A stretch of 55,815 nt of DNA from a virus: positions 1 to 55,815 of the IMG/VR virus record IMGVR_UViG_3300032291_001093. One strand, 5' to 3'. Below the pieces are notes generated by a model that saw nothing but the letters and a program-made list of their open reading frames with translations, did not search any database and was not told the DNA's origin. A program made the position numbers and the translations under genes. Shown piece after piece: positions 1 to 55,815 of the stretch; position 1 is the stretch's first letter, and each line of letters opens with the position of its first letter.

Positions 1-123
1 CGCAACCTGCACGTCAGGGGCTACTACAACCTCATTAATGGAACCAACATTTTCAACCGCAGTTTTTGTTGTACCCGCTACAGAATCCGCTACAGCCTTA
101 GCTTCTTGGTCTGTTGCTCCAAG
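1..123. repeat. Terminal direct repeat, left copy (circularisation overlap)
   Basis: These 123 bases are identical to 55693-55815 at the other end. The repeat lies inside an open reading frame that keeps phase across the join. The likely cause is assembly of a circular or circularly permuted molecule. A physical terminal redundancy is possible but less likely because the repeat is coding. Confidence 0.95.
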
Positions 124-1695
124 GCTTTTAGCATCCACAAATGCGGTTGTAGATAAGTCACCAGATTTTTCTGTACCTGTTTTTGCTGTAGAGTTATTTA
201 GGCCAAGTGTTTGATTTAAGGATGCAGTAATTCCATATTCTTTATCAAGATCTTTTGCAAATTGTGTTCCCGCCGCTTTTCCTCCAGCCATGAATGCGTT
301 TTTCAAAGCTACATCACCACTTTGTCCGCTAGCAATGGACTGAGCATATGCTGTAGCAGAACTCATCAAAGCATTGCGCTGAACGGCTGTTAATGATGTG
401 TCCGTTAGATATTGATTGCCAATATTGGATATTGCACCCGACACGGCACCTACAGTAATACCTTTGCCAATATCTCTGCCAGATATACCCGCAGAAATAC
501 CCCCTAAAGATGCGTTTCTTGCTACATCTTGTAATAGCTTGCTGTCAATTGATTTAATCGCACTTGATAAACCTGTGTAATCAGCAATTCCGGCAGATAA
601 ATAGCTTGCTACCCCACCTTGGAGCACTTGCGCTGGCGTAGCCCCCCTAGCCAAATCTAACGCAGCTTTAGAAGCAAGTTGTACTGCGATTGATGAGCCA
701 CCAGTTGCAACAGCTAAAGCAATATCTGGAATAATACCAAACTGTCTTATGAATGCACCAAGACTATTGTCTCTTTCCGCCGCTACAGTTGGATTTGCAG
801 AACCATCTGCTCTCCAAGATGCATAAGCAACGGTATCTTTGGGTAATGCTGTTTTATAGCCCCCTTGACCATCTGGGACAAGCGGCCACACTTGAGTACC
901 AGTAAAGTTTAGAAGATTCCCATCTCTATCATAACGAGCATATATTCCATTGCCATTGCTAACATCAACGTTAGCATACGGCATCTGCTCCTCGCCAAAA
1001 TCTAAAGTGCTAGGATCAACTTTTTTAGGAGCCTTATCTAAAATATCTTTGCCCAAACCAAGTATAGATTCAATTTCCGACCTGTTGGATGAGTTTTGCA
1101 AAACTTTGGTGTAAGAATCTTGATCTAATTTTCCAGAATAAGCCAAATCCAGCGCAGTTTGTCGCCCAAAGTTACCGGGCGTCAACTCCCCGCTGGGCGT
1201 AATAGATTTAAATAAATTTAGATATGGTTTGTTTGGATCGTCATAGTCTGCCCCATATAGCTCTCGGCCCGCAGCCTCTTTAAATTGCGCCGCCTCGTTT
1301 GCATCAATAGTATTGCCAAATTGTTGCCGCCAATGCGCTAATCCCTCCGGGTCTGGCGCTCTTTTTAATACATCGTTATATAATTTAACTATTGGGTCTT
1401 CGCTTGAAGTAGCTGTATTTGAGGGTGTAATACCTTGCGTTGTGCTTGAAATTTGAGCAAGGGGTGCTGCACTTGAGGATGTTGTGTCAACCACGGAAGG
1501 AAGGGCGCTAGAGGGGGGTTTATAACCAGTTACAGCCAACTCTTTCGCTGCTTCTTGCCTAAACTGTTCTATTTCGTTTGCTTCAATGGTTGGGCCAAAC
1601 GCTTGTGCCCAGTTTTGAGCGCCCCCCACATCAGGCGCTCTACCCAATATTTTTTGATATAGGCTATCTATGTCTTTAATTGAGTTGTCGATCAT
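1..1695 (-). CDS. DUF4214-containing large virion-type protein, N-terminal part (gene continues at 55692)
   Basis: This reading frame starts at ATG 1695, preceded by AAAAGG about 8 bases upstream, and runs off the left edge with no stop. Through the 123-base overlap it joins in phase to the frame ending at 53686, giving one protein of about 1,233 aa. The N-terminus carries two DUF4214-type repeats with the signature LGRAPD or LKRAPD followed by W and QFG, at residues 8-60 and about 105-150. A Gly/Ala-rich middle segment follows. DUF4214 occurs in surface and RTX-like proteins; its role here is unknown. Its position, just before the ejection-type genes, suggests a virion or injected protein. 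The first part is a near copy of the upstream 297-aa gene. Confidence 0.8.
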   Translation of the reverse strand, partial: MIDNSIKDIDSLYQKILGRAPDVGGAQNWAQAFGPTIEANEIEQFRQEAAKELAVTGYKPPSSALPSVVDTTSSSAAPLAQISSTTQGITPSNTATSSEDPIVKLYNDVLKRAPDPEGLAHWRQQFGNTIDANEAAQFKEAAGRELYGADYDDPNKPYLNLFKSITPSGELTPGNFGRQTALDLAYSGKLDQDSYTKVLQNSSNRSEIESILGLGKDILDKAPKKVDPSTLDFGEEQMPYANVDVSNGNGIYARYDRDGNLLNFTGTQVWPLVPDGQGGYKTALPKDTVAYASWRADGSANPTVAAERDNSLGAFIRQFGIIPDIALAVATGGSSIAVQLASKAALDLARGATPAQVLQGGVASYLSAGIADYTGLSSAIKSIDSKLLQDVARNASLGGISAGISGRDIGKGITVGAVSGAISNIGNQYLTDTSLTAVQRNALMSSATAYAQSIASGQSGDVALKNAFMAGGKAAGTQFAKDLDKEYGITASLNQTLGLNNSTAKTGTEKSGDLSTTAFVDAKSLGATDQEAKAVADSVAGTTKTAVENVGSINEVVVAPDVQVA

Positions 1696-1728
1696 ATTAT
1701 TTACCTTTTTTAGACCAGCCCCACCAGG

Positions 1729-2622
1729 CTACCTTCCTAACACGTCTTTATATAGTTTATATATTGGGTCTTCAACTGGAAATCTGTTTGCCTTGGTAGT
1801 GGGGTATGCGCTAATATCGGGAATACCAATCAAGTCTATGATTGGATAAGGCGTAGGATTTAGGGGTAATAAATCCAACTCTGTTTTTGCGGCTTCCACA
1901 AATTGTGCTATTTCGTTTGGATCAATGGTATCTCCAAACTGTTGTTTCCAATATGCTAAACCAGCATCATCAGGGGCTCTACCCAATATTTGTTGAAATA
2001 GATCGTATACTGAGTTTATGTTTGTAGGGGCAGGCATTTTCGGATAATCAATCCTTTCCATTAATGGCCCCTGAAATCTGCTCGGATAATCGCGCCTTTC
2101 AGGGAAAGGATTTTGCAATCTGTCGTAGCCCGGATTTACAGGATTAATTGGAAAGAAATCCCTTTGCGGAGGAACACCTATTTCCCTTAATGGCTCCTCC
2201 TGTCCTTCGTATATGGGCATTGCAGAAACCAATTTTTCAGGGTAAGGCATAGGATTTAGAGGTAATAAAGCCAACTCAGGAGATGCGGCTTGTTTAAACT
2301 GCTCCATTTCGTTTGGGTCAATGGTGTCGCCAAATTGTTGTTTCCAATATTCTAAACCCCCTTCATCAGGAGCCCTTCCCAATATTTGTTGATACAAATC
2401 AGATACTGAGGTTTGATTATTAGGCGATAAAGAAGATAAGGGTGCCGCAGCATTTTTAGCAGCCAACTCTGGAGCAGCAGCTTGTCTAAACTGTTCTATT
2501 TCTGTTGGGTCAACAGTATTGCCAAATTGTTGTGACCAGTATTCTAAACCCCCTGTATCAGGTGCTCTTCCTAATATTTCTTGATATAGGCTATCTACGT
2601 CTTTAATTGAATTTTCGATCAT
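1729..2622 (-). CDS. DUF4214 repeat protein (truncated tandem duplicate of next gene)
   Basis: 297 aa with ATG at 2622 and GAAGG upstream. Three DUF4214-like units, each with ILGRAPD then YW and QQFG, lie at about residues 8-55, 75-120 and 205-250. A fourth begins near 283 and stops after VLGR. The ribosome-binding region and first 60 residues closely match those of the next gene (start 1695), so the pair arose by tandem duplication. The stop is a TAG where the repeat normally has Ala, and the same frame continues with PGGAGLKK, matching PDDAGL, before reaching the next ATG. The Pro-rich region between repeats 2 and 3 is unique. Virion surface or host-contact protein is a guess. Confidence 0.75.
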   Translation of the reverse strand: MIENSIKDVDSLYQEILGRAPDTGGLEYWSQQFGNTVDPTEIEQFRQAAAPELAAKNAAAPLSSLSPNNQTSVSDLYQQILGRAPDEGGLEYWKQQFGDTIDPNEMEQFKQAASPELALLPLNPMPYPEKLVSAMPIYEGQEEPLREIGVPPQRDFFPINPVNPGYDRLQNPFPERRDYPSRFQGPLMERIDYPKMPAPTNINSVYDLFQQILGRAPDDAGLAYWKQQFGDTIDPNEIAQFVEAAKTELDLLPLNPTPYPIIDLIGIPDISAYPTTKANRFPVEDPIYKLYKDVLGR

Positions 2623-2634
2623 ATCATTTCCCTT

Positions 2635-2901
2635 CTATGTTCTAGATGCTACTGTATTGACAAGTGCTTCAGCCCATTCTTGCCAATCACTGTAATTGTC
2701 TGTCATTGGAATAGCCTCGTTTGCAAATACGTCAATTGCTCGTATGCCATTCCCCCACATTTTCCAATCTGTCTGCTCGTTTGGAATCTCTAATTGTTGT
2801 GCAGCATACAGCTCGCACATAAGGCTTGCCCAAGAATCAAATGTATGAAATCTTGGATCGTAAACTTGACCTGGGTTTGGGATGCTAGTAGCCACGTACA
2901 T
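2635..2901 (-). CDS. Hypothetical protein, Trp-rich (88 aa)
   Basis: Small acidic protein rich in Trp, containing WKMWGNGI and DWQEWAE. The start is taken as ATG 2901, which lies inside the end of the upstream gp10-like gene; a TTG at 2907 is the alternative. No family is recognised. The tight overlap suggests translational coupling and a virion-assembly role, for example an accessory to the gp10-like protein, but this is inference. Confidence 0.6.
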   Translation of the reverse strand: MYVATSIPNPGQVYDPRFHTFDSWASLMCELYAAQQLEIPNEQTDWKMWGNGIRAIDVFANEAIPMTDNYSDWQEWAEALVNTVASRT

Positions 2902-5086
2902 CTCCAATGTCTGCGTTTAACAATATTCTTCCCAATTGGTAGTCTCCGCCCACTTGGTTAGATACAAGCTTTATCCTTAACTCCCTACGCTGCTCTTTCA
3001 TATCAATCTTGTTAGTAGTGGAGTCAAATACGTAAGGAACAGACTGTGCATCATCTGATTGTGCATAAGGACGGCCTGTGATGTAAAGGGTCATATTCCC
3101 CTCTAGCAAGAAATCAGGCTCTACCCTCTCTAGTCTAAGCCACTTGTTCATTCCCGTCATAGCGGGTTCTGAGGGGCCTCCAGAGACTAATCCAAGGTCA
3201 TTGGTCTCAAAGTAGCTTTCAATAGCTGTAACAGACTGTCCGTTGATGGCGTCTACCCCAAACTCATGTTGAAGAATCTCAATCCTATTTTGAGGTGTTG
3301 AGAACGTCAAAGATGTAGAAGCCGTTGCGGTAGCCGCAGCAGACATTTGGATGCCTTGTAGATACAAAGCTGTAACAGGAATAGAGAATCCTGCACCAGC
3401 TCCGCCAAGCTGTGTATTGGACGCACTTAAAACATCACCTACTTGATAACCTGCGCCTCTAGCTGTTAAGGTAACGGCGGTTACGGCACCACCAGAAACG
3501 GTCACAGTAGCCTTAGCTCCGGCACCGCTGCCTCCAGTAAGGTTGACGTTGGTGTAGGTTCCGTTTACGTATGCAGAGCCTCCAGTAATCGCACCAAGCG
3601 TTTTAATGTTGCTGGTTGTGATTGCGGTCACATAGTTGCCAACGGGAATTCCAGCCCCAGAAATAATCAATCCAAGCTCAACTTGAGTGTTGTAAGTGTC
3701 TAGATAAAGAAACGCACTTCCGTTAACCGTATTGAATGTGTCTATAAACACAGTCTCTTGTGCAAAGGTTTGCCAGTTGGCTTGTACGGGAAATCGAAAA
3801 ACTTGGGAGAAGTAACCAGCAGAGCGGCGAGCGCCTAGAGCTTCGCCAGCGTCATACCAAATGTTTTCTCGGACGTTATAGACAATAGCATCAGTGCATT
3901 CAGTAGCATCTCCGCGAGGATAGAACCACCAAATCTCCCCAAAACGCGGAACTTTAGTAACCCAAACTTTTTGACGTTGATCATAGTTCAGGTTGTCAAA
4001 AAAGTAGTTCTGATTCATGGTGTTGGGAATTTCCTTAACAACACCGTTGTACATCAAGAAACGATCAACCCCGCACCAATAGTAAATACCATCGTATTCA
4101 ATTGCAGACTGGCTAGACAGAATAGAAGACTGCGAGCTAATGATGTCATAACGCCAATACTGAACCGGAGTTCCTGTTCCGCCGATGTAAGACACGCGGA
4201 TTAGGCTATCAAGGCTCCAAAACAGCCCAGAAGGCGCATTTGATCCACCCCTGACGGGTAACCCTTGGACAATCTTTCCTGTAGCTACGTTGGTCGCATT
4301 AGCGTCTGCGGAAGTCCAATCCTGAGCGTTGCCAGCAGAGCAGTTCTGAATCAACCCATTATTTCCATAAACAAACACGTAAGGGTGCAGAGTCACCACA
4401 CCACCAGACACGCTGATGTTGTTGTTAAAGGTGGCTACAACTACTCCTGCGGGCACTACGTTGGACAGAGTTACATTGGTTGTGGAAACCGAAACCACCG
4501 TAGTGTTGGCTGGAATGCCTGTCCCTGTAATGGTTTGTCCAGCAGCAATCAGAGGATTGGAGGCTGGAATCGTAACTACAGCAACTCCAGTAGATGTAAT
4601 TGTGTCATTAAATGTTCCAATCTGTGACATGGTCAAGCCATTGATGTCACCAATTAAAACTGGAGTATTAAAGTCGCTGTCAATTGCGGCAAGGTTTTGC
4701 CCGGGGTGGGCAAGCAAAGACTGAACACCGGCCCCAGCAACGTCATAAAACCCATCAAATTGCCACAAATTTAGGTCTGACGCCGTAAAGTTTGACAATG
4801 CAAAGTTTCCAATTCCAGCACCAACGCCATTATCATCAATAGTGAGCACTTGCAAACCATTGTTATAACCGCTGAAGATGTAATTGAAAGAATTCTGAGC
4901 GTTAACCCAGATGCCTCTTGATGGTCCTGTCATTTGATCGGAAATCACACGATAGCCGCCCATTTTTCTAGGACGACCGCGTTGAAACCTTACCCAGCGG
5001 CCATCATTGTAAAATTGCTTATCAAAGATGGTTCCGTCCCTTTGGACGCCGGGCTTGGTATCAAGAGCAAAGACTTTCTGCGTCAT
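2885..5086 (-). CDS. P22 gp10-like packaged-DNA stabilisation / tail hub protein
   Basis: 733 aa. The N-terminal half (KPGVQRDGT, then GRWVRFQRGRPRKMGGY) is typical of the podoviral gp10 family that sits below the portal and plugs the tail. Middle repeats with ASNPLIAAGQTITGTGIP and, at about 475-560, a Gly-rich module ending GYQVGDVLSA look like inserted beta-structured domains common in phage virion proteins. The C-terminus (ELRIKLVSNQVGGDYQLG) returns to the conserved family pattern. The ATG at 5086 overlaps the stop of the preceding fibre-like gene. The assignment rests on recognition of sequence style and on position beside a gp4-like adaptor. Confidence 0.65.
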   Translation of the reverse strand: MTQKVFALDTKPGVQRDGTIFDKQFYNDGRWVRFQRGRPRKMGGYRVISDQMTGPSRGIWVNAQNSFNYIFSGYNNGLQVLTIDDNGVGAGIGNFALSNFTASDLNLWQFDGFYDVAGAGVQSLLAHPGQNLAAIDSDFNTPVLIGDINGLTMSQIGTFNDTITSTGVAVVTIPASNPLIAAGQTITGTGIPANTTVVSVSTTNVTLSNVVPAGVVVATFNNNISVSGGVVTLHPYVFVYGNNGLIQNCSAGNAQDWTSADANATNVATGKIVQGLPVRGGSNAPSGLFWSLDSLIRVSYIGGTGTPVQYWRYDIISSQSSILSSQSAIEYDGIYYWCGVDRFLMYNGVVKEIPNTMNQNYFFDNLNYDQRQKVWVTKVPRFGEIWWFYPRGDATECTDAIVYNVRENIWYDAGEALGARRSAGYFSQVFRFPVQANWQTFAQETVFIDTFNTVNGSAFLYLDTYNTQVELGLIISGAGIPVGNYVTAITTSNIKTLGAITGGSAYVNGTYTNVNLTGGSGAGAKATVTVSGGAVTAVTLTARGAGYQVGDVLSASNTQLGGAGAGFSIPVTALYLQGIQMSAAATATASTSLTFSTPQNRIEILQHEFGVDAINGQSVTAIESYFETNDLGLVSGGPSEPAMTGMNKWLRLERVEPDFLLEGNMTLYITGRPYAQSDDAQSVPYVFDSTTNKIDMKEQRRELRIKLVSNQVGGDYQLGRILLNADIGDVRGY

Positions 5087-6327
5087 TAGAACACTCCGCC
5101 GGAAATGCCGCCTGTAAAGGTTCCTGTGCCTGAAATTGTAAGTCCTGTTGCAGACAAATTAAACAAGTTGACGCCAAGAATGGCAATTCCAAACTCTCCA
5201 GAAGCGGGACGGTAAATACCGGTTGAATTTTCAGAAGCAAAGTTAAGAGAGGGTGCGCCAACGGTTCCAGAAACCAAAGAAATGTTATTGGCTCCAGCAG
5301 CAATCGTAGAGGCGTTTAAAAGGTTTACAGAGTCGCAAAGCAAGATAACTTGCTCGCCAGCAGGTACATTTGCGGTACCGCCGCCTCCGGCGCCTGTAGT
5401 AAAGGTTATGGTATATCCCGCACCAGTTCCGTTGGTTTGGTTGGTAATGTAGTAAACCTGAACGGTCTGAGGAAGAGTGACTGTGACGTTGCCGCTCAGA
5501 GTGCCCGTGTACTTCTGTACAACGTTTGCAGCCTCGGAAGAGGTTAGAGTGTAGCTGCCAGATGTAACAGCTTTGGTAAGCTGCGTAAAATTGAACTGAG
5601 TATTGCGTCCAAGGCCGACGGTGAAAAAAGCCACGCCAGAGCAGCAAATAATGCAGGAATCAGAAGGCTGTAGAGAAATGGAAGCAGCACCATTGATTAA
5701 ATTCCCTCCCGATGGGGCAACGACAAGCGTTCCAGTCCCGCCATTTCTTATTAACATGAACCAATCATTACCCAGCGTTGTCGCTGAAGTAAGGGTCAGT
5801 GTACCAGCCCCCGAAGTCCATACGTAAGAAGCGGCCCTATCAGAGGCTATAGCGGTGTAATCCGAAGAGAAGGTGGTGACACTATGGGCGGCGTTTAAAG
5901 TGTTGCTGAGGGCTTTTAAACCGTATCCAGCCAAGGCTCCAGCGTCTACGTTAGAAGACCCCACTCCAAAAGCGATGTTACCCCACGTACCCGCTATGGT
6001 GGCATTTGTGGTGATGTAGATGTAGCGTGAGGCACTTGGGGCCACGCTTGCAATAGAGTTGCCAGCAGCGTCTTTAACGGTAAAGGTGTTAGCCCCGATG
6101 TTACGAATCAGCGCATCTTGACCCACAGAGGCTTGGTTTGCGGGGGGCATAGACAAAGACAAACCAGCAGTAGTGGCTGTAACGTCCATGATTCGAGCAA
6201 CAACATTGTCTGTAACGCCACCGTTAATTGGCCAAAACAGATCAGTATTGGCGGAGAGCGTAACGGATCTGTAAGAAACAGAAGTTGGCTGGATTACGTT
6301 ATCCGTAAAAGGCGAAATAAAGCTCAT
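5086..6327 (-). CDS. Tail-fibre-like beta-rich protein with C-terminal SGGVF
   Basis: 413 aa with Ser/Thr/Gly/Ala-rich, beta-fibre composition. The N-terminus (MSFISPFTDNVIQPTSVSYR) and repeated segments such as TLTLTSATTLGNDWF and NVTVTLPQTVQVYYITNQT resemble the trimeric shaft or head domains of phage fibres. It ends in GTFTGGISGGVF. The ISGG(T/V)F ending is shared with the fibre genes at 11925-13745 and 16827-19109. It overlaps both neighbours by a few bases, consistent with coupled translation in the late operon. Host-contact fibre is inferred. Confidence 0.65.
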   Translation of the reverse strand: MSFISPFTDNVIQPTSVSYRSVTLSANTDLFWPINGGVTDNVVARIMDVTATTAGLSLSMPPANQASVGQDALIRNIGANTFTVKDAAGNSIASVAPSASRYIYITTNATIAGTWGNIAFGVGSSNVDAGALAGYGLKALSNTLNAAHSVTTFSSDYTAIASDRAASYVWTSGAGTLTLTSATTLGNDWFMLIRNGGTGTLVVAPSGGNLINGAASISLQPSDSCIICCSGVAFFTVGLGRNTQFNFTQLTKAVTSGSYTLTSSEAANVVQKYTGTLSGNVTVTLPQTVQVYYITNQTNGTGAGYTITFTTGAGGGGTANVPAGEQVILLCDSVNLLNASTIAAGANNISLVSGTVGAPSLNFASENSTGIYRPASGEFGIAILGVNLFNLSATGLTISGTGTFTGGISGGVF

Positions 6328-6953
6328 ATATCCCTCGCAATCGCTTGACGATCCCCAATTCGGGCAACGTCCTCAGTTTTCAGTACATTCATGATTTGTT
6401 CATATTGAGCTTGCCACATAGGAATGCGCTCATCATTCTTCAAGAACGGCATGGCTTGCAGGAGTGATCCATAAAGCAAAGCTTGGGGGGCGTATTCTGT
6501 GAACCAGTTGCTTTGATTGGTGGCGTCTAAAGGTTGGACACGCTCGTAATACAGCACCTCATAGGCATAATCGTCATCAGGTGTAGGTGCAATCATCCAA
6601 TGGGTGTAGTCATAATCACAATAGAAGAAAGGCACATCTTGCTGAGAAGGGTCTGGCCAATATTCTCTTAGGTATTCGTATTTTCTCAAGAATATGGGCT
6701 GGCGCACACCATTAACAGTCACGTTCATGGATACGGTTTTTCTCCAGCGAGCTGGTTTATCTATGACATTTTCGCCTTGAACCATGTTGCTTGTGGCTAC
6801 AGTTAAGTTGCCCAAGAACTTTAAGTCCGCAGCCATGACTTGTTCCGCCAACATAATAAATGTGGGGATTTTGTCGATGGTCGCTTGGTCAGTACGCTCC
6901 AAATATGATTGGATGTTCTCTACCAACGACGAATATGTCATTACGGAAGCCAT
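6324..6953 (-). CDS. Phage adaptor protein (P22 gp4-like / head-tail connector)
   Basis: 209 aa, mostly helical at the N-terminus (YSSLVENIQSYLERTD, then LAEQVMAADLKFLG). This pattern is typical of phage adaptor proteins that bind below the portal. A Trp/Tyr-rich central segment (WMIAPTPDDDYAYEVLYYER) is also characteristic. It lies immediately upstream of the fibre-like and gp10-like genes in transcription order. A second, longer adaptor-like gene lies at 19453-20526, so two connector proteins are predicted. Confidence 0.65.
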   Translation of the reverse strand: MASVMTYSSLVENIQSYLERTDQATIDKIPTFIMLAEQVMAADLKFLGNLTVATSNMVQGENVIDKPARWRKTVSMNVTVNGVRQPIFLRKYEYLREYWPDPSQQDVPFFYCDYDYTHWMIAPTPDDDYAYEVLYYERVQPLDATNQSNWFTEYAPQALLYGSLLQAMPFLKNDERIPMWQAQYEQIMNVLKTEDVARIGDRQAIARDI

Positions 6954-7120
6954 TACCAGTTACCTTTCTTTGCTCCGGCCATGTTGGCTACCAAAGATGG
7001 ATACTTAGTACCCGTGCGCTTTGCGAAAGCCTTTGCGGCTTTGATCTGGTTAGGGCTTAACTCTTTTGGCTTGCCAAGACTTTTAGGGCGGGTTTTTTCC
7101 CACACGGGCTTTGTTGACAT
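6953..7120 (-). CDS. Small basic hypothetical protein (55 aa)
   Basis: The start is placed at ATG 7120 because GGGAGG lies 6 bases upstream; an ORF extension to 7147 lacks such a site. The protein is Lys/Ala/Pro-rich (MSTKPVWEKTRPKSLGKP) and ends AGAKKGNW. It contains SPNQIKAAKAFAKRTGTKYPS, a helix pattern seen in small conserved phage proteins. Function is unknown. It lies between the endolysin and the adaptor. Confidence 0.6.
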   Translation of the reverse strand: MSTKPVWEKTRPKSLGKPKELSPNQIKAAKAFAKRTGTKYPSLVANMAGAKKGNW

Positions 7121-7153
7121 TTTAAACCTCCCATTCAAAATTGACAATGTTTA

Positions 7154-7594
7154 TTACATAAGAGCACATTCAGCTTGGCGTCTTTTTAACAAACCAGGTA
7201 ACACTTTACCCCCGCCTTTAGTCCAAAGCATCAATTGCTCTTTAGCTCCATCCCAGTCTTGGGCGTTAATTTTGCGCTTTAGGGTGCTGGTTTGAAGTCT
7301 GCCCACACCTAAGTTATAACAGAAGTCCACTATAGCATTGCATTTACGCTCATCTGTGGCTAGGACGGGGCAGTTTCTTAAAGCTCCAGGCAAGTATGTG
7401 TGCTGGAGTTCGTACATTAATAGATCATTAGCTGCTTTTTGGCTTATTGATGGATCATTAAGAGTGACTTTCTTGCCATCGGCGTAGTAAGTCGATCCGT
7501 AGCCAATAGTGGGGATTCCAGCAGGGCAAAGGTAGGGCTTCGCTTTGAAGCCCTCAAACCGCCTACAAAGCTCTGCGGCGATCTCTAGGTTCAT
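7154..7594 (-). CDS. Endolysin, GH24 lysozyme (T4-type muramidase)
   Basis: 146 aa. The N-terminal catalytic signature E-8aa-C-5aa-T is visible: E14 in CRRFEG, C23 in YLCPAG, T29 in PTIGYG. This matches GH24 phage lysozymes that hydrolyse the peptidoglycan glycan strand. The conserved NAIVDFCYNLGVG and GLLKRRQAE segments follow. There is no signal peptide or N-terminal membrane anchor, so release by the adjacent holin genes is expected. Its start overlaps the stop of the 3TM holin-like gene by one base. Length is normal for the family. Confidence 0.92.
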   Translation of the reverse strand: MNLEIAAELCRRFEGFKAKPYLCPAGIPTIGYGSTYYADGKKVTLNDPSISQKAANDLLMYELQHTYLPGALRNCPVLATDERKCNAIVDFCYNLGVGRLQTSTLKRKINAQDWDGAKEQLMLWTKGGGKVLPGLLKRRQAECALM

Positions 7595-8088
7595 TACAAA
7601 CCTCGTTTAGCTAGTGTGCGGTCAAGTATCCAAAAATTTACGACACCAGAAAGCAACGCCATATCGTCCACAGTCCAGGCAGACTTTAGCAATTCTGGAA
7701 CGGGCTGACCACTAGCATAACCAATAGCGATTGTGGCGGTCTTAAACACGCCGTACAGCAGCAAAAGGTAGTAGGTCATTACAGGGCGCACAGAAGCCGA
7801 TAGAGAGGCTACCCAACCCCCAGTAGCCTTGACCATTTCGGTTTGTTGGTTGATGGCAGCATTGAAGGCATCCATCACACCCGAATCTACGGTGGCTTCT
7901 CTTTGTGCGTTAATTTCAGCTAGTTTCTGTGAGCCACGAACCTTTTCTAGTTCGCATTGTTTGTCGAACATAGATAGCTCATGAAAGCGCTCATTCTTCT
8001 TGTCAAGAAATTTAATAATTTCTGGAACTAAACGAAAAAGGCCCCCAAGAAGAGAGCCAACAATACCGCCACCCAGAAAGTCAAACAT
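7594..8088 (-). CDS. 3TM-type phage holin (GTA_holin_3TM-like)
   Basis: 164 aa. The N-terminus is Gly/hydrophobic (FLGGGIVGSLLGGLF), followed by a charged, coiled-coil stretch and then two hydrophobic segments near residues 100-125 and 140-158. The segment ASLSASVRPVMTYYLLLLY and the ending VNFWILDRTLAKRG are typical of the 3TM holin family of gene-transfer agents and phages. It sits directly upstream of the endolysin with a 1-base overlap. Role: inner-membrane lesion allowing endolysin access. Confidence 0.8.
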   Translation of the reverse strand: MFDFLGGGIVGSLLGGLFRLVPEIIKFLDKKNERFHELSMFDKQCELEKVRGSQKLAEINAQREATVDSGVMDAFNAAINQQTEMVKATGGWVASLSASVRPVMTYYLLLLYGVFKTATIAIGYASGQPVPELLKSAWTVDDMALLSGVVNFWILDRTLAKRGL

Positions 8089-8103
8089 ACGTCACTCCTA
8101 ATT

Positions 8104-8253
8104 TTAGTTCTTCTTGTTATACAACTCAAACAAGACTTTTACCTTTTCCTCAAGGACTGCTACCCTGTTATCAAGCTTTGCAAGAACAATCACAAGAGTA
8201 ACAAAGGCTAATAATAGAGGCCAAAGTTTAGCAAGGATGTCTAAGGTGTCCAT
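8104..8253 (-). CDS. Small membrane protein with coiled coil (49 aa), lysis cassette
   Basis: MDTLDILAKLW is followed by a single transmembrane helix (PLLLAFVTLVIVLAKL) and a charged heptad-like tail. ATG at 8253 overlaps the TGA of the preceding gene (8256 is an alternative ATG). Architecture and position suggest a holin partner or a small spanin-like or XhlA-like component. No family is firmly recognised. Confidence 0.6.
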   Translation of the reverse strand: MDTLDILAKLWPLLLAFVTLVIVLAKLDNRVAVLEEKVKVLFELYNKKN

Positions 8254-8486
8254 CATTTGTCTTGCTTGAGTTCAAGCTTGTCCATGATCTTATTGAACAT
8301 GTCTTTGATGTCACGCATGTCTTCGCGGTAGTCATCCCGCTGGACGTAGGCTTTTGGAATCTCTTCACGCAGCTTGGCAAGATCAGATTTTAAGTCTTTC
8401 ACGGCGGCCCAAAGCTCACGAGCAAACCATCCGCATACAGCCATGCAGACTCCGAGTCCAGCGTTAATGAGTGTTTGGGCGTCCAT
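8253..8486 (-). CDS. Membrane-anchored coiled-coil protein (77 aa), lysis cassette
   Basis: An N-terminal hydrophobic helix (INAGLGVCMAVCGWFARELW) is followed by a long charged helix ending in KLELKQDK. This resembles phage i-spanin-like or DUF-type holin-accessory proteins. It overlaps the downstream 49-aa gene by one base and is 2 bases from the upstream 60-aa holin-like gene, forming a compact lysis cassette of four membrane proteins plus endolysin. Confidence 0.65.
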   Translation of the reverse strand: MDAQTLINAGLGVCMAVCGWFARELWAAVKDLKSDLAKLREEIPKAYVQRDDYREDMRDIKDMFNKIMDKLELKQDK

Positions 8487-8488
8487 GA

Positions 8489-8671
8489 TTATTTCTCTGA
8501 TAGGGGTTGAGTAGTTAAAGTGCGCAGATACGCCATCACCATCGACACGATCAGTAACAGAAATCCCGTATTAGATGCGCCGATCAAAGCGGTCAGCGCA
8601 CCTTGGGATTGCTCCAACACCCCGCATACAGCAAGGATGATGGAGAACCATATGGTTTTAGACTTAAGCAT
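8489..8671 (-). CDS. Small holin-like protein, two TM segments (60 aa)
   Basis: MLKSKTIWFSIILAVCGVLE forms a first hydrophobic segment, and TGFLLLIVSMVMAYLRTL a second, with a short polar C-terminus. A two-helix protein of about 60 aa beside an endolysin is consistent with a class II holin. Three candidate membrane partners exist in the cassette, so which one triggers lysis cannot be told from sequence. Confidence 0.65.
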   Translation of the reverse strand: MLKSKTIWFSIILAVCGVLEQSQGALTALIGASNTGFLLLIVSMVMAYLRTLTTQPLSEK

Positions 8672-8673
8672 GA

Positions 8674-9126
8674 TTACTCAGGCTGAACAGGCCACTCAAC
8701 TTCCCAAGGAAAGCCAGCCTGATCAGGAACATCACGCAGTGCTTGACGATATGTTGCCCAACCAGCTTTTTGTGTGTTGCTCATAGGGGTGTCGTCTAGC
8801 TGCGTCCAATCGCAATCACGCAGTTTCTCTGTACGCTGTGTACGTACATTCTTAGCTTGCTCTTCGTCTTTAGATGCTTTAGCTTCATCGTCCATATCAG
8901 CTAAGGAATACTTAGTAAACCATTTGCCGTCGATTTGTTGAACGCCATCAGCAAAACCTACTTGATAGCGGGTAGGCTGAGCTTGTGGGCCTTCTAAAAC
9001 CACATCGTAGCCAAACTCGTTATAAGTCTGCTCTGTAATGTGAATAGGAAAACCTGTGCTGGGGAAGGCGGCACGGAACTCGCCATCCGTTACTACGGCT
9101 CCAGTTTGTTTATTACGTAAATTCAT
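8674..9126 (-). CDS. Phage tail assembly chaperone-like protein
   Basis: 150 aa with ATG at 9126 after CAGGAG. The C-terminal half has the signature RTEKLRDCDWTQLDDTPM, then WATYRQALRDVP, then FPWEVEWP, matching the Phage_tail_APC-type assembly chaperone domain found downstream of fibre genes. The N-terminal part is probably a fibre-specific binding region. It follows the 649-aa fibre gene and probably aids its folding or attachment. Confidence 0.75.
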   Translation of the reverse strand: MNLRNKQTGAVVTDGEFRAAFPSTGFPIHITEQTYNEFGYDVVLEGPQAQPTRYQVGFADGVQQIDGKWFTKYSLADMDDEAKASKDEEQAKNVRTQRTEKLRDCDWTQLDDTPMSNTQKAGWATYRQALRDVPDQAGFPWEVEWPVQPE

Positions 9127-9145
9127 ATTTACTCCTGTTTAAAAT

Positions 9146-11095
9146 TTAAGCTATAGCTAAGAATATGTAAGAACCGCCCGATGCGTTGATAGCGGCCAAT
9201 ACGGCTGCATTCAGCGCAAAACCTGTTGATACCGTAGTAACAGAACCAAGCGTGGCAACCTCTGCCGCTGTGCTGTTCGCGCGCAAGTAAGGGTCTGTCA
9301 ATGCAGTCATGCCACGGGCTGTGTCGTAAACGTACCAATCTCCAGAAGCATCGGTACGCTTGATGAGGACAAACCTAGCGCCGCCAGTAAAGCCGCAATC
9401 AATGGTTTGGGTTGTGCCATTACCTGTGTAGCTTCCTACTTTGGAAACACCAGCGCAAGTTGCAAAAAGATAGGCAACGTAAGTATCTCCAGCATTGTTT
9501 ACATCGCCATCATTTCCAACGGTAAAAACAGTAGCTGTTGGTGATGTATTGTTCCAATAGGCCGAACTAGTGGTTTCAGCGGCAGTTGTATTGAGCCGAA
9601 TAACTTTTGTGTTTCCAGACGCTGCGTTATATACAGCCCAAGCAGCTCCAGCTTGATTTCTAATTTTTACAATCATTAGCTCAGGCGCTACACCCAAGTT
9701 ATGTGCAAACGTAGTTGCAGAACCCGTCCCCGTATAGCAAACCACATCAAAGAAGCTAGGCGCACGAGAAAAGGCATGCAGAATCTGTGAAGCTCCAGAT
9801 TCATTTACGGCGGCATCTGTACCAAAACCAACTGAATTTTGTTTGTCCCATTGGACAACCCAATCTAAGGTGGTGGCTTCTGCCTGCGTTCTTGGCGTAA
9901 ATAATGTACTTCTAGCGCCTTTTAATCTATCGCTAACCGTTCCATTATAAGTTTCAGAAGCAGTTCGTTTTGAAACCCGAACCATGTCAACAACAAAATT
10001 GCCAATTGTCGGTGTGAAATCATAATTACCGTCACCTGTATACGCAACAGGTTTAAACACCTTAGTCGCATCAGTAGGCACTTTCATCGGGCCACGGCGT
10101 ATGGCGATGTAGATGTAGGTGTTCCCGTTGGTGTTGACTGAGGCATCCGTGCTTAGAACACGAAACCCTGTTGCGGTGGGAGCAATAAGACCAGTCGTAG
10201 GAGATTCTGCGAGAGAATCGTTCGGGTATAGACGAGCCACGTTACCATCTGTTGTAAATCCCCGCATCGTGTCCAACGTGTACCAATTCTCCAGACCACC
10301 TGAAGCCCTCTTGACGATCAAAAATTGCGGCTCATAGCCAAGCGTCACCACCGGGCCTGTAGCGCTGCCGTTGCCCGTATAACTCCCACAACTAATCACA
10401 TTGTCCGTACCCGTCAGGCCAAAGCCTCCTGCGTCATGGGCGAATAGATAGGCTACGTAGGTGCGACCAGACCCGTTTGTGTCATTATCCGTCCCAACAG
10501 AAAACACTGTTGATGTTGGTGCAGTGCTATTCCAATAGCCGGATATGCTAAATTGGGATCCAGTAGTGTTTAGCTGCATGCCGAACGCAGCACTTGTAAG
10601 ACTCCTGTGGTAGACAGCCCAATCAGTCACATCGCTAGTGCATTTAACAAACATGCAACCGGGGGCAGAACCAAGGTTGTGAGCAATTGTTCTATTTGAA
10701 CCATTCCCCGTATAAGTCACAACATCAAAGAACTTAGGCTGCTTAGCAAATGTCCATGAGACAATAGCATCTGTGTTTGCATTTAATCCGGCAGAAGACC
10801 CAATAGAAAATCCAGTTGACAAAAAAGACTGTATCGCATTTGAATCATTTGCTAAAGCATCTGTAGTATTACTGTTAAGTTTTTTACCACTGCCGTTTAT
10901 TGTGTCCTGCAAAATGTGGCTAAATACACCGCTTGTTCTGTCTTTAAACCAAACCAAACCACCCTTGGTGGACAAATCAATACCATTGGTAATGGTCTGT
11001 GTAGAGCCGTTGCCTGTGTAAAGGTATGTGCCGAAACAGTCCTCAATATAATTTTCCGCAGCACTAGCTACCTGCGTTGCATTTGAGCTAAACAT
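9146..11095 (-). CDS. Tail fibre / receptor-binding protein with repeated YTGNG modules
   Basis: 649 aa with ATG at 11095 after AAGGGG. The motif YTGNGS (or YTGDGN, YTGTGS) followed by I-x-HNLG or a similar strand recurs about seven times, dividing the protein into repeated beta modules of roughly 90 aa. Many include AWAVYH or NWYTLDT and end in TYVAYLFA or YIAIRRG. This is the DUF7483-like repeat pattern I know from podoviral tail proteins. It is followed by an assembly chaperone gene. A receptor-binding or tail-side fibre role is inferred. Confidence 0.75.
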   Translation of the reverse strand: MFSSNATQVASAAENYIEDCFGTYLYTGNGSTQTITNGIDLSTKGGLVWFKDRTSGVFSHILQDTINGSGKKLNSNTTDALANDSNAIQSFLSTGFSIGSSAGLNANTDAIVSWTFAKQPKFFDVVTYTGNGSNRTIAHNLGSAPGCMFVKCTSDVTDWAVYHRSLTSAAFGMQLNTTGSQFSISGYWNSTAPTSTVFSVGTDNDTNGSGRTYVAYLFAHDAGGFGLTGTDNVISCGSYTGNGSATGPVVTLGYEPQFLIVKRASGGLENWYTLDTMRGFTTDGNVARLYPNDSLAESPTTGLIAPTATGFRVLSTDASVNTNGNTYIYIAIRRGPMKVPTDATKVFKPVAYTGDGNYDFTPTIGNFVVDMVRVSKRTASETYNGTVSDRLKGARSTLFTPRTQAEATTLDWVVQWDKQNSVGFGTDAAVNESGASQILHAFSRAPSFFDVVCYTGTGSATTFAHNLGVAPELMIVKIRNQAGAAWAVYNAASGNTKVIRLNTTAAETTSSAYWNNTSPTATVFTVGNDGDVNNAGDTYVAYLFATCAGVSKVGSYTGNGTTQTIDCGFTGGARFVLIKRTDASGDWYVYDTARGMTALTDPYLRANSTAAEVATLGSVTTVSTGFALNAAVLAAINASGGSYIFLAIA

Positions 11096-11105
11096 TAATT
11101 ACCCC

Positions 11106-11912
11106 TTATAGAGTATAGTTTTGGCCAGCATTTGATCCGACCCAAGAAGAGCCATCTGCCGTGAAAACATACTTGTCTGCTTTGCTTGCTGTTGCGGTAA
11201 TAGTTGGAGCAGTACCGCCGGGCCATTTCACTGATGCGGGCCAAGTCACGGTACGTGAGCCTGTAGCGTCTTGCTTCAAAAGCATTGTGAATGACTTACC
11301 TGCCGTAGCGGTAGGGAATGTAAATGTGCAGTTACCTGTCAGTGTCAGAATCTGCAATGTGCCGTTAGTGTTATCAATCGTGTAAGCGGTTGATGTGTTA
11401 GCGGTTACTGTAGTTTCTGTGTAATTGGTAACGGTTGGGTTGGTCAGAGTTGGAGTGTTGTTTAGTGCAACAACAGTTCCGCTTCCGCTGGTTGTATAGG
11501 ATGTGCCCCATGCAGAACCAGTAGAGTTAGCAATACCTGCGCCGGGATAGGTCATTCCAGCAGGTGATGACCATGTAGGAGCAGATGCACCATTGCTTGT
11601 CAGAACTTGACCTGCTGTGCCGGCTCCGGTAAATGCGTAAGCAGTTCCTGTTCCGTAAGAAACGCCGCCCGATGTGGGGGAGGCTGTTCCATTGGTTCCG
11701 CCGTTGGCGATTGGCAGTGTTCCAGTAACGGTGCTTAATGGAACATTCTTGTAAGCAATAGTCTGAACTACTCCGGCGCTGTCTTTATAGAACAATTTGC
11801 CATCGTTGTTGTTGATTGCCAGCTCACCTTGTGCAAGGTTTGCCGCCAAAGGAACGGCAGATGCTGTTGAGCTTGAGTAATTGAGGATGGGGGTAAATCC
11901 TGTGGCGGCCAT
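11106..11912 (-). CDS. Tail-fibre-like protein, Gly/Ser/Thr-rich (268 aa)
   Basis: The start MAATGFTPILNYSSS, then NLAQGELAINNNDGKLFYKD and LPIANGGTNG, is a standard N-terminal attachment module of phage fibre proteins. The C-terminal half has beta-rich repeats with TLTGNCTFTFPTATAGKSF and ends VGSNAGQNYTL. AAGGAG lies 10 bases upstream of ATG 11912. It lies among five other fibre-type genes and is probably a short fibre or fibre subunit. Confidence 0.7.
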   Translation of the reverse strand: MAATGFTPILNYSSSTASAVPLAANLAQGELAINNNDGKLFYKDSAGVVQTIAYKNVPLSTVTGTLPIANGGTNGTASPTSGGVSYGTGTAYAFTGAGTAGQVLTSNGASAPTWSSPAGMTYPGAGIANSTGSAWGTSYTTSGSGTVVALNNTPTLTNPTVTNYTETTVTANTSTAYTIDNTNGTLQILTLTGNCTFTFPTATAGKSFTMLLKQDATGSRTVTWPASVKWPGGTAPTITATASKADKYVFTADGSSWVGSNAGQNYTL

Positions 11913-11924
11913 GTTTAATACTCC

Positions 11925-13745
11925 TTAGAATGTTCCACCAGAGATGGAGGTAACTCCGTATCCCGATAGTGTAGTGGGTTTATTGGTTAAATCTGCAAAT
12001 GAACCAGAAAAAATTGTAGGCTTGTTTGTCAGATCATCGTAAGAACCGCTAGTAGCCACGGTAGCGAGGCTAGATGTATTAGCCTTACCAGAGATAGCTG
12101 TGGTTACATAAGACTCAGTAGCCAAGTTCACTTCTTGAGTGGTTGCACCAGCTTGCCATTTGCCCGCTGTTTCGTTCCAGATCAAGCGCTGACGAGCCAA
12201 ATCGCCACGGTCTACGTCAATACCAGCCACGTTCAAGGAAACGCCAGAACCAGCCTCTCCCTTGTTTACGGTGATGATGTTGTCTTTAACTACCAAGTTT
12301 GCAGTATTAACTGTTGTGGTGGTTCCAGAAACTGTCAAATTACCTGCAACAGTCAAGCCGCCGGAGACGGTCTGATCTCCAGCAACAGCCACGGTAGGAG
12401 CTGTCAAGGTTACTTGCGTAGCAGAGCTGATACGTGTCAAGCCGCCTGTTCCGGTGGACTGAATTACTACGTCAGCGTTAGCGCCAGTAGTTCCAATGGT
12501 TGTAGAGGCAGCAGAATCAAGCACCAAAGTACCAGAGCCGCTGGTAGCGATACGCATACCTTGGTTTGTATCAGCAGTAAACGTAATCGTGTTAGCGGTA
12601 GAACCCAGAACTGGAACTCCGTCCACGTACAGAGTGTTTGCATCAATGTGCATTTCTTCTGTGTAGATGGCGTTGAACTTCTTAGTGGGTGAGCCGATGT
12701 TAGAAGCGCCAGACACGGCAGGAAGAATGTCGCCAGTCAAAGAAGCTACGTTAGCAGGAGCAAAACCCAGAGCAGTCTGGATGGAGCTAGAAGTTACCGA
12801 TGCGTCAGAACCTGCTGGGCCTGTAGAACCTGTATCCCCCTTGTCGCCCTTGTCGCCTTTCAAGCCTTGGGGGCCTTGAGGGCCGTCAGCGCCAGTGTCA
12901 CCCTTAACACCTTGAGGGCCTTGAGCGCCTGTGGCTCCAGTAGTACCTTGGATACCTTGTGGGCCTTGTGCACCTGTTGCACCGGTAGCGCCGTTAGGGC
13001 CAGCGGGGCCTTGAGCACCAGTAGCTCCGGTATCGCCTTTGTCTCCCTTATCGCCCTTCAACTGAGCAACTACGCCAGCGGGAAGTGTGGTGACGTTAGA
13101 CAGGTCAGAATTGGCTTTATTGGAAACAGTCGTTGTCAATGCGGAAACAGCAGACTGGTCGTTAGCCAACTGAGCAGCGATCTCTTCCAATGTATTCAAA
13201 GCGGCGGGAGCAGCACCCACTACAGCGGCAATAGATGTATCAATCTGGCCTTGAATGTTGGCTGCGGTCAAAGCGGCAGAGCCGTTGATGTACACGCCTG
13301 AAGTGTTGATTTCAACAGCCTGACCCACTTGGATCAAGCTAGCCTTCAACAGGGGAACGTCCACTGTATCAGGAGCCACAACCATTACTGTTCCGCGAAC
13401 AGCGCTGGTAAATGTCAAACGGAAAGAGTTAACGTCGATGTCTTCTTTACCAACCGATAAGATGTTGCCAGTTTGGTCTTTAACCTGAATCCACAAGTTG
13501 GTGCTATTCAGATTGTGAGTCACAACCCACGTAGATGAATCTAAACCTTGGCTGTGAATGTACGAATTTGTCTTAGATGCAAAGGGATACCAAGTCTCTA
13601 GATCACCCACCTTGATGTAGGCAAACAGACACTTGTCCTTAATCATGATGGTGCCAATTTTGGGGTTGGCGGGAAAGCCAGACTCGTTGACTTCCATAAC
13701 CAAAGCACCGTACAGTGCTAGGTCGTTATAGATTCTTGATTCCAT
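11925..13745 (-). CDS. Collagen-like tail fibre protein with C-terminal SGGTF
   Basis: 606 aa. The N-terminal domain contains a VVTHNLNS strand shared with neighbouring genes. A helical linker (AALNTLEEIAAQLANDQ) follows. An almost perfect Gly-X-Y region at about residues 228-311 (GDKGDKGDTGATG type, roughly 27 triplets) predicts a collagen-like triple helix. Beta-rich repeats with GGLTVAGNLTVSGTT follow, and a C-terminal GVTSISGGTF. Trimeric shaft fibre is the natural reading. The 3' end carries the ISGGTF signature found in two other fibre genes. Gly-X-Y repeats are prone to length variation. Confidence 0.85.
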   Translation of the reverse strand: MESRIYNDLALYGALVMEVNESGFPANPKIGTIMIKDKCLFAYIKVGDLETWYPFASKTNSYIHSQGLDSSTWVVTHNLNSTNLWIQVKDQTGNILSVGKEDIDVNSFRLTFTSAVRGTVMVVAPDTVDVPLLKASLIQVGQAVEINTSGVYINGSAALTAANIQGQIDTSIAAVVGAAPAALNTLEEIAAQLANDQSAVSALTTTVSNKANSDLSNVTTLPAGVVAQLKGDKGDKGDTGATGAQGPAGPNGATGATGAQGPQGIQGTTGATGAQGPQGVKGDTGADGPQGPQGLKGDKGDKGDTGSTGPAGSDASVTSSSIQTALGFAPANVASLTGDILPAVSGASNIGSPTKKFNAIYTEEMHIDANTLYVDGVPVLGSTANTITFTADTNQGMRIATSGSGTLVLDSAASTTIGTTGANADVVIQSTGTGGLTRISSATQVTLTAPTVAVAGDQTVSGGLTVAGNLTVSGTTTTVNTANLVVKDNIITVNKGEAGSGVSLNVAGIDVDRGDLARQRLIWNETAGKWQAGATTQEVNLATESYVTTAISGKANTSSLATVATSGSYDDLTNKPTIFSGSFADLTNKPTTLSGYGVTSISGGTF

Positions 13746-13949
13746 TTAAATTCCTTTCGGGCTTATGCCCTTCATGTATGCCGTGCCATGAGCAACCTTT
13801 TTCATCACTAGGAGCGTGTCGTAAGACTGGCCTATAAAATCCAATAGTTCTTGTTTTTTGACGATACCGATTTTGTACATTTCAAACTTCTCTTGTACGT
13901 CATCAGCAACGCGGATTAGCCACTCACGAATTCTCTCAGCTTCGGTCAC
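13746..13949 (-). CDS. Small helical hypothetical protein (67 aa)
   Basis: MTEAERIREWLIRVADDVQE, charged and helical, ending ISPKGI. It overlaps the upstream 69-aa gene by 14 bases and abuts the collagen-like fibre gene. No recognised family. It could be a fibre-assembly cofactor, judged by position only. Confidence 0.55.
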   Translation of the reverse strand: MTEAERIREWLIRVADDVQEKFEMYKIGIVKKQELLDFIGQSYDTLLVMKKVAHGTAYMKGISPKGI

Positions 13950-14145
13950 TCTCTAATATCCTCTTCTCAGCAGTCTCGTAAAACCGCTTTACCCATTCGA
14001 TATTCTCAGACAACTGATCTCTGTCATCTTCCCCAAACGGGTCTTCAATCAAATCCGCTAGATCACGAATTTCGCTTTCAAGTTTTGAAAATGCGTCTTC
14101 CACGGTCTTTAGAGAATCAAAGTTAAAGTTTGGCAGAGCTTTCAT
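13936..14145 (-). CDS. Small acidic helical hypothetical protein (69 aa)
   Basis: Starts MKALPNFNFDSLKTVEDAF and is rich in Glu/Asp, with predicted helices. A G6/C6 hairpin (14152-14170) lies directly upstream of its ATG and may influence its expression. Function unknown. Confidence 0.55.
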   Translation of the reverse strand: MKALPNFNFDSLKTVEDAFSKLESEIRDLADLIEDPFGEDDRDQLSENIEWVKRFYETAEKRILESDRS

Positions 14146-14151
14146 AAGAAC

Positions 14152-14170
14152 GGGGGGTGATTAGCCCCCC
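14152..14170 (-). terminator. G6/C6 hairpin between fibre gene and small genes
   Basis: Six G and six C form a perfect stem around a 7-base loop between the stop at 14178 and ATG 14145. On the minus strand it is followed by GTTCTT, a weak U-tract. It may act as a partial terminator or mRNA stabiliser. Confidence 0.45.
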
Positions 14171-14177
14171 TCCTTAA

Positions 14178-15956
14178 TTACAGGCTAGCGGCGCTACGGC
14201 AGATCACTTTGACCTTGAGAGCGGTAGACAAGTACACCTTGATGGTGTTGTTGTCTTGCTCTTCAACGGACACGATGTCGTTGTAGTACTTGCCATTGGC
14301 ACGCTCAACTTGCACGCCCACGTCCACAAAACCGTTGTTCAGGTTGTGAGCGATGGTGTGCACGGTAGCGGCGGCAGATGCTTGGAATGTAAAGACTGTG
14401 TTGTTGTAGTCAGTACGGATCGCTGTGTCTGCGGCTGCACGAGCAGTAGCTTCGGCGGTTACAGCAGCTTGACGGTCAGAGATCTCTGTGGAGATGCGGC
14501 CATCCAAAGCGGTTTCAGCAGCTTGAGCGCGGCTGATTTCGCTGTTCAAGTCGCTACGCAGGGAAGCGTCAGCGGCAGAACGGGCAGATGCTTCGGCTGT
14601 ATCGGCAGCAGCGCGGGCTGTGGCTTCAGCAGTAACGGCAGCCTGACGGTCAGCAATCTCAGTGTTTAAGTCAGCACGAAGACCAGCCTCAACACCTTCT
14701 GCGCGAGTCTTTTCTGTAGCAATCGCAGTGGCGTTTGTTTGGTCGCCAGTTTGACGTGCAGAGATTTCTGTGTTCAGGTCAGAACGCAAAGACGAATCAG
14801 CAGCGATACGTGCAGACTCTTCAGCGGTAACAGCGGCTGCGCGAGCGGCAGACTCAGCAGTCAGATCGGAACGCAGACCAGCTTCTACGCCTTCGGCACG
14901 AGTTTTCTCAGTGGCGATTGCAGTAGTGTTGGCTTGCTCAGCAGCTTGTGCACGAGCAATTTCAGCGGTCAAATCGGTGCGGAGGCCAGCCTCAACGCCT
15001 TGAGCACGAGTTTCCTCGGCAGTGATGGCGGCTGCATTGGTTGCATCACCAGCGGCGCGAGCAGTAGCTTCAGCAGAGTCAGCGGCGGTACGTGCAGCAG
15101 TTTCAGCAGTCAGGTCTGTACGCAAGCCAGCTTCCACGCCAGTAGCGCGGGTAACTTCAGTAGCCAGGTCGGTAGTCAGGGTCTGCTCTGCGCCTTGAGC
15201 ACGAGCGATTTCGCTAGTCAGGCCAGAGTTAACTTCGTTGATAGCACCAACCAAGTCAGTCTTGTAGCTGGTGTTCAAGTTGCTCAGGTTACCGATCTTG
15301 CCGCTGGATTGTGCTTCCAAGCTGGTAATACGGCCATCCAAAGCTGTGTCAGCAGCGGCACGGGTAGTGGCTTCTGCGCTAACGGCGGCTTGGCGATCAG
15401 AAACTTCAGTAGTGATACGGCCAGACAGAGCGGCTTCAGCGGCAGCGGCACGGGTCTCTTCAGCGTCAACTTCAGCTTGAGTTGCGGCAATCATGCCTTC
15501 CAACACGTTAATGATGTTGGGGTCGTTTTCCAGAGCTTGAGCTAATTCGGTGATGGTGTCCAAAACCGAAGGAGGGATACCGCCGAGCAGGTCAGCTTTA
15601 GTCTGGTCAATTTTAGCGTCCAGAGCAGCTTCAGCAGCAGTAGCGCGTGTAATCTCAGCAGAGAGGTTAGAAGCGATAGTGCCTTCAGCAGACTGAGCAC
15701 GGGTTGTTTCAGCAGCGATAGATGCTTGAACAGCGGCCAACTCAGTAGCAGCAGACTCAGCGTCCTTGATGGTGCGAATCACCACGGCGCCAGAGCTGTT
15801 CAAAGAAGAATAGCGAACTACTTTGTCAGTAGAGTTGAACCATACGCGACCAGCAGCAACGGGGCTAGGGTCAGCAGATAAGATTTCGAGGTTGAGGTTT
15901 TCTACGTAGGCATTAGCCGCAAGGGTAATACCATGAAATACTGGGAAATTAGCCAT
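14178..15956 (-). CDS. Long coiled-coil tail fibre protein (Ala/Glu/Arg repeats)
   Basis: 592 aa with ATG at 15956 after GGAG. The N-terminal about 80 aa (MANFPVFHGITLAANAYVENL) is an attachment-type domain. From about 60 to 510 there are many copies of a 15- to 25-residue repeat of the type AAVTAEATARAAADTA or TRAEGVEAGLRADL, predicting a long trimeric coiled-coil stalk. The C-terminal 70 aa contain VHTIAHNLNNGFVDV, the HNL domain shared with other fibre genes here. The repeated DNA could mis-assemble or vary in copy number. Confidence 0.8.
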   Translation of the reverse strand: MANFPVFHGITLAANAYVENLNLEILSADPSPVAAGRVWFNSTDKVVRYSSLNSSGAVVIRTIKDAESAATELAAVQASIAAETTRAQSAEGTIASNLSAEITRATAAEAALDAKIDQTKADLLGGIPPSVLDTITELAQALENDPNIINVLEGMIAATQAEVDAEETRAAAAEAALSGRITTEVSDRQAAVSAEATTRAAADTALDGRITSLEAQSSGKIGNLSNLNTSYKTDLVGAINEVNSGLTSEIARAQGAEQTLTTDLATEVTRATGVEAGLRTDLTAETAARTAADSAEATARAAGDATNAAAITAEETRAQGVEAGLRTDLTAEIARAQAAEQANTTAIATEKTRAEGVEAGLRSDLTAESAARAAAVTAEESARIAADSSLRSDLNTEISARQTGDQTNATAIATEKTRAEGVEAGLRADLNTEIADRQAAVTAEATARAAADTAEASARSAADASLRSDLNSEISRAQAAETALDGRISTEISDRQAAVTAEATARAAADTAIRTDYNNTVFTFQASAAATVHTIAHNLNNGFVDVGVQVERANGKYYNDIVSVEEQDNNTIKVYLSTALKVKVICRSAASL

Positions 15957-16027
15957 GAGTCACTCCAAAATTAGGGAATTAGTTTTACAAGTTTTCTTTA
16001 CTCGACACGACTCACGCAGACGGAATC

Positions 16028-16234
16028 TTACTTCAGAAATCGACGAAGAACAAGAAGTTCTTGATCAACTCTCAAAGCATCAGACCCTGCGTGTTTGACT
16101 CGCCATTCAGTCTCAGAGACCTCGCTGCTAAAGTAAAATTTTTCATCACGATAGGTTTGAAGCACTGCGCCATGAGCTTTCATGTACGCAGCCAAGTGAA
16201 TATCACGTTTTAAAACAACAATGTCATAGGTCAT
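16028..16234 (-). CDS. Hypothetical protein (68 aa)
   Basis: MTYDIVVLKRDIHLAAYMKA, mixed charge with no membrane segment. The ATG overlaps the stop of the preceding fibre-associated gene (ATGA-type), suggesting coupling. No family recognised. Confidence 0.55.
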   Translation of the reverse strand: MTYDIVVLKRDIHLAAYMKAHGAVLQTYRDEKFYFSSEVSETEWRVKHAGSDALRVDQELLVLRRFLK

Positions 16235-16506
16235 AGGGAAAACACTACGTTTACCGAGCCAGCAGTAGGCTCGGTCATATAAACAACAAATTGGTTAGGG
16301 CTAATTACTTTAACTCCAGCAAAAAATTGTTGATTTGCAGAATTAAATAAACTAGCAACAAAGTTATACGTCCCTAGGTTGTGCGTCACAGTCCAGCTTA
16401 ATTCAGGGGTGTTAAACGTGTAAACACGACCAACTGAAGTTAAACCTGCTGATGTAGCTCCCGTCCCGTAAACTTTGCCGTATGGACGCGCAAAGTAAGT
16501 GGCCAT
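16231..16506 (-). CDS. Small fibre-domain protein with THNLG motif (91 aa)
   Basis: MATYFARPYGKVYGTG leads into ELSWTVTHNLGTYNFVASLF, the same short beta domain (T-V-x-HNL) found in the coiled-coil, collagen-like and 649-aa fibre genes. It is almost only this domain, so it may be a stand-alone capping or joint protein of the fibre. It lies between a 106-aa gene and a 68-aa gene with 0- to 4-base spacing. Confidence 0.6.
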   Translation of the reverse strand: MATYFARPYGKVYGTGATSAGLTSVGRVYTFNTPELSWTVTHNLGTYNFVASLFNSANQQFFAGVKVISPNQFVVYMTEPTAGSVNVVFSL

Positions 16507-16827
16507 TTAGATTCCTGCCTGTAACACCTTTAGAATAACGGAGCCAGATGTATATTCCGTGACACGAACACGCACCCCAGAAACTGGGTACGCATAATAT
16601 CCATCTGCATTAGCTGTTTGGTCTACGATAAAAGGAAACCAAGTAATATCATTTGGGTTATATGGAGACCACAAATCATGATATGTATGCTCAACGGTGT
16701 ATTTTAAAGTAGCACCAGGGCTTAACATTACGGCAACCGACACGTTTACAGGCGTTAAGTTAATATCCACACCCACCACGTCAGTTGATCCAAGACCAGT
16801 AATCTCGGTCTGAACTTGTCTCGACAT
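16507..16827 (-). CDS. Hypothetical fibre-associated protein (106 aa)
   Basis: MSRQVQTEITGLGSTDVVGV, beta-rich, with YDLWSPYNPND-type aromatic patches (HTYHDLWSPYN). ATG 16827 overlaps the stop of the 760-aa fibre gene by one base. A structural role in the tail is inferred from composition and context; no family assigned. Confidence 0.55.
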   Translation of the reverse strand: MSRQVQTEITGLGSTDVVGVDINLTPVNVSVAVMLSPGATLKYTVEHTYHDLWSPYNPNDITWFPFIVDQTANADGYYAYPVSGVRVRVTEYTSGSVILKVLQAGI

Positions 16828-19109
16828 TAGAACGTCCCTCCAGAAATACCGCCAGTAGCGGTCACAGTTGTAAAGCTACCTGCGGCTGCGGTAGTGCCTC
16901 CAATGACGGTTCCATCAACCGTTCCACCAGTGATTGCTACGCTATTAGCGCTTTGGGTTGACATGGTGCCCAACCCTGTAATATCTGTATTTGGGATAGT
17001 GGCTGAAGCAGTTAAAGCAGATGTTCCAGAGCCTTTTACGTAGCCAGTTAAGGTTGTGGCCCCAGTTCCGCCGTAAGCAACGCCAATTGTGCTGGCATTC
17101 CATGTGCCAGTGGCGAGTGTTCCAACGCCAGTAATGTTTCCGTAAGCTCCCGAAATGTATGCTGATCCAACTGTTCCCGAGGTAATTTGATTGCCATCTA
17201 TTGCAATGTTGACATTAGATGCGCTGGTAATCTGACCTTGTGCATTAACAATGACTTGAGGTACGGCGCTCGCAGTTCCGTAGGTGTTTGCAGTAACGCC
17301 TGTGTTGCCAATATTAAATGTGTAAGTGGGGGACTCTGTTAAACCAGTTCCAGCAGAGTAGGTAATCCCTACGCCAAACTGCTGGAATACGATAGATGTA
17401 ATTCCAACGGTAATAGGAAGAGGAGTCTGCTGAACCCAAGACGTATTGGCATTAGCGGTTCCTGCGGTAATGAGGAAAAAGTCACCAGCATTAATTTGGT
17501 TGATACCTGTTCCTGGCGTATTAAAGTCTGTCGCCCGAGTCAGAATGTAGGGGGTTCCAGCGGATCCAACTTGCGTAACGGTGTACACACCATTGTTAGC
17601 TGGGGCTGCCTCATTCTTAACCAATATGCGATTACCAGCCACAGTTAGCGTACTGTCTACACTAAGAGCGCCGTTAGCATTAGCAGTTAAAGTTGCTCCA
17701 ACACCGAATGCGCCATTGTTGTAAGTGTTTGCCGGAAGTGCGGCGGTAGTTGCAAGGCGACAGGCTTCGTGGAAGCTCAATCCGCCAGCTAATCCATCAA
17801 CATAAGTCTTGTTAGGGATATCGTTACCCGAAACTGGAGTTGTGGTAATGGTTCCAGTAGTCAGCGCCACAGAACCCAATGTTCCCGATGAGGCGTTAAC
17901 CGTAGTAAACGTGCCAGCCGCAGGAGTAATTGCGCCTACGGTGGTTCCGTTAATTGCCCCGCCAGAGATGGCCACAAAGCTTGCGCTCTGAGTAGACATT
18001 GTTCCTAAACCCGTAATGTCGGTGTTAGGAATGGTTGCGGAGGCGGTTAAGGCGGAGGTTCCAGCTCCCTTGACATATCCAGTTAACGTAGCGGCACCCG
18101 TTCCACCAGAAGCCACAGCGATAGGAGCAGACAGTCCACTAATGGTTCCGCCCGTAATGGCTACGTTATTGGCACTCTGAGTGGACATTGTGCCCAAGCC
18201 AGTAATGTCTGTGCTCGGAATGGTTGCAACACCAGTAAAGGCGGATGTCCCATTACCCTTTAAGTATCCGTTTAAAGTAGTTGCGCCAGTTCCTCCGTTA
18301 GCAACCACTAACGTACCACCCAATGAAACAGCTCCATTTGTTGGCAAAACAGGCGTTAAACCAGTAGTTCCGCCGTCAAATGTAAGAACTCCATTACCTT
18401 GAGAAAAGGATAGCCATGTTCCAGCAGTAAAGCCTTCAAACAAACCGCTTGTGGTGTTGTATCTAATCTGCCCAGTAACGCCAGCAGGTTGTTGTCCAAC
18501 GGTTCCTTTGGGGATAGTCATGCCACCCGTGCCTGGGATTGTAGGATCGCTCACAATAGAGATTACAGGGCTATTGGAGCCATCACCATTCGCCACATTT
18601 ATCTGATTGGCGGTTCCAAGGATTTGACGACCAGCAATAGTGGTTCCGCCGACAATCGCAAGCATTCCCGTACCAGAAGCAGCCGCTACCGCTGCGGCAA
18701 CACCTGTGAGCTGGAAAGTGGGGTTACCCGAAACGCCATCACCATTTGTGACGCTTAGGCCCAAACCAGAGGTAGAAAGTGTCCTTGATGCTACGGTAGT
18801 GCCAGAAGTCTTGGCAATCATGCCCGTGGAGGCGGATTCTAGGCTCCCAGAAGCGCCGTTAAGGCTAAGACGTAGGAAAGACTGTGCGCCACCATCCGTG
18901 ATTGCCAAACCCGTATCGGTGGACAAATAACGGCTATTAGGAAGGCTAGGTTCTTGATTCTTGGTCAAGAAGGTCTGAGTTTGGCTAGGCGAGGCAGCAA
19001 TAGCGCCCGTAGTGGTTTGTACGGTTACGCCATTTTGGACAACGGGCACAAGCTCAGTGCCTGTAATAGCACCCGCTGCTGGCAGTTGAGAGATTTGTAC
19101 GTTTGCCAT
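16827..19109 (-). CDS. Large tail fibre protein with C-terminal SGGTF
   Basis: 760 aa. The N-terminus (MANVQISQLPAAGAITGTE) is a classic phage fibre attachment motif. Repeated modules follow, each with NGGTGATTLNGYLKG or a variant, then TDITGLGTMSTQSA and VAITGG, in at least four near-identical copies of about 45 aa. An inserted globular region lies near 440-560. The last residues are TGGISGGTF, the ending shared with two other fibre genes. The near-identical internal repeats suggest recombination-driven length change. Confidence 0.8.
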   Translation of the reverse strand: MANVQISQLPAAGAITGTELVPVVQNGVTVQTTTGAIAASPSQTQTFLTKNQEPSLPNSRYLSTDTGLAITDGGAQSFLRLSLNGASGSLESASTGMIAKTSGTTVASRTLSTSGLGLSVTNGDGVSGNPTFQLTGVAAAVAAASGTGMLAIVGGTTIAGRQILGTANQINVANGDGSNSPVISIVSDPTIPGTGGMTIPKGTVGQQPAGVTGQIRYNTTSGLFEGFTAGTWLSFSQGNGVLTFDGGTTGLTPVLPTNGAVSLGGTLVVANGGTGATTLNGYLKGNGTSAFTGVATIPSTDITGLGTMSTQSANNVAITGGTISGLSAPIAVASGGTGAATLTGYVKGAGTSALTASATIPNTDITGLGTMSTQSASFVAISGGAINGTTVGAITPAAGTFTTVNASSGTLGSVALTTGTITTTPVSGNDIPNKTYVDGLAGGLSFHEACRLATTAALPANTYNNGAFGVGATLTANANGALSVDSTLTVAGNRILVKNEAAPANNGVYTVTQVGSAGTPYILTRATDFNTPGTGINQINAGDFFLITAGTANANTSWVQQTPLPITVGITSIVFQQFGVGITYSAGTGLTESPTYTFNIGNTGVTANTYGTASAVPQVIVNAQGQITSASNVNIAIDGNQITSGTVGSAYISGAYGNITGVGTLATGTWNASTIGVAYGGTGATTLTGYVKGSGTSALTASATIPNTDITGLGTMSTQSANSVAITGGTVDGTVIGGTTAAAGSFTTVTATGGISGGTF

Positions 19110-19111
19110 GA

Positions 19112-19453
19112 TTACGGACTCACATTCAGGTTATCAAGGTTCCCGTTATTTTCGGGCGTCTGTGTATTTTGCTCAGGTGATATTACATAATCGCCATATC
19201 CACCAGTTGTCAAAGAATTGTCTTGTACAGCCACGCTCTCATCAGGTCGTGGAAATCTTAGGTTAATTCTTTCCGTTTTTCTAGCCGCCAAACGGTACGG
19301 ATCAAAGTTGTCTTTACAACCCTCATCACAAACACGCAGACCGGGGAAGTTTGGGTCTGATTGTAATGATACAAACGGCCTTTTGAAGCGGCATCTATCA
19401 CAGATTGCAATTGCAACCGATGTAAGGCCAGATGTGTCAAGAAATGTAGGCAT
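19112..19453 (-). CDS. Conserved phage protein with Cys pairs (113 aa)
   Basis: MPTFLDTSGLTSVAIAICDR begins a conserved block with CDRC and CDEGC, a probable zinc-binding pair, followed by FRRPDE-like FPRPDES. I recognise this as a small conserved protein found beside adaptor genes in many phages. Its role is unknown; a head-tail joining accessory is plausible. ATG 19453 overlaps the adaptor stop by one base. Confidence 0.65.
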   Translation of the reverse strand: MPTFLDTSGLTSVAIAICDRCRFKRPFVSLQSDPNFPGLRVCDEGCKDNFDPYRLAARKTERINLRFPRPDESVAVQDNSLTTGGYGDYVISPEQNTQTPENNGNLDNLNVSP

Positions 19454-20526
19454 TACCGTGTGTAAACAGACACGTTAGGGGCAAAGTAGATGGGCGACTT
19501 ATCGCGTTCTTCTTGTTGCGCCTCAAACAGGTACTTATCAGCCATCTTTTCAAGATATTGGATGCGCCCAGCGTCAACTTGGGGCAATTCCATGCTCATT
19601 CTGTGCGCCAACATCATCTGAACAGCCTCATACCACCTTTGAGGGATCTCTAGCTCACCAGAAAGCGCTCCAACGTCCATAATTTGACGTTGATACCAGA
19701 CTGTCATCTGAATAAATGGGTCATTAGGCGTTGGCCATAGGTAAACAGTAGGCTGCGGGATGGTTCTATCAAACCAAAACTGAAACGGCTGGTTTGCTGT
19801 GAAGTTTTTATTGGGCAAATTGGTGTAATCATCACGATTTAGGCGTGACATTTGGATTTCACGGCTGTTATTGCCCACAAACCACTCGCGCAGAGCCAAT
19901 GTTGTGTTGTTATAAGCACGGATTCGGTAGTACATGACCGATTGACCGGGGTCAATGTCAGTCCACACCCACTGATTGTCAGTAACTTGTATGGCCCCAA
20001 GGTTGTTTAGGGTGTTCCATGTAACGCCATCAACCGAATACTCTAGCGTGATCGACCAAGTAGCCGATCCACCCCCAGCAACATAGGGTAAAAAGCCAAT
20101 AGAGCCAGCGTATATGGGATTATTGGTGCCGTAATTAATAGATATGTTGCCATTGGCGCTTGTTTGTTGACAAACTGTATCAATGTCGGAGTCGTAAACA
20201 TTTGCAATTACTCCACCAGCAGAGGTTGTGTATGACCCAGAAGGTCGGTTCATGGAGCGATACAGCACGTTCAGAACGTCTACACATCCCACGGGCATGG
20301 TATAGATGTATTGGTCAGCTTTTAGACCAAACACTTTTTTATTGATTGCCCAATAGTTGATGCCTTGATTGGCAAGATGCGACAGCAAGAAATATAAAGA
20401 CTGGCGAGCAGATACGATTTGCTCCGAGGTAAGCTCTTCGGCCAATTTGCCGCATCGACGAGCACCATGATCAATCAGATCTTGGACGCTGATAACGGTC
20501 TCTCCAACTGTGCCTGAATAAGCCAT
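19453..20526 (-). CDS. Head-tail adaptor protein with inserted Ig-like domain
   Basis: 357 aa. The N-terminal helical half (VQDLIDHGARRCGKLAEELT, then LANQGINYWAINK) and C-terminal half (IPQRWYEAVQMMLAHRMSME) match podoviral gp4 or tail-tube-type adaptors. Between about 130 and 210 is an inserted beta domain (SITLEYSVDGVTWNTL, ending SVMYYRIRAYN) resembling a fibronectin or F5/8-like fold, exposed presumably on the particle. GAGG lies upstream of the ATG. Confidence 0.65.
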   Translation of the reverse strand: MAYSGTVGETVISVQDLIDHGARRCGKLAEELTSEQIVSARQSLYFLLSHLANQGINYWAINKKVFGLKADQYIYTMPVGCVDVLNVLYRSMNRPSGSYTTSAGGVIANVYDSDIDTVCQQTSANGNISINYGTNNPIYAGSIGFLPYVAGGGSATWSITLEYSVDGVTWNTLNNLGAIQVTDNQWVWTDIDPGQSVMYYRIRAYNNTTLALREWFVGNNSREIQMSRLNRDDYTNLPNKNFTANQPFQFWFDRTIPQPTVYLWPTPNDPFIQMTVWYQRQIMDVGALSGELEIPQRWYEAVQMMLAHRMSMELPQVDAGRIQYLEKMADKYLFEAQQEERDKSPIYFAPNVSVYTR

Positions 20527-20534
20527 TCGTTACC

Positions 20535-20918
20535 TCACCATCCTGGGCAATTCCAACGCTTCAAGGATGCTTTTGCCCTTGGAGCGTCACCTTTTGAATG
20601 CTCTACAACACCTGACATGCGGGCGCAGAACGAGTCCTTTCGAGCACCGCCTTGTGGTTGCGGAGCTTTTAAATTACTTCCTGTCTCACGATTGTACTTA
20701 GCCCTACCCTTGGCGGTCAATCCAGCACCCTTTTCTACGGACAGCTTTTCTCCGCGGCCAACTGCTAGGCTTGGGCCACCCTCTTTAAACTTTTTGCCTT
20801 TATCGGCAGCGGCAAAGTCTTTGCCCACTTTGGTAGGAATCCCAACTTTCTTTGCAAAGCTTGGGTTGTGCGCTACGGCTTCCATGAGCCTGTGTTGGGA
20901 TGCTGATTTGCTAGGCAT
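20535..20918 (-). CDS. DUF6321-type conserved phage protein (127 aa)
   Basis: MPSKSASQHRLMEAVAHNPS at the N-terminus and EKGAGLTAKGRAKYNRETGS, then KDSFCARMSG and ASLKRWNC near the C-terminus, match a widespread phage family of unknown function (DUF6321-like). Basic and Gly-rich. The start is chosen at ATG 20918; a TTG at 20927 overlaps the upstream stop and is the alternative. Virion-associated by position. Confidence 0.75.
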   Translation of the reverse strand: MPSKSASQHRLMEAVAHNPSFAKKVGIPTKVGKDFAAADKGKKFKEGGPSLAVGRGEKLSVEKGAGLTAKGRAKYNRETGSNLKAPQPQGGARKDSFCARMSGVVEHSKGDAPRAKASLKRWNCPGW

Positions 20919-20923
20919 GGCTG

Positions 20924-21685
20924 TCAATCTGGGTTTTTAATTAAGATGCCACCTGCATACATACTACAAGTCAATGGGCCACCAGAGCTAGACTTAACGC
21001 AAAATTGCATGTCTGTCTTTTCTGGGTGCGGGATTGGCGCAGTAAATGGTGTCTCTTGTTTTTGCACAAAAACAGTCTGGTGTGTTACTGTGATCAAGCC
21101 ATTATTTGTACCGGCATTAAACTTGTTGTATTCTTGACCCGTCATATAAGCGCTTGAAGTGAATCCAATTGCGGCGTCATATTGGGTGTAAGACAAGTAG
21201 AAAGTGTAACCAGCAGGAACGGTGTAAATCGACATCTGGGTCTGACCAACACCAGCATTGATTTTGGCGTACACGGTTGAGCTGATGGACGCCGTAATGT
21301 TGCCAGTGTTCGTGCTATTGAGCATTGACATACCATTGATTCGCAGGAAGGAATTGGTGGTAGTCACGCTAGTTGTTCCGTTTAACGCAATTGTCTCGGT
21401 CAAAGGAATAAAACCTGCGCCCAAGCCATCAATCACAACAGAGCGAGCAGTGTTGTCAGTTGCAGAATCACTTACCAAAACCAATGGCGCGGCAACGGAT
21501 GGATATACATACAAACCACCAGATTGGGTTTGACCTTCCCACATTGGGCCTTGGGCCGTGTTGGCAATATTTGGTGTGTAACCAAAAATCTCTATGCCTG
21601 TGTGACCATCAACTTGGCCACGAGCAACTTGCAGTTCAAAAGGCTCAAATGTGCCTTGACGCGTTGCGGAAGAATAAGTCCCCAT
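20924..21685 (-). CDS. Putative structural protein (253 aa)
   Basis: MGTYSSATRQGTFEPFELQV, beta-rich, with TVPAGYTFYLSYTQYDAAIG and a C-terminal GGPLTCSMYAGGILIKN. ATG 21685 follows CAGGAG, right after a strong UUCG terminator. Composition suggests a capsid decoration or head fibre protein. Not assigned to a named family. Confidence 0.6.
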   Translation of the reverse strand: MGTYSSATRQGTFEPFELQVARGQVDGHTGIEIFGYTPNIANTAQGPMWEGQTQSGGLYVYPSVAAPLVLVSDSATDNTARSVVIDGLGAGFIPLTETIALNGTTSVTTTNSFLRINGMSMLNSTNTGNITASISSTVYAKINAGVGQTQMSIYTVPAGYTFYLSYTQYDAAIGFTSSAYMTGQEYNKFNAGTNNGLITVTHQTVFVQKQETPFTAPIPHPEKTDMQFCVKSSSGGPLTCSMYAGGILIKNPD

Positions 21686-21697
21686 ATTTATCTCCTG

Positions 21698-21723
21698 AAA
21701 AAAGTAGGGGCCGAAGCCCCCAC
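21698..21723 (-). terminator. Rho-independent terminator with UUCG tetraloop
   Basis: On the minus strand GTGGGGGC-TTCG-GCCCCTAC forms an 8-bp stem (one G-U pair) and is followed by six T. It lies immediately after the Lys/Gly-rich gene stop and before ATG 21685, so it should reduce transcription into the tail genes after the head genes. Confidence 0.85.
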
Positions 21724-21725
21724 TC

Positions 21726-22679
21726 TTAGCACTCTACAGAACCGCCACGCTTTTTAGCGGGGGAAACCGTCACAGACTTCTCGGTTTTAGTTACGCTGCC
21801 AGGTTTTTTCTCTGGGCTGGTAAAAAGTCCCTTTACGCCTTCATAAATGCGCTTGGGGAATCCAAGAATTGCTTCACGCGTAGCTTCGTTCTCTGCTTTC
21901 TCAGCAGCTTTCTCAGCTTCCATGCGCTTGGTTTCACGAGCGATGATGGGATCAACCGCACCGCCCGTGTCATACTTTTTTACTGAACCACCTTTTTTAT
22001 AGGTTCCAGAAAGTTGGTTAATGCTAACGGGACGTGCTGGACGCTTATTTCCCTGCGGCATTTCTACAGCCGCTCCATCGTCCTGAACTGCTCCGCCCCT
22101 AGCAAACTTTTTTGTGGCACCACCTTTTTTGTAGCCACCAGCATTGGACTTAGCAACGCCACCAGTAGCATAGCCACCGCCATTGCCTTCTTTCACTTTA
22201 CCAGTTTTAGCTGGAGAGTTATCAGGCTTGGCTGTGTGCATCTTGGTGTCGCGGTAAGCTCCACCTTGATTTTCGGTGTTGATGATGCCGCCATCTTTGT
22301 AGCCGCCTTGAGCGTTAGCAACGCCGCCAGTCTTCAAGCCTTTGTGAGCTTTGCTAGCAGGTTTGCCTTCGTGAGATTTTAACTCTTTCTCAATTTTACC
22401 CATCTTGGCCATCTCGGCTTTGTGGGTGGCTTTGGACTCCATTTCACCGCCTTTTTTCATCATAGCTGGAGGAACAGCCATGGCTTTACGGCGAGCTGCC
22501 AATGAGGGCTTGGCAGGACGAGCAGCGGGCATCATGCCGCCGCGTGCGGGCATAGCGGAAGGCAATACGGCTGGCATTGCACCACCCATAGCTTTTTTAA
22601 CTTCCCCGCCCTTTTTGAGCTTCAGCTCTACTGAAGGCTCGGTGGTCATCATTTTGACCATTGGTTTGAACTCGGCCAT
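21726..22679 (-). CDS. Lys/Gly-rich protein with repeated KGG motifs (317 aa)
   Basis: Very basic and low in hydrophobic residues. More than ten GG dipeptides occur, mostly as KKGG(E/S/A), TGGVA, or AGGYKKGG. The N-terminus is MAEFKPMVKMMTTEPSVELK; the C-terminus ends KKRGGSVEC. A helical charged patch (KRMEAEKAAEKAENEATREA) interrupts the repeats. No enzyme domain is visible. It lies next to the capsid genes, and DNA binding or an internal virion role is plausible. Similar KGG motifs end three other virion genes here. Confidence 0.65.
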   Translation of the reverse strand: MAEFKPMVKMMTTEPSVELKLKKGGEVKKAMGGAMPAVLPSAMPARGGMMPAARPAKPSLAARRKAMAVPPAMMKKGGEMESKATHKAEMAKMGKIEKELKSHEGKPASKAHKGLKTGGVANAQGGYKDGGIINTENQGGAYRDTKMHTAKPDNSPAKTGKVKEGNGGGYATGGVAKSNAGGYKKGGATKKFARGGAVQDDGAAVEMPQGNKRPARPVSINQLSGTYKKGGSVKKYDTGGAVDPIIARETKRMEAEKAAEKAENEATREAILGFPKRIYEGVKGLFTSPEKKPGSVTKTEKSVTVSPAKKRGGSVEC

Positions 22680-22689
22680 GATTTACTCC

Positions 22690-23130
22690 TTAAACTTTCT
22701 GGGCGTAAACCACGGTCAGGCGGAACACGCCTTGAGTAGCTACGGTGCCATTAGGATCAGCAGTAAATACCACGCTTTGGTTTGCGCCAATGTCTGACAT
22801 TGCGGTCAGTTGGGCAGCAGTAAATGTCAAAGCAGTACGACCAGCAGCGCTAGCGTCAGTTGCAGACAAATACTGTGTACCAGCAGCAGCGGTTCCAATA
22901 GTTACTGGAACTTGTGTAGCAGTACCAAAGGAAGGAACGGTCACCATATCAACCAAGAAGTCGATAATTTGTGAGTTCGCAGGTAATGTGAGTGTGGAGC
23001 TAACGGCAGTGCCAGCAGCTACAGTCGTCACGGTAGTGGTTTGTGTAAGCACGACAAATCCACCGTCAACGGTGTCTGTCAATGTGCCCGACCCTGCACG
23101 CAGGGTAGAACCAAAATAGGTTTGTGCCAT
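22690..23130 (-). CDS. Putative head decoration protein (146 aa)
   Basis: MAQTYFGSTLRAGSGTLTDT, Thr/Val/Ala-rich and beta-rich throughout, ending VFRLTVVYAQKV. CAGGAG lies upstream of ATG 23130. It directly follows the major capsid gene, a usual place for decoration or head-fibre proteins. No family confidently named. Confidence 0.6.
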   Translation of the reverse strand: MAQTYFGSTLRAGSGTLTDTVDGGFVVLTQTTTVTTVAAGTAVSSTLTLPANSQIIDFLVDMVTVPSFGTATQVPVTIGTAAAGTQYLSATDASAAGRTALTFTAAQLTAMSDIGANQSVVFTADPNGTVATQGVFRLTVVYAQKV

Positions 23131-23149
23131 TCTTTTCTCCTGTTGAAGA

Positions 23150-23168
23150 GGGGAGGACTAGCCTCCCC
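23150..23168 (-). terminator. Hairpin after major capsid gene
   Basis: GGGGAGG-CTAGT-CCTCCCC on the minus strand (7-bp perfect stem) lies between the capsid stop (23177) and ATG 23130. The following TCTTC is a poor U-tract, so partial termination or 3' stabilisation of capsid mRNA is more likely than full termination. Confidence 0.5.
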
Positions 23169-23176
23169 CACTTTCT

Positions 23177-24091
23177 CTAAACGCCGGGCGTTCCGTACAT
23201 TGCACGCCAGTCGGTGAAACCAACTTGGTAACGCTCGGTAGCCTTGTAACGCATGGAGTCGGTTTCAAAGTCGCCTTCCATGGTTTTCTCAAGCTTACGA
23301 CGCATCAAGAGCTTCATGCCTTCTGGAGCATCAGTCTGAACCCACCATGCGGTTGGGTTGGTCAAACGTGACAGAACAGCAGCACCCTCATCCAGCAAAC
23401 CGATAGATTTGATGGGGTTGATGTCGTTGTTTGCATTACCAGCACGCAGAACAGACTTCAGCAAAACTTCAGCTTGGAACACGTTGCCAGGAGCAACCAC
23501 CAGTTGACGTGGCACCAAACGGATCTTCTTGCCGTTGTTGTCCACAGCCTGACGGATCTGGATCAACATTTGCTCAAGAGAGGTTTGTGACAAGTTAGCA
23601 GCAGTAGCCAACAAGTTACTTGCAGTGCCGTTCACGATGGGGTGTGAAGCGCTGTTCAGTTGCACGCCGTCGCCGCCTGGGTAAGCTGCGTTAAACGCAC
23701 GGTTCAACACGTTAGCAGACAGAGTTTCTTTGGTCTCAATCAAAGACTGAGCCAAGTGACGAGCGTAAACTTGACCGATGCGGATGTGGTCACCGTCCTC
23801 AACCAAAACTTTGGTCAAAGCGAATGCCAAACCAAAGACTTGGTAGACATAGCGCTGGAGGAACAACACGCCACCTTGTTGGTACGACACTGGGGTGCCG
23901 TCTGGCAACTGAGGTGCTGCACCGAAACCGTACAGGACGGGTTCTTCGTGGTAGTTACGTGGGATGCCTTCCTGCTCGCGGAACACACGGCTCCACTCAT
24001 CAGTGCGCTGATCATAAACGCCGTCGAAGCATTCGTTCAGGATAGGTTCAACAATCGAACGAAAGTCCGTACTTCTCATTGGAGCTGCCAT
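23177..24091 (-). CDS. Major capsid protein (Mu gpT-like / HK97-fold)
   Basis: 304 aa with ATG at 24091 after AAGGAGG. N-terminal helix (SIVEPILNECFDGVYDQ), then YQQGGVLFLQRYVYQVFGLA, NNGKKIRLVPRQLVVAP, and a C-terminal FETDSMRYKATERYQVGFTD. These match the Mu gpT-type major capsid family, in which the final segment forms the P-domain strand. It is placed after scaffold and before decoration-type genes. Length is standard. Confidence 0.8.
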   Translation of the reverse strand: MAAPMRSTDFRSIVEPILNECFDGVYDQRTDEWSRVFREQEGIPRNYHEEPVLYGFGAAPQLPDGTPVSYQQGGVLFLQRYVYQVFGLAFALTKVLVEDGDHIRIGQVYARHLAQSLIETKETLSANVLNRAFNAAYPGGDGVQLNSASHPIVNGTASNLLATAANLSQTSLEQMLIQIRQAVDNNGKKIRLVPRQLVVAPGNVFQAEVLLKSVLRAGNANNDINPIKSIGLLDEGAAVLSRLTNPTAWWVQTDAPEGMKLLMRRKLEKTMEGDFETDSMRYKATERYQVGFTDWRAMYGTPGV

Positions 24092-24102
24092 GATTCGCCT
24101 CC

Positions 24103-24675
24103 TTAAACAGCGTTAGTGGATGCTTGGAACTGTGACTCATTGATCACAGCACGTACAACCGTATATGAATCGCCCCAAGCGTTATCTACGAGGGGAGCCA
24201 AGTCCACAATACGCATCTGTGCACTGTTGCCAGCGCCAACCAGAGTTGTGGAAAGTGTGCACTGAGACAAACCAGTGACATTGCTGCCAGCGGTGGTGTT
24301 GCTCAAGTCGGCCATGTCGCCAACAGAGGTTTGTGCCAAAGAACCGTCAGCTTGGATTTCGTACACGATGTTAGGATCGTTGTAGAAATAAGCAATGCAT
24401 GAACCAGTTTGGTATGCAGTGCTAGCGGGCCAGTAGTTAGACACGCGACGACGGCCAGTAGTGTCAGTCCACTCAACGCCAGCAAAGGCACCGAGGAACG
24501 AATCACCAGCAGCAGCGATTTGGATCACGCCAGTAGTAGCCAACTTTACGGGTTGACCTTTCAAGATGTCGCTGGAATAACCAGAGACGATACCGCCAGC
24601 AAGCGCTTGGGCACGATCCAGACCGGATGGGTGGAACGCAGGGCGCATACCGAACGGAGCATTTGTAGAAGACAT
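24103..24675 (-). CDS. Putative head protein upstream of MCP (190 aa)
   Basis: MSSTNAPFGMRPAFHPSGLD opens a beta-rich protein with FLGAFAGVEWTDTTGRRRVS and SCIAYFYNDPNIVYEIQADG. This pattern is common for capsid-vertex or cement proteins encoded beside phage capsid genes. AAGGAG upstream of the ATG. Decoration or cement protein is the inferred role. Confidence 0.65.
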   Translation of the reverse strand: MSSTNAPFGMRPAFHPSGLDRAQALAGGIVSGYSSDILKGQPVKLATTGVIQIAAAGDSFLGAFAGVEWTDTTGRRRVSNYWPASTAYQTGSCIAYFYNDPNIVYEIQADGSLAQTSVGDMADLSNTTAGSNVTGLSQCTLSTTLVGAGNSAQMRIVDLAPLVDNAWGDSYTVVRAVINESQFQASTNAV

Positions 24676-24703
24676 AGTCTTACTCCTTTAAGTTCGATGT
24701 GTA

Positions 24704-25246
24704 TTAGCCATTAAAAATTGGGGCTTCTACACGTTGATCAATTTTGTCCAATCCTTCGCCTTCAATTCGACCCAACGCTTTACCGTTGCTATCGCGTCCA
24801 ACCTGCTGCTCCGCTTGAAGTCGAATCTTGTTCGCTTCCTCAAGTGGTGCATCGTGGTGAAAGTGCGCCATAATATCCTGATAGATATCCATCGGGATCT
24901 TGTGGAGCAACATCTCGTTGCACGCAATAAAACCAGTGTGTTCTCCAGCTTTTACGCGATAGTTCTCAAAGTTTGGAAATTCCTCGGCTTTAACGGGAAC
25001 ATAACCTATCCGAATACGCTTATCAATACTGTCGTAACTATTAGTTGTCGATAACCAGCAAAGATGCCATCCTTTTAACTCTGGCGTCTTGGGCAATGCG
25101 CTTTGTGTCCACTCATCACTCCACATCTTGCGACGTTCCTGAGACGACATGAACTTCTCTTCGGGGGCAGCGCGTTCTAGATCTTGCGAAGATCGGGTCT
25201 CACGACCACCAGCGGAGAGAGATTTCTTTAAACGAGATTCTGTCAT
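24704..25246 (-). CDS. Conserved hypothetical head-region protein (180 aa)
   Basis: MTESRLKKSLSAGGRETRSS, then RRKMWSDEWTQSALPKTPEL and GWHLCWLSTTNSYDSIDKR. Mixed charge, no membrane segment. It is commonly seen between scaffold and capsid genes. AGGAG lies upstream of the ATG. Possibly a scaffold partner; function not established. Confidence 0.65.
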   Translation of the reverse strand: MTESRLKKSLSAGGRETRSSQDLERAAPEEKFMSSQERRKMWSDEWTQSALPKTPELKGWHLCWLSTTNSYDSIDKRIRIGYVPVKAEEFPNFENYRVKAGEHTGFIACNEMLLHKIPMDIYQDIMAHFHHDAPLEEANKIRLQAEQQVGRDSNGKALGRIEGEGLDKIDQRVEAPIFNG

Positions 25247-25248
25247 TT

Positions 25249-26220
25249 TTAACTCCTATAACCTTGAGATTGTTTAGATTCAGTTGCGTAACGCTTAATC
25301 ATTCGTGCTCGCTTGTTTGGGTCATCCCAAAAGCCAGCATCTTTCATGGCTCTCACTTGCTCTGGGGATAGAGTAAATGAGTTTCTGCCGCCACTAGAGG
25401 CGATGTTTTCGCGTCCTGAACCCGTCACAATACTTCTCGGTTTGCGAGAAGACCTCTCGTCATGATTAACATTATATCTATGCGGTAACCGTTTTAGCAA
25501 GCGGTTATCTAACTCCTCCCAATATTCACTTGAATTGGGATCCCAACCTTCTTTAACTAATTTCTGATCTATAACTTTTGCTATTTCAGAATCTTCGTCA
25601 CTACCACTTGGGTCATACCAAGGGTTTCTATCCATCCAACGTGACGCTTGGCGTTGCATCTCTGCATTATCTTGTTGAATAGGACGGTTTTGAGTAGCTC
25701 TATTTGCTTGGGTTTTGAGGGTTTTTAATGCCTCAACTTGGCGGCGAGTTTCGTACCACATCTCCTGCGCTTTAGCCATTGCTTCACCATCTCCAGCACC
25801 TGTAGCTTCAGATAGTTTCATGCGGGCATATTGCAGTCTTAACTCTTGATCCTCGATTGCTTTATCAATTCGGGCAAGTTCAGAACTGTGGGTTTTTCGC
25901 TCAACCACTGACAAGCGTTCTTGTAACTCTTGGTTTTGACGAAGAAGGTTTTGTAACCGAATGTCTTTTTCTACATTCGCTTGTTTAATATATTCCTTCT
26001 TGGCTCGGCGGCGTGCACGGCGTGCGGCACGGATAGCCTCAGTATCATCAGGTTGGTCAGCATCATCATCTACTGCACCACCTTCAGAGGCTTCTACCCC
26101 CTCACGCTGCTCTTGTTCCTCTGATTGAGGAATATCAATATTATCTGGCAGGTCTACAGTTGCAGAGCCGTCAGAGCCTTCAGATACTTTAATGTCTAGG
26201 TTATCGTCTTTATCACTCAT
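25249..26220 (-). CDS. Scaffolding protein
   Basis: 323 aa, highly charged. An acidic N-terminal 60 residues are followed by a basic patch (RAARRARRRAKKEYIKQ), a long coiled coil (residues about 90-190) and a C-terminal basic segment ending KRYATESKQSQGYRS. This acidic, coiled-coil, basic-tail arrangement next to the capsid gene is typical of internal scaffolds, whose C-terminal basic helix binds coat protein. No protease domain is fused. Confidence 0.75.
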   Translation of the reverse strand: MSDKDDNLDIKVSEGSDGSATVDLPDNIDIPQSEEQEQREGVEASEGGAVDDDADQPDDTEAIRAARRARRRAKKEYIKQANVEKDIRLQNLLRQNQELQERLSVVERKTHSSELARIDKAIEDQELRLQYARMKLSEATGAGDGEAMAKAQEMWYETRRQVEALKTLKTQANRATQNRPIQQDNAEMQRQASRWMDRNPWYDPSGSDEDSEIAKVIDQKLVKEGWDPNSSEYWEELDNRLLKRLPHRYNVNHDERSSRKPRSIVTGSGRENIASSGGRNSFTLSPEQVRAMKDAGFWDDPNKRARMIKRYATESKQSQGYRS

Positions 26221-26228
26221 GTTTTACC

Positions 26229-26651
26229 TCACAAAAATGCTTTCATTGAAAGCGGGTCACCAGTTAACTTGGCAATAACTTCATGGTCGTTTAGAACCAT
26301 GAATAGCGCTGGGTCTTCAAATGCGTCCTCACCGGGCACTTGAACTTCCCAACGATCTCCGCCCCACTTAGGGACACGGATGTAATCACCCACTTCGCAC
26401 CAAGTGCCTTCTGGCCATGGTTGCATAGTGTCACGGTGCTTAAAGGCGATTGGGCCTATTGCCAATACCTTAGCCACCATGTTTTGCCATTTCTCTGTTT
26501 CTCTGGTCTCTTCGACCAAGATAATCCCAGAGCTGGTTGACTTCTTCTTTGTGCGGCGCAATTGCACCAAAATACGTCCACCAAGCGGCAATGCGCCTGG
26601 CTCTACTGCGGGGAAAGCCCACGCCAACTCATTATCTCGTTCACTCATCAT
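26229..26651 (-). CDS. GroES-like co-chaperonin (phage Cpn10 / gp31 analogue)
   Basis: 140 aa. The segment LPLGGRILVQLRRTKKKSTS, then SGIILVEET, VAKVLAIGP, CEVGDYIRVPKWGG and MVLNDHEVIAKL follows the order of the Cpn10 fold: PL-x-R-V, the mobile loop region with SGI, K-V-x-A-G, and the VGD turn. GroES usually has about 97 aa; the extra length is an N-terminal extension of about 20 aa and an insertion around the roof region. T4 gp31 is a precedent for phage co-chaperonins that help host GroEL fold capsid protein. It lies between portal and scaffold, fitting that role. ATG 26651 or 26648. Confidence 0.8.
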   Translation of the reverse strand: MMSERDNELAWAFPAVEPGALPLGGRILVQLRRTKKKSTSSGIILVEETRETEKWQNMVAKVLAIGPIAFKHRDTMQPWPEGTWCEVGDYIRVPKWGGDRWEVQVPGEDAFEDPALFMVLNDHEVIAKLTGDPLSMKAFL

Positions 26652-26823
26652 CGTCTTCCTTTAACAATTTATTTAAAATGTCTAAGGCTTGTTTTAAGCC
26701 ACTATGTTCACCTACAAGGCGTTGATACGTTTCCCAGTTAACAGCGTTTCCTGCTGCAAGGGATGCGGCTATTTCAGCCTGACGTAACTTGATCTCGCCT
26801 ATAAGATCCGAAATTGTGTTCAT
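26641..26823 (-). CDS. Small helical protein (60 aa)
   Basis: MNTISDLIGEIKLRQAEIAA, helical with a leucine-rich C-terminus ending LLKEDDDE. It abuts the upstream 51-aa gene (TAA directly followed by ATG) and overlaps the GroES-like gene by 11 bases. Function unknown. Confidence 0.6.
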   Translation of the reverse strand: MNTISDLIGEIKLRQAEIAASLAAGNAVNWETYQRLVGEHSGLKQALDILNKLLKEDDDE

Positions 26824-26979
26824 TTACTTTTTCTTAGCTTGGCTGAGTCCTCCTTGTGGTTTTGAGCCGTTGGATTGGCCTTTAGGTTGCATGCTGCTGC
26901 CATCAAGCTTCTCGCCCATTGCGATACGCTTATGTTGTGGCACGTTAATGCTCTTTTGCTCTTGATCACTGGTAGCCAT
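26824..26979 (-). CDS. Small Lys/Gln-rich protein (51 aa), overlaps portal 3' end
   Basis: MATSDQEQKSINVPQHKRIA, basic, disordered composition ending LSQAKKK. AGGAGG lies 5 bases before ATG 26979, which is inside the last codons of portal (14-base overlap). Short disordered basic proteins in this position may bind DNA or scaffold. No known family. Confidence 0.6.
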   Translation of the reverse strand: MATSDQEQKSINVPQHKRIAMGEKLDGSSMQPKGQSNGSKPQGGLSQAKKK

Positions 26980-29467
26980 AGGGGCCTCCTTGTTTGCTAG
27001 TTAAAGTAAGTGCAGTTTTGGTCTGCTCGTTTTGCAACTTGACGGCATCTCTGGTCAAGCGTGCAGATTCGATACGCTCTTTGGTTTCGTTGTCGCCTTG
27101 AGCAATAGCCATCTTGAGTTGCAATTCTTCTTGGGCAAGCGCCATGTCGTCTTGATGCTTTTGCATTTCGAGCTGGATATCTGCTTGATCTTTTTGTGCA
27201 CGGCGCTGGGTTTCCGCCATGCTGGTCTCCATCAGTACTTGAGCCTCTGGAGTCATTGGGGGCTTGGGTTGGAACTGCTGCATCTGCTGCATCATCTGTT
27301 GGATGATCGGCATGATCTGCTGGAAGGTCTGTACGCTGTCTTGGTTGACGTGCTGGCCAGCCAAGGCAAACAGCTTATCAATCTTGGGAGTAACATCTTC
27401 CACGTCGTAGTCTGTAACAGGCTTGCCAAGGGACTTGTTCACGTAGCCATTCATGCGGTTGAGATACCACAAGGTCAAGTGTTGCTTGATGTGCTCCATC
27501 ACTTGGGGGATGAATGCGGGGGCAATCATGGGGTTTGCGCCAAGGATTGGGTCTTTGGCGAAGTCCAAGTGGCTTTGGATATGGGCAAGGTGATCTTGCT
27601 CAATATAAGCAAAAGCAGGTTGTCCAATCGACATGGCCACGTTCTCATTAGCAGAATCCCGCTTCTCAGGATCAGGAACGCCCCGCATCAACTCATTGAC
27701 GCCTGGCACCTTAATCTGCTTCAAGAATCTTTCCACCACAGACTTGCGGTCAAACAGGTCGGGGTGCTTCTCCATAACCTGCATGACGGCCTGTATTTGG
27801 GCCATACGCTGCGTTTCAGAGAAGATGTGGGGGTCAGACACAGGAACTACGTCTGTGTTACGCATGAAGTCTTCACGGGTGATTTCTAGGTCTTCAACCA
27901 CGTCACCCTTCTGCATGTCGTCCAAGTACCAGCGGTTCAGCCTAGCAAGAACCTTGAGCACACGGCTTTGGCTTGCGTGGAGTCGGGCATGGATGGCGGA
28001 GAACACAGCAGCACCCTGCTCAATCAGGGCTTGGGTAGTTCCTACGGGAGCTTGTGAATTTACGTCAGCAATCTTCTCTTCCGCAGTAGTAATCACTCCC
28101 TTGGCGGCTTTTTCCAAGAATCCCATCAATTGGAACAATACGGGGCTAGGCGCATTAAAGGGCAGCGGCATGGCAATCTTGCGGACGTCATCCACACCGG
28201 GCGCACCTTCAATCTCCACCACTTGGGTGACCTCAACTTGTTGGCTCTGCCCGCTGATCTTGCCGCCTTTGAGCTTTAGCATGGTTGGGGCGTTGTTGAT
28301 ATGGGCTGAGTCTAATAAAGCCCTCAGAGAGCCTGTAAGGGCTGCTGCCAAGCCTCCAATAAGGTGGGGCAATCCAACAGCATACGCTCCACGCCATGGA
28401 ATGAATTTGAACTCAATCAGCCAATCCAGCTTGGACATGGTGTCATCACCATCTTCCCAGTTGCGGTACAGGCCAATGACTTTGCTCTCGATGTCGTCAA
28501 TCATCAAGATGTAGGGCGCAGACTCTCCCTTGGTGTAGGAGTCGTCTTCCAGCTCAAGCCATGTATATACGTGGTATATACGTCTTACGCCATCTTCATT
28601 CTCGTCAATCTTCTTACCTTCAATCTTGTCGGTAGCTTTCTCAGAGCGGGTTTGTTCCGGCTCCATAGTGGCGCGGATATAACTTGTGTCACGATATAGA
28701 CCTGAGCTGATGCGGCGTTTAAATTCCCAATCCGTGATGTCCATCACCTCGGTGACGCGCTGGGCTGTGTAGAAGTTTGCAGCGGAGAATGGGAGCAAGA
28801 TGTTGTCGATAGGAACAAACTCGGCGCAGGGACGCTTCTTGTTCTCGTCATACCAGATCTTCATGAATTGAGAGCCACCCAATGGCAGTTGGGTGAGCAG
28901 TTGCTCTTGCTCGTCACGGAACTCTTCAATCTGCTCGGTAAGTTGCCAGTTCATGAAGTCACGCTTACGCTCGGCAACCTCAGTTTTTTCCTTGTCCACG
29001 TCACCCAGAATCTTGGTGCGGGTTGGGCCATCTGGTGGGAACAGCTCTTTAATAGCGCGAGCAGCAAAGTCTACGCAAGCTTCAGCCATTACGGGGTGGA
29101 CTACCTTAGAAGCACCCATGAAGTTAGCACCGCCTGGTGCGTCATTGCCCATACCTGTGCGGCGGATGCCTTCTTCGTATTGCTTGTCGCGCTGTGAGCG
29201 GGCTTCTTTATCTTTGTCGATTAAGCCAAGATAGCGCAGGGAGATCTTGTCCAGCTCCCAAGGATCTATGTCTTCAGCAAGGTTTGAGTAGAAGTCTTCG
29301 TCCTCATCAGGGCCTTTGAAGTTATCCATAGTGACCACAGCAGAGCCATCAGGCAGTTCTTCTATGCTGGATTCTTCTAGGTCTAGATCCACCTCCATAC
29401 CTTGATCTTCAGGTGCGGGTGGTTCATTTCGACCAAACTCTGGGTCGATGGGGAATTCTGTTGCCAT
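26966..29467 (-). CDS. Portal protein (podoviral, P22-type size)
   Basis: 833 aa with GAAGGA upstream of ATG 29467. The conserved portal core includes PHLIGGLAAALTGSLRALLD and APVGTTQALIEQGAAVFSAI, then ARLNRWYLDD, and a long C-terminal coiled coil with Gln-rich stretch (IMPIIQQMMQQMQQFQPK), which would form the barrel. Portals of about 700-830 aa are found in P22-like podoviruses. It forms the dodecameric DNA channel and the docking site for terminase and the adaptors. An acidic 60-aa N-terminal extension is present. Confidence 0.85.
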   Translation of the reverse strand: MATEFPIDPEFGRNEPPAPEDQGMEVDLDLEESSIEELPDGSAVVTMDNFKGPDEDEDFYSNLAEDIDPWELDKISLRYLGLIDKDKEARSQRDKQYEEGIRRTGMGNDAPGGANFMGASKVVHPVMAEACVDFAARAIKELFPPDGPTRTKILGDVDKEKTEVAERKRDFMNWQLTEQIEEFRDEQEQLLTQLPLGGSQFMKIWYDENKKRPCAEFVPIDNILLPFSAANFYTAQRVTEVMDITDWEFKRRISSGLYRDTSYIRATMEPEQTRSEKATDKIEGKKIDENEDGVRRIYHVYTWLELEDDSYTKGESAPYILMIDDIESKVIGLYRNWEDGDDTMSKLDWLIEFKFIPWRGAYAVGLPHLIGGLAAALTGSLRALLDSAHINNAPTMLKLKGGKISGQSQQVEVTQVVEIEGAPGVDDVRKIAMPLPFNAPSPVLFQLMGFLEKAAKGVITTAEEKIADVNSQAPVGTTQALIEQGAAVFSAIHARLHASQSRVLKVLARLNRWYLDDMQKGDVVEDLEITREDFMRNTDVVPVSDPHIFSETQRMAQIQAVMQVMEKHPDLFDRKSVVERFLKQIKVPGVNELMRGVPDPEKRDSANENVAMSIGQPAFAYIEQDHLAHIQSHLDFAKDPILGANPMIAPAFIPQVMEHIKQHLTLWYLNRMNGYVNKSLGKPVTDYDVEDVTPKIDKLFALAGQHVNQDSVQTFQQIMPIIQQMMQQMQQFQPKPPMTPEAQVLMETSMAETQRRAQKDQADIQLEMQKHQDDMALAQEELQLKMAIAQGDNETKERIESARLTRDAVKLQNEQTKTALTLTSKQGGPYGYQ

Positions 29468-29470
29468 TAT

Positions 29471-31639
29471 TTACTTCCTTCTAAACTTCGCGTCGTTCAC
29501 GGCCATATATATTGCATCTAGGTTAACATCGCCACCCTTTTTAAATGGTGCGCCTTCAATAATCCGCCCACCATCACTCATGTCAGGGTCTGTGTTGTAG
29601 ACAGCACCACCTTCAGCCATTTCAGGTTCTGGGTAGTTAATAGCCTTCCACTCTTCAAACGATAGAGGGTTTTGCTTCTGTGTCATGCCCTTTACTGCTT
29701 CGTTGTATTGGGGCATGAGGGCTTGCTTGGCAGCGCCCTTAGCGGCTGCTTCAGCACGTAGTACAGCTTGTTTCTCCAGCTCTCTTGTGGCTACGGCAGA
29801 CTTAACTGCTTTACCAGCCATTCCGCCTATGCCAAACTTTTGATCCTCTACTTCCATCATCATGGCGTCAAGGTTGTCGGAGACGAGTCCACCCGAACGG
29901 TATTCATGAGGCTTATTAAGCTCATTAATATAAGTGGTGTAATCATCCAAAAATTGTTGATCAATGGGTTGAGACACGGCCTCATTACGCTTCTCAATTG
30001 CGCCAATTGCAGCGTTGCGTAAAGATTCCTTGGTATAGGGTATTTTGTTTTCTCGCTGCATCAATTCTTGTTTGATGGGATTCATAGTGCGGTAAAACAA
30101 GGCCTCAACATCAACCAAGTCATTTAGGCGTCCAAGGTGTTCTCCGCTGAAGTCAGTGTCATATGGGAACTTCCAAGGCGATGGAGAGAGTTTCATGCCA
30201 GTGGGGGTGTTGCGGATGACCGATGAACCAATCACTCCTTTGCCAACTCCACGCAATGGCTCATAGGTGGTGGCATTCATCAAGTCCTCAGCATTAAACC
30301 CAAGTTTCTCTTGAGAACTTTTTTGCCAAATAAGCCTATCAGCAATCGCCTTACGCAGTTCGCCCGAAGGAACATTCATGCCTTCGCCAGTATATATTTG
30401 ATCTAAGCCCTCTGGATTTGTAAAACCCTTGAATTCAGCAAAAGGCTTTTGACCTTTGTATTTGGCAATCGGCGGGGTAAAGTTCCGCACCATATCGCTC
30501 AACTCATCAGCTTGTTTTTGAGTCAACTCACCAGTTATTAGCTTGTTGTTGATCATGTCAAAGACAAACTCGCTGTACGGCAAGGCGTAATCTTCGCCAC
30601 GAAAGCCCATAGTAATTGGGAAATGCAACACCTCACCAGTGCCGCTACGACCAAGGCTTTCTTGTGTGGCAACATCTGAACGAGTTTTAACTCGTTTGGC
30701 TATTTCTGAACCTGAAGCGCCAGCAATACCTTTTTTTACATGACCCGTATCAAAGGAATACGGGACGCCACCATGAGTCTTGCGGAATATTTGGTTAGGC
30801 AGATCAACGCCAGAAACTTGAGTGGTTTTAACATTTCGGCTTTGACTATCCCAAGGGAGCACCAAGGCGTTTGCGCCCTGAAACTTACTAATGTCAAATG
30901 GTTCATTAGGGTTCAATCCAGTAGCTTGCTCATTAACAAAACGCGTACCCACTAACGGGTCTGGATTCTTTTCTGTGGTCTTGCGATAGCCAACAGATGG
31001 CTGGGTCTGCGACGCTAGCTCTTTGCGTCTGCCCTCCGCCTCAAGAGCCGCCTGACGATTTGCCCTTGCTTGAGCGCCCAAACGCTTGGCAATATCCGGC
31101 TCTTCATCAATAAGATTTGAAACAATGATCCCAGGCTTATTAGAAGCAGGATTAACAACAGGAAGCGCCAACCCTTGCTTAAACATATAGTCTTCAAGGG
31201 CTTGGCCAACCACAGGCTTTGCGGCCTTAGCTGCTTGCTTGGTAGCTTGTTTGGCGGCTGGCCCCATTACGTTCTGCAAGGCAACAGCTTCAGGCAAAAC
31301 AGGAGGCAGTTTGTATTTGGTTTCTAGTTGCTCTAAGAAGTTACCCACATTACCAACGTAGTCCATTCCCTTCTCGGTAGTAGGGATGTACATGCGCTGG
31401 TTGATGTATTCTTGGGCGGCGTCTCCGCCTTTAATGGCTCTAGTAGGCAGCGATCCGACAGTAGCCAGTATGCCAGAGCCAAAGGTTCTAACCGCCTCTA
31501 AAGCAGCATGAGCTTTGTCTAGCGGCGATAGCTTGGCATCCCTAGCAGCCTTCTCACGAAGTTGCTCATCTATGAGTCTCTGGCCCTGCAAAAGGTTTGC
31601 GCGGGTCGGCACATCAAATGGGATGCCTTTATCGGCCAT
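29471..31639 (-). CDS. Large hypothetical virion-type protein (722 aa)
   Basis: ATG 31639 is chosen because GAGG lies 7 bases upstream; the frame extends to 31687 without a good site. No enzyme motif is recognised. The N-terminus is helical (DKAHAALEAVRTFGSG). The C-terminal 130 aa contain two related motifs, SDNLDAMMMEVEDQKFG and VNLDAIYMAVNDAKFR, each near GG motifs (EGGAV, SDGGR, KKGGD). The same kind of KGG tail ends other virion genes here. Placed between terminase and portal, it could be a head-internal or packaged protein; this is inference. Confidence 0.65.
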   Translation of the reverse strand: MADKGIPFDVPTRANLLQGQRLIDEQLREKAARDAKLSPLDKAHAALEAVRTFGSGILATVGSLPTRAIKGGDAAQEYINQRMYIPTTEKGMDYVGNVGNFLEQLETKYKLPPVLPEAVALQNVMGPAAKQATKQAAKAAKPVVGQALEDYMFKQGLALPVVNPASNKPGIIVSNLIDEEPDIAKRLGAQARANRQAALEAEGRRKELASQTQPSVGYRKTTEKNPDPLVGTRFVNEQATGLNPNEPFDISKFQGANALVLPWDSQSRNVKTTQVSGVDLPNQIFRKTHGGVPYSFDTGHVKKGIAGASGSEIAKRVKTRSDVATQESLGRSGTGEVLHFPITMGFRGEDYALPYSEFVFDMINNKLITGELTQKQADELSDMVRNFTPPIAKYKGQKPFAEFKGFTNPEGLDQIYTGEGMNVPSGELRKAIADRLIWQKSSQEKLGFNAEDLMNATTYEPLRGVGKGVIGSSVIRNTPTGMKLSPSPWKFPYDTDFSGEHLGRLNDLVDVEALFYRTMNPIKQELMQRENKIPYTKESLRNAAIGAIEKRNEAVSQPIDQQFLDDYTTYINELNKPHEYRSGGLVSDNLDAMMMEVEDQKFGIGGMAGKAVKSAVATRELEKQAVLRAEAAAKGAAKQALMPQYNEAVKGMTQKQNPLSFEEWKAINYPEPEMAEGGAVYNTDPDMSDGGRIIEGAPFKKGGDVNLDAIYMAVNDAKFRRK

Positions 31640-31647
31640 GGTCAACC

Positions 31648-31827
31648 TCAATGTGTTTGTAGTACGCCGTTCTGGCGTTTGACACAAGCATCCAAGTCGT
31701 CTTGAATCAGCTTGATAATCTCTTCCGTCACGCGCAACACATACACATTTTGGTCATTCCCAATTGGCTCTTTGTAGAAGCGAAGTACAAATTCGTCAGC
31801 AACATTTAGTTCAATAAAGTTTTTCAT
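31648..31827 (-). CDS. Small hypothetical protein (59 aa)
   Basis: MKNFIELNVADEFVLRFYKE, mixed charge, with LRVTEEIIKLIQDDLD helix. It ends 8 bases before the next start. No clear SD beyond AACCC-rich sequence. Function unknown. Confidence 0.55.
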   Translation of the reverse strand: MKNFIELNVADEFVLRFYKEPIGNDQNVYVLRVTEEIIKLIQDDLDACVKRQNGVLQTH

Positions 31828-31927
31828 TGGGTTTTAACCTTTCAGGACTACATCATACTCTTTAAGTAAAGGTTTGGCTACTGATGTAGTTGTGTATCTT
31901 TTGACTGACCCATGGTGAATGTTGGAG

Positions 31928-31974
31928 CAAAGCACAGCCTTACCGTAATTAAATACTGGTTCGCTCTGTGCTTT
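31928..31974. repeat. Hairpin AAAGCACAG/CTGTGCTTT
   Basis: A 9-bp perfect stem encloses about 28 bases that contain an inner GTA/TAC pairing around an A/T loop. It lies in the same non-coding interval as the interleaved repeats, about 170 bases away. Confidence 0.6.
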
Positions 31975-32136
31975 AGATGTTTGACCCACGGAGCCATGCC
32001 ATCGCAATACACTATCCCAGACTATTCTCAACCACCGCGCTCTAGGAATTCGCCCACGCTCCCTGCTCTGGCTCGCTCGTGTAACAGGGTATCTCAGCAC
32101 CAACCATCGACGTACCGCATTGGGCTGTCCAAAAGC

Positions 32137-32273
32137 AAAAACCCCGCAAAATGCTCTGTGGTCTTGGCTCTTGGCGAGAGCAACAACAAGACGATTGACG
32201 TTACTCAAAAGACTCGCTTGCTGTACGACAAGACCACACAGAACTTTACGGGGTTTTTCTCAAGTAACGTCAA
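32137..32273. repeat. Interleaved inverted repeats (B-A-B'-A')
   Basis: Arms B 32137-32166 and B' 32229-32258 begin AAAAACCCCG and end CGGGGTTTTT. Arms A TTGACGTTACT (32195-32205) and A' AGTAACGTCAA (32263-32273). The order B-A-B'-A' allows a pseudoknot or two alternative folds. Confidence 0.8.
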
Positions 32274-32330
32274 CGCCTAGTTGCCACACTAGACAACGCC
32301 ATTGTATATCGGCAAACAACAGAATGTCAA

Positions 32331-32516
32331 TTAACCTATTAGGTTATCAATGTCCAACTGGCTGTCTATCCATGCTGACAGGCTCTCGCACAGTCTCTCA
32401 ATAGCTTCCCCACCGTCGATAGGATCGTTGAGCAGCTCTCTCAATGCTCTGTGGTCAGCCACTATCTCAAACCTGCCATCACATAAGTGAGTGGTCACTA
32501 TCTCATCATACTGCAT
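32331..32516 (-). CDS. Small acidic hypothetical protein (61 aa)
   Basis: MQYDEIVTTHLCDGRFEIVA, then DPIDGGEAIERLCESLSAWI. ATG 32516 is inside the last codons of terL (11-base overlap), which argues for a real coupled gene. The stop region forms a 15-base palindrome TAACCTATTAGGTTA. Function unknown. Confidence 0.6.
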   Translation of the reverse strand: MQYDEIVTTHLCDGRFEIVADHRALRELLNDPIDGGEAIERLCESLSAWIDSQLDIDNLIG

Positions 32517-34761
32517 AGGGGTTCTCTTTCCTCTTCGCCATTCCGCTGTCATAGTAATCTTCTTCGTCATAAGCCTCTGGGGCTGGGCCATCAATGTCAA
32601 TCCATCCAGCATCACGCAGGAAGCGCAGGGCTTGGGAGGTCGAGTCTACAAAGTCATCATGGGTTGTATCAGGAAACGCACAGAGCTGGCTCAGCAACGG
32701 CTCGACCCAATCCTTCACGTACCGTGGACGTTGGCTGCTCTCAGGCATCCAAACTCTGCCTCTAGCGAACAGCGAGGATATGACGTTCAAGCGCTGCATC
32801 TTGTCAGCCCGGCCAGGGTTGTACGCCCTTACAGGCAGATGCGCCCTCTGCAAGTCTTGGATCAAGCTGATACCTGCTGACTTGTCCTCGATCAAGATCA
32901 AGTCTACCCTCTTACGGTCTCGCCCCTCTCCATACACCACCTCGTACTCATCCAAGACCTTTGGGCGCAGATCAGGGTACTGTAGCCTGTCCTGCCAGCA
33001 GTCGATCAATAAAACGCTCATAGGGCCATCTAGAGGCTTGAATACGCCCCATGTGGATGCAGCAGTAGGGTCGTTAACCGTCTTCTCGCTAGTAGCCACA
33101 TCGTAGCTCTGCAAGATGTACTCAAACTTAGGAAACTCTTTGTTGTTGGGCCACAACCGGATCATGTCCCGCTTGATGATGCCAGACTCTTCAGGGTCGA
33201 TGATCTCAGCGTGGATCTCCTGCCGACCTAGCTTTGTACCTTCGTACTGGAGGATCTGCTTCTGAAAGCTTGGGGCAAGGTTGGCTAGATTGGTGTAGGT
33301 CGAGGCTGTAGTGACGCAGACATCGTCCCCATCTCTGCCTACAAGGTCTACGATCAGGTCTTTGGGTCGGGGGGTGGTTGTACACAGTATGCGGGTCTTC
33401 TTGCCTAGGCGCACGGAGAATTGGATCTGATCCCAAGCTTCTTGCAGGTAGTCCCAAGCGGCAAGCTCATCGCAATTATGAACAACTATGCCATTAGCAA
33501 TAAACTCATGCTCCCCCTCAACTGTCAGGTTGTATGTTAACGAGTTGGGCAAGCGTTCGGCGTGGAGTACCTCCATTTGCTTCAGTGCGATAGGTTCGTA
33601 CAGTTGACTTGCCATTACAAGCTCGGCAGCAATACTTTTGAAATCGTTTGACGGCTGTGTACTCTGATCCGCAGACAAGGCAGTTTCTTTGCTCTGGAAT
33701 GAATTTGTTATTTCTCCATTTCTCAGTGCAATCTTTTGAGCAAAACTTGCCAGCTTCTCCAGCAGAGCAAGAGATGAAGCCTTGGCCGCAATGAAGGCAC
33801 GTTGCAGACTTTGGCTTGCGAAGCGAAGCAAGGGTTTGGGCTGCTGCAAGCTTTTGCTTTTCTGATCCAGCTCGACCTGTTGAATGGAGGCTGTGATGGT
33901 CTCCCCTAGGCATTGCCACGAGATTGGACGGATCGTTATTGGTTTTATCTTCGTCTCTATGGTGCACAACCCATCCTTCGGGTATGGCTCCATGATGTTG
34001 CTCGTATATAACTCTGTGGGCATATTTGCCGTTAACGCGTTTGTAGCCACCCATACTTGATCACCAATCTTGATATCTCCAGCGGGAATCCACTGGTCTT
34101 CCACAAGTATCGGATGGTCTGAGGTAATTGTCAAGCTCGTAACACCACAATCCATTCGCACAAGATCATTTGTATTGCCAGAAACAGATGAGGCTAAGAC
34201 CTTGCGTGGCCCATGGCGAGTCATGACCATATCGCCAACAAAAATGTTCTCTATAGGTTTGGATGAACCGTCTGCCATCCATATCTTTGTGCCAGGGGTG
34301 CAACACCAAGCACCGTGCCATTGTCCACCACGGAAACGCTCAGGCTCGGATGCTGGGATGCCTTTAATAAGTGAGCCGTTCACCAGCCGTATCTCGTGGT
34401 AGCTCTTGTTGTAGTCTGCTATCAGCTCTTTGGGAATGACATTGAGCAGTCCTGAGTCACCCTCAAAGCATGTACCCCTTACGTCTGAGCTTGTGGGGGC
34501 AGCTACTAACCAGCGAGTGTTGGGCTGCTTCCATGCCCACCATCCAATCTGCTCAGCAGCAGTTCTAGTCTTACCGGCTCCGCGGCCCGCCAACAGTAGC
34601 CATATGCTGTACCAATCCCCATGGGGGAGGATCTGATGCTGGTGAGCCTGAGTCAACCACCTCATCCTCCATGCGCTTGCTATTTGCTCTTCTGTACTAA
34701 GCGTGGCAAACGCACTTTGGAACTTGGGGTCTTTCAGCGTCTCAATCAGTTGTTCCTGCAT
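32506..34761 (-). CDS. terL: Terminase large subunit, interrupted by an intein
   Basis: 751 aa precursor; 474 aa after removal of residues 153-429. ATPase domain: Walker A GRGAGKT at 59-65; Walker B DELAAW is split from its upstream GAW by the intein and restored as GAWCDELAAW; coupling motif TTTP follows. Nuclease domain (RNase H fold): Asp in SYDVATSEKT, IEDKSAG and HDDFVDST. It powers DNA packaging through the portal and cuts concatemers. ATG 34761 overlaps the small-subunit gene by 20 bases. Because the intein splits Walker B, packaging should require splicing. Confidence 0.93.
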   Translation of the reverse strand: MQEQLIETLKDPKFQSAFATLSTEEQIASAWRMRWLTQAHQHQILPHGDWYSIWLLLAGRGAGKTRTAAEQIGWWAWKQPNTRWLVAAPTSSDVRGTCFEGDSGLLNVIPKELIADYNKSYHEIRLVNGSLIKGIPASEPERFRGGQWHGAWCCTPGTKIWMADGSSKPIENIFVGDMVMTRHGPRKVLASSVSGNTNDLVRMDCGVTSLTITSDHPILVEDQWIPAGDIKIGDQVWVATNALTANMPTELYTSNIMEPYPKDGLCTIETKIKPITIRPISWQCLGETITASIQQVELDQKSKSLQQPKPLLRFASQSLQRAFIAAKASSLALLEKLASFAQKIALRNGEITNSFQSKETALSADQSTQPSNDFKSIAAELVMASQLYEPIALKQMEVLHAERLPNSLTYNLTVEGEHEFIANGIVVHNCDELAAWDYLQEAWDQIQFSVRLGKKTRILCTTTPRPKDLIVDLVGRDGDDVCVTTASTYTNLANLAPSFQKQILQYEGTKLGRQEIHAEIIDPEESGIIKRDMIRLWPNNKEFPKFEYILQSYDVATSEKTVNDPTAASTWGVFKPLDGPMSVLLIDCWQDRLQYPDLRPKVLDEYEVVYGEGRDRKRVDLILIEDKSAGISLIQDLQRAHLPVRAYNPGRADKMQRLNVISSLFARGRVWMPESSQRPRYVKDWVEPLLSQLCAFPDTTHDDFVDSTSQALRFLRDAGWIDIDGPAPEAYDEEDYYDSGMAKRKENPYAV
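33475..34305 (-). mobile_element. Intein in TerL (277 aa), inserted at Walker B
   Basis: Encoded residues 153-429 of the terL frame. Block A begins CCTPGTKIWMADGS with nucleophile Cys1; block B is LTITSDHPILVEDQW with the usual T-x-x-H; blocks F/G are LTVEGEHEFIANGIVVHN followed by Cys+1 of CDELAAW. All splice residues (Cys1, block B His, penultimate His, terminal Asn, Cys+1) are present, so splicing should be active. There is no LAGLIDADG or in-frame endonuclease; the middle about 130 aa in this frame resemble no known domain because the DNA also encodes an HNH protein in another frame. Confidence 0.92.
33518..34054 (-). CDS. HNH homing endonuclease overprinted within the TerL intein
   Basis: 178 aa on the same strand as terL but in a different frame. 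ATG 34054 follows GGTGA at 6 bases. The N-terminal HNH_3-type domain reads GYKRVNGKYAHRVIYEQHHG, then VVHHRDEDKTNN, SNL and GDHHSLH: His31/32, Asn44 and His53/54 are the likely metal-site residues. The C-terminal half has two zinc-type pairs, C86-x2-C89 with C105/C109, and C125-x2-C128 with C142/C143/C146. It begins just after intein block B and ends inside block F. It probably cuts intein-free terL to spread the intein. Both frames are open for 537 bases. Confidence 0.85.
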   Translation of the reverse strand: MGGYKRVNGKYAHRVIYEQHHGAIPEGWVVHHRDEDKTNNDPSNLVAMPRGDHHSLHSTGRAGSEKQKLAAAQTLASLRKPKSATCLHCGQGFISCSAGEAGKFCSKDCTEKWRNNKFIPEQRNCLVCGSEYTAVKRFQKYCCRACNGKSTVRTYRTEANGGTPRRTLAQLVNIQPDS

Positions 34762-35197
34762 TCTGTCGAGTGAGTTCGATGTTGTCTATCAGCGCGGAGA
34801 TAAGCCCCTGAGCCTCTACCTTCACCTCTACGGGGTTCTCTTTATCCCCACTGAGCTTGACGTTCTCTCTCCAGCTATCAGGGAAGCGTGCAGCCATTGA
34901 TCTGCCATACAGTGATGCGTTGATGTTGCCGCTGTCCTTAGTCCCTACAAGGTAAGTTTGGCCCTGATCTTCCCACCACATTTGTGAGTGAGTGTTCGCT
35001 AACTCTAAGGCGTGACAAAACTCTTCGTGCTCATCACGTAGTCTGCACAGTGTTCTGTAAGAAATGCCTAAGCTTCCCGCTATGTAGTGGAAGCTCTTAC
35101 CCTGCTTACCTAGCTCTATAGCTATGTCGCAGAATGATGGGTCGTACTTTGTGGGTCTGCCACCTAAGTTAGTGGTTACTTCTTTTGTCTTGGCCAT
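34742..35197 (-). CDS. terS: Terminase small subunit
   Basis: 151 aa. NLGGRPTKYDPSFCDIAIEL leads into an HTH (IAGSLGISYRTLCRLRDEHE), the DNA-recognition domain that binds the packaging site. A central helical oligomerisation region and SLYGRSMAARFPDSW follow, both typical of phage small terminases. The C-terminal 30 aa probably contact TerL. Overlaps terL by 20 bases. First clearly assigned gene of the late operon. Confidence 0.88.
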   Translation of the reverse strand: MAKTKEVTTNLGGRPTKYDPSFCDIAIELGKQGKSFHYIAGSLGISYRTLCRLRDEHEEFCHALELANTHSQMWWEDQGQTYLVGTKDSGNINASLYGRSMAARFPDSWRENVKLSGDKENPVEVKVEAQGLISALIDNIELTRQNAGTTD

Positions 35198-35226
35198 ATG
35201 CTCTCAATGACTCCTTTGCGCTGATT

Positions 35227-35412
35227 TTAACCCATGTTGCGCTTAGTGTGTAGTCTTTTCTCGCCTCTGTTGGATAGCTTCCACTGTGTGTTGGCCCAGC
35301 TACCCTTACTCCTTGATTCGTCTAGAGCCTTGCTAGATCTCTGTGAAGTAATGGCGGATTTCTTGAGTTCCGGAGTGATTTGGCTTGGGCCTTTCCAATC
35401 GAATGCGCTCAT
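35227..35412 (-). CDS. Small basic hypothetical protein at start of late operon (61 aa)
   Basis: MSAFDWKGPSQITPELKKSA, very basic, no membrane segment, ending HTKRNMG. ATG 35412 is just inside the divergent control region that carries an operator-like palindrome. It could be a packaging or regulatory cofactor; this is position-based only. Confidence 0.55.
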   Translation of the reverse strand: MSAFDWKGPSQITPELKKSAITSQRSSKALDESRSKGSWANTQWKLSNRGEKRLHTKRNMG

Positions 35413-35426
35413 TGTAACTTTCTCGT

Positions 35427-35443
35427 CTTAAAATGTGGTTAAC
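35427..35443. promoter_or_regulatory. Operator-like palindrome in divergent late/plus-strand control region
   Basis: CTTAAA-ATGTG-GTTAAC, spaced 6-5-6 like the TTTAAC-N5-GTTAAA sites at 41507 and 46773, with 9 of 12 arm bases matching. It lies between ATG 35412 (minus) and ATG 35456 (plus), so one bound regulator could affect both directions. Confidence 0.5.
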
Positions 35444-35455
35444 TTTGGGGACATT

Positions 35456-35887
35456 ATGACAACAATCATTGCCGATTTAAAGCTGGGTCTAATGGTAGCT
35501 GATTCCTCCATTAGCGATGGCGACAGAATTTGGTTTGGTCAGAAGGTTTACCGTCATAAAGGTTTTCTCCTTGGCTTTGCAGGTGATGTGGATGAGTCCA
35601 TTGAGTTCCTTTCCTGGTGGAAAGTGGGCAAGAAGGGCAAGAATCCTCGCTTCTCTAACTCCGAGGCGCTTGTGATGGGGCCTGGCACGCTGGTATACTA
35701 CGCTAAGTCCTTGATTCCTATGCCTATTTCTCGCGGCATTGAGGCTATCGGCACTGGAGGCAAAGCTGCTATCTGTACTTATGAGGCCCTTGGTTGGGCT
35801 GATCCTGTTAAAGCTGTGAGGCTTGTGTGTAAGCATGATGCTGGCTCTCGCGCACCTGTTCGTACCTATAAACTGAAAGGTTCTTGA
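35456..35887 (+). CDS. HslV-like Ntn-hydrolase peptidase (phage proteasome-type)
   Basis: 143 aa. ATG 35456 is chosen because GGGGA lies 5 bases upstream and it places Thr directly after Met; the frame extends to 35435. The N-terminus MTTIIADLKLGLMVADS aligns with HslV (TTI... then a V-A/G-D turn). The predicted nucleophile is Thr2 after Met removal, Asp16 matches HslV Asp17, and Lys30 in GQKVYR matches Lys33. FLLGFAGD corresponds to the conserved AGFAGG strand and IEAIGTGGKAA to the IAIGSGG turn. HslV is normally about 175 aa and works with the HslU ATPase; none is seen here, so it may use a host partner or act alone. Stop overlaps the next gene. Confidence 0.8.
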   Translation: MTTIIADLKLGLMVADSSISDGDRIWFGQKVYRHKGFLLGFAGDVDESIEFLSWWKVGKKGKNPRFSNSEALVMGPGTLVYYAKSLIPMPISRGIEAIGTGGKAAICTYEALGWADPVKAVRLVCKHDAGSRAPVRTYKLKGS

Positions 35888-37044
35888 TGTATTCATCGCT
35901 ATACGAATTCTGTACCGTGCGTCAATTGGAATACTTGGAGGCTGTAGAGAAATATGGAAGCGTAAGAGGGGCAGCTAAACATTTAGGGGTCAACAAGAGC
36001 ACAATCACTGAGGCTATTACATCAGTCAAGAAAAAGGCTTCGTTCAGAGGCCACTCCCCTGATCACGACATGACCCACGTAGTACCAGAGGGCTACACAG
36101 TTAAAGGTGTTTCTACTTATTACGATCAAGATGGCAAGCCTAGAGGTCAATGGGTAAAGTCTACAGTAGACGCCGATAAGAAAGAAGAGCTTGTCAGAAT
36201 AGCTGTTGAGCAGCTTTCACAAGAAATTAAAGGACTATCGCCCATTCCTGAAGCGCCCAAGTATTCGCATGAAGATATTTTAACTGTTATCCCGATTGGC
36301 GATCCACACTTCGGGATGTATGCTTGGGCGGAAGAGGCTGGAGATGATTTCAATTCTGAGCTGGCTCGTGACTTGACTCTTGGTGCCGTTGACCGGCTCA
36401 TGAGCTGTACACCTGAAACAAAGACATGCGTGATTATACCACTTGGAGATGTGTTTCACGCTAACGACCAATCAAATATGACCCCAGCTCACAAGCATCA
36501 GCTTGATGTAGATAGCCGCTTTGTAAAAGTGTTGGGGATAGGTATAGAAGCTTATCGACACTCTATCCTGCGGGCTTTGGAGAAACATGAAGAGGTCATT
36601 GTCAGGTTCGTAGCCGGTAACCACGATCCTCAAGCCATTTGGGCACTTGCCTTCACTATCCAAGCCTACTTCTCCAACAATCCTAGGGTGACCGTAGACC
36701 TGTCTCCCGCTAGGTTCTGGTTCCATCGCTTTGGAAAGGTCTTAATCGGGGCTACACACGGCGATACGTGTAAGCATGACCAGTTACTAGGGGTGATGGC
36801 TTGTGATCGCGCTGAGGACTGGGGACAGACCAAGCACAGGTACTGGTATACAGGACACGTTCACCATCAATCTGTGAGAGAGTACCCTGGCGTTGTGTGT
36901 GAAAGCTTCAGAACCCTAGCAGCTAAGGATGCGTATGCTGCGGGGCATGGTTACCGTGCTGGGAGAGACATGGTGGCTATTATCCACCACCGTGACCACG
37001 GTGAGATCGAGCGTCACAGATGTGACCTCGGGATGCTCAAATAA
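35887..37044 (+). CDS. HTH-fused calcineurin-type metallophosphatase
   Basis: 385 aa with ATG 35887 overlapping the upstream TGA. Residues 10-45 form an HTH of LysR-like type (EKYGSVRGAAKHLGVNKSTI). After a linker, the phosphoesterase motifs appear in order: GDPH (138-141), GDVFHAND (187-194), GNHD (244-247), HGD (291-293) and GHVHH (323-327). These are the metal ligands of the two-metal phosphatase or nuclease fold, as in Mre11/SbcD and phage phosphatases. A DNA-binding domain fused to it suggests DNA ends or host DNA as target. The substrate is not determined. Confidence 0.82.
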   Translation: MYSSLYEFCTVRQLEYLEAVEKYGSVRGAAKHLGVNKSTITEAITSVKKKASFRGHSPDHDMTHVVPEGYTVKGVSTYYDQDGKPRGQWVKSTVDADKKEELVRIAVEQLSQEIKGLSPIPEAPKYSHEDILTVIPIGDPHFGMYAWAEEAGDDFNSELARDLTLGAVDRLMSCTPETKTCVIIPLGDVFHANDQSNMTPAHKHQLDVDSRFVKVLGIGIEAYRHSILRALEKHEEVIVRFVAGNHDPQAIWALAFTIQAYFSNNPRVTVDLSPARFWFHRFGKVLIGATHGDTCKHDQLLGVMACDRAEDWGQTKHRYWYTGHVHHQSVREYPGVVCESFRTLAAKDAYAAGHGYRAGRDMVAIIHHRDHGEIERHRCDLGMLK

Positions 37045-37258
37045 GAGCTAAATGCCGCTCGGCAATTTCTAGATCAATTGATTGGCCAGTCAGGCTGTAA
37101 TTGATCAGATGGTTGGCAGCAATCAGGGCAGCTTGCTTGTCCAAGACTTTACGCTCGCTACTTTGCAGCAGGGGCATAAACTCTGCGTCCTTTGAGGGGA
37201 AGCCGAGAGCAACGAAGCCAGGCGAATAATCGTCCATGCAGGGGGCCATTCCAGTCAT
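37037..37258 (-). CDS. Hypothetical protein (73 aa)
   Basis: MTGMAPCMDDYSPGFVALGF, then KDAEFMPLLQSSERKVLDKQ. Its 3' end overlaps the convergent metallophosphatase gene by 8 bases. It ends the minus-strand run of tiny genes. No family recognised. Confidence 0.55.
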   Translation of the reverse strand: MTGMAPCMDDYSPGFVALGFPSKDAEFMPLLQSSERKVLDKQAALIAANHLINYSLTGQSIDLEIAERHLALI

Positions 37259-37261
37259 AAC

Positions 37262-37420
37262 TCACTCCTTTAAGTAAATTTCAGAACGTAACACTTCAAT
37301 TTCATCTAACAAACGATTGATCACATCACATGCATCCAGTAGAAGGCTGTTAACGCCCTTCTCCTCCCATGCAATAAAGTCGTATTTGTTTCTCAAATAT
37401 TGAATCTGCTCATCAGTCAT
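37262..37420 (-). CDS. Small acidic helical protein (52 aa)
   Basis: MTDEQIQYLRNKYDFIAWEE, helical, ending LRSEIYLKE. The ATG overlaps the stop of the preceding membrane peptide gene in an ATGA junction. Function unknown. Confidence 0.6.
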   Translation of the reverse strand: MTDEQIQYLRNKYDFIAWEEKGVNSLLLDACDVINRLLDEIEVLRSEIYLKE

Positions 37421-37542
37421 GTTTTTGCCTCACAAATTTTAGAAATCACGTTCATCACGTCTTTGTGAGCCATGTGCTCGCCAATTAAATATCCCATAAC
37501 GAATATTGCAATTGCAGCAATCATGACATCCGATCTGTTCAC
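37417..37542 (-). CDS. Single-TM micro-protein (41 aa, GTG start)
   Basis: VNRSDVMIAAIAIFVMGYLI begins with GTG (Met in vivo) in a GTGA overlap with the previous stop. One hydrophobic segment spans residues 7-24, followed by a polar tail ending ICEAKT. Function unknown. Confidence 0.6.
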   Translation of the reverse strand: MNRSDVMIAAIAIFVMGYLIGEHMAHKDVMNVISKICEAKT

Positions 37543-37739
37543 TCTTCTATCCTTGATAGAGCGGTCTCTAGAACCTCTTTGATGTAGTTGAGTCCATCGT
37601 CCATCCGTCCACTGTCTATTCGACGCTGGGTCGAATTTAGCTCGTGGTAGGCCTCTCGGATAGCACTCCACGCCTCGTGAGCATAGTGGGCCTCGCGGAA
37701 CTCAAACTGGTCGTCATACGTCACTACTATCTGTTTCAT
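37539..37739 (-). CDS. Hypothetical protein (66 aa)
   Basis: MKQIVVTYDDQFEFREAHYA, charged, helical C-terminus (LETALSRIEE). Overlaps the previous gene by 26 bases and the next by 4. No family recognised. Confidence 0.6.
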   Translation of the reverse strand: MKQIVVTYDDQFEFREAHYAHEAWSAIREAYHELNSTQRRIDSGRMDDGLNYIKEVLETALSRIEE

Positions 37740-37941
37740 ACGTCACTCCTGGTGTATATAACTTACCTTCGGCTATTGCACTCTTCAGCATATTCACAAA
37801 CGCATAATTTAAAAGATACTCGATGGTTTTAGAGTCAATGTTCTTTAACAAGATATCGGCACTACCATCTTGATTCTCTTTTATAACTTCAAGTTCAATT
37901 TTAACATAGTCGGAGATACTTGTGCTAGTTTTTTCGCTCAT
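37714..37941 (-). CDS. Hypothetical acidic protein (75 aa)
   Basis: MSEKTSTSISDYVKIELEVI. ATG 37941 is preferred for its ATGA overlap with the upstream stop; an ATG at 37956 would add five residues. The frame is rich in Glu/Asp/Ser. Function unknown. Confidence 0.55.
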   Translation of the reverse strand: MSEKTSTSISDYVKIELEVIKENQDGSADILLKNIDSKTIEYLLNYAFVNMLKSAIAEGKLYTPGVTYETDSSDV

Positions 37942-38081
37942 GATGTCATTTTCCATAGTCCGATGTTGCTAAATGCATAACCTGCGTAAGCGATGGCCAT
38001 GCCCATATTGCCCTTGTAGCCTTGCTCGATGGCCACAATCGTGTAAATCAAACCCGTGGTTGCAATCAGCCAGCCGCTCAT
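37938..38081 (-). CDS. Small membrane protein (47 aa)
   Basis: MSGWLIATTGLIYTIVAIEQ, then GMAIAYAGYAFSNIGLW: two short hydrophobic segments separated by a basic loop. ATG overlaps the previous stop (ATGA). The motif GYKGNMGMAIAYAGYAFSN is typical of small phage inner-membrane proteins of unknown role. Confidence 0.6.
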   Translation of the reverse strand: MSGWLIATTGLIYTIVAIEQGYKGNMGMAIAYAGYAFSNIGLWKMTS

Positions 38082-38221
38082 AATGGAATCTCCTGGCAGT
38101 AACCCAACATAAACAAAACAAGGACAAAAAGACTGAACATACCTATGTGAGCAAACACTAACCTAAAGTAGTGCACTACCCCATAGACTTGGGGCTGGTG
38201 TTGTTTTAACCATTTGAACAT
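38078..38221 (-). CDS. Single-TM micro-protein (47 aa)
   Basis: MFKWLKQHQPQVYGVVHYFR followed by a hydrophobic helix (GMFSLFVLVLFMLGYC). The start overlaps the previous gene by 16 bases and the stop overlaps the next ATG. Function unknown. Confidence 0.6.
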   Translation of the reverse strand: MFKWLKQHQPQVYGVVHYFRLVFAHIGMFSLFVLVLFMLGYCQEIPL

Positions 38222-38409
38222 GACTTGTCCTTTAGCTCTTCTTCATCAGTAAGCCATTGACGCACATAAAACTGATCACCTAAGTCTTCAATCTCAGCTT
38301 GGGGATAGCCGTTAGCAACCAGCCATTCCCGCATATCACCATCTTTGGTGTCGTATTTTTTAGGGAATCCATACCTCCACCCAGCAGGTGGGTCAACCCA
38401 GATTTTCAT
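38206..38409 (-). CDS. Hypothetical protein (67 aa)
   Basis: MKIWVDPPAGWRYGFPKKYD, with aromatic and acidic C-terminal half. ATG 38409 follows AAGGA and lies within the upstream gene's last codons. Phage genomes often carry this W-V-x-P-P-A-G-W type small protein; its role is unknown. Confidence 0.6.
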   Translation of the reverse strand: MKIWVDPPAGWRYGFPKKYDTKDGDMREWLVANGYPQAEIEDLGDQFYVRQWLTDEEELKDKSCSNG

Positions 38410-38626
38410 GTTTGTCCTTAAACATTCGTTGATGGCACATGTCTTCAAAGATATTCCATAGCTTCTCTTGCCTCAGAGCGTTGATAGTAATGAGTCCTAG
38501 CAAGGCGTTAGCCATGTCGTCTTGAGACAGCTCTGGCCCGTTGCATACACGATCAAAGAGCAGGTTTAAATCACCCTCTAAGTCCGTCTTCAAGATCGCC
38601 TGTTCTAAATCAAATCTATCGCTCAT
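38393..38626 (-). CDS. Hypothetical acidic helical protein (77 aa)
   Basis: MSDRFDLEQAILKTDLEGDL, helical throughout (ALLGLITINALRQEKLWNIF). Overlaps the next gene by 17 bases. No family recognised. Confidence 0.55.
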   Translation of the reverse strand: MSDRFDLEQAILKTDLEGDLNLLFDRVCNGPELSQDDMANALLGLITINALRQEKLWNIFEDMCHQRMFKDKHENLG

Positions 38627-38629
38627 GCT

Positions 38630-38791
38630 TCACCTTTGTATATAGAAACCAGCAAATACAATAAACGCCATGAAACAAGCCACAGCAAACAGACCTTTAA
38701 CGATCTGCAAGTTCTGATGCCGTCTCCAGTTCTTCTCAAAGGTCAGTTCTGATTCTCTGAGCTTTGCTTTTAAGTCTGATTGGATAGTCAT
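38630..38791 (-). CDS. Membrane protein with cytoplasmic coil (53 aa)
   Basis: A charged N-terminal helix (LKAKLRESELTFEKNWRRH) precedes one TM segment (GLFAVACFMAFIVFAGFY) and a short IQR tail. ATGA overlap with the previous stop. Function unknown. Confidence 0.6.
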   Translation of the reverse strand: MTIQSDLKAKLRESELTFEKNWRRHQNLQIVKGLFAVACFMAFIVFAGFYIQR

Positions 38792-38982
38792 ACCATTTCC
38801 CCATAGTAAGAGAGGATTTGTTTGTACGCGCCCTTCAATGCGCCGATGTGTTGCGCCTCAATCTCAGGTTCATGCGAAAAGACGGGGATAGTCTCTGTCT
38901 CCAGCATCTCAAGGTCTTCCCTTAATCGGTCAAGAAAGATGTCGTCTATAGTGTCGTTGGTTATTTCAATAGTCAGTTTCAT
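38788..38982 (-). CDS. Hypothetical acidic protein (64 aa)
   Basis: MKLTIEITNDTIDDIFLDRL, then HIGALKGAYKQILSYYGEMV. ATG 38982 is chosen because it sits directly after the previous stop (38984). Function unknown. Confidence 0.6.
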   Translation of the reverse strand: MKLTIEITNDTIDDIFLDRLREDLEMLETETIPVFSHEPEIEAQHIGALKGAYKQILSYYGEMV

Positions 38983-38983
38983 G

Positions 38984-39622
38984 TTAGTCCGATAGTGCGT
39001 GAAAGTATTTGCCAAATAATCTGAGTCCATTTTTGTTCCGCAGCTCATGTGCGGCTAGGGCCACGTAGTCCGTCTCTCTTGTGTGGTTAGGGCCTTCTAC
39101 CAGCTTGTGGACTTTGCCAAACTCGTTTTCCACGGCAACGCTTTGGTAGTCGCACTCACCGGTGGAATATTGCTCTATCCATTTCCCATCCACCAAACAT
39201 TCAAACGCTTGGATCATTTCACCCAGCACGTAGTCCCAGCGCTTGAAATAGTTGTCGTCTGTGTCCCACTCGTTCTCTTTTGGCGGCGCAGAGGTTGATT
39301 TAAGCTCTTCTGGGACATCTTCATCATCAACAAATGGTGCTCCATGTTTATGCTCTTGAAGCTGCTTGAGCATAGGTAGGATGATGTGCGCCAAGGTGTG
39401 ATCAGCAGACCATGTGTCAAATTTATCTATCTTGACGTAAGTGATCTGAGGGTGCAGGAAATCCAATATTTTCTTCCAGCCCTCACAAAGCGGGTACATG
39501 AGTTCATGCAGCCGATCAATCTTTGGTTCGGAGTAATCTATCTCCCGCCAAAAGAATACTTTTTCGAGGATTGTGTAGGGAGAAATCCAATGATTTCTGT
39601 ATTGGCTTAAGTAGACTTTCAT
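38984..39622 (-). CDS. Conserved phage protein, aromatic-rich (212 aa)
   Basis: MKVYLSQYRNHWISPYTILE begins a family I recognise from other phages but whose function is not known. Trp/Tyr are frequent (KVFFWREIDYSEP, YFKRWDYVLGEMIQAFECL). The end (ALAAHELRNKNGLRLFGKYF) is helical and basic. ATG 39622 overlaps the stop of the preceding 31-aa gene. Largest member of the tiny-gene block. Confidence 0.65.
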   Translation of the reverse strand: MKVYLSQYRNHWISPYTILEKVFFWREIDYSEPKIDRLHELMYPLCEGWKKILDFLHPQITYVKIDKFDTWSADHTLAHIILPMLKQLQEHKHGAPFVDDEDVPEELKSTSAPPKENEWDTDDNYFKRWDYVLGEMIQAFECLVDGKWIEQYSTGECDYQSVAVENEFGKVHKLVEGPNHTRETDYVALAAHELRNKNGLRLFGKYFHALSD

Positions 39623-39714
39623 AGCTGTCCTAGTAAGTAGATGGTGCCAATAGTTATCAGGGGGCCTAGTGCCACCAAAAACATGATCAGATAGCACATT
39701 AAAAGTATGTTCAT
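39619..39714 (-). CDS. Membrane micro-protein (31 aa)
   Basis: MNILLMCYLIMFLVALGPLI, almost entirely hydrophobic, ending LLGQL. Both ends overlap neighbours by 3-4 bases in ATGA-type junctions, which supports it as a real gene. Function unknown. Confidence 0.55.
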   Translation of the reverse strand: MNILLMCYLIMFLVALGPLITIGTIYLLGQL

Positions 39715-39899
39715 TTGTTCCAATCCTCATTCTCTTCAAAATCAAACCACTCGTAGATTTCATGCATGATGGCATCTCGGATTACAAACTTAATTTGATC
39801 ATCTGTCGGTTCATCCGTATGTTTGTAGGCACGAGCCATTCCGTAAGTAATACCGTTCTCGATGCACATCTCAAGCACCGCTTGTTCTTTAGGTTTCAT
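39711..39899 (-). CDS. Hypothetical acidic protein (62 aa)
   Basis: MKPKEQAVLEMCIENGITYG, then IMHEIYEWFDFEENEDWNK. ATGA overlap with the upstream stop. Function unknown. Confidence 0.6.
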   Translation of the reverse strand: MKPKEQAVLEMCIENGITYGMARAYKHTDEPTDDQIKFVIRDAIMHEIYEWFDFEENEDWNK

Positions 39900-40162
39900 G
39901 ATTTTTCAAACAGACCTTTCCAATTAGGTTTTCTCCAGCCCTCTTCATTTATCATTGGCTGATAAGAACTTAATTCATAATTTGACTCATCGCCATTAAC
40001 TTCAAAACAATACCCTGCGGTGTGGGCGCGCTTAATCTTTACAGAATAAGGATCAATGAATTCATCTATGGCCCAGAACAAACCCTCTTTATCTTCCGCC
40101 ATAGCAAATCCAATCCATCCGCTCCCGTCACCATTGTCAGCCTTATAGTAATAAGCTCTCAT
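39896..40162 (-). CDS. Hypothetical protein (88 aa)
   Basis: MRAYYYKADNGDGSGWIGFA, aromatic and acidic, with beta character. Overlaps both neighbours by 4 bases. No family recognised. Confidence 0.6.
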   Translation of the reverse strand: MRAYYYKADNGDGSGWIGFAMAEDKEGLFWAIDEFIDPYSVKIKRAHTAGYCFEVNGDESNYELSSYQPMINEEGWRKPNWKGLFEKS

Positions 40163-40326
40163 TTCTTATCTCCACTAATTCGTTCTTTCTCCAGCCGCTG
40201 CACCTCTAGGATGGCATCACGCTGTTTGGCCATGTGGTTTAGGAAGCATTCCTTGTGGGCGTACTTACCCAGGAAGGCTGACTCTTCGTTGTGTTCTACA
40301 GGCTTATCGCAAAGAAAACAGTTCAT
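40159..40326 (-). CDS. Small zinc-finger-like protein (55 aa)
   Basis: MNCFLCDKPVEHNEES has CxxC, and YAHKECFLNHM supplies His/Cys for a possible zinc site. ATG 40326 is preferred over an upstream start at 40347. The C-terminus is a charged helix. Role unknown; possible DNA or RNA contact. Confidence 0.6.
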   Translation of the reverse strand: MNCFLCDKPVEHNEESAFLGKYAHKECFLNHMAKQRDAILEVQRLEKERISGDKK

Positions 40327-40358
40327 GTTTAACTCCAAGTTAAGCAATTAGAGCATGT

Positions 40359-40559
40359 TTATTTGACTTCTTCAACCGTGATGACGTAATTTTTTCCTTG
40401 CATATCCGTCACCTCGATGGTCTTCTTAGAGCTGACCATGCGTCCTTCGGCGTCTACGTCAAACTTGATGGAGCCAACCAGCTTGATAAGGCCCTCCTGG
40501 TCATGCTCCAGCAGGGCTTTCTTGGTTAGGTGGCTGATGTAGTCACAATAGGCAAACAT
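40359..40559 (-). CDS. Hypothetical protein (66 aa)
   Basis: MFAYCDYISHLTKKALLEHD, then TIEVTDMQGKNYVITVEEVK. GGAG-like sequence precedes ATG 40559, which lies in the upstream gene (34-base overlap). No family recognised. Confidence 0.6.
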   Translation of the reverse strand: MFAYCDYISHLTKKALLEHDQEGLIKLVGSIKFDVDAEGRMVSSKKTIEVTDMQGKNYVITVEEVK

Positions 40560-40720
40560 GGTTTCTCCTTTTTAAAGTGGGCGTATTGGATTGGGTTGTG
40601 CAGGTACAAGGCTACCTCTGAAATGTCCTCAAACTGCACGTCAGCGGTGCTATTGATAATTTGGAGGGCCAACTCCAAACCAGCATCAAGCCCTCTTCTG
40701 TAGTCGGTTCTATTGTCCAT
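40526..40720 (-). CDS. Hypothetical protein (64 aa)
   Basis: MDNRTDYRRGLDAGLELALQ. ATG 40720 starts one base before the end of the previous gene region (stop at 40722). Helical first half. Function unknown. Confidence 0.55.
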   Translation of the reverse strand: MDNRTDYRRGLDAGLELALQIINSTADVQFEDISEVALYLHNPIQYAHFKKEKPCLPIVTTSAT

Positions 40721-40721
40721 G

Positions 40722-41024
40722 TTAAGCCTTTGGTGATACGCGGATAGAAGCACCTTTGGTGGTGTACTTCGCAATTTGTTCAGGGGTAGCACCCAGCTCT
40801 GCTAGCAAAGCTTTGTAGTCTACGGTAGTGGTGTTGACCAAGCTTACGGCTACACCGTATTGCTCGCCACGGTGGTTGCCCTCACCCAGCTCATTAGCAA
40901 TTTGGTCTTTCAGCTCTTTGCACTTGGCAGTAAGGTCTTTGACCTGGCGGTCTAACACGGCCAAGGTGTCGATGGGGTTTGCCAAGCTAAGGGCAAGGGA
41001 TTCAGCGGAAGTAATTGCGTTCAT
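40722..41024 (-). CDS. Coiled-coil phage early protein (100 aa)
   Basis: MNAITSAESLALSLANPIDT, then a coiled coil (LDRQVKDLTAKCKELKDQI) and a C-terminal LGATPEQIAKYTTKGASIRV. This coil-plus-tail layout is common in phage early proteins annotated as hypothetical. It is the first gene after an operator and leader element, so it heads the tiny-gene operon. Confidence 0.6.
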   Translation of the reverse strand: MNAITSAESLALSLANPIDTLAVLDRQVKDLTAKCKELKDQIANELGEGNHRGEQYGVAVSLVNTTTVDYKALLAELGATPEQIAKYTTKGASIRVSPKA

Positions 41025-41032
41025 ATCTGTCT

Positions 41033-41062
41033 CTCTATCGTTCCTGCAACATCGCAGTGGTT
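41033..41062 (-). promoter_or_regulatory. Leader element upstream of the 100-aa gene
   Basis: On the minus strand CACTGC-GATGTT-GCAGG followed by AACGATA. The same block, with loop AACGTC, precedes the gene at 41461. It could be a 5'-UTR hairpin (CTGC/GCAG) or a protein-binding palindrome. Confidence 0.45.
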
Positions 41063-41066
41063 GTAT

Positions 41067-41083
41067 CTTAACTTAAAATTAAA
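41067..41083. promoter_or_regulatory. Operator-like palindrome upstream of the 100-aa gene
   Basis: CTTAAC-TTAAA-ATTAAA; each arm has one mismatch to TTTAAC-N5-GTTAAA. It lies in the 67-base gap between the stop at 41092 and ATG 41024. Confidence 0.6.
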
Positions 41084-41091
41084 GGATTATT

Positions 41092-41241
41092 CTAGGTATT
41101 TTCCCTAGGTTCTTCCCAACGGCTACCTTCCCAGGTCTCAGGGTCACGGTCATAGCAAGCCGCCTCATAAGCCTCTTGCCTTGTAAGGTGGTACTTGATC
41201 TCTAGGAACTCTTGCCTGTCCACTAATTCGTTGTAGTTCAT
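41092..41241 (-). CDS. Hypothetical acidic protein (49 aa)
   Basis: MNYNELVDRQEFLEIKYHLT, ending SRWEEPRENT. ATG 41241 follows AGGAGG at 6 bases, so the longer frame start is rejected. Two bases from the upstream stop at 41243. Function unknown. Confidence 0.6.
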   Translation of the reverse strand: MNYNELVDRQEFLEIKYHLTRQEAYEAACYDRDPETWEGSRWEEPRENT

Positions 41242-41242
41242 C

Positions 41243-41461
41243 TCAAACCTCCTTGGTGATGAGGTACTCGTGGGCGTAGTCCAAAGACTCCACGGCAGCA
41301 ATGATGTGATCTTGGTGCTTCATAGGGCTACGCATCAACTTGGCGGTCAGAGCCGCAATGATTGCAGCAGCAGCCTCTTCTGTAATTTGTGTAGCATCCA
41401 AGCCATTGATGGCGCGTAGGGCGTTAGCTGCCACCATAAAACCGTGTTCCATTGAGTCCAT
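41243..41461 (-). CDS. Small helical protein (72 aa)
   Basis: MDSMEHGFMVAANALRAING, Ala-rich helices (EEAAAAIIAALTAKLM). AAGGA precedes ATG 41461. It is the first gene downstream of the operator at 41507 and of the conserved leader, so probably an early gene under the same control. Confidence 0.6.
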   Translation of the reverse strand: MDSMEHGFMVAANALRAINGLDATQITEEAAAAIIAALTAKLMRSPMKHQDHIIAAVESLDYAHEYLITKEV

Positions 41462-41465
41462 TTTG

Positions 41466-41500
41466 CTTCCTTGTATCGTTACCTGCGACGTTGCAGTGAT
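41466..41500 (-). promoter_or_regulatory. Leader element upstream of the 72-aa gene
   Basis: On the minus strand TATCACTGC-AACGTC-GCAGG then TAACGATA; core matches the element at 41033-41062 with different loop bases. TATC and GATA can also pair around the stem. Confidence 0.45.
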
Positions 41501-41506
41501 AGGAAG

Positions 41507-41523
41507 TTTAACCGAAAGTTAAA
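41507..41523. promoter_or_regulatory. Operator palindrome TTTAAC-N5-GTTAAA
   Basis: TTTAAC-CGAAA-GTTAAA, perfect 6-bp arms, between the stop at 41564 and ATG 41461. The arms are identical to those of the site at 46773-46789. Confidence 0.7.
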
Positions 41524-41563
41524 GCAATACAAGTACTTTTGTAGGAATTTGCAAAATATTTTT

Positions 41564-41848
41564 CTAAGTGTTTACCCTAGCTAGCGTCCAGTCCAACAAT
41601 TCTTGCTGGGTGACGCCGTAGTGCTTCTCAAATCCTTTGGTTCCTAGACCGTGGATTCCTGTGTTGCCCCTATGGTGCTCTACGCAAAAGGGCATGACGG
41701 TCAGATAGTCTCCCTTGCCCCAGCCCCCAGTTCTAAGGTGGTGCAGCTCTACGGGGCCAGGCTCATGTGGCCCGTGTATGTGGTGGCATAGACAACATCC
41801 CAGCTCCGCTACAGCATTCATGTGCTGCTTTTCTTTGAGAGTTGTCAT
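41564..41848 (-). CDS. Ref-like RecA-dependent nuclease (HNH type)
   Basis: 94 aa. CCLCHH and VELHHLRTGGWGKGDYLTVM followed by FCVEHHRGNTGIHGLG match the Ref/RecA_dep_nuc family of HNH-like proteins, known from phage P1 Ref, which cuts DNA at RecA-bound D-loops. The metal site is carried by the two HH pairs and Cys residues. P1 Ref is longer, with a disordered N-terminus absent here. Recombination or host-DNA processing role. Confidence 0.75.
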   Translation of the reverse strand: MTTLKEKQHMNAVAELGCCLCHHIHGPHEPGPVELHHLRTGGWGKGDYLTVMPFCVEHHRGNTGIHGLGTKGFEKHYGVTQQELLDWTLARVNT

Positions 41849-41853
41849 TGTTT

Positions 41854-42117
41854 TTACGATTGGCTTTTGGCTAGACTAGACCAACTTGCACGTTTCTTTC
41901 TGCGCACATTCATTTTTTTTATGTCCTCATCTTTCATATAGGGCCACCATCGTTGTGTTTTTTCATCTGTAGGCCATTTAGTAAGTTCGTCAACAAAACG
42001 AACTATGTTAAACATTGGATATTTCTTTTTGTATAGCCATAAACGAATAATCAATTTATCTTTTATCCAATCTTCCGCCCATTCAAATTGGTTTTGATTT
42101 TCAAACTTGCTAATCAT
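41854..42117 (-). CDS. Hypothetical basic protein (87 aa)
   Basis: MISKFENQNQFEWAEDWIKD, Trp/Lys-rich, ending in a basic tail (VRRKKRASWSSLAKSQS). A/T-richer than neighbours. No family recognised; nucleic-acid binding is possible from charge alone. Confidence 0.55.
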   Translation of the reverse strand: MISKFENQNQFEWAEDWIKDKLIIRLWLYKKKYPMFNIVRFVDELTKWPTDEKTQRWWPYMKDEDIKKMNVRRKKRASWSSLAKSQS

Positions 42118-42136
42118 TTAATTCTTTCTTCCTTGG

Positions 42137-42466
42137 TCACATCAATGACCTATCTTGTGCTCGATTGGAGGCTTCCATGGATCGCCACACTTCTATTCTT
42201 GCTTGTGCGGCTATCAGCATCCACCGCTCTTGCTCACATGCCCTTGTAGCCTCTTGTAGGTGCTCTAGGTGCGTTTTGTAGCGCGGGTGGGCATACGCCT
42301 CCCTCTCTTGGGATACGGCGCTTGTAAAGCCGTTGTGTTCGGCTTCTTGCATAAGCTCTGCTTTGACAGTCTTACGCATCTCTTCCATGTAGACAAGATC
42401 AGCTTTAGCTTGAGCGTAGATCTTGCTATGGGTAATTAGGTAATCAACGGCATCTTGAATGTTCAT
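42137..42466 (-). CDS. Helical hypothetical protein (109 aa)
   Basis: MNIQDAVDYLITHSKIYAQA, almost all helix with a heptad-like middle (LEHLQEATRACEQERWMLIA). Resembles phage coiled-coil early proteins of the DUF type. Overlaps the previous gene by 4 bases. Function unknown. Confidence 0.6.
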   Translation of the reverse strand: MNIQDAVDYLITHSKIYAQAKADLVYMEEMRKTVKAELMQEAEHNGFTSAVSQEREAYAHPRYKTHLEHLQEATRACEQERWMLIAAQARIEVWRSMEASNRAQDRSLM

Positions 42467-42837
42467 CTGTAAAAGTACTCATCATTAACTCGGCTAGGCC
42501 ACTTGAGGTAATCATTAGCGCCAGGTCGGTGCACTTGGGTCTTAAGCTCTGCGCCGTCATAGGTTCCCGTCCCTCTAACCGTGCTTACAGACTTGAGTGG
42601 GATTTTTATCGGGCCAAGGTATTCCAGCCTCTCTTCACCCAGATCTGTGAGCTGGAGCAAGTTGTCTCTAATTTCAGCCATTCCATCAGAGATTAGCGGC
42701 TCCACCACAAACTCTTTGAATCGAGCTGTAGAGCTGTTGCTGATAGCTTTACGCAGATCATTAAGGTCATGCGGGTGTCGAGCAAGCCTGACCATTGCGT
42801 GATGGATCGTAGACCCACGGTTGTACTTTGACTTCAT
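42463..42837 (-). CDS. Putative winged-helix DNA-binding protein (124 aa)
   Basis: DLNDLRKAISNSSTARFKEF, then EPLISDGMAEIRDNLLQLTD and LGEERLEYLG is a pattern of a winged helix (helices followed by a strand-turn-strand wing). The C-terminal 40 aa are variable. Overlaps rusA-like gene by 4 bases. DNA-binding accessory is inferred. Confidence 0.55.
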   Translation of the reverse strand: MKSKYNRGSTIHHAMVRLARHPHDLNDLRKAISNSSTARFKEFVVEPLISDGMAEIRDNLLQLTDLGEERLEYLGPIKIPLKSVSTVRGTGTYDGAELKTQVHRPGANDYLKWPSRVNDEYFYR

Positions 42838-43262
42838 TCAAGTTCCTCTCGAACTAATATGTCCACCCCAGGTACTGCGGAATAGAGCTTTTTAACATTA
42901 AGAAATATAACTTGCACATCATCTTTGTAAACAACATTATTCATGCTATCCAAAATTTGCTTGGCCACATTATCCACATCTGGCTTTTTCGTATGTTTTT
43001 CCTTGCCAGACAAACAGTCCTTAGTCCGTTGTTTGGAGTAAGACTTGGGCACAGAGAACCGAACGTAAAGAAACACGCTTAGAGGCGTTTCTAGAGGCTC
43101 TGACTCCCCCATAGCTCTAGTGGCAGCATCTTTGATTTGCTGTTCATAAGACTTTGTTTTGGCATCGGTGTAGGTCTGCACAAAGTTTTTGGTACGGCGG
43201 AATCTAGGTCTGCCCTTCCCCTTTGGCTCGCCCTCTACCGTGAAGCATACTTGCATGGTCAT
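42834..43262 (-). CDS. rusA: RusA-like Holliday junction resolvase
   Basis: 142 aa. GEPKGKGRPRFRRTKNFVQT near the N-terminus, then KKPDVDNVAKQILDSMNNVV and YKDDVQV are the RusA signature. Asp95, Asp97 and the following Asp105 or Asp114/115 would hold the active-site metal. RusA resolves four-way junctions to free replicated phage DNA for packaging. Length is normal. ATG overlaps the previous stop. Confidence 0.88.
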   Translation of the reverse strand: MTMQVCFTVEGEPKGKGRPRFRRTKNFVQTYTDAKTKSYEQQIKDAATRAMGESEPLETPLSVFLYVRFSVPKSYSKQRTKDCLSGKEKHTKKPDVDNVAKQILDSMNNVVYKDDVQVIFLNVKKLYSAVPGVDILVREELE

Positions 43263-43516
43263 CTGAATTTATTCATTCTGTTGCGGAGATCTTGGATTGC
43301 CTTCTCCCCGCGGGTTTTACGAATCTTTTCGGACATATCGTCCCACCACTCTCTAGCACCCCCAAAGCCTCTTTCATCTTTCTTTTTCTTAAAGCGCTGT
43401 ATCCACTCTCTAGCTTCGCAGTCTCTCATGTGCTCAATAGTTTCAGGGCTGATTGTGACATTTGATGGTGCGAGTCTTTCCGTAGGTACAGCTTTTTCTC
43501 TTTTTTGAGGCTTCAT
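43259..43516 (-). CDS. Basic hypothetical protein (85 aa)
   Basis: MKPQKREKAVPTERLAPSNV. ATG 43516 is in an ATGA overlap with the methyltransferase stop. The C-terminal half is basic and helical (EAREWIQRFKKKKDERGF, WWDDMSEKIRKTR). Function unknown. Confidence 0.6.
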   Translation of the reverse strand: MKPQKREKAVPTERLAPSNVTISPETIEHMRDCEAREWIQRFKKKKDERGFGGAREWWDDMSEKIRKTRGEKAIQDLRNRMNKFR

Positions 43517-44454
43517 TTTTTGCTTAAAATGTTCCAAGCTGTTGCGGCGCAGAGTGGTACTTGTCCATTTCCAATGGCTTTAAGTCTGTCCATCCTAGCG
43601 GCCACCCCATCAGCCACTCTACCCACGTTGGGTTCAGCTTCCCACTGGTCGGATGTACCGATTGACTCAGCATAATTTGCTTTCCTATTTCTACTCTGCG
43701 CTGAATTGATGGGTTGCTCATGTTTCCCCTGTCTCTGTTGTCTGATGCTTGCGGCGTGGGCCAGATGTTCTTCTTCGCCATCATTGCAAGTGTTGGGCGC
43801 TGATTTGAGCTGCCCACTGATGTATTGAATCTTCCCGTTCCAGCATCTATCGATACAAGAGTCGGAAATGTTTGTCGCTTTTTTAGCGCCCTCCTGCTGT
43901 TGCTCCCACCGTCTAATCCTGTTGTGTTGGGTGTGTGAAAGCTGTCCACGCCATTTGGCGACAATCCAGATTCTGTCCCTCTGATGGTTTGCTCCAACGT
44001 CCGCTGCTCCCAGCACTCCCCATTTCGCATCAAACCCCATTGAGGCCAAGTCTCCGAGAACTCGTCCAAGTCCCCTAGAAGTGAGCATTGGTGAGTTTTC
44101 CACGAAGACGAATCTGGGTCGTACTTCGTGAATGATGCGCGCCATTTCTCCCCACATTCCGCTTCGCTCTCCGTCAATTCCTGCGCCTTTTCCTGCTGCG
44201 CTGATGTCCTGGCACGGGAATCCTCCAGATACAACGTCAACAATTCCTCTCCAAGGCTTTCCGTCAAAGGTTTGAACGTCATCCCAAATCGGGAAAGGCG
44301 GGAGAAATCCGTCATTTTGTCTTGCGGCAAGTACGCTTGCTGGATAGGGTTCCCACTCAACTGCGCAGACGGTTCTCCATCCAAGCAGGTGTCCCCCAAG
44401 TATTCCTCCACCAGCGCCCGCGAAAAGAGCCAACTCATTTAAATTCTCCTTCAT
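43513..44454 (-). CDS. C5-cytosine DNA methyltransferase (Dcm-like)
   Basis: 313 aa. Motif I LFAGAGGGILGG (10-21), motif IV GGFPCQDIS with catalytic Cys81, motif VI ENS (119-121), motif VIII QRDRIWIVA (158-166) and motif X KAIGNGQVPLC near 295 are in the usual order. The target-recognition region lies between about 170 and 280. It transfers a methyl group from S-adenosylmethionine to cytosine C5, probably to protect phage DNA. The recognition site is unknown. ATG 44454 overlaps the helicase stop. A second long frame lies inside it. Confidence 0.9.
   Translation of the reverse strand: MKENLNELALFAGAGGGILGGHLLGWRTVCAVEWEPYPASVLAARQNDGFLPPFPIWDDVQTFDGKPWRGIVDVVSGGFPCQDISAAGKGAGIDGERSGMWGEMARIIHEVRPRFVFVENSPMLTSRGLGRVLGDLASMGFDAKWGVLGAADVGANHQRDRIWIVAKWRGQLSHTQHNRIRRWEQQQEGAKKATNISDSCIDRCWNGKIQYISGQLKSAPNTCNDGEEEHLAHAASIRQQRQGKHEQPINSAQSRNRKANYAESIGTSDQWEAEPNVGRVADGVAARMDRLKAIGNGQVPLCAATAWNILSKK
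43524..44438 (-). CDS. Alternate-frame ORF inside the methyltransferase gene (304 aa)
   Basis: Same strand as the methyltransferase but another frame, open for 915 bases from ATG 44438. It begins MSWLFSRALVEEYLGDTCLD; later segments read SETWPQWGLMRNGECWE and, near the end, NPTWVEWLMGWPLGWTDLKP. I know the second ending as a conserved C-terminal phrase annotated in many phage proteins next to or within C5 methyltransferases. No catalytic motif is visible. It may be a real overprinted gene or a shadow kept open by conservation of the methyltransferase. No separate strong ribosome site is seen. Confidence 0.4.
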   Translation of the reverse strand: MSWLFSRALVEEYLGDTCLDGEPSAQLSGNPIQQAYLPQDKMTDFSRLSRFGMTFKPLTESLGEELLTLYLEDSRARTSAQQEKAQELTESEAECGEKWRASFTKYDPDSSSWKTHQCSLLGDLDEFSETWPQWGLMRNGECWEQRTLEQTIRGTESGLSPNGVDSFHTPNTTGLDGGSNSRRALKKRQTFPTLVSIDAGTGRFNTSVGSSNQRPTLAMMAKKNIWPTPQASDNRDRGNMSNPSIQRRVEIGKQIMLSQSVHPTSGKLNPTWVEWLMGWPLGWTDLKPLEMDKYHSAPQQLGTF

Positions 44455-45431
44455 GATGCCAAATGTGGATAGTTAATAAAAAACTGCGCCTCAGAGCCGT
44501 ACTCAGCAATGAATTGCCCAGCATCTCGATGCCTCCATAGGCTTACGATAGGTTCTCCGTCTGCTATGCCCTCGTAGTTCCTCTGCTTTCTGCACAGCAA
44601 GTAGCAGTCAGGTTCAGTCTGTCGGGTGCTCATAACGCCTTTGGCTCGGTAATCATCTTCCTTAGCCTTATTCCGCCAAACCATAAATAGGTTGTCCACT
44701 TGGTCGGTGATGGAGCCACTACCCTTGGTGTCATGCTTGTCGGGCATGTCGGTCTCTTTGGCGGGCTTTTTAAGATGATGCACAAGGTGGATGTGGATAT
44801 TGCAGTCTTTAGCCAATGCACAAAGTTGGTCAACAAATGCTTTCTGTCCGTTGTAGTCATCTTCATTCTTGACACATTTCATAAGAGAGTCAATAAACAC
44901 ATGAGTTATTTTAAGCTCTTGTGCACAATATTTAACCATGCCCAATACGGTTTCGGGGCGTGCGGTTCCTGTTTGGTCGTACAGCCACATCTTTTGCTTA
45001 GTCCAATAGCCAAAATCATCATAAAGCTCTTCTAGGGCAGTAATGCCTTCGTCAGTCTGATATTCGGGCGCATTGGGGTTTGTCCCCGAAAACATCCGGA
45101 TCAGCCTCTGAATGGTCACTAGGGGCTTCATCTCAAACGATGCTATGCAGACACGTTCGCCTTGCCCCAAGAGGGATAGAGCAATCTGGCTCGTCACGTC
45201 AGTCTTGCCGTGGCCATTCTGCCCAGCCCAAACCGTCACCTCAGACGGGCGGAAGTCGAAGCTCTCATTGGTCTTTGGCCAAGGCAGGAAAGTTTTGGGT
45301 TCGGATAACTTCTGTCGAAGTCTAGCCTTAGCATCATCCACAAAATCTGCTGCTGGCTTGACCTTTGTTTGAGCTTCTGTCTCTTGTAGGTATGCTTCAA
45401 AGTCAATGCTGTCATCTAAAAATTCAGGCAC
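44451..45431 (-). CDS. RecA-fold replicative helicase (DnaB-like, helicase domain only)
   Basis: 326 aa. Walker A GQNGHGKT at 70-77; Walker B THVFIDS with Asp181; IHIHLVHHLKKP corresponds to the following strand with the sensor His, and SGSITDQVDNLFMVWR to the DnaB H4 region. The N-terminal primase-binding domain of DnaB is absent, and no primase domain is seen. It should unwind the phage fork as a hexamer, loaded perhaps by the DUF1376 protein two genes upstream. ATG 45431 overlaps the previous gene. Confidence 0.82.
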   Translation of the reverse strand: MPEFLDDSIDFEAYLQETEAQTKVKPAADFVDDAKARLRQKLSEPKTFLPWPKTNESFDFRPSEVTVWAGQNGHGKTDVTSQIALSLLGQGERVCIASFEMKPLVTIQRLIRMFSGTNPNAPEYQTDEGITALEELYDDFGYWTKQKMWLYDQTGTARPETVLGMVKYCAQELKITHVFIDSLMKCVKNEDDYNGQKAFVDQLCALAKDCNIHIHLVHHLKKPAKETDMPDKHDTKGSGSITDQVDNLFMVWRNKAKEDDYRAKGVMSTRQTEPDCYLLCRKQRNYEGIADGEPIVSLWRHRDAGQFIAEYGSEAQFFINYPHLAS

Positions 45432-45738
45432 TATATCTCTCCATCCATCCAGTTTGTTTCCAAGAAGGTTTAGTTGGGTCTACAACAGAAGCAACCACTA
45501 ACTTGGGCTTGTTATCCACAGCCTTTTGGTACAAGGCCTTGACTCGTTTTTCATCCGTTCCAGTAATGCTGACATTTAGTCCAATCAAAAACCTCAAGTC
45601 AAGGTTTGCAATAGAGTCATTGTGTACACAAACGTCAAACCATTCTTTGGGAAGCTCGCACGGAAAGTCATTTACAAATACAATCTCAGGGATCATGCGC
45701 TGCTTGCGTAGGGCTATGATTTTGTCGTGACCTCTCAT
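45424..45738 (-). CDS. Hypothetical protein between replication genes (104 aa)
   Basis: MRGHDKIIALRKQRMIPEIV, then VFVNDFPCELPKEWFDVCVH and LIGLNVSITGTDEKR. Alternating hydrophobic strands and helices suggest a small alpha/beta protein. It overlaps both the O-like and helicase genes, so a role in replisome assembly is plausible; no family recognised. Confidence 0.6.
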   Translation of the reverse strand: MRGHDKIIALRKQRMIPEIVFVNDFPCELPKEWFDVCVHNDSIANLDLRFLIGLNVSITGTDEKRVKALYQKAVDNKPKLVVASVVDPTKPSWKQTGWMERYSA

Positions 45739-46397
45739 ATAGCCCCCGCAATGATGCCAGAAGAGGTTTTGGGGTAGCGATCAGTAGTCTGCTTTTCAGC
45801 AGCAAACTGGTTAGCTTTACGCATCCAGTTGCGCCACGTCCCAACCCAGTCACTCTTAGCAGCGGTAAATTCGTAATCGCGGAACACCTTTGTTTGCTCA
45901 GCAAAGTCAACCAATGGGCATTCGGACTTCACCCAGGTCTTCATGTCGTCAGTAACCTCAAAATCTTTGGGACACTTCTTGGCTGGCTTCTTTGCGGAAG
46001 ATGGTTCTTGTTTCTTGGTTATTGTTTCTTGTTTTATGTTTGGTTGAACGTCCGTTGCAACGACCGTTGAACGTTTGCTCAACCGCCGTTCAGCGGATGC
46101 TTTACCCGCCTTAGACGTCTGTTGAATTTTTGCCCTGTATTCCTCAATAACTAGGTCTGCTCGCTTGTTTACCCAGCCATCTTCTGTAAGCTTGAAAAAC
46201 TCTTCTAAGACGGTCTGGACTTCAATTTCATGCTCTCGCATTCCTATCTGACGTGCAACAGATGCTACGCCGCTGTTCAACGGACGTTCATGAAGGTAGT
46301 AAAGATCTAACAAGCGCCTGTAGGCAATGTCTTCAAGTAAAGACAAATGATTGGTATGGGACATATAGTCCCCAATGTTGAATTGGAAATAGTGCAT
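45735..46397 (-). CDS. DUF1376-type replication initiation protein (O-like)
   Basis: 220 aa. The N-terminal MHYFQFNIGDYMSHTNHLSL, then AYRRLLDLYYLHERPL is the DUF1376/YdaU domain, a winged-helix domain of phage replication organisers. A Lys/Ser/Thr-rich linker (about 95-140) follows, then a C-terminal domain (WVGTWRNWMRKANQF) like those that contact helicase. The DNA coding for the first part and the linker holds repeated GAACGTCCGTTG-type sequences, a candidate origin as in lambda O. GAGG precedes ATG 46397. Confidence 0.78.
   Translation of the reverse strand: MHYFQFNIGDYMSHTNHLSLLEDIAYRRLLDLYYLHERPLNSGVASVARQIGMREHEIEVQTVLEEFFKLTEDGWVNKRADLVIEEYRAKIQQTSKAGKASAERRLSKRSTVVATDVQPNIKQETITKKQEPSSAKKPAKKCPKDFEVTDDMKTWVKSECPLVDFAEQTKVFRDYEFTAAKSDWVGTWRNWMRKANQFAAEKQTTDRYPKTSSGIIAGAI
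46043..46289. other. Candidate replication origin (iteron-like repeats inside O-like gene)
   Basis: GAACGTCCGTTG at 46046-46057 recurs inverted as CAACGGACGTTC at 46278-46289. CGTTGAACG (palindromic) lies at about 46065-46073. CCGCCGTTCAGCGG at 46084-46097 resembles CCGCTGTTCAACGG at 46270-46283. Repeats within the initiator gene are the lambda arrangement; function here is inferred. Confidence 0.45.
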
Positions 46398-46500
46398 AAA
46401 TCATCCTCGCAAACCTCCTGAAAGAAACTAACGGCAGGGGGGAGGTTCCCTTTTCGGTTGGCTCATGACTTCCAACCTATCCGCGTTACAAAACATCATC

Positions 46501-46701
46501 TCATAGAACCAGATCGGGCCTCACGTCCGCCTTGGTGACCAGCCCCTGGGTAGCCTCTTCTATTGCCAAAGCCAGCTTGGGGGACGCCTTACGCTTGCCG
46601 TTAATCAATAGGCTAAACCACGTCAGGGATATGCCCAAATGGGTTGCCATCTCACTCTTTGCGCCTCGTGGCTCGTCTTTAAAGTAGTCTGTCAGTGTCA
46701 T
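46501..46701 (-). CDS. Cro/YdaS-like HTH regulator
   Basis: 66 aa. MTLTDYFKDEPRGAKSEMAT, then HLGISLTWFSLLINGKRKAS and PKLALAIEEATQGLV form a five-helix HTH of the YdaS/Cro family. ATG 46701 follows AAAGGGA at 6 bases. It is transcribed away from the early plus-strand operon, and its promoter region carries operator palindromes. It is the best candidate for binding TTTAAC-N5-GTTAAA. No CI partner is visible. Confidence 0.78.
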   Translation of the reverse strand: MTLTDYFKDEPRGAKSEMATHLGISLTWFSLLINGKRKASPKLALAIEEATQGLVTKADVRPDLVL

Positions 46702-46721
46702 AGTTGTCCCTTTCAGATCAG

Positions 46722-46750
46722 CAGTATGGCACAAACTTTTAGTTAAAACA
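46722..46750 (-). promoter_or_regulatory. Predicted promoter of the Cro-like gene
   Basis: On the minus strand TTGTTT-N17-CATACT, followed by a 20-base gap to ATG 46701. The spacer contains TTTTAACTAAAAGTT, a partial copy of the operator, suggesting autoregulation. Confidence 0.5.
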
Positions 46751-46772
46751 ACCCCAAGTTTTACTCAAGTAT

Positions 46773-46789
46773 TTTAACAGTTGGTTAAA
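46773..46789. promoter_or_regulatory. Operator palindrome TTTAAC-N5-GTTAAA in early divergent region
   Basis: TTTAAC-AGTTG-GTTAAA with perfect 6-bp arms. It covers the -35 box of the plus-strand early promoter and lies beside the Cro-like gene. Confidence 0.75.
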
Positions 46790-46801
46790 TTGTGGTGTAA
46801 T
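46774..46801 (+). promoter_or_regulatory. Early promoter (TTAACA-N16-TGTAAT)
   Basis: The -35 TTAACA and the -10 TGTAAT each match the sigma-70 consensus at 5 of 6 positions with 16-base spacing. The -35 lies inside the operator, so bound repressor would block it. It drives the genes from 46840 to 49853. Confidence 0.65.
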
Positions 46802-46839
46802 GCATGTACGCCGATACGGCGGTTATTAGGAGTGACGTG

Positions 46840-47073
46840 ATGGATAAAGACGTGCGTAAGGTAGTTCCTTACACAACCCCCAAGGGCATCCAAATTGGAT
46901 CCCGCTACACCCCCCCGCAGCACCGCATAACGCCTGAAGAGGAAGCTGTTCAGTTGGCTATGTTGGGCATCAAAAAACCCATGAATCCACTTGCGCAAGT
47001 TGTCTTGCAGATGGTTGCCATTTGTTTTGGTGCCTTCTTGCTTATCCAGTTTGTTAAGTGGTTGGGGGTTTAA
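46840..47073 (+). CDS. Tail-anchored small membrane protein (77 aa)
   Basis: MDKDVRKVVPYTTPKGIQIG. ATG 46840 follows AGGAG at 8 bases. A Pro-rich N-terminal half is followed by a C-terminal TM helix (VVLQMVAICFGAFLLIQFV) ending KWLGV. First gene of the early operon. Function unknown. Confidence 0.65.
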   Translation: MDKDVRKVVPYTTPKGIQIGSRYTPPQHRITPEEEAVQLAMLGIKKPMNPLAQVVLQMVAICFGAFLLIQFVKWLGV

Positions 47074-47238
47074 ATGAATCAAGAATACTACGAATGGCTA
47101 GAAGACCCTGTAGCCCAGCATGAGTACCGCAAGTTTTTACTTGAAGATGAAATGAAAAGGAGCCAACTACCCGACCCGTTTACCACCGATCCACAGGATT
47201 TCTTACAAACTTTACACAGGACTACATATGATCATTGA
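47074..47238 (+). CDS. Small acidic protein (54 aa)
   Basis: MNQEYYEWLEDPVAQHEYRK, ending LHRTTYDH. It starts directly after the previous TAA and overlaps the next gene by 11 bases. Function unknown; the coupled position supports it as real. Confidence 0.6.
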   Translation: MNQEYYEWLEDPVAQHEYRKFLLEDEMKRSQLPDPFTTDPQDFLQTLHRTTYDH

Positions 47239-47866
47239 AAACAAACCTAAATCTTCTTTTAAGCCCGTTCCTGCGGGTCTTCACTTAGCACGCTGCTACC
47301 GCATCATTGACTTGGGTACGCAAAAAAGCGAATTTGAGGGAAACGTCAAGTTTCTCCGTAAGCTCAAAGTTTGTTGGGAAATCTTTGGCGAGGACGACAA
47401 CGGTGACCCCCTTTGCACCGCCTCTGGTGAGCCTTTAATCATTACCAAGGACTACACCCTATCTTGGGCCGATAAAGCCACCCTACGCATTGATTTGCAG
47501 TCTTGGAGGGGCAAGCCCTTTACCGTGGAAGAACAGCGTCGATTTGACCTTAAAACCGTGCTGGACAAGTGGTGCATGTTGAATGTTGCCCATAAAGCCA
47601 AAAAGACAGGTGATGGCGTATATGCCAACATTGTGGCCATTACCCCTGTTCCTAATGCGGTTAAGTCTGCGGGACTTCCTGATGGCCATAACGCAGCCCA
47701 AATGTTCCAAATCAGCGATCCTGACATGGCGATGTTTGACACATTCTCAGACTTCTTAAAGAAACAAATCAGCGAGTCTCCAGAGTGGAAGGCCCAAAAC
47801 AAGAAGTCGGGTAGCGGGTTTGATGATATGCCCAATGATCTTGATGAAGAGGACTTGCCTTTTTAA
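47228..47866 (+). CDS. ssDNA-binding-type replication protein with SSB-like acidic tip
   Basis: 212 aa. FKPVPAGLHLARCYRIIDLG, then GNVKFLRKLKVCWEIFGEDD, is a beta-barrel pattern of phage replication or ssDNA-binding proteins (NGO0469-like family as I recall it). The C-terminus is acidic and ends DLDEEDLPF, the aromatic-ended tip by which SSBs recruit partner proteins. It probably coats single strands during replication and recombination with the nuclease two genes downstream. Confidence 0.75.
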   Translation: MIIENKPKSSFKPVPAGLHLARCYRIIDLGTQKSEFEGNVKFLRKLKVCWEIFGEDDNGDPLCTASGEPLIITKDYTLSWADKATLRIDLQSWRGKPFTVEEQRRFDLKTVLDKWCMLNVAHKAKKTGDGVYANIVAITPVPNAVKSAGLPDGHNAAQMFQISDPDMAMFDTFSDFLKKQISESPEWKAQNKKSGSGFDDMPNDLDEEDLPF

Positions 47867-47871
47867 AATGG

Positions 47872-47877
47872 TATAAT
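47872..47877 (+). promoter_or_regulatory. -10 element upstream of HNH gene
   Basis: TATAAT preceded by TGG (near extended -10) lies 28 bases before ATG 47905; no good -35 at 16-18 bases. It may give the HNH gene its own transcription. Confidence 0.4.
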
Positions 47878-47904
47878 GGATACATACCTTTTTAAGGAGA
47901 AAGC

Positions 47905-48378
47905 ATGAAGGTGTGTAAAAGTTGTAGCATTGAAAAGCCTCTTTTAGATTTTTATAAAAATCACTCTATGTCAGATGGACATCTCAACCAATGTATTTCT
48001 TGTGTTAAAAGCCGCATAAAAAAACATAGAGAGGTTAATTTAGAAAAAATTAGAGAGTACGACAGAAAACGAGGAAAACAACCCCATCGCATTGAAGCTG
48101 TTATTCGGTATCAAAAAACTGAAGCCGGAAAAACAGTAAGAAGAAAATCACAAATTGCGTATCGTGAAAGATACCCAATGAAATATGCTGCTCATCTTAT
48201 TTTTAAGAAAGCAAAATGTGATGGATTGATTTCTAAAGTAAGCAATTGCTCAATTTGTAATTCAGACAAAAAAGTTGAAGGTCATCATGATGATTACACA
48301 AAACCATTGGATGTACGTTGGTTATGCAGAAAATGTCACGACGAATGGCATAGAAGCAATATTCCAATTTACAAGTAA
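47905..48378 (+). CDS. Free-standing HNH homing endonuclease with zinc motifs
   Basis: 157 aa. MKVCKSCSIEKPLLDFYKNH opens a CxxC...CxxC finger (C4, C7, C31, C34). A basic coiled region follows, then CSICNSDKKVEGHHDDYTKP and WLCRKCHDEWH, the HNH active site with a second zinc pair. Its A/T-richer composition and own -10 differ from neighbours, as expected for a mobile HNH gene inserted between the SSB-like and nuclease genes. AAGGAG precedes the ATG. Target site unknown. Confidence 0.85.
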   Translation: MKVCKSCSIEKPLLDFYKNHSMSDGHLNQCISCVKSRIKKHREVNLEKIREYDRKRGKQPHRIEAVIRYQKTEAGKTVRRKSQIAYRERYPMKYAAHLIFKKAKCDGLISKVSNCSICNSDKKVEGHHDDYTKPLDVRWLCRKCHDEWHRSNIPIYK

Positions 48379-48413
48379 ATGTTTATTTTTTGAAGGAAAA
48401 CTTAGGAGGCGGC

Positions 48414-49175
48414 ATGATCATCACTAGAGCAGAGGATTCTGGACACTGGTATCAGATAGATGGCACCCCAGCTTATTACGTTACCGCAAAGAGTGGCGAG
48501 CAACGCTCTACAACGCTGCGTGACGCTCGCAAGCTCAACTTGCTACCCTCGGTCACCACCATCATCAAATGTGCAGCCAGCCCCGGTTTAGAGGCTTGGA
48601 AGCTCAATCAGATGTTGTTGGCGGCTTTGACCTTGCCCAAGATTGATGGCGAGCCTGAAGAAAGCTTTGTTCAGAGGATTGTCAAAGATTCTAAAGAACA
48701 CGCCAAACAAGCTGCGGAGCGTGGTAGCGAGATCCATGCGGCTATTGAGACCTTCTACGAGGGCATCATGCTAGCCAACATGGCTGAATACCAAGTGGGC
48801 GTAGCACAAACGATAGAAGAGACTTTTGGCCGCTTAGACTTTAAGCCAGAGAAGTCTTTTGCCAGCAAGTACGGCTTTGGGGGTAAGGTAGATCTGCACG
48901 CAGAAAACGTGGTGATTGACCTTAAAACCAAAGAGTTTACAGACCCTAAAGACGTTAAGGGTTATCCAGAGAACATGATGCAGCTAGCGGCATATCGTGT
49001 TGGGCTGGGAATGCCTGATGCACGCTGCGCCAACGTGTTTGCATCGGTAACAGAGCCTGGCCTTTGCGTTTTACATGAGTGGTCTCAAGAAGAACTCAGT
49101 CAGGGCTGGCAGATGTTCAAAGGCTTGCTGGATTATTGGTACGCTAAAAATCAACTTGGAAAGGAAATATTATGA
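48414..49175 (+). CDS. PD-(D/E)XK exonuclease (RecB/Cas4-like)
   Basis: 253 aa. ATG 48414 follows AGGAGG. AAERGSEIHAAIETF is the conserved N-terminal helix; GFGGKVDLHAENVVIDLKTK gives the active-site Asp160 and the D-x-K triad (Asp169, Lys171); MMQLAAYRVG supplies the Q-x3-Y motif. This arrangement is typical of phage recombination exonucleases that work with an annealing or SSB protein. No recombinase gene of the Bet/Erf type is recognised nearby. Confidence 0.85.
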   Translation: MIITRAEDSGHWYQIDGTPAYYVTAKSGEQRSTTLRDARKLNLLPSVTTIIKCAASPGLEAWKLNQMLLAALTLPKIDGEPEESFVQRIVKDSKEHAKQAAERGSEIHAAIETFYEGIMLANMAEYQVGVAQTIEETFGRLDFKPEKSFASKYGFGGKVDLHAENVVIDLKTKEFTDPKDVKGYPENMMQLAAYRVGLGMPDARCANVFASVTEPGLCVLHEWSQEELSQGWQMFKGLLDYWYAKNQLGKEIL

Positions 49176-49441
49176 AATTTAAACTTGAAGTGTCTGCGGA
49201 AGACTTTAAAAAAATCATCTTTGCTCTGCAAGAGCTTCCATATAAAGAGTGCAGCGATCTGATGGAAGACATTGTTGCCCAAGGATTGGCTCAAAAAGAA
49301 GAGTACGAAATCTTTCAAAAGGACGTAGACCTCTTTATAGAGAACTGGGGAAAGCAAGTTGAGGAAGAGCTGGAGTTTGACTTCATTGAAGAAATCAAGA
49401 AGCCATCCAAATCCTCTAAAAACAAAAGGAGCAGCCGATGA
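49172..49441 (+). CDS. Acidic hypothetical protein (89 aa)
   Basis: MKFKLEVSAEDFKKIIFALQ, acidic middle and a basic C-terminal tail (KKPSKSSKNKRSSR). ATGA-type overlap with the exonuclease. Possibly an exonuclease partner; no family recognised. Confidence 0.6.
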   Translation: MKFKLEVSAEDFKKIIFALQELPYKECSDLMEDIVAQGLAQKEEYEIFQKDVDLFIENWGKQVEEELEFDFIEEIKKPSKSSKNKRSSR

Positions 49442-49674
49442 AAAACCCTTGGTTGACAGAAGATGACATCAAACAGATCTTTTTCCAAACTAACAATCAG
49501 AACCCCAAAGGCTTCTATGCAGGAGATTTGGACATCATGGAGTTTGCCGATAAGGTCATCTTGGTGGCTTCACACCGTATCGCACAGACTGAACGAGCTA
49601 TGTGTGTTCGCTTTGTTAACACCCTAAACACAAACGTGGGCAGGGCGTTAGAAGAGTACAGGGAGAATCTGTGA
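49438..49674 (+). CDS. Hypothetical protein (78 aa)
   Basis: MKNPWLTEDDIKQIFFQTNN, then FADKVILVASHRIAQTERAM. Overlaps neighbours by 4 bases at each end. Helical second half. Similar small early proteins occur in other phages; function unknown. Confidence 0.6.
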   Translation: MKNPWLTEDDIKQIFFQTNNQNPKGFYAGDLDIMEFADKVILVASHRIAQTERAMCVRFVNTLNTNVGRALEEYRENL

Positions 49675-49853
49675 AGATTTCATGGCACGATGACAACATG
49701 TTTGACTACTCGTCAATCCTTATAAAAATTGAGCGCTTAGAACATGACATACATCAAGCATTGCTGATTAAACGTCATGCTGAAGCATCAAGATTGGTTG
49801 AGGATCTGATCAAGCAGTCCATTGTCTTAAAGCAGTGGATTGATTACCAGTAA
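49671..49853 (+). CDS. Small helical protein (60 aa, GTG start)
   Basis: Begins VKISWHDDNMFDYSSILIKI (GTG start in a GTGA overlap). Helical, with Glu/His/Leu pattern, ending KQWIDYQ. Last gene of the early operon. Function unknown. Confidence 0.55.
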   Translation: MKISWHDDNMFDYSSILIKIERLEHDIHQALLIKRHAEASRLVEDLIKQSIVLKQWIDYQ

Positions 49854-49878
49854 AAAAAAGCCCCCAGAGATGGGGGCT
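49852..49878 (-). terminator. Terminator of the late operon
   Basis: On the minus strand AGCCCCC-ATCTCT-GGGGGCT is followed by eight T. The stem has 7 bp. It lies 72 bases after the last late gene (stop 49951) and also stands at the end of the convergent early operon; on the plus strand it is followed by TAATT only. Confidence 0.9.
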
Positions 49879-49950
49879 AATTCCTTGAAGTGGCAACTGC
49901 AAGGTTGTGGGGTAATTGTAACCTATTACTGATCCAAAATGTTTTTTTAA

Positions 49951-51114
49951 TTAGGGACGTGCGTATTGAAAAGCGGGTTTTTGCGCTGCTTGCATCTCTT
50001 CTGGAGTTACTGGTTGTTGAGGTTGATCTTTCTTTCTCATGTTCTCTAAAACAGATAATGCAACAGGTGAGGCGGTAGAAAGCAATCCCCCAAGTAATTG
50101 AGTTGGAATGGTTGGAATCATTTGCAATCCACCACCCAAAGCTCCAGCACCAGCAATACTAGCGCCAAGCTTATCGCCAGCTTTGTACCTATCCATGGCT
50201 TCCATGCCACCAGCGGCAGCAGAAGCGCCTCCAAGCGCTCCAGAGAGCATAGGGTTCCTAGCCATAAATCCAGCAACTCCCCGCAATCCTGATGCGATTT
50301 GTTGCCCCTGAGTGGGTGGGACTATAGGTGGCTTGGCAACTTTAAACTCAGGCTTGTAAACAGTTCCAGTAGCAGGATTGCGAATGTTTGCGCCTTTGCG
50401 AGTGCCCTGTTCAGCTTCATGGGCTTGAGCAAAAGTTTTTGCGCCACGATCTTCATATCCCATAGCACCAGCCCACTTCTGTACGGCGCTTTTGGGGGCT
50501 GCTTCTACGGGAGCTGGGCCGCCGCCTAAAATAGCTCGTTTTGCAGAGATTCCTGCGCCAGTTGCCGCTCCAACACCGGCACCAGCAAGCATAGCTTTTT
50601 CTTTTCTAAAGTCTGCTTCTGATGCTGGCGTAATGGTTGGTTGTGTTTCGCTTAGGGGGGCCTCTTCAGGTACTTGTGATGGGGTTGGCTCAAATCCACC
50701 TAGTGCTTGTATGTTGTTTACATAGCCAAGGGTTGACTCAGGTGGAGATTGCGCTTTACCCGAAAAGAAAGGATGATCTGGCCCTGCGTTATAAGCCACA
50801 GCAGCAAGGATAGGATCATTGTTGTATCTATCCATGTTCTGTTTTAGGTACTTGAGACCCGCCTCAAGATTTTTGTCAGCATCCCTCAAATCTTCTTCTT
50901 TGTAGCCTAGCAATTTTCCCGTAGCTGGCATAACTTGCATGATGCCAATTTCTCCAGAGCCACCAGTTTTGTTTTGCCTTAAACCGCTTTCTACATAAGC
51001 TAAAGATAAGGCTAGGCGAGGATCAACCCCAAGCTCTTGAGCTTTGGTAATGACTTTATCAGCGTTTTGTAATTGCTCTTTATCGAGCTTATCTAAAAAA
51101 GAAAGATTTGCCAT
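49951..51114 (-). CDS. Ejection-type internal protein with N-terminal SLT transglycosylase
   Basis: 387 aa. The N-terminal 110 aa carry an SLT domain: VDPRLALSLAYVESGLRQ with catalytic Glu42, GIMQVMPAT (57-65), and LAAVAYNAGP. It cleaves peptidoglycan as the phage injects DNA. The rest is Ala/Gly/Pro-rich, with hydrophobic stretches (GAGVGAATGAGISAKRAIL; GALGGASAAAGG) that could enter membrane. The nearest analogy is the P22 gp4 or T7 gp16 type of lytic virion activity, carried here on an ejection protein. Last gene of the late operon. Confidence 0.82.
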   Translation of the reverse strand: MANLSFLDKLDKEQLQNADKVITKAQELGVDPRLALSLAYVESGLRQNKTGGSGEIGIMQVMPATGKLLGYKEEDLRDADKNLEAGLKYLKQNMDRYNNDPILAAVAYNAGPDHPFFSGKAQSPPESTLGYVNNIQALGGFEPTPSQVPEEAPLSETQPTITPASEADFRKEKAMLAGAGVGAATGAGISAKRAILGGGPAPVEAAPKSAVQKWAGAMGYEDRGAKTFAQAHEAEQGTRKGANIRNPATGTVYKPEFKVAKPPIVPPTQGQQIASGLRGVAGFMARNPMLSGALGGASAAAGGMEAMDRYKAGDKLGASIAGAGALGGGLQMIPTIPTQLLGGLLSTASPVALSVLENMRKKDQPQQPVTPEEMQAAQKPAFQYARP

Positions 51115-51123
51115 GATTGCACC

Positions 51124-52623
51124 TTATTTGATACCAAGACGTTCTCTCAAAAAGCCTGATGTTATTGGGCCAGTGCTGGGCGCTGCGCCTTTGGGTATGC
51201 CTGTTGGGTAAGCAATATTCATTTGCTTTTCTCTGTAGCTATCAAACATTCTTTGAAATTCTTTAGTGTCTTCAAACTCATCGTAAGTCAACTTTGATTT
51301 ACGCAATGCACTAGAAAGACTTGATTCAAAGTTTGATTTCTCTTTCAAGAATTTCAGCTTTTGATTAAATGTTCGTAAAGTATCATCCAAATTAGGCCCC
51401 ATGGCATTGACCATCTGTTGCTCAAAGTTAGAGACAGATGTACCAGAACCTAAACCTTTGCGTTGTTCAAATTGGGTTATTGCAAGCAATTGACCAACCT
51501 CAGAAGCCCTATCAATAATTCTTTGATCAACACCAGATTCTGTCAAGATTTGTTTAATTGCAGGGACTCCAACGCTAAAGTTCCCAACTCGCAAGCTTTC
51601 ATTAAGCAAATTACCAATTCCAGACAATACATCACCGCGCTTTAAGACACCCATAACCTGATCCATGCCAGGCTCTTTAAGTAACTTTTCCGTTCTGTCA
51701 TAAATTGGCAATAAAGCTTTGGCTGATTTTCCAGAGGCCATAACTTCATCAGTACGATTTTGTTCGGACTTTGCGCCTTCTCTTGCAAGAGTTTTATTTC
51801 TTTCTTCTTGTATGTCTTGTTGTCTTTTTAACTCCGCTGGAGTTTGTGCGATTTTTGTTCCCTTAACTAGCTCTGCTGTTGCTTGTAACGCTTCTTGAGT
51901 TGGTTCAGGAAGAGATGTAGTGTTTCTCTTAACAACATCCCAATAGGTTTTTGCATCACCTTTGGTTCGCGCTTGGTCAAACTCTATGGCATCGGCTTCC
52001 GACATTGGAACAGTCATGGCTTGGCGACCAGCTTTTGGATCGCCCGGAACAAATCTTTCCACAGTAGTTTTTCCACCAAAAGGTGTATATTCTTTAGCTA
52101 GTTTATTAGCAAATCCACCGGGTTGCACAGATACAGAATCCAACATCAACTTGTATTCAGTTTCCAAAGCCTCACCAAGCTCTTTATTTCTATATTTAAT
52201 AGCGGCAATTTTTGCTGGACTCATGGGTTGACCACGAACATTTAAGGTCGGACCAGATTCTTGGTTATCTTGAACCCTGCTATCAAGCATTTCCAAGCCT
52301 TTTTGCTTCATTGCTTGCTCCCTTTGAGCTTGAGCAAGTTGCAGACGCATTTGGGCAAGATCCATTTGCTCTTTTTCTTGTTGAGCTTGCACTCCGCGAA
52401 CAGCTTTAGCAGCTTGTCCCAAGCCCTCACCAAAAGATCCCGTAGGAGTTGGTGACAACAATCCCTCAGCAATAGCTAGAAGAGTGTTGCCAGATCCTCG
52501 GTTCTGACGAGCTTCTAGTGTAGACATCAGTTGCTGCATAGCGGTGCTATAAGCCTCATCCGCAGAGGGTGACTCTGTTGCGCCTACTGGTTTAAGAGCG
52601 GCTTGTAGTGGAGATGTTGCCAT
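51124..52623 (-). CDS. Ejection-type internal virion protein (499 aa)
   Basis: Helix- and Gln-rich. MATSPLQAALKPVGATESPS, then GSGNTLLAIAEGLLSPTPTG and a coiled coil (QEKEQMDLAQMRLQLAQAQ). The C-terminal half has further long helices and ends ITSGFLRERLGIK. This pattern and place (just before an SLT protein) are typical of podoviral inner-core or ejection proteins such as P22 gp20/gp16. Spacing to neighbours is 9-21 bases. Confidence 0.7.
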   Translation of the reverse strand: MATSPLQAALKPVGATESPSADEAYSTAMQQLMSTLEARQNRGSGNTLLAIAEGLLSPTPTGSFGEGLGQAAKAVRGVQAQQEKEQMDLAQMRLQLAQAQREQAMKQKGLEMLDSRVQDNQESGPTLNVRGQPMSPAKIAAIKYRNKELGEALETEYKLMLDSVSVQPGGFANKLAKEYTPFGGKTTVERFVPGDPKAGRQAMTVPMSEADAIEFDQARTKGDAKTYWDVVKRNTTSLPEPTQEALQATAELVKGTKIAQTPAELKRQQDIQEERNKTLAREGAKSEQNRTDEVMASGKSAKALLPIYDRTEKLLKEPGMDQVMGVLKRGDVLSGIGNLLNESLRVGNFSVGVPAIKQILTESGVDQRIIDRASEVGQLLAITQFEQRKGLGSGTSVSNFEQQMVNAMGPNLDDTLRTFNQKLKFLKEKSNFESSLSSALRKSKLTYDEFEDTKEFQRMFDSYREKQMNIAYPTGIPKGAAPSTGPITSGFLRERLGIK

Positions 52624-52644
52624 GATGTTTATTTCCCCAAAACT

Positions 52645-53622
52645 TTAAATAATTCCAGCATTTTCTTCAGCACTATTTCCGCTAACGCCAGTTGTATATG
52701 CATCATTTATTGCTGAATTATTTCCAAAATAACCAGATATATCGCTAACTGATGGAAGATTGCTGAAAATGTTCTTGAGCCAAGGATTCTTTGGATCCGT
52801 GCCACTTCCAACTATTGCGCCCAATCCAGCAATCTGAGACAGCGGAGAAGCCCCATAAACGCCTGACATAGGCCCTTTATAGGTCTCTGTAGTAGACATG
52901 GGATAGGTGTAACCCTTAAGCAGATTGGACACGTTAGTAGCTTGTGTCAAGGGAGCATTGATCTTGGCTTGCTCAAAAGCTTGCTGCTCTGCGCCAGCCT
53001 TAGTCATGGCTCCAGCACCAGCTAATCCCAACGTCTGCGCTTGTGCGCCTAGGTTGCCTTGTAGTTGTGCTGCTTGGGTTTGCATTTGCCCTTCATTAAT
53101 AGCGGCTTGCAGGGCTTGGGCATATCCTTGTTGTAAGGCTCCGGTTTGAGCGCCCAACAGATTAGCTTGCATGTCAGCAGCAGACTGTCCTAGAGCGTTT
53201 GCGTAGCGTTGGCTACCCAATCCACCACTACCCACAAAACCAGCCTTCAATTGAGGCATCAGGTTACGCTGGATGTTCTGCTGTTGCAGACGCTCCATCT
53301 CATTCACCACGCCTGTAGTGTAAGGATTCATTAAGGATTGAATCCTCTGAGGGGTCAACCCTTGAGCAACGCCCGAAGCAGTCTGTTGGGCTGCCGCAAG
53401 GCCTGGCTGATACGCTGTAGCGGCTCCAGGTACGGCGGCATAACCTTGCTGTTGCATGGCCGTCATAGGGGCTACAAGCTCTCCAGCAGGACGGTTCAAA
53501 GCAGCAGTACCTGCACCAGCTAATCCACTCAGGTAGTCCGTGTAATATTGTGGCGCTGTAGATGTAGATGTTTTGGTTGTGTTGACATCTGGCGCAATCG
53601 TACCTTGAAATAAGTTAGCCAT
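52645..53622 (-). CDS. Ejection-type internal virion protein (325 aa)
   Basis: Ala/Gln/Gly-rich, low in charge. MANLFQGTIAPDVNTTKTST, then YYTDYLSGLAGAGTAALNRP and a long Ala/Gln helix (AALQAAINEGQMQTQAAQLQ). The pattern matches proteins encoded in the gp7-like position of P22-type ejection modules. AAGGAA upstream of ATG 53622. Role in forming a conduit for DNA is inferred. Confidence 0.65.
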   Translation of the reverse strand: MANLFQGTIAPDVNTTKTSTSTAPQYYTDYLSGLAGAGTAALNRPAGELVAPMTAMQQQGYAAVPGAATAYQPGLAAAQQTASGVAQGLTPQRIQSLMNPYTTGVVNEMERLQQQNIQRNLMPQLKAGFVGSGGLGSQRYANALGQSAADMQANLLGAQTGALQQGYAQALQAAINEGQMQTQAAQLQGNLGAQAQTLGLAGAGAMTKAGAEQQAFEQAKINAPLTQATNVSNLLKGYTYPMSTTETYKGPMSGVYGASPLSQIAGLGAIVGSGTDPKNPWLKNIFSNLPSVSDISGYFGNNSAINDAYTTGVSGNSAEENAGII

Positions 53623-53685
53623 GATTTTTCCTTGACTTTAAGTAATCTAGTGGTGATTTTAACGCAGTCGCATATTTTTTAGAAT

Positions 53686-55815
53686 TCATTTTTTATCCAG
53701 CTTTTTTTTAGCATCAGACAAGTATTGCAGGGGACTTTTTGACTTTGGGGGTATTGAGTTAATTGACCCTGATCTTTTGTGGGTGCGAATTTCTTGTCTA
53801 AACTTGTCAAGCAATTTCGATCCAGCTTTTGTAGAGCCATTTCCAAGAGCAGCAACAATTTCGGAATCCAGGACATACTCCCCGTCGGCAAGCATTGCTG
53901 GAATATCGTCACTCTGTCCATCCCCAGGCCCCGCCACATGCGCTCCATGCCTAAAGTCACCACGCATTTTGCCGCCGTGGTTCATCAGTGGAACTGATAA
54001 GCCGCCTTGTGCATACTTTTGTGCTCTCACAGAACCACCAGCCGCCATTAGGGGAGGTACAAGTCCACCCTTCTTTGCAGCATAAGGCACATTCAACAAA
54101 TTATCAATAGCACTTTGGTAAACGGAACTATCCCGAGATTCGTCATCCTTTTTTCCTAAGCCTAGAATGTCATCTATAGACTCTGCTTTACCATAATTAT
54201 AGTATTTGTCCAAAGGATCGCTTGGCATTTGTGGGCTAATTTGTTGCATTGGAATACCTTCTGCGGCCGCTACGTTTCTATACAAAGAAAGAGGATCTAT
54301 AAATTGTTTTTGATTTTCTTTAGTCTTTAAAAACTGTGGGCCTAAAAATGACATAGCACCAATAGCTTGTGCAGCGTCTGATAAACCAACAAAACTAGGT
54401 TGTTTTGCAGTAGATGGCGTAGCTGCTTTGGCAGTTGTGGGCTTGGCTGTAGTAGTTGTAGTTGGTGTGGTTGGTGTGGTTGTAGTTGTGGTTGGTGTAC
54501 TTACCACCGCACCCGTATTTACATCAATTTTCTTGTCATCAATAACTACAGTACTGCTGTCAACAACTTGTACATTTTCGCCAGTTGTTTCTACTGCAAC
54601 AATTTCATCAGTAATGGGGTCTCTTGTAATTACTGCGCCGCTACCTGAAACTGTATCTGTAACGGTAGTTGTTGTTGTGCTTGCGCCGCCGCCAGAAGAT
54701 GTGCTAGTTGTAATTCCTGTATCATTATTTACATTTGTTGTAGTTTCTGTCTTGCCATCTGTTTGAGTTGTTGTAACAGTATTATTATTTGCATTAGTGG
54801 TGGTAACTGATGTTGCGCCTGTTTGAGGATCAACACTGGTTTCAACATTAATGTTTGGGTCTGCTTTAGAAACTTCTTGAGCAACAGTTGCTGGATTTTC
54901 CCCAGAATTTGTGGCATCAATTACTGTTTGATTGATGTCTTGATTGGTATTTGTCGAAACACCTTCTGATGACCCAGAAATAAAAGAATTGTCCAATATG
55001 TCAGCATTCACTTGCTCAACATTTTTTGACGTAACGTCAACTGGAGTTAATTCTGAACGATGAGCATAATTGTAAGAAGGCGTGCCAGGAACGTAGTCCC
55101 CAGTCATGCTTTTATAAAGTTCATTCAGATAGCGGGTATCTTCATCATCTCGGCTTGGATATTGACTAAGTTGATCAAAAATATCTTTTGCAAAACCTTG
55201 ATCCATTGCTTTTTTAGCAATATCAGCAATTTCAGGAACAGCAAGTGCACCACCTATCTCAACAGCATCTAAACCACCAACTTTAGAAATAATGTCTTTA
55301 AGAAGAGTGCTACTTGACTTTGCCGCAGGAACTTCTTTTGCTTCAACGTCTATAGTGGTTGTAGGCTTTGCCGCAGAGTCTTTAACTCCAAAAGCTTTGT
55401 TGAAAGCATCAAGGTCTCCAGATGTGGCATACATTTTTTCAGCCATTTTCAAGTACTCAGATGGATTTGTTTTAGCAAACAATCTCTCATATTGTTCTTG
55501 AGTTAGGTTTTGCGGTTTTCCATTAACCTCATAGCTGTAGCCTGATGTTTGATCTCCAGTAATTGGCGCAGCAACCAATTGACCCTTTCCGCTAGAGTCA
55601 TAAGAAATAACGCCAATAGATATGGGACGACCCGTTGAGTCAACCATTAATTGACCAGCTTTGGGTTGTGGAATTTCTGGCATGTAATTACCCGCAACCT
55701 GCACGTCAGGGGCTACTACAACCTCATTAATGGAACCAACATTTTCAACCGCAGTTTTTGTTGTACCCGCTACAGAATCCGCTACAGCCTTAGCTTCTTG
55801 GTCTGTTGCTCCAAG
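53686..55815 (-). CDS. DUF4214-containing large virion-type protein, C-terminal part
   Basis: This is the 3' portion of the gene that starts at 1695; a GTG at 55704 is probably internal and not a true start. After a folded-looking stretch comes a long Thr/Val/Asn-rich, low-complexity linker at about 54.4-54.9 kb with runs of T. The C-terminal 150 residues carry several KKGG or AGGS motifs and the segment DDIPAMLADGEYVLDSE, a motif I know from the C-termini of many phage tail and virion proteins. The tail ends in basic residues. The gene lies directly upstream of the three ejection-type proteins. Function is unassigned; virion structural or ejected protein is the best inference. Confidence 0.8.
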   Translation of the reverse strand, partial: LGATDQEAKAVADSVAGTTKTAVENVGSINEVVVAPDVQVAGNYMPEIPQPKAGQLMVDSTGRPISIGVISYDSSGKGQLVAAPITGDQTSGYSYEVNGKPQNLTQEQYERLFAKTNPSEYLKMAEKMYATSGDLDAFNKAFGVKDSAAKPTTTIDVEAKEVPAAKSSSTLLKDIISKVGGLDAVEIGGALAVPEIADIAKKAMDQGFAKDIFDQLSQYPSRDDEDTRYLNELYKSMTGDYVPGTPSYNYAHRSELTPVDVTSKNVEQVNADILDNSFISGSSEGVSTNTNQDINQTVIDATNSGENPATVAQEVSKADPNINVETSVDPQTGATSVTTTNANNNTVTTTQTDGKTETTTNVNNDTGITTSTSSGGGASTTTTTVTDTVSGSGAVITRDPITDEIVAVETTGENVQVVDSSTVVIDDKKIDVNTGAVVSTPTTTTTTPTTPTTTTTAKPTTAKAATPSTAKQPSFVGLSDAAQAIGAMSFLGPQFLKTKENQKQFIDPLSLYRNVAAAEGIPMQQISPQMPSDPLDKYYNYGKAESIDDILGLGKKDDESRDSSVYQSAIDNLLNVPYAAKKGGLVPPLMAAGGSVRAQKYAQGGLSVPLMNHGGKMRGDFRHGAHVAGPGDGQSDDIPAMLADGEYVLDSEIVAALGNGSTKAGSKLLDKFRQEIRTHKRSGSINSIPPKSKSPLQYLSDAKKKLDKK
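55693..55815. repeat. Terminal direct repeat, right copy
   Basis: Exact duplicate of positions 1-123. Removing one copy gives a circle of 55,692 bases. Confidence 0.95.

What the first reader, a model, noticed from the sequence alone, without database searches (positions are those of the whole stretch)
33518..34054. HNH endonuclease overprinted in another frame inside the TerL intein
The terL frame is open through a full 277-aa intein with all splice blocks. The same DNA, shifted in frame, encodes a 178-aa protein with an HNH_3-type active site and two zinc-type Cys clusters, its own ATG and a GGTGA ribosome site. In known inteins with endonucleases the nuclease is inserted in frame between blocks B and F. 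Here it starts right after block B and ends inside block F, so the intein middle and the nuclease share 537 bases. This looks like a distinct way to combine splicing and homing, or an early step of an HNH gene invading a mini-intein.
Basis: partly seen in the sequence, partly recalled or inferred. Interest (0 to 1): 0.88.

Follow-up and report, generated by a model that had tools for sequence, protein, structure and literature searches.

The report
Homing nuclease overprinted inside a TerL intein
In this phage a self-removing segment of the DNA-packaging gene carries, on the same bases read in another frame, a complete gene for a DNA-cutting enzyme with its own apparent start signals, and dozens of other phages carry the same double-coded element, so it is a widespread parasitic gene design and not an accident.

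Summary
terL (34761-32506, minus strand) carries a 277-aa class-1-type intein (34305-33475); the same bases, in the +2 frame, encode a 178-aa HNH_3 nuclease (34054-33518) that starts after block B and ends in block F. It is not an early or accidental state. At this TerL site 64 of 66 complete intein records in viral contigs carry the same HNH in the same frame, none in the intein frame. The other two are mini-inteins without it, one a clear deletion product. In all, 68 distinct +2-frame HNH inteins were found, at several TerL sites plus a portal gene. Inside the overlap substitutions follow the HNH codons (HNH about 67% identical, intein frame about 34%): the nuclease is under selection and the intein middle is kept open. 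New here: block-B codons are bent to spell a sigma70-like promoter (TTGAC-, 17 bp, ATxCT) and an ATG, mostly with a ribosome site, for the hidden gene. Intein-free terL alleles and horizontal transfer support homing. Out-of-frame HNH insertions without splicing are published (ShiLan). A 2025 preprint on 'non-canonical' actinophage inteins could not be read, so priority is open. Translation, splicing and cleavage are untested.

The parts
32506..34761 (-). terL, large terminase ORF (751 aa) interrupted by the intein
   Evidence: Terminase_6N, Terminase_6C, PHROG 38 terminase large subunit
33475..34305 (-). intein, 277 aa (C153-N429), inserted between GAW and CDELAAWD at the Walker B region; ends HN|C
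   Evidence: empty site; C1, T61, H64, H276, N277 invariant in 28 inteins; Hint fold
34042..34305 (-). N-terminal splicing part (blocks A and B)
   Evidence: pLDDT above 90 for most of residues 1-88
33475..33588 (-). C-terminal splicing part (blocks F and G)
   Evidence: residues 240-277 high confidence
33589..34041 (-). intein middle read in the terL frame: mostly predicted disordered, translated through the HNH gene
   Evidence: pLDDT below 50 for residues 90-166 and 187-236
33518..34054 (-). overprinted HNH endonuclease gene, 178 aa, +2 frame relative to the intein
33896..34027 (-). HNH_3 catalytic domain of the hidden protein
33728..33799 (-). first Cys4 cluster (C86, C89, C105, C109)
33617..33682 (-). 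second Cys4 cluster (C125, C128, C142, C146)
34129..34134 (-). -35-like hexamer TTGACA, written in the codons of Leu58-Thr59 of intein block B
   Evidence: Leu58 is TTG in 46 of 46 inteins at this site (12% TTG in the exteins)
34106..34111 (-). -10-like hexamer GATACT, 17 bp downstream, written in Pro65-Ile66-Leu67
   Evidence: Ile66 is ATA in 34 of 46 (8% in exteins); otherwise the Pro codon is CCT, giving TATTCT or TATCCT
34061..34065 (-). ribosome-site-like GGTGA before the hidden ATG
   Evidence: weak here, -2.8 kcal/mol; median -6.6 over 67 relatives
34052..34054 (-). start codon ATG, made from the A-ending codon GTA (Val84) plus TGG (Trp85) of the intein
   Evidence: V/L/I codon ends in A in 33 of 33 distinct inteins at this site (10% in exteins)

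Best explanation
This is a mobile intein whose homing endonuclease is a separate, overprinted gene. The terL frame runs through a complete Hint splicing domain whose middle, about 145 residues, is a mostly disordered by-product of reading the nuclease gene out of frame. The nuclease gene lies on the same bases in the +2 frame. It probably has its own sigma70-type promoter (in the block-B codons for Leu58-Thr59 and Pro65-Ile66-Leu67) and starts at its own ATG (made from Val84-Trp85), with a ribosome site before it in most relatives. The precursor TerL splices the intein out; the HNH protein, made separately, cuts intein-free terL at the Walker B site, and repair copies the whole element in. Shown by sequence: the two open frames, purifying selection on the HNH frame, avoidance of stops in the intein frame, synonymous-codon constraint on the promoter and start signals, empty alleles and horizontal transfer. 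Inferred: splicing, transcription from the embedded promoter, translation, and cleavage.
For: Same frame and place in 13 of 13 first relatives, HNH 52-95% identical, no stop in the terL frame, 6-15 stops in the third frame. Substitutions in the overlap at HNH codon positions 1/2/3: 0.28/0.22/0.50; HNH about 67% versus intein frame about 34% identical in typical pairs with the window. Hint-based search, not biased towards HNH: 64 of 66 complete intein records at the site carry HNH at +2, 0 in frame; the same script finds 8 in-frame HNH inteins in bacterial genomes. Stop-forming Leu/Val codons before A: 0 of 166 in hidden HNHs against 60 of 88 in free-standing relatives. Free-standing full-length relatives in isolates have 4-12 stops in that frame. 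Promoter and start codons. Mobility: the window's extein is 92.5% identical to intein-free L109 but 85.6% to L005, whose intein is 91.9% identical; at least 13 state changes on a TerL tree of 80 leaves. Folds: Hint matches the Mtu RecA intein (E 1e-6); the HNH profile matches I-HmuI (E 2.5e-4).
Against: No experiment shows splicing, HNH expression or cleavage. The window's own ribosome site is weak, and the embedded promoter in the window alone is not significant against synonymous shuffles (p 0.10); the case rests on conservation across relatives that are not independent. The promoter is clear at the Walker B site but in only a minority of other sites (6 of 35 at p<=0.05). The intein middle could in principle also matter for folding. 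PF14890 scores just below its curated cut-off.
Confidence: 0.87

Rival explanations
1. Accidental or very recent invasion of a mini-intein by an HNH gene; the overlap is transient.
For: Mini-inteins exist at the same site (L191, L242), and free-standing HNH relatives sit next to terL in isolate phages.
Against: Conserved in dozens of divergent inteins, with dual-frame constraint and conserved start signals; Hint and HNH distances are correlated; L191 is a deletion derivative.
Confidence: 0.03
2. The HNH serves DNA packaging, like the terminase-adjacent HNH proteins, and is not a homing nuclease.
For: HNH proteins beside terminase genes can be packaging components (cited in PMC12613952); free-standing relatives of this family lie next to terL in several isolates.
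Against: Closely related phages (TerL 96-98% identical) lack the element entirely; distribution is patchy; related elements sit in a portal gene; the profile hits the homing enzyme I-HmuI.
Confidence: 0.05
3. The HNH is made only as a fusion to the intein N-part by ribosomal frameshifting, not by internal initiation.
For: It lies in the frame that one shift of the terL ribosome reaches, and in some inteins the HNH frame is open a little upstream of the ATG.
Against: In the window and several relatives the HNH frame has a stop just before the ATG; ATG and ribosome site are conserved at a fixed place.
Confidence: 0.03
4. Sequencing or assembly frameshift in a canonical in-frame intein-HNH fusion.
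For: Canonical inteins carry the nuclease in frame.
Against: Dozens of independently assembled contigs and three annotated phage records show the same frame relation without an indel.
Confidence: 0.01
5. The segment is a self-splicing RNA intron or other RNA element carrying an HNH gene.
For: HNH_3 enzymes are common in phage group I introns, and I-HmuI is one.
Against: No Rfam family reaches its gathering score anywhere in the window; all intein splice blocks are present and conserved in frame.
Confidence: 0.01

Closest known systems
ShiLan domain and Pacc40 insertion: out-of-frame HNH in mycobacteriophage DNA methylases (PMC11855218)
   Same: An HNH gene sits out of frame in an insertion that stays open in the host frame; mobile by distribution; zinc clusters; also the 'third' frame.
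   Different: ShiLan has no splicing domain, stays in the host protein, has a GTG start without a ribosome site and no reported promoter. Here a full Hint intein removes the by-product, and start signals are written into splicing-block codons.
Canonical endonuclease-containing inteins (for example PI-SceI, PI-MtuI)
   Same: Hint domain with nuclease between blocks B and F; homing into an intein-free allele.
   Different: There the nuclease is a domain of the intein in the same frame; here it is a separate protein from another frame.
I-HmuI-type HNH_3 homing endonucleases (group I intron and free-standing)
   Same: HNH_3 domain; only significant PDB profile match is I-HmuI 1u3e.
   Different: Carried by an intein instead of an RNA intron, with two Cys4 clusters.
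Split inteins with a free-standing nuclease between the halves ('fractured genes', recalled from the literature)
   Same: Nuclease encoded as its own ORF between N- and C-intein; six loci of this HNH family look like this in TerL, the four examined with the C-intein still overlapping the HNH end at +2.
   Different: In the window both halves are one continuous ORF.
Gosselin, Arsenault and Gogarten 2025 preprint on actinobacteriophage inteins with 'non-canonical architecture' (10.1101/2025.01.02.630785)
   Same: Cited by the ShiLan paper in connection with overlapping frames in actinophages; may describe the same idea.
   Different: Not readable here; the window and most relatives found here are not actinophage isolates.

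Membership tests
Intein (class 1, Hint) | Block A Cys1, block B TxxH, block G His-Asn, +1 Cys | tested here: met
   C1, T61, H64, H276, N277 invariant in 28; C at +1
Intein (class 1, Hint) | Hint fold | tested here: met
   confident Hint halves, best match Mtu RecA intein splicing domain
Intein (class 1, Hint) | Precise insertion in an uninvaded homologue | tested here: met
   GAW|CDELA continuous in L109-L116
Intein (class 1, Hint) | Protein splicing activity | not testable with these tools
   needs expression
HNH_3 homing endonuclease | HNH_3 motif above curated cut-off | tested here: met
   65.9 bits against 24.8
HNH_3 homing endonuclease | Intact ORF under purifying selection in relatives | tested here: met
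HNH_3 homing endonuclease | Cleaves the intein-free allele | not testable with these tools
   needs enzyme assay; patchy distribution is indirect support
Canonical endonuclease-containing intein | Nuclease translated in frame with the splicing blocks | tested here: not met
   +2 frame; no in-frame HNH case at this site
ShiLan-type hidden HNH insertion | Out-of-frame HNH in an insertion open in the host frame | tested here: met
ShiLan-type hidden HNH insertion | No splicing domain | tested here: not met
   Hint intein present
Split intein / fractured gene | N- and C-intein in separate ORFs | tested here: not met
   single 751-aa ORF in the window; met only in other loci such as L086, L092, L068, L004
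Group I intron | Ribozyme core | tested here: not met
   no Rfam match at gathering threshold

The most novel reading that the evidence does not exclude
Overprinted-nuclease inteins are a widespread, overlooked class of mobile intein in phages. One element packs two genes in two frames, the nuclease is transcribed and translated on its own from signals hidden in splicing-block codons, nuclease and splicing can be lost independently, and the class gives rise to split inteins when the intein frame breaks inside the nuclease gene.
Probability: 0.5. Interest if true: 0.87.

Novelty: new variant of a known kind. Interest (0 to 1): 0.8.

Why it matters
Textbook inteins fuse splicing and homing into one polypeptide. 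Here they are two genes on the same DNA with separate expression signals, which explains how a nuclease can be made independently of the host protein and how it can be lost without touching splicing. It is a natural, replicated case of long same-strand overprinting in which one frame is constrained as protein and the other mainly to stay open and unobtrusive. It gives a concrete, testable route to split inteins. Annotation pipelines miss it: in the three annotated phage records checked only terL is listed. It also offers inteins that tolerate a long, apparently dispensable disordered insert, of use in engineering.

Tried and rejected
Chance open frame: rejected by HNH_3 homology, conservation and stop avoidance. 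Frameshift artefact: rejected, many independent contigs. Decay of the HNH in L008, L013 and L014: looked like internal stops at first, but they lie 3-4 codons before the usual end. RNA intron: no Rfam hit. tblastn of the intein against isolate phages: no match; the HNH query was needed. Codon-permutation test on the window alone is only borderline in one direction (P 0.047), because observed codon use is already depleted of stop-forming codons. Promoter search at other insertion sites gave only some good cases. The one HNH found in the other frame (L028, DNA polymerase A) is weakly similar (44 bits) and was not pursued. The Gorbalenya 1998 and Gosselin 2025 texts were not held. A motif search written with the wrong gap length returned nothing and is not used.

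Full report
WHAT IS THERE. The window is a virus record of 55,815 bases with a 123-base direct terminal repeat. terL runs on the minus strand, 34761-32506. It matches terminase families and contains an intein from C153 to N429, 277 aa, followed by C430. In relatives without the intein the protein reads GAW|CDELAAW without interruption, which fixes the boundaries at 34305-33475. On the same bases, in the +2 frame, an ATG-started ORF of 178 aa (34054-33518) matches HNH_3 (E 2.5e-18) and PHROG 15471 (E 2e-29). It starts just after block B and stops inside block F.

IT IS CONSERVED. A search with the HNH protein in viral contigs gave 13 close loci (HNH 52-95% identical). In all of them the HNH lies in the +2 frame of a TerL intein at the same site, the terL frame has no stop across it, and the third frame has 6-15 stops. 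A wider search plus home-made Hint and HNH profiles gave 68 distinct HNH sequences in the +2 frame of an intein, none in the intein frame, and one in the +1 frame (L028, DNA polymerase A, weak). About half (33) are at this Walker B site. The others are mostly at the TerL nuclease motif, with one in a portal gene (Phage_portal_3) and a few in other hosts, including Terminase_3. Three annotated phage records (Rhodobacteraceae LS06-2018-MD07, Acinetobacter Highwayman, Tetrasphaera TJE1) show it too, annotated only as terL. L014, L033 and L039 carry two such inteins in one terL. A search with the splicing block, which does not look at the HNH, found 64 of 66 complete intein records at this site with the HNH at +2, none in frame, and two mini-inteins without it. 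The same script does find in-frame HNH inteins elsewhere (8 in bacterial genomes), so it is not blind to them.

BOTH FRAMES ARE MAINTAINED, DIFFERENTLY. In the overlap of 10 distinct inteins, differences at HNH codon positions 1/2/3 are 0.28/0.22/0.50. HNH identity to the window is typically 67% where the intein-frame identity is about 34%. The nuclease is therefore the constrained protein. The intein frame seems constrained mainly to stay open: Leu or Val codons that would create a stop in that frame are absent before A (0 of 166, against 60 of 88 in free-standing relatives) and absent as xTA before G. With host codon usage about 3 stops per gene would be expected, 5.0 for the window. Free-standing full-length relatives in isolates have 4-12 stops in that frame. 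The +2 arrangement also puts the HNH where few stops arise: the alternative shifted frame has about 12 per gene. AlphaFold gives a confident Hint fold for residues 1-88 and 240-277 and little confidence for the middle. The Hint halves match the Mtu RecA intein, and the HNH profile matches I-HmuI. Caveat: related sequences are not independent, so the pooled P values overstate certainty; the breadth of the set is the stronger argument.

START SIGNALS WRITTEN IN SPLICING CODONS. At the Walker B site the ATG falls at the same point in all 33 distinct inteins. It is built from an A-ending Val/Leu/Ile codon plus Trp or Cys; such A-ending codons make up 10% in the exteins. Predicted pairing with the anti-Shine-Dalgarno sequence is far stronger at hidden starts than at other ATGs (median -6.6 against -2.7 kcal/mol, P 3e-20), though weak in the window itself (-2.8). 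Upstream, 46 distinct inteins carry TTGAC(N), exactly 17 bp, and, in 45 of them, GATACT, CATACT, TATACT, TATTCT or TATCCT. Leu58 is TTG in 46 of 46 (12% in exteins) and Ile66 is ATA in 34 of 46 (8%). Where Ile is ATT or ATC the preceding Pro codon is CCT, which keeps four matches to TATAAT. The exception, L242, has no HNH and reads CATCAG. An unguided scan of synonymous codon bias across 48 conserved codons puts Val84, Leu58, Cys53 and Ile66 on top: the start codon, the -35 and the -10, plus Cys53, which is unexplained. At other sites such a promoter is clear in only a few inteins, so this is a feature of this lineage and some others, not of the whole class.

MOBILITY. The window's terL outside the intein is 92.5% identical in DNA to intein-free L109 but only 85.6% to L005, while the inteins of the window and L005 are 91.9% identical: the element has moved between terL alleles. 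On a TerL tree of 80 sequences, 31 of them invaded, at least 13 gains or losses are needed. Hint and HNH distances correlate (Mantel r 0.84 overall; 0.53 and 0.45 within the two site classes), so element and nuclease mostly travel together, with some exchange. L191 is the same element after an in-frame loss of about 390 bases of HNH; both ends of the nuclease gene are still readable. This shows the middle has been lost while the intein frame stayed open. Free-standing members of the HNH family lie next to terL in isolates such as Acinetobacter BP10, Lactobacillus CL2 and Pseudomonas PAE1, a plausible source.

LINK TO SPLIT INTEINS. In six loci of this HNH family (L004, L068, L069, L086, L087, L092) the N-intein ORF stops near the start of the HNH gene and the C-intein, where it was looked for, lies in a separate ORF. 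In the four examined (L004, L068, L086, L092) the end of the HNH gene still overlaps the C-intein at +2. The direction of change is not settled.

MECHANISM AND STATUS. Shown from sequence: anatomy, dual-frame maintenance, codon-level constraint on the signals, empty site, horizontal spread. Inferred: splicing of TerL, separate transcription and translation of the HNH, cleavage of empty terL, and repair-driven copying.

NOVELTY. Out-of-frame HNH insertions without a splicing domain are published (PMC11855218). That paper cites a preprint on non-canonical actinophage inteins that could not be read. I found no held paper describing an overprinted nuclease within a splicing intein or an embedded promoter. 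I therefore file it as a new variant of a known kind.

Noticed in passing
window 43513-44454 and 43524-44438, minus strand: A second long same-strand overlap: a C5 DNA methylase (PF00145 E 2e-33) and, in its +1 frame, a 304-aa ORF that matches PHROG 1008 (E 1e-29) and has relatives over 97% of its length in other phages. Position-1 and position-3 differences of the methylase are nearly equal between the window and ABMM1 (0.42 and 0.45), as expected if both frames are constrained.
   Followed up: partly
L086, L087, L092, L068, L069, L004: TerL inteins that look split, with the HNH gene between the halves; in the four examined the C-intein still overlaps the HNH end in the +2 frame. Possible derivation of split inteins from the overprinted form.
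   Followed up: partly
L014, L033, L039 (second intein): The same terL carries two overprinted-HNH inteins at two sites; the second has another promoter-like pair (TTGA, 17 bp, ATAAT) 23-26 bases before its ATG.
   Followed up: partly
intein codons Cys53 (TGT in 35 of 35) and Ala75 (GCT in 39 of 44): Further strongly biased synonymous codons near the embedded promoter with no explanation yet.
   Followed up: no
window 1-123 and 55693-55815: Exact 123-base direct terminal repeat: the record probably represents a complete, circularising genome.
   Followed up: no
phage isolates L293, L294, L298, L299, L300, L295: Free-standing members of this HNH family sit beside the terminase genes in unrelated phages; in Brevundimonas phage Poludnitsa the ORF between terL and portal is unannotated.
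   Followed up: partly
window 1533-2634: Imperfect direct repeats of about 175-185 bases at 60-79% identity.
   Followed up: no
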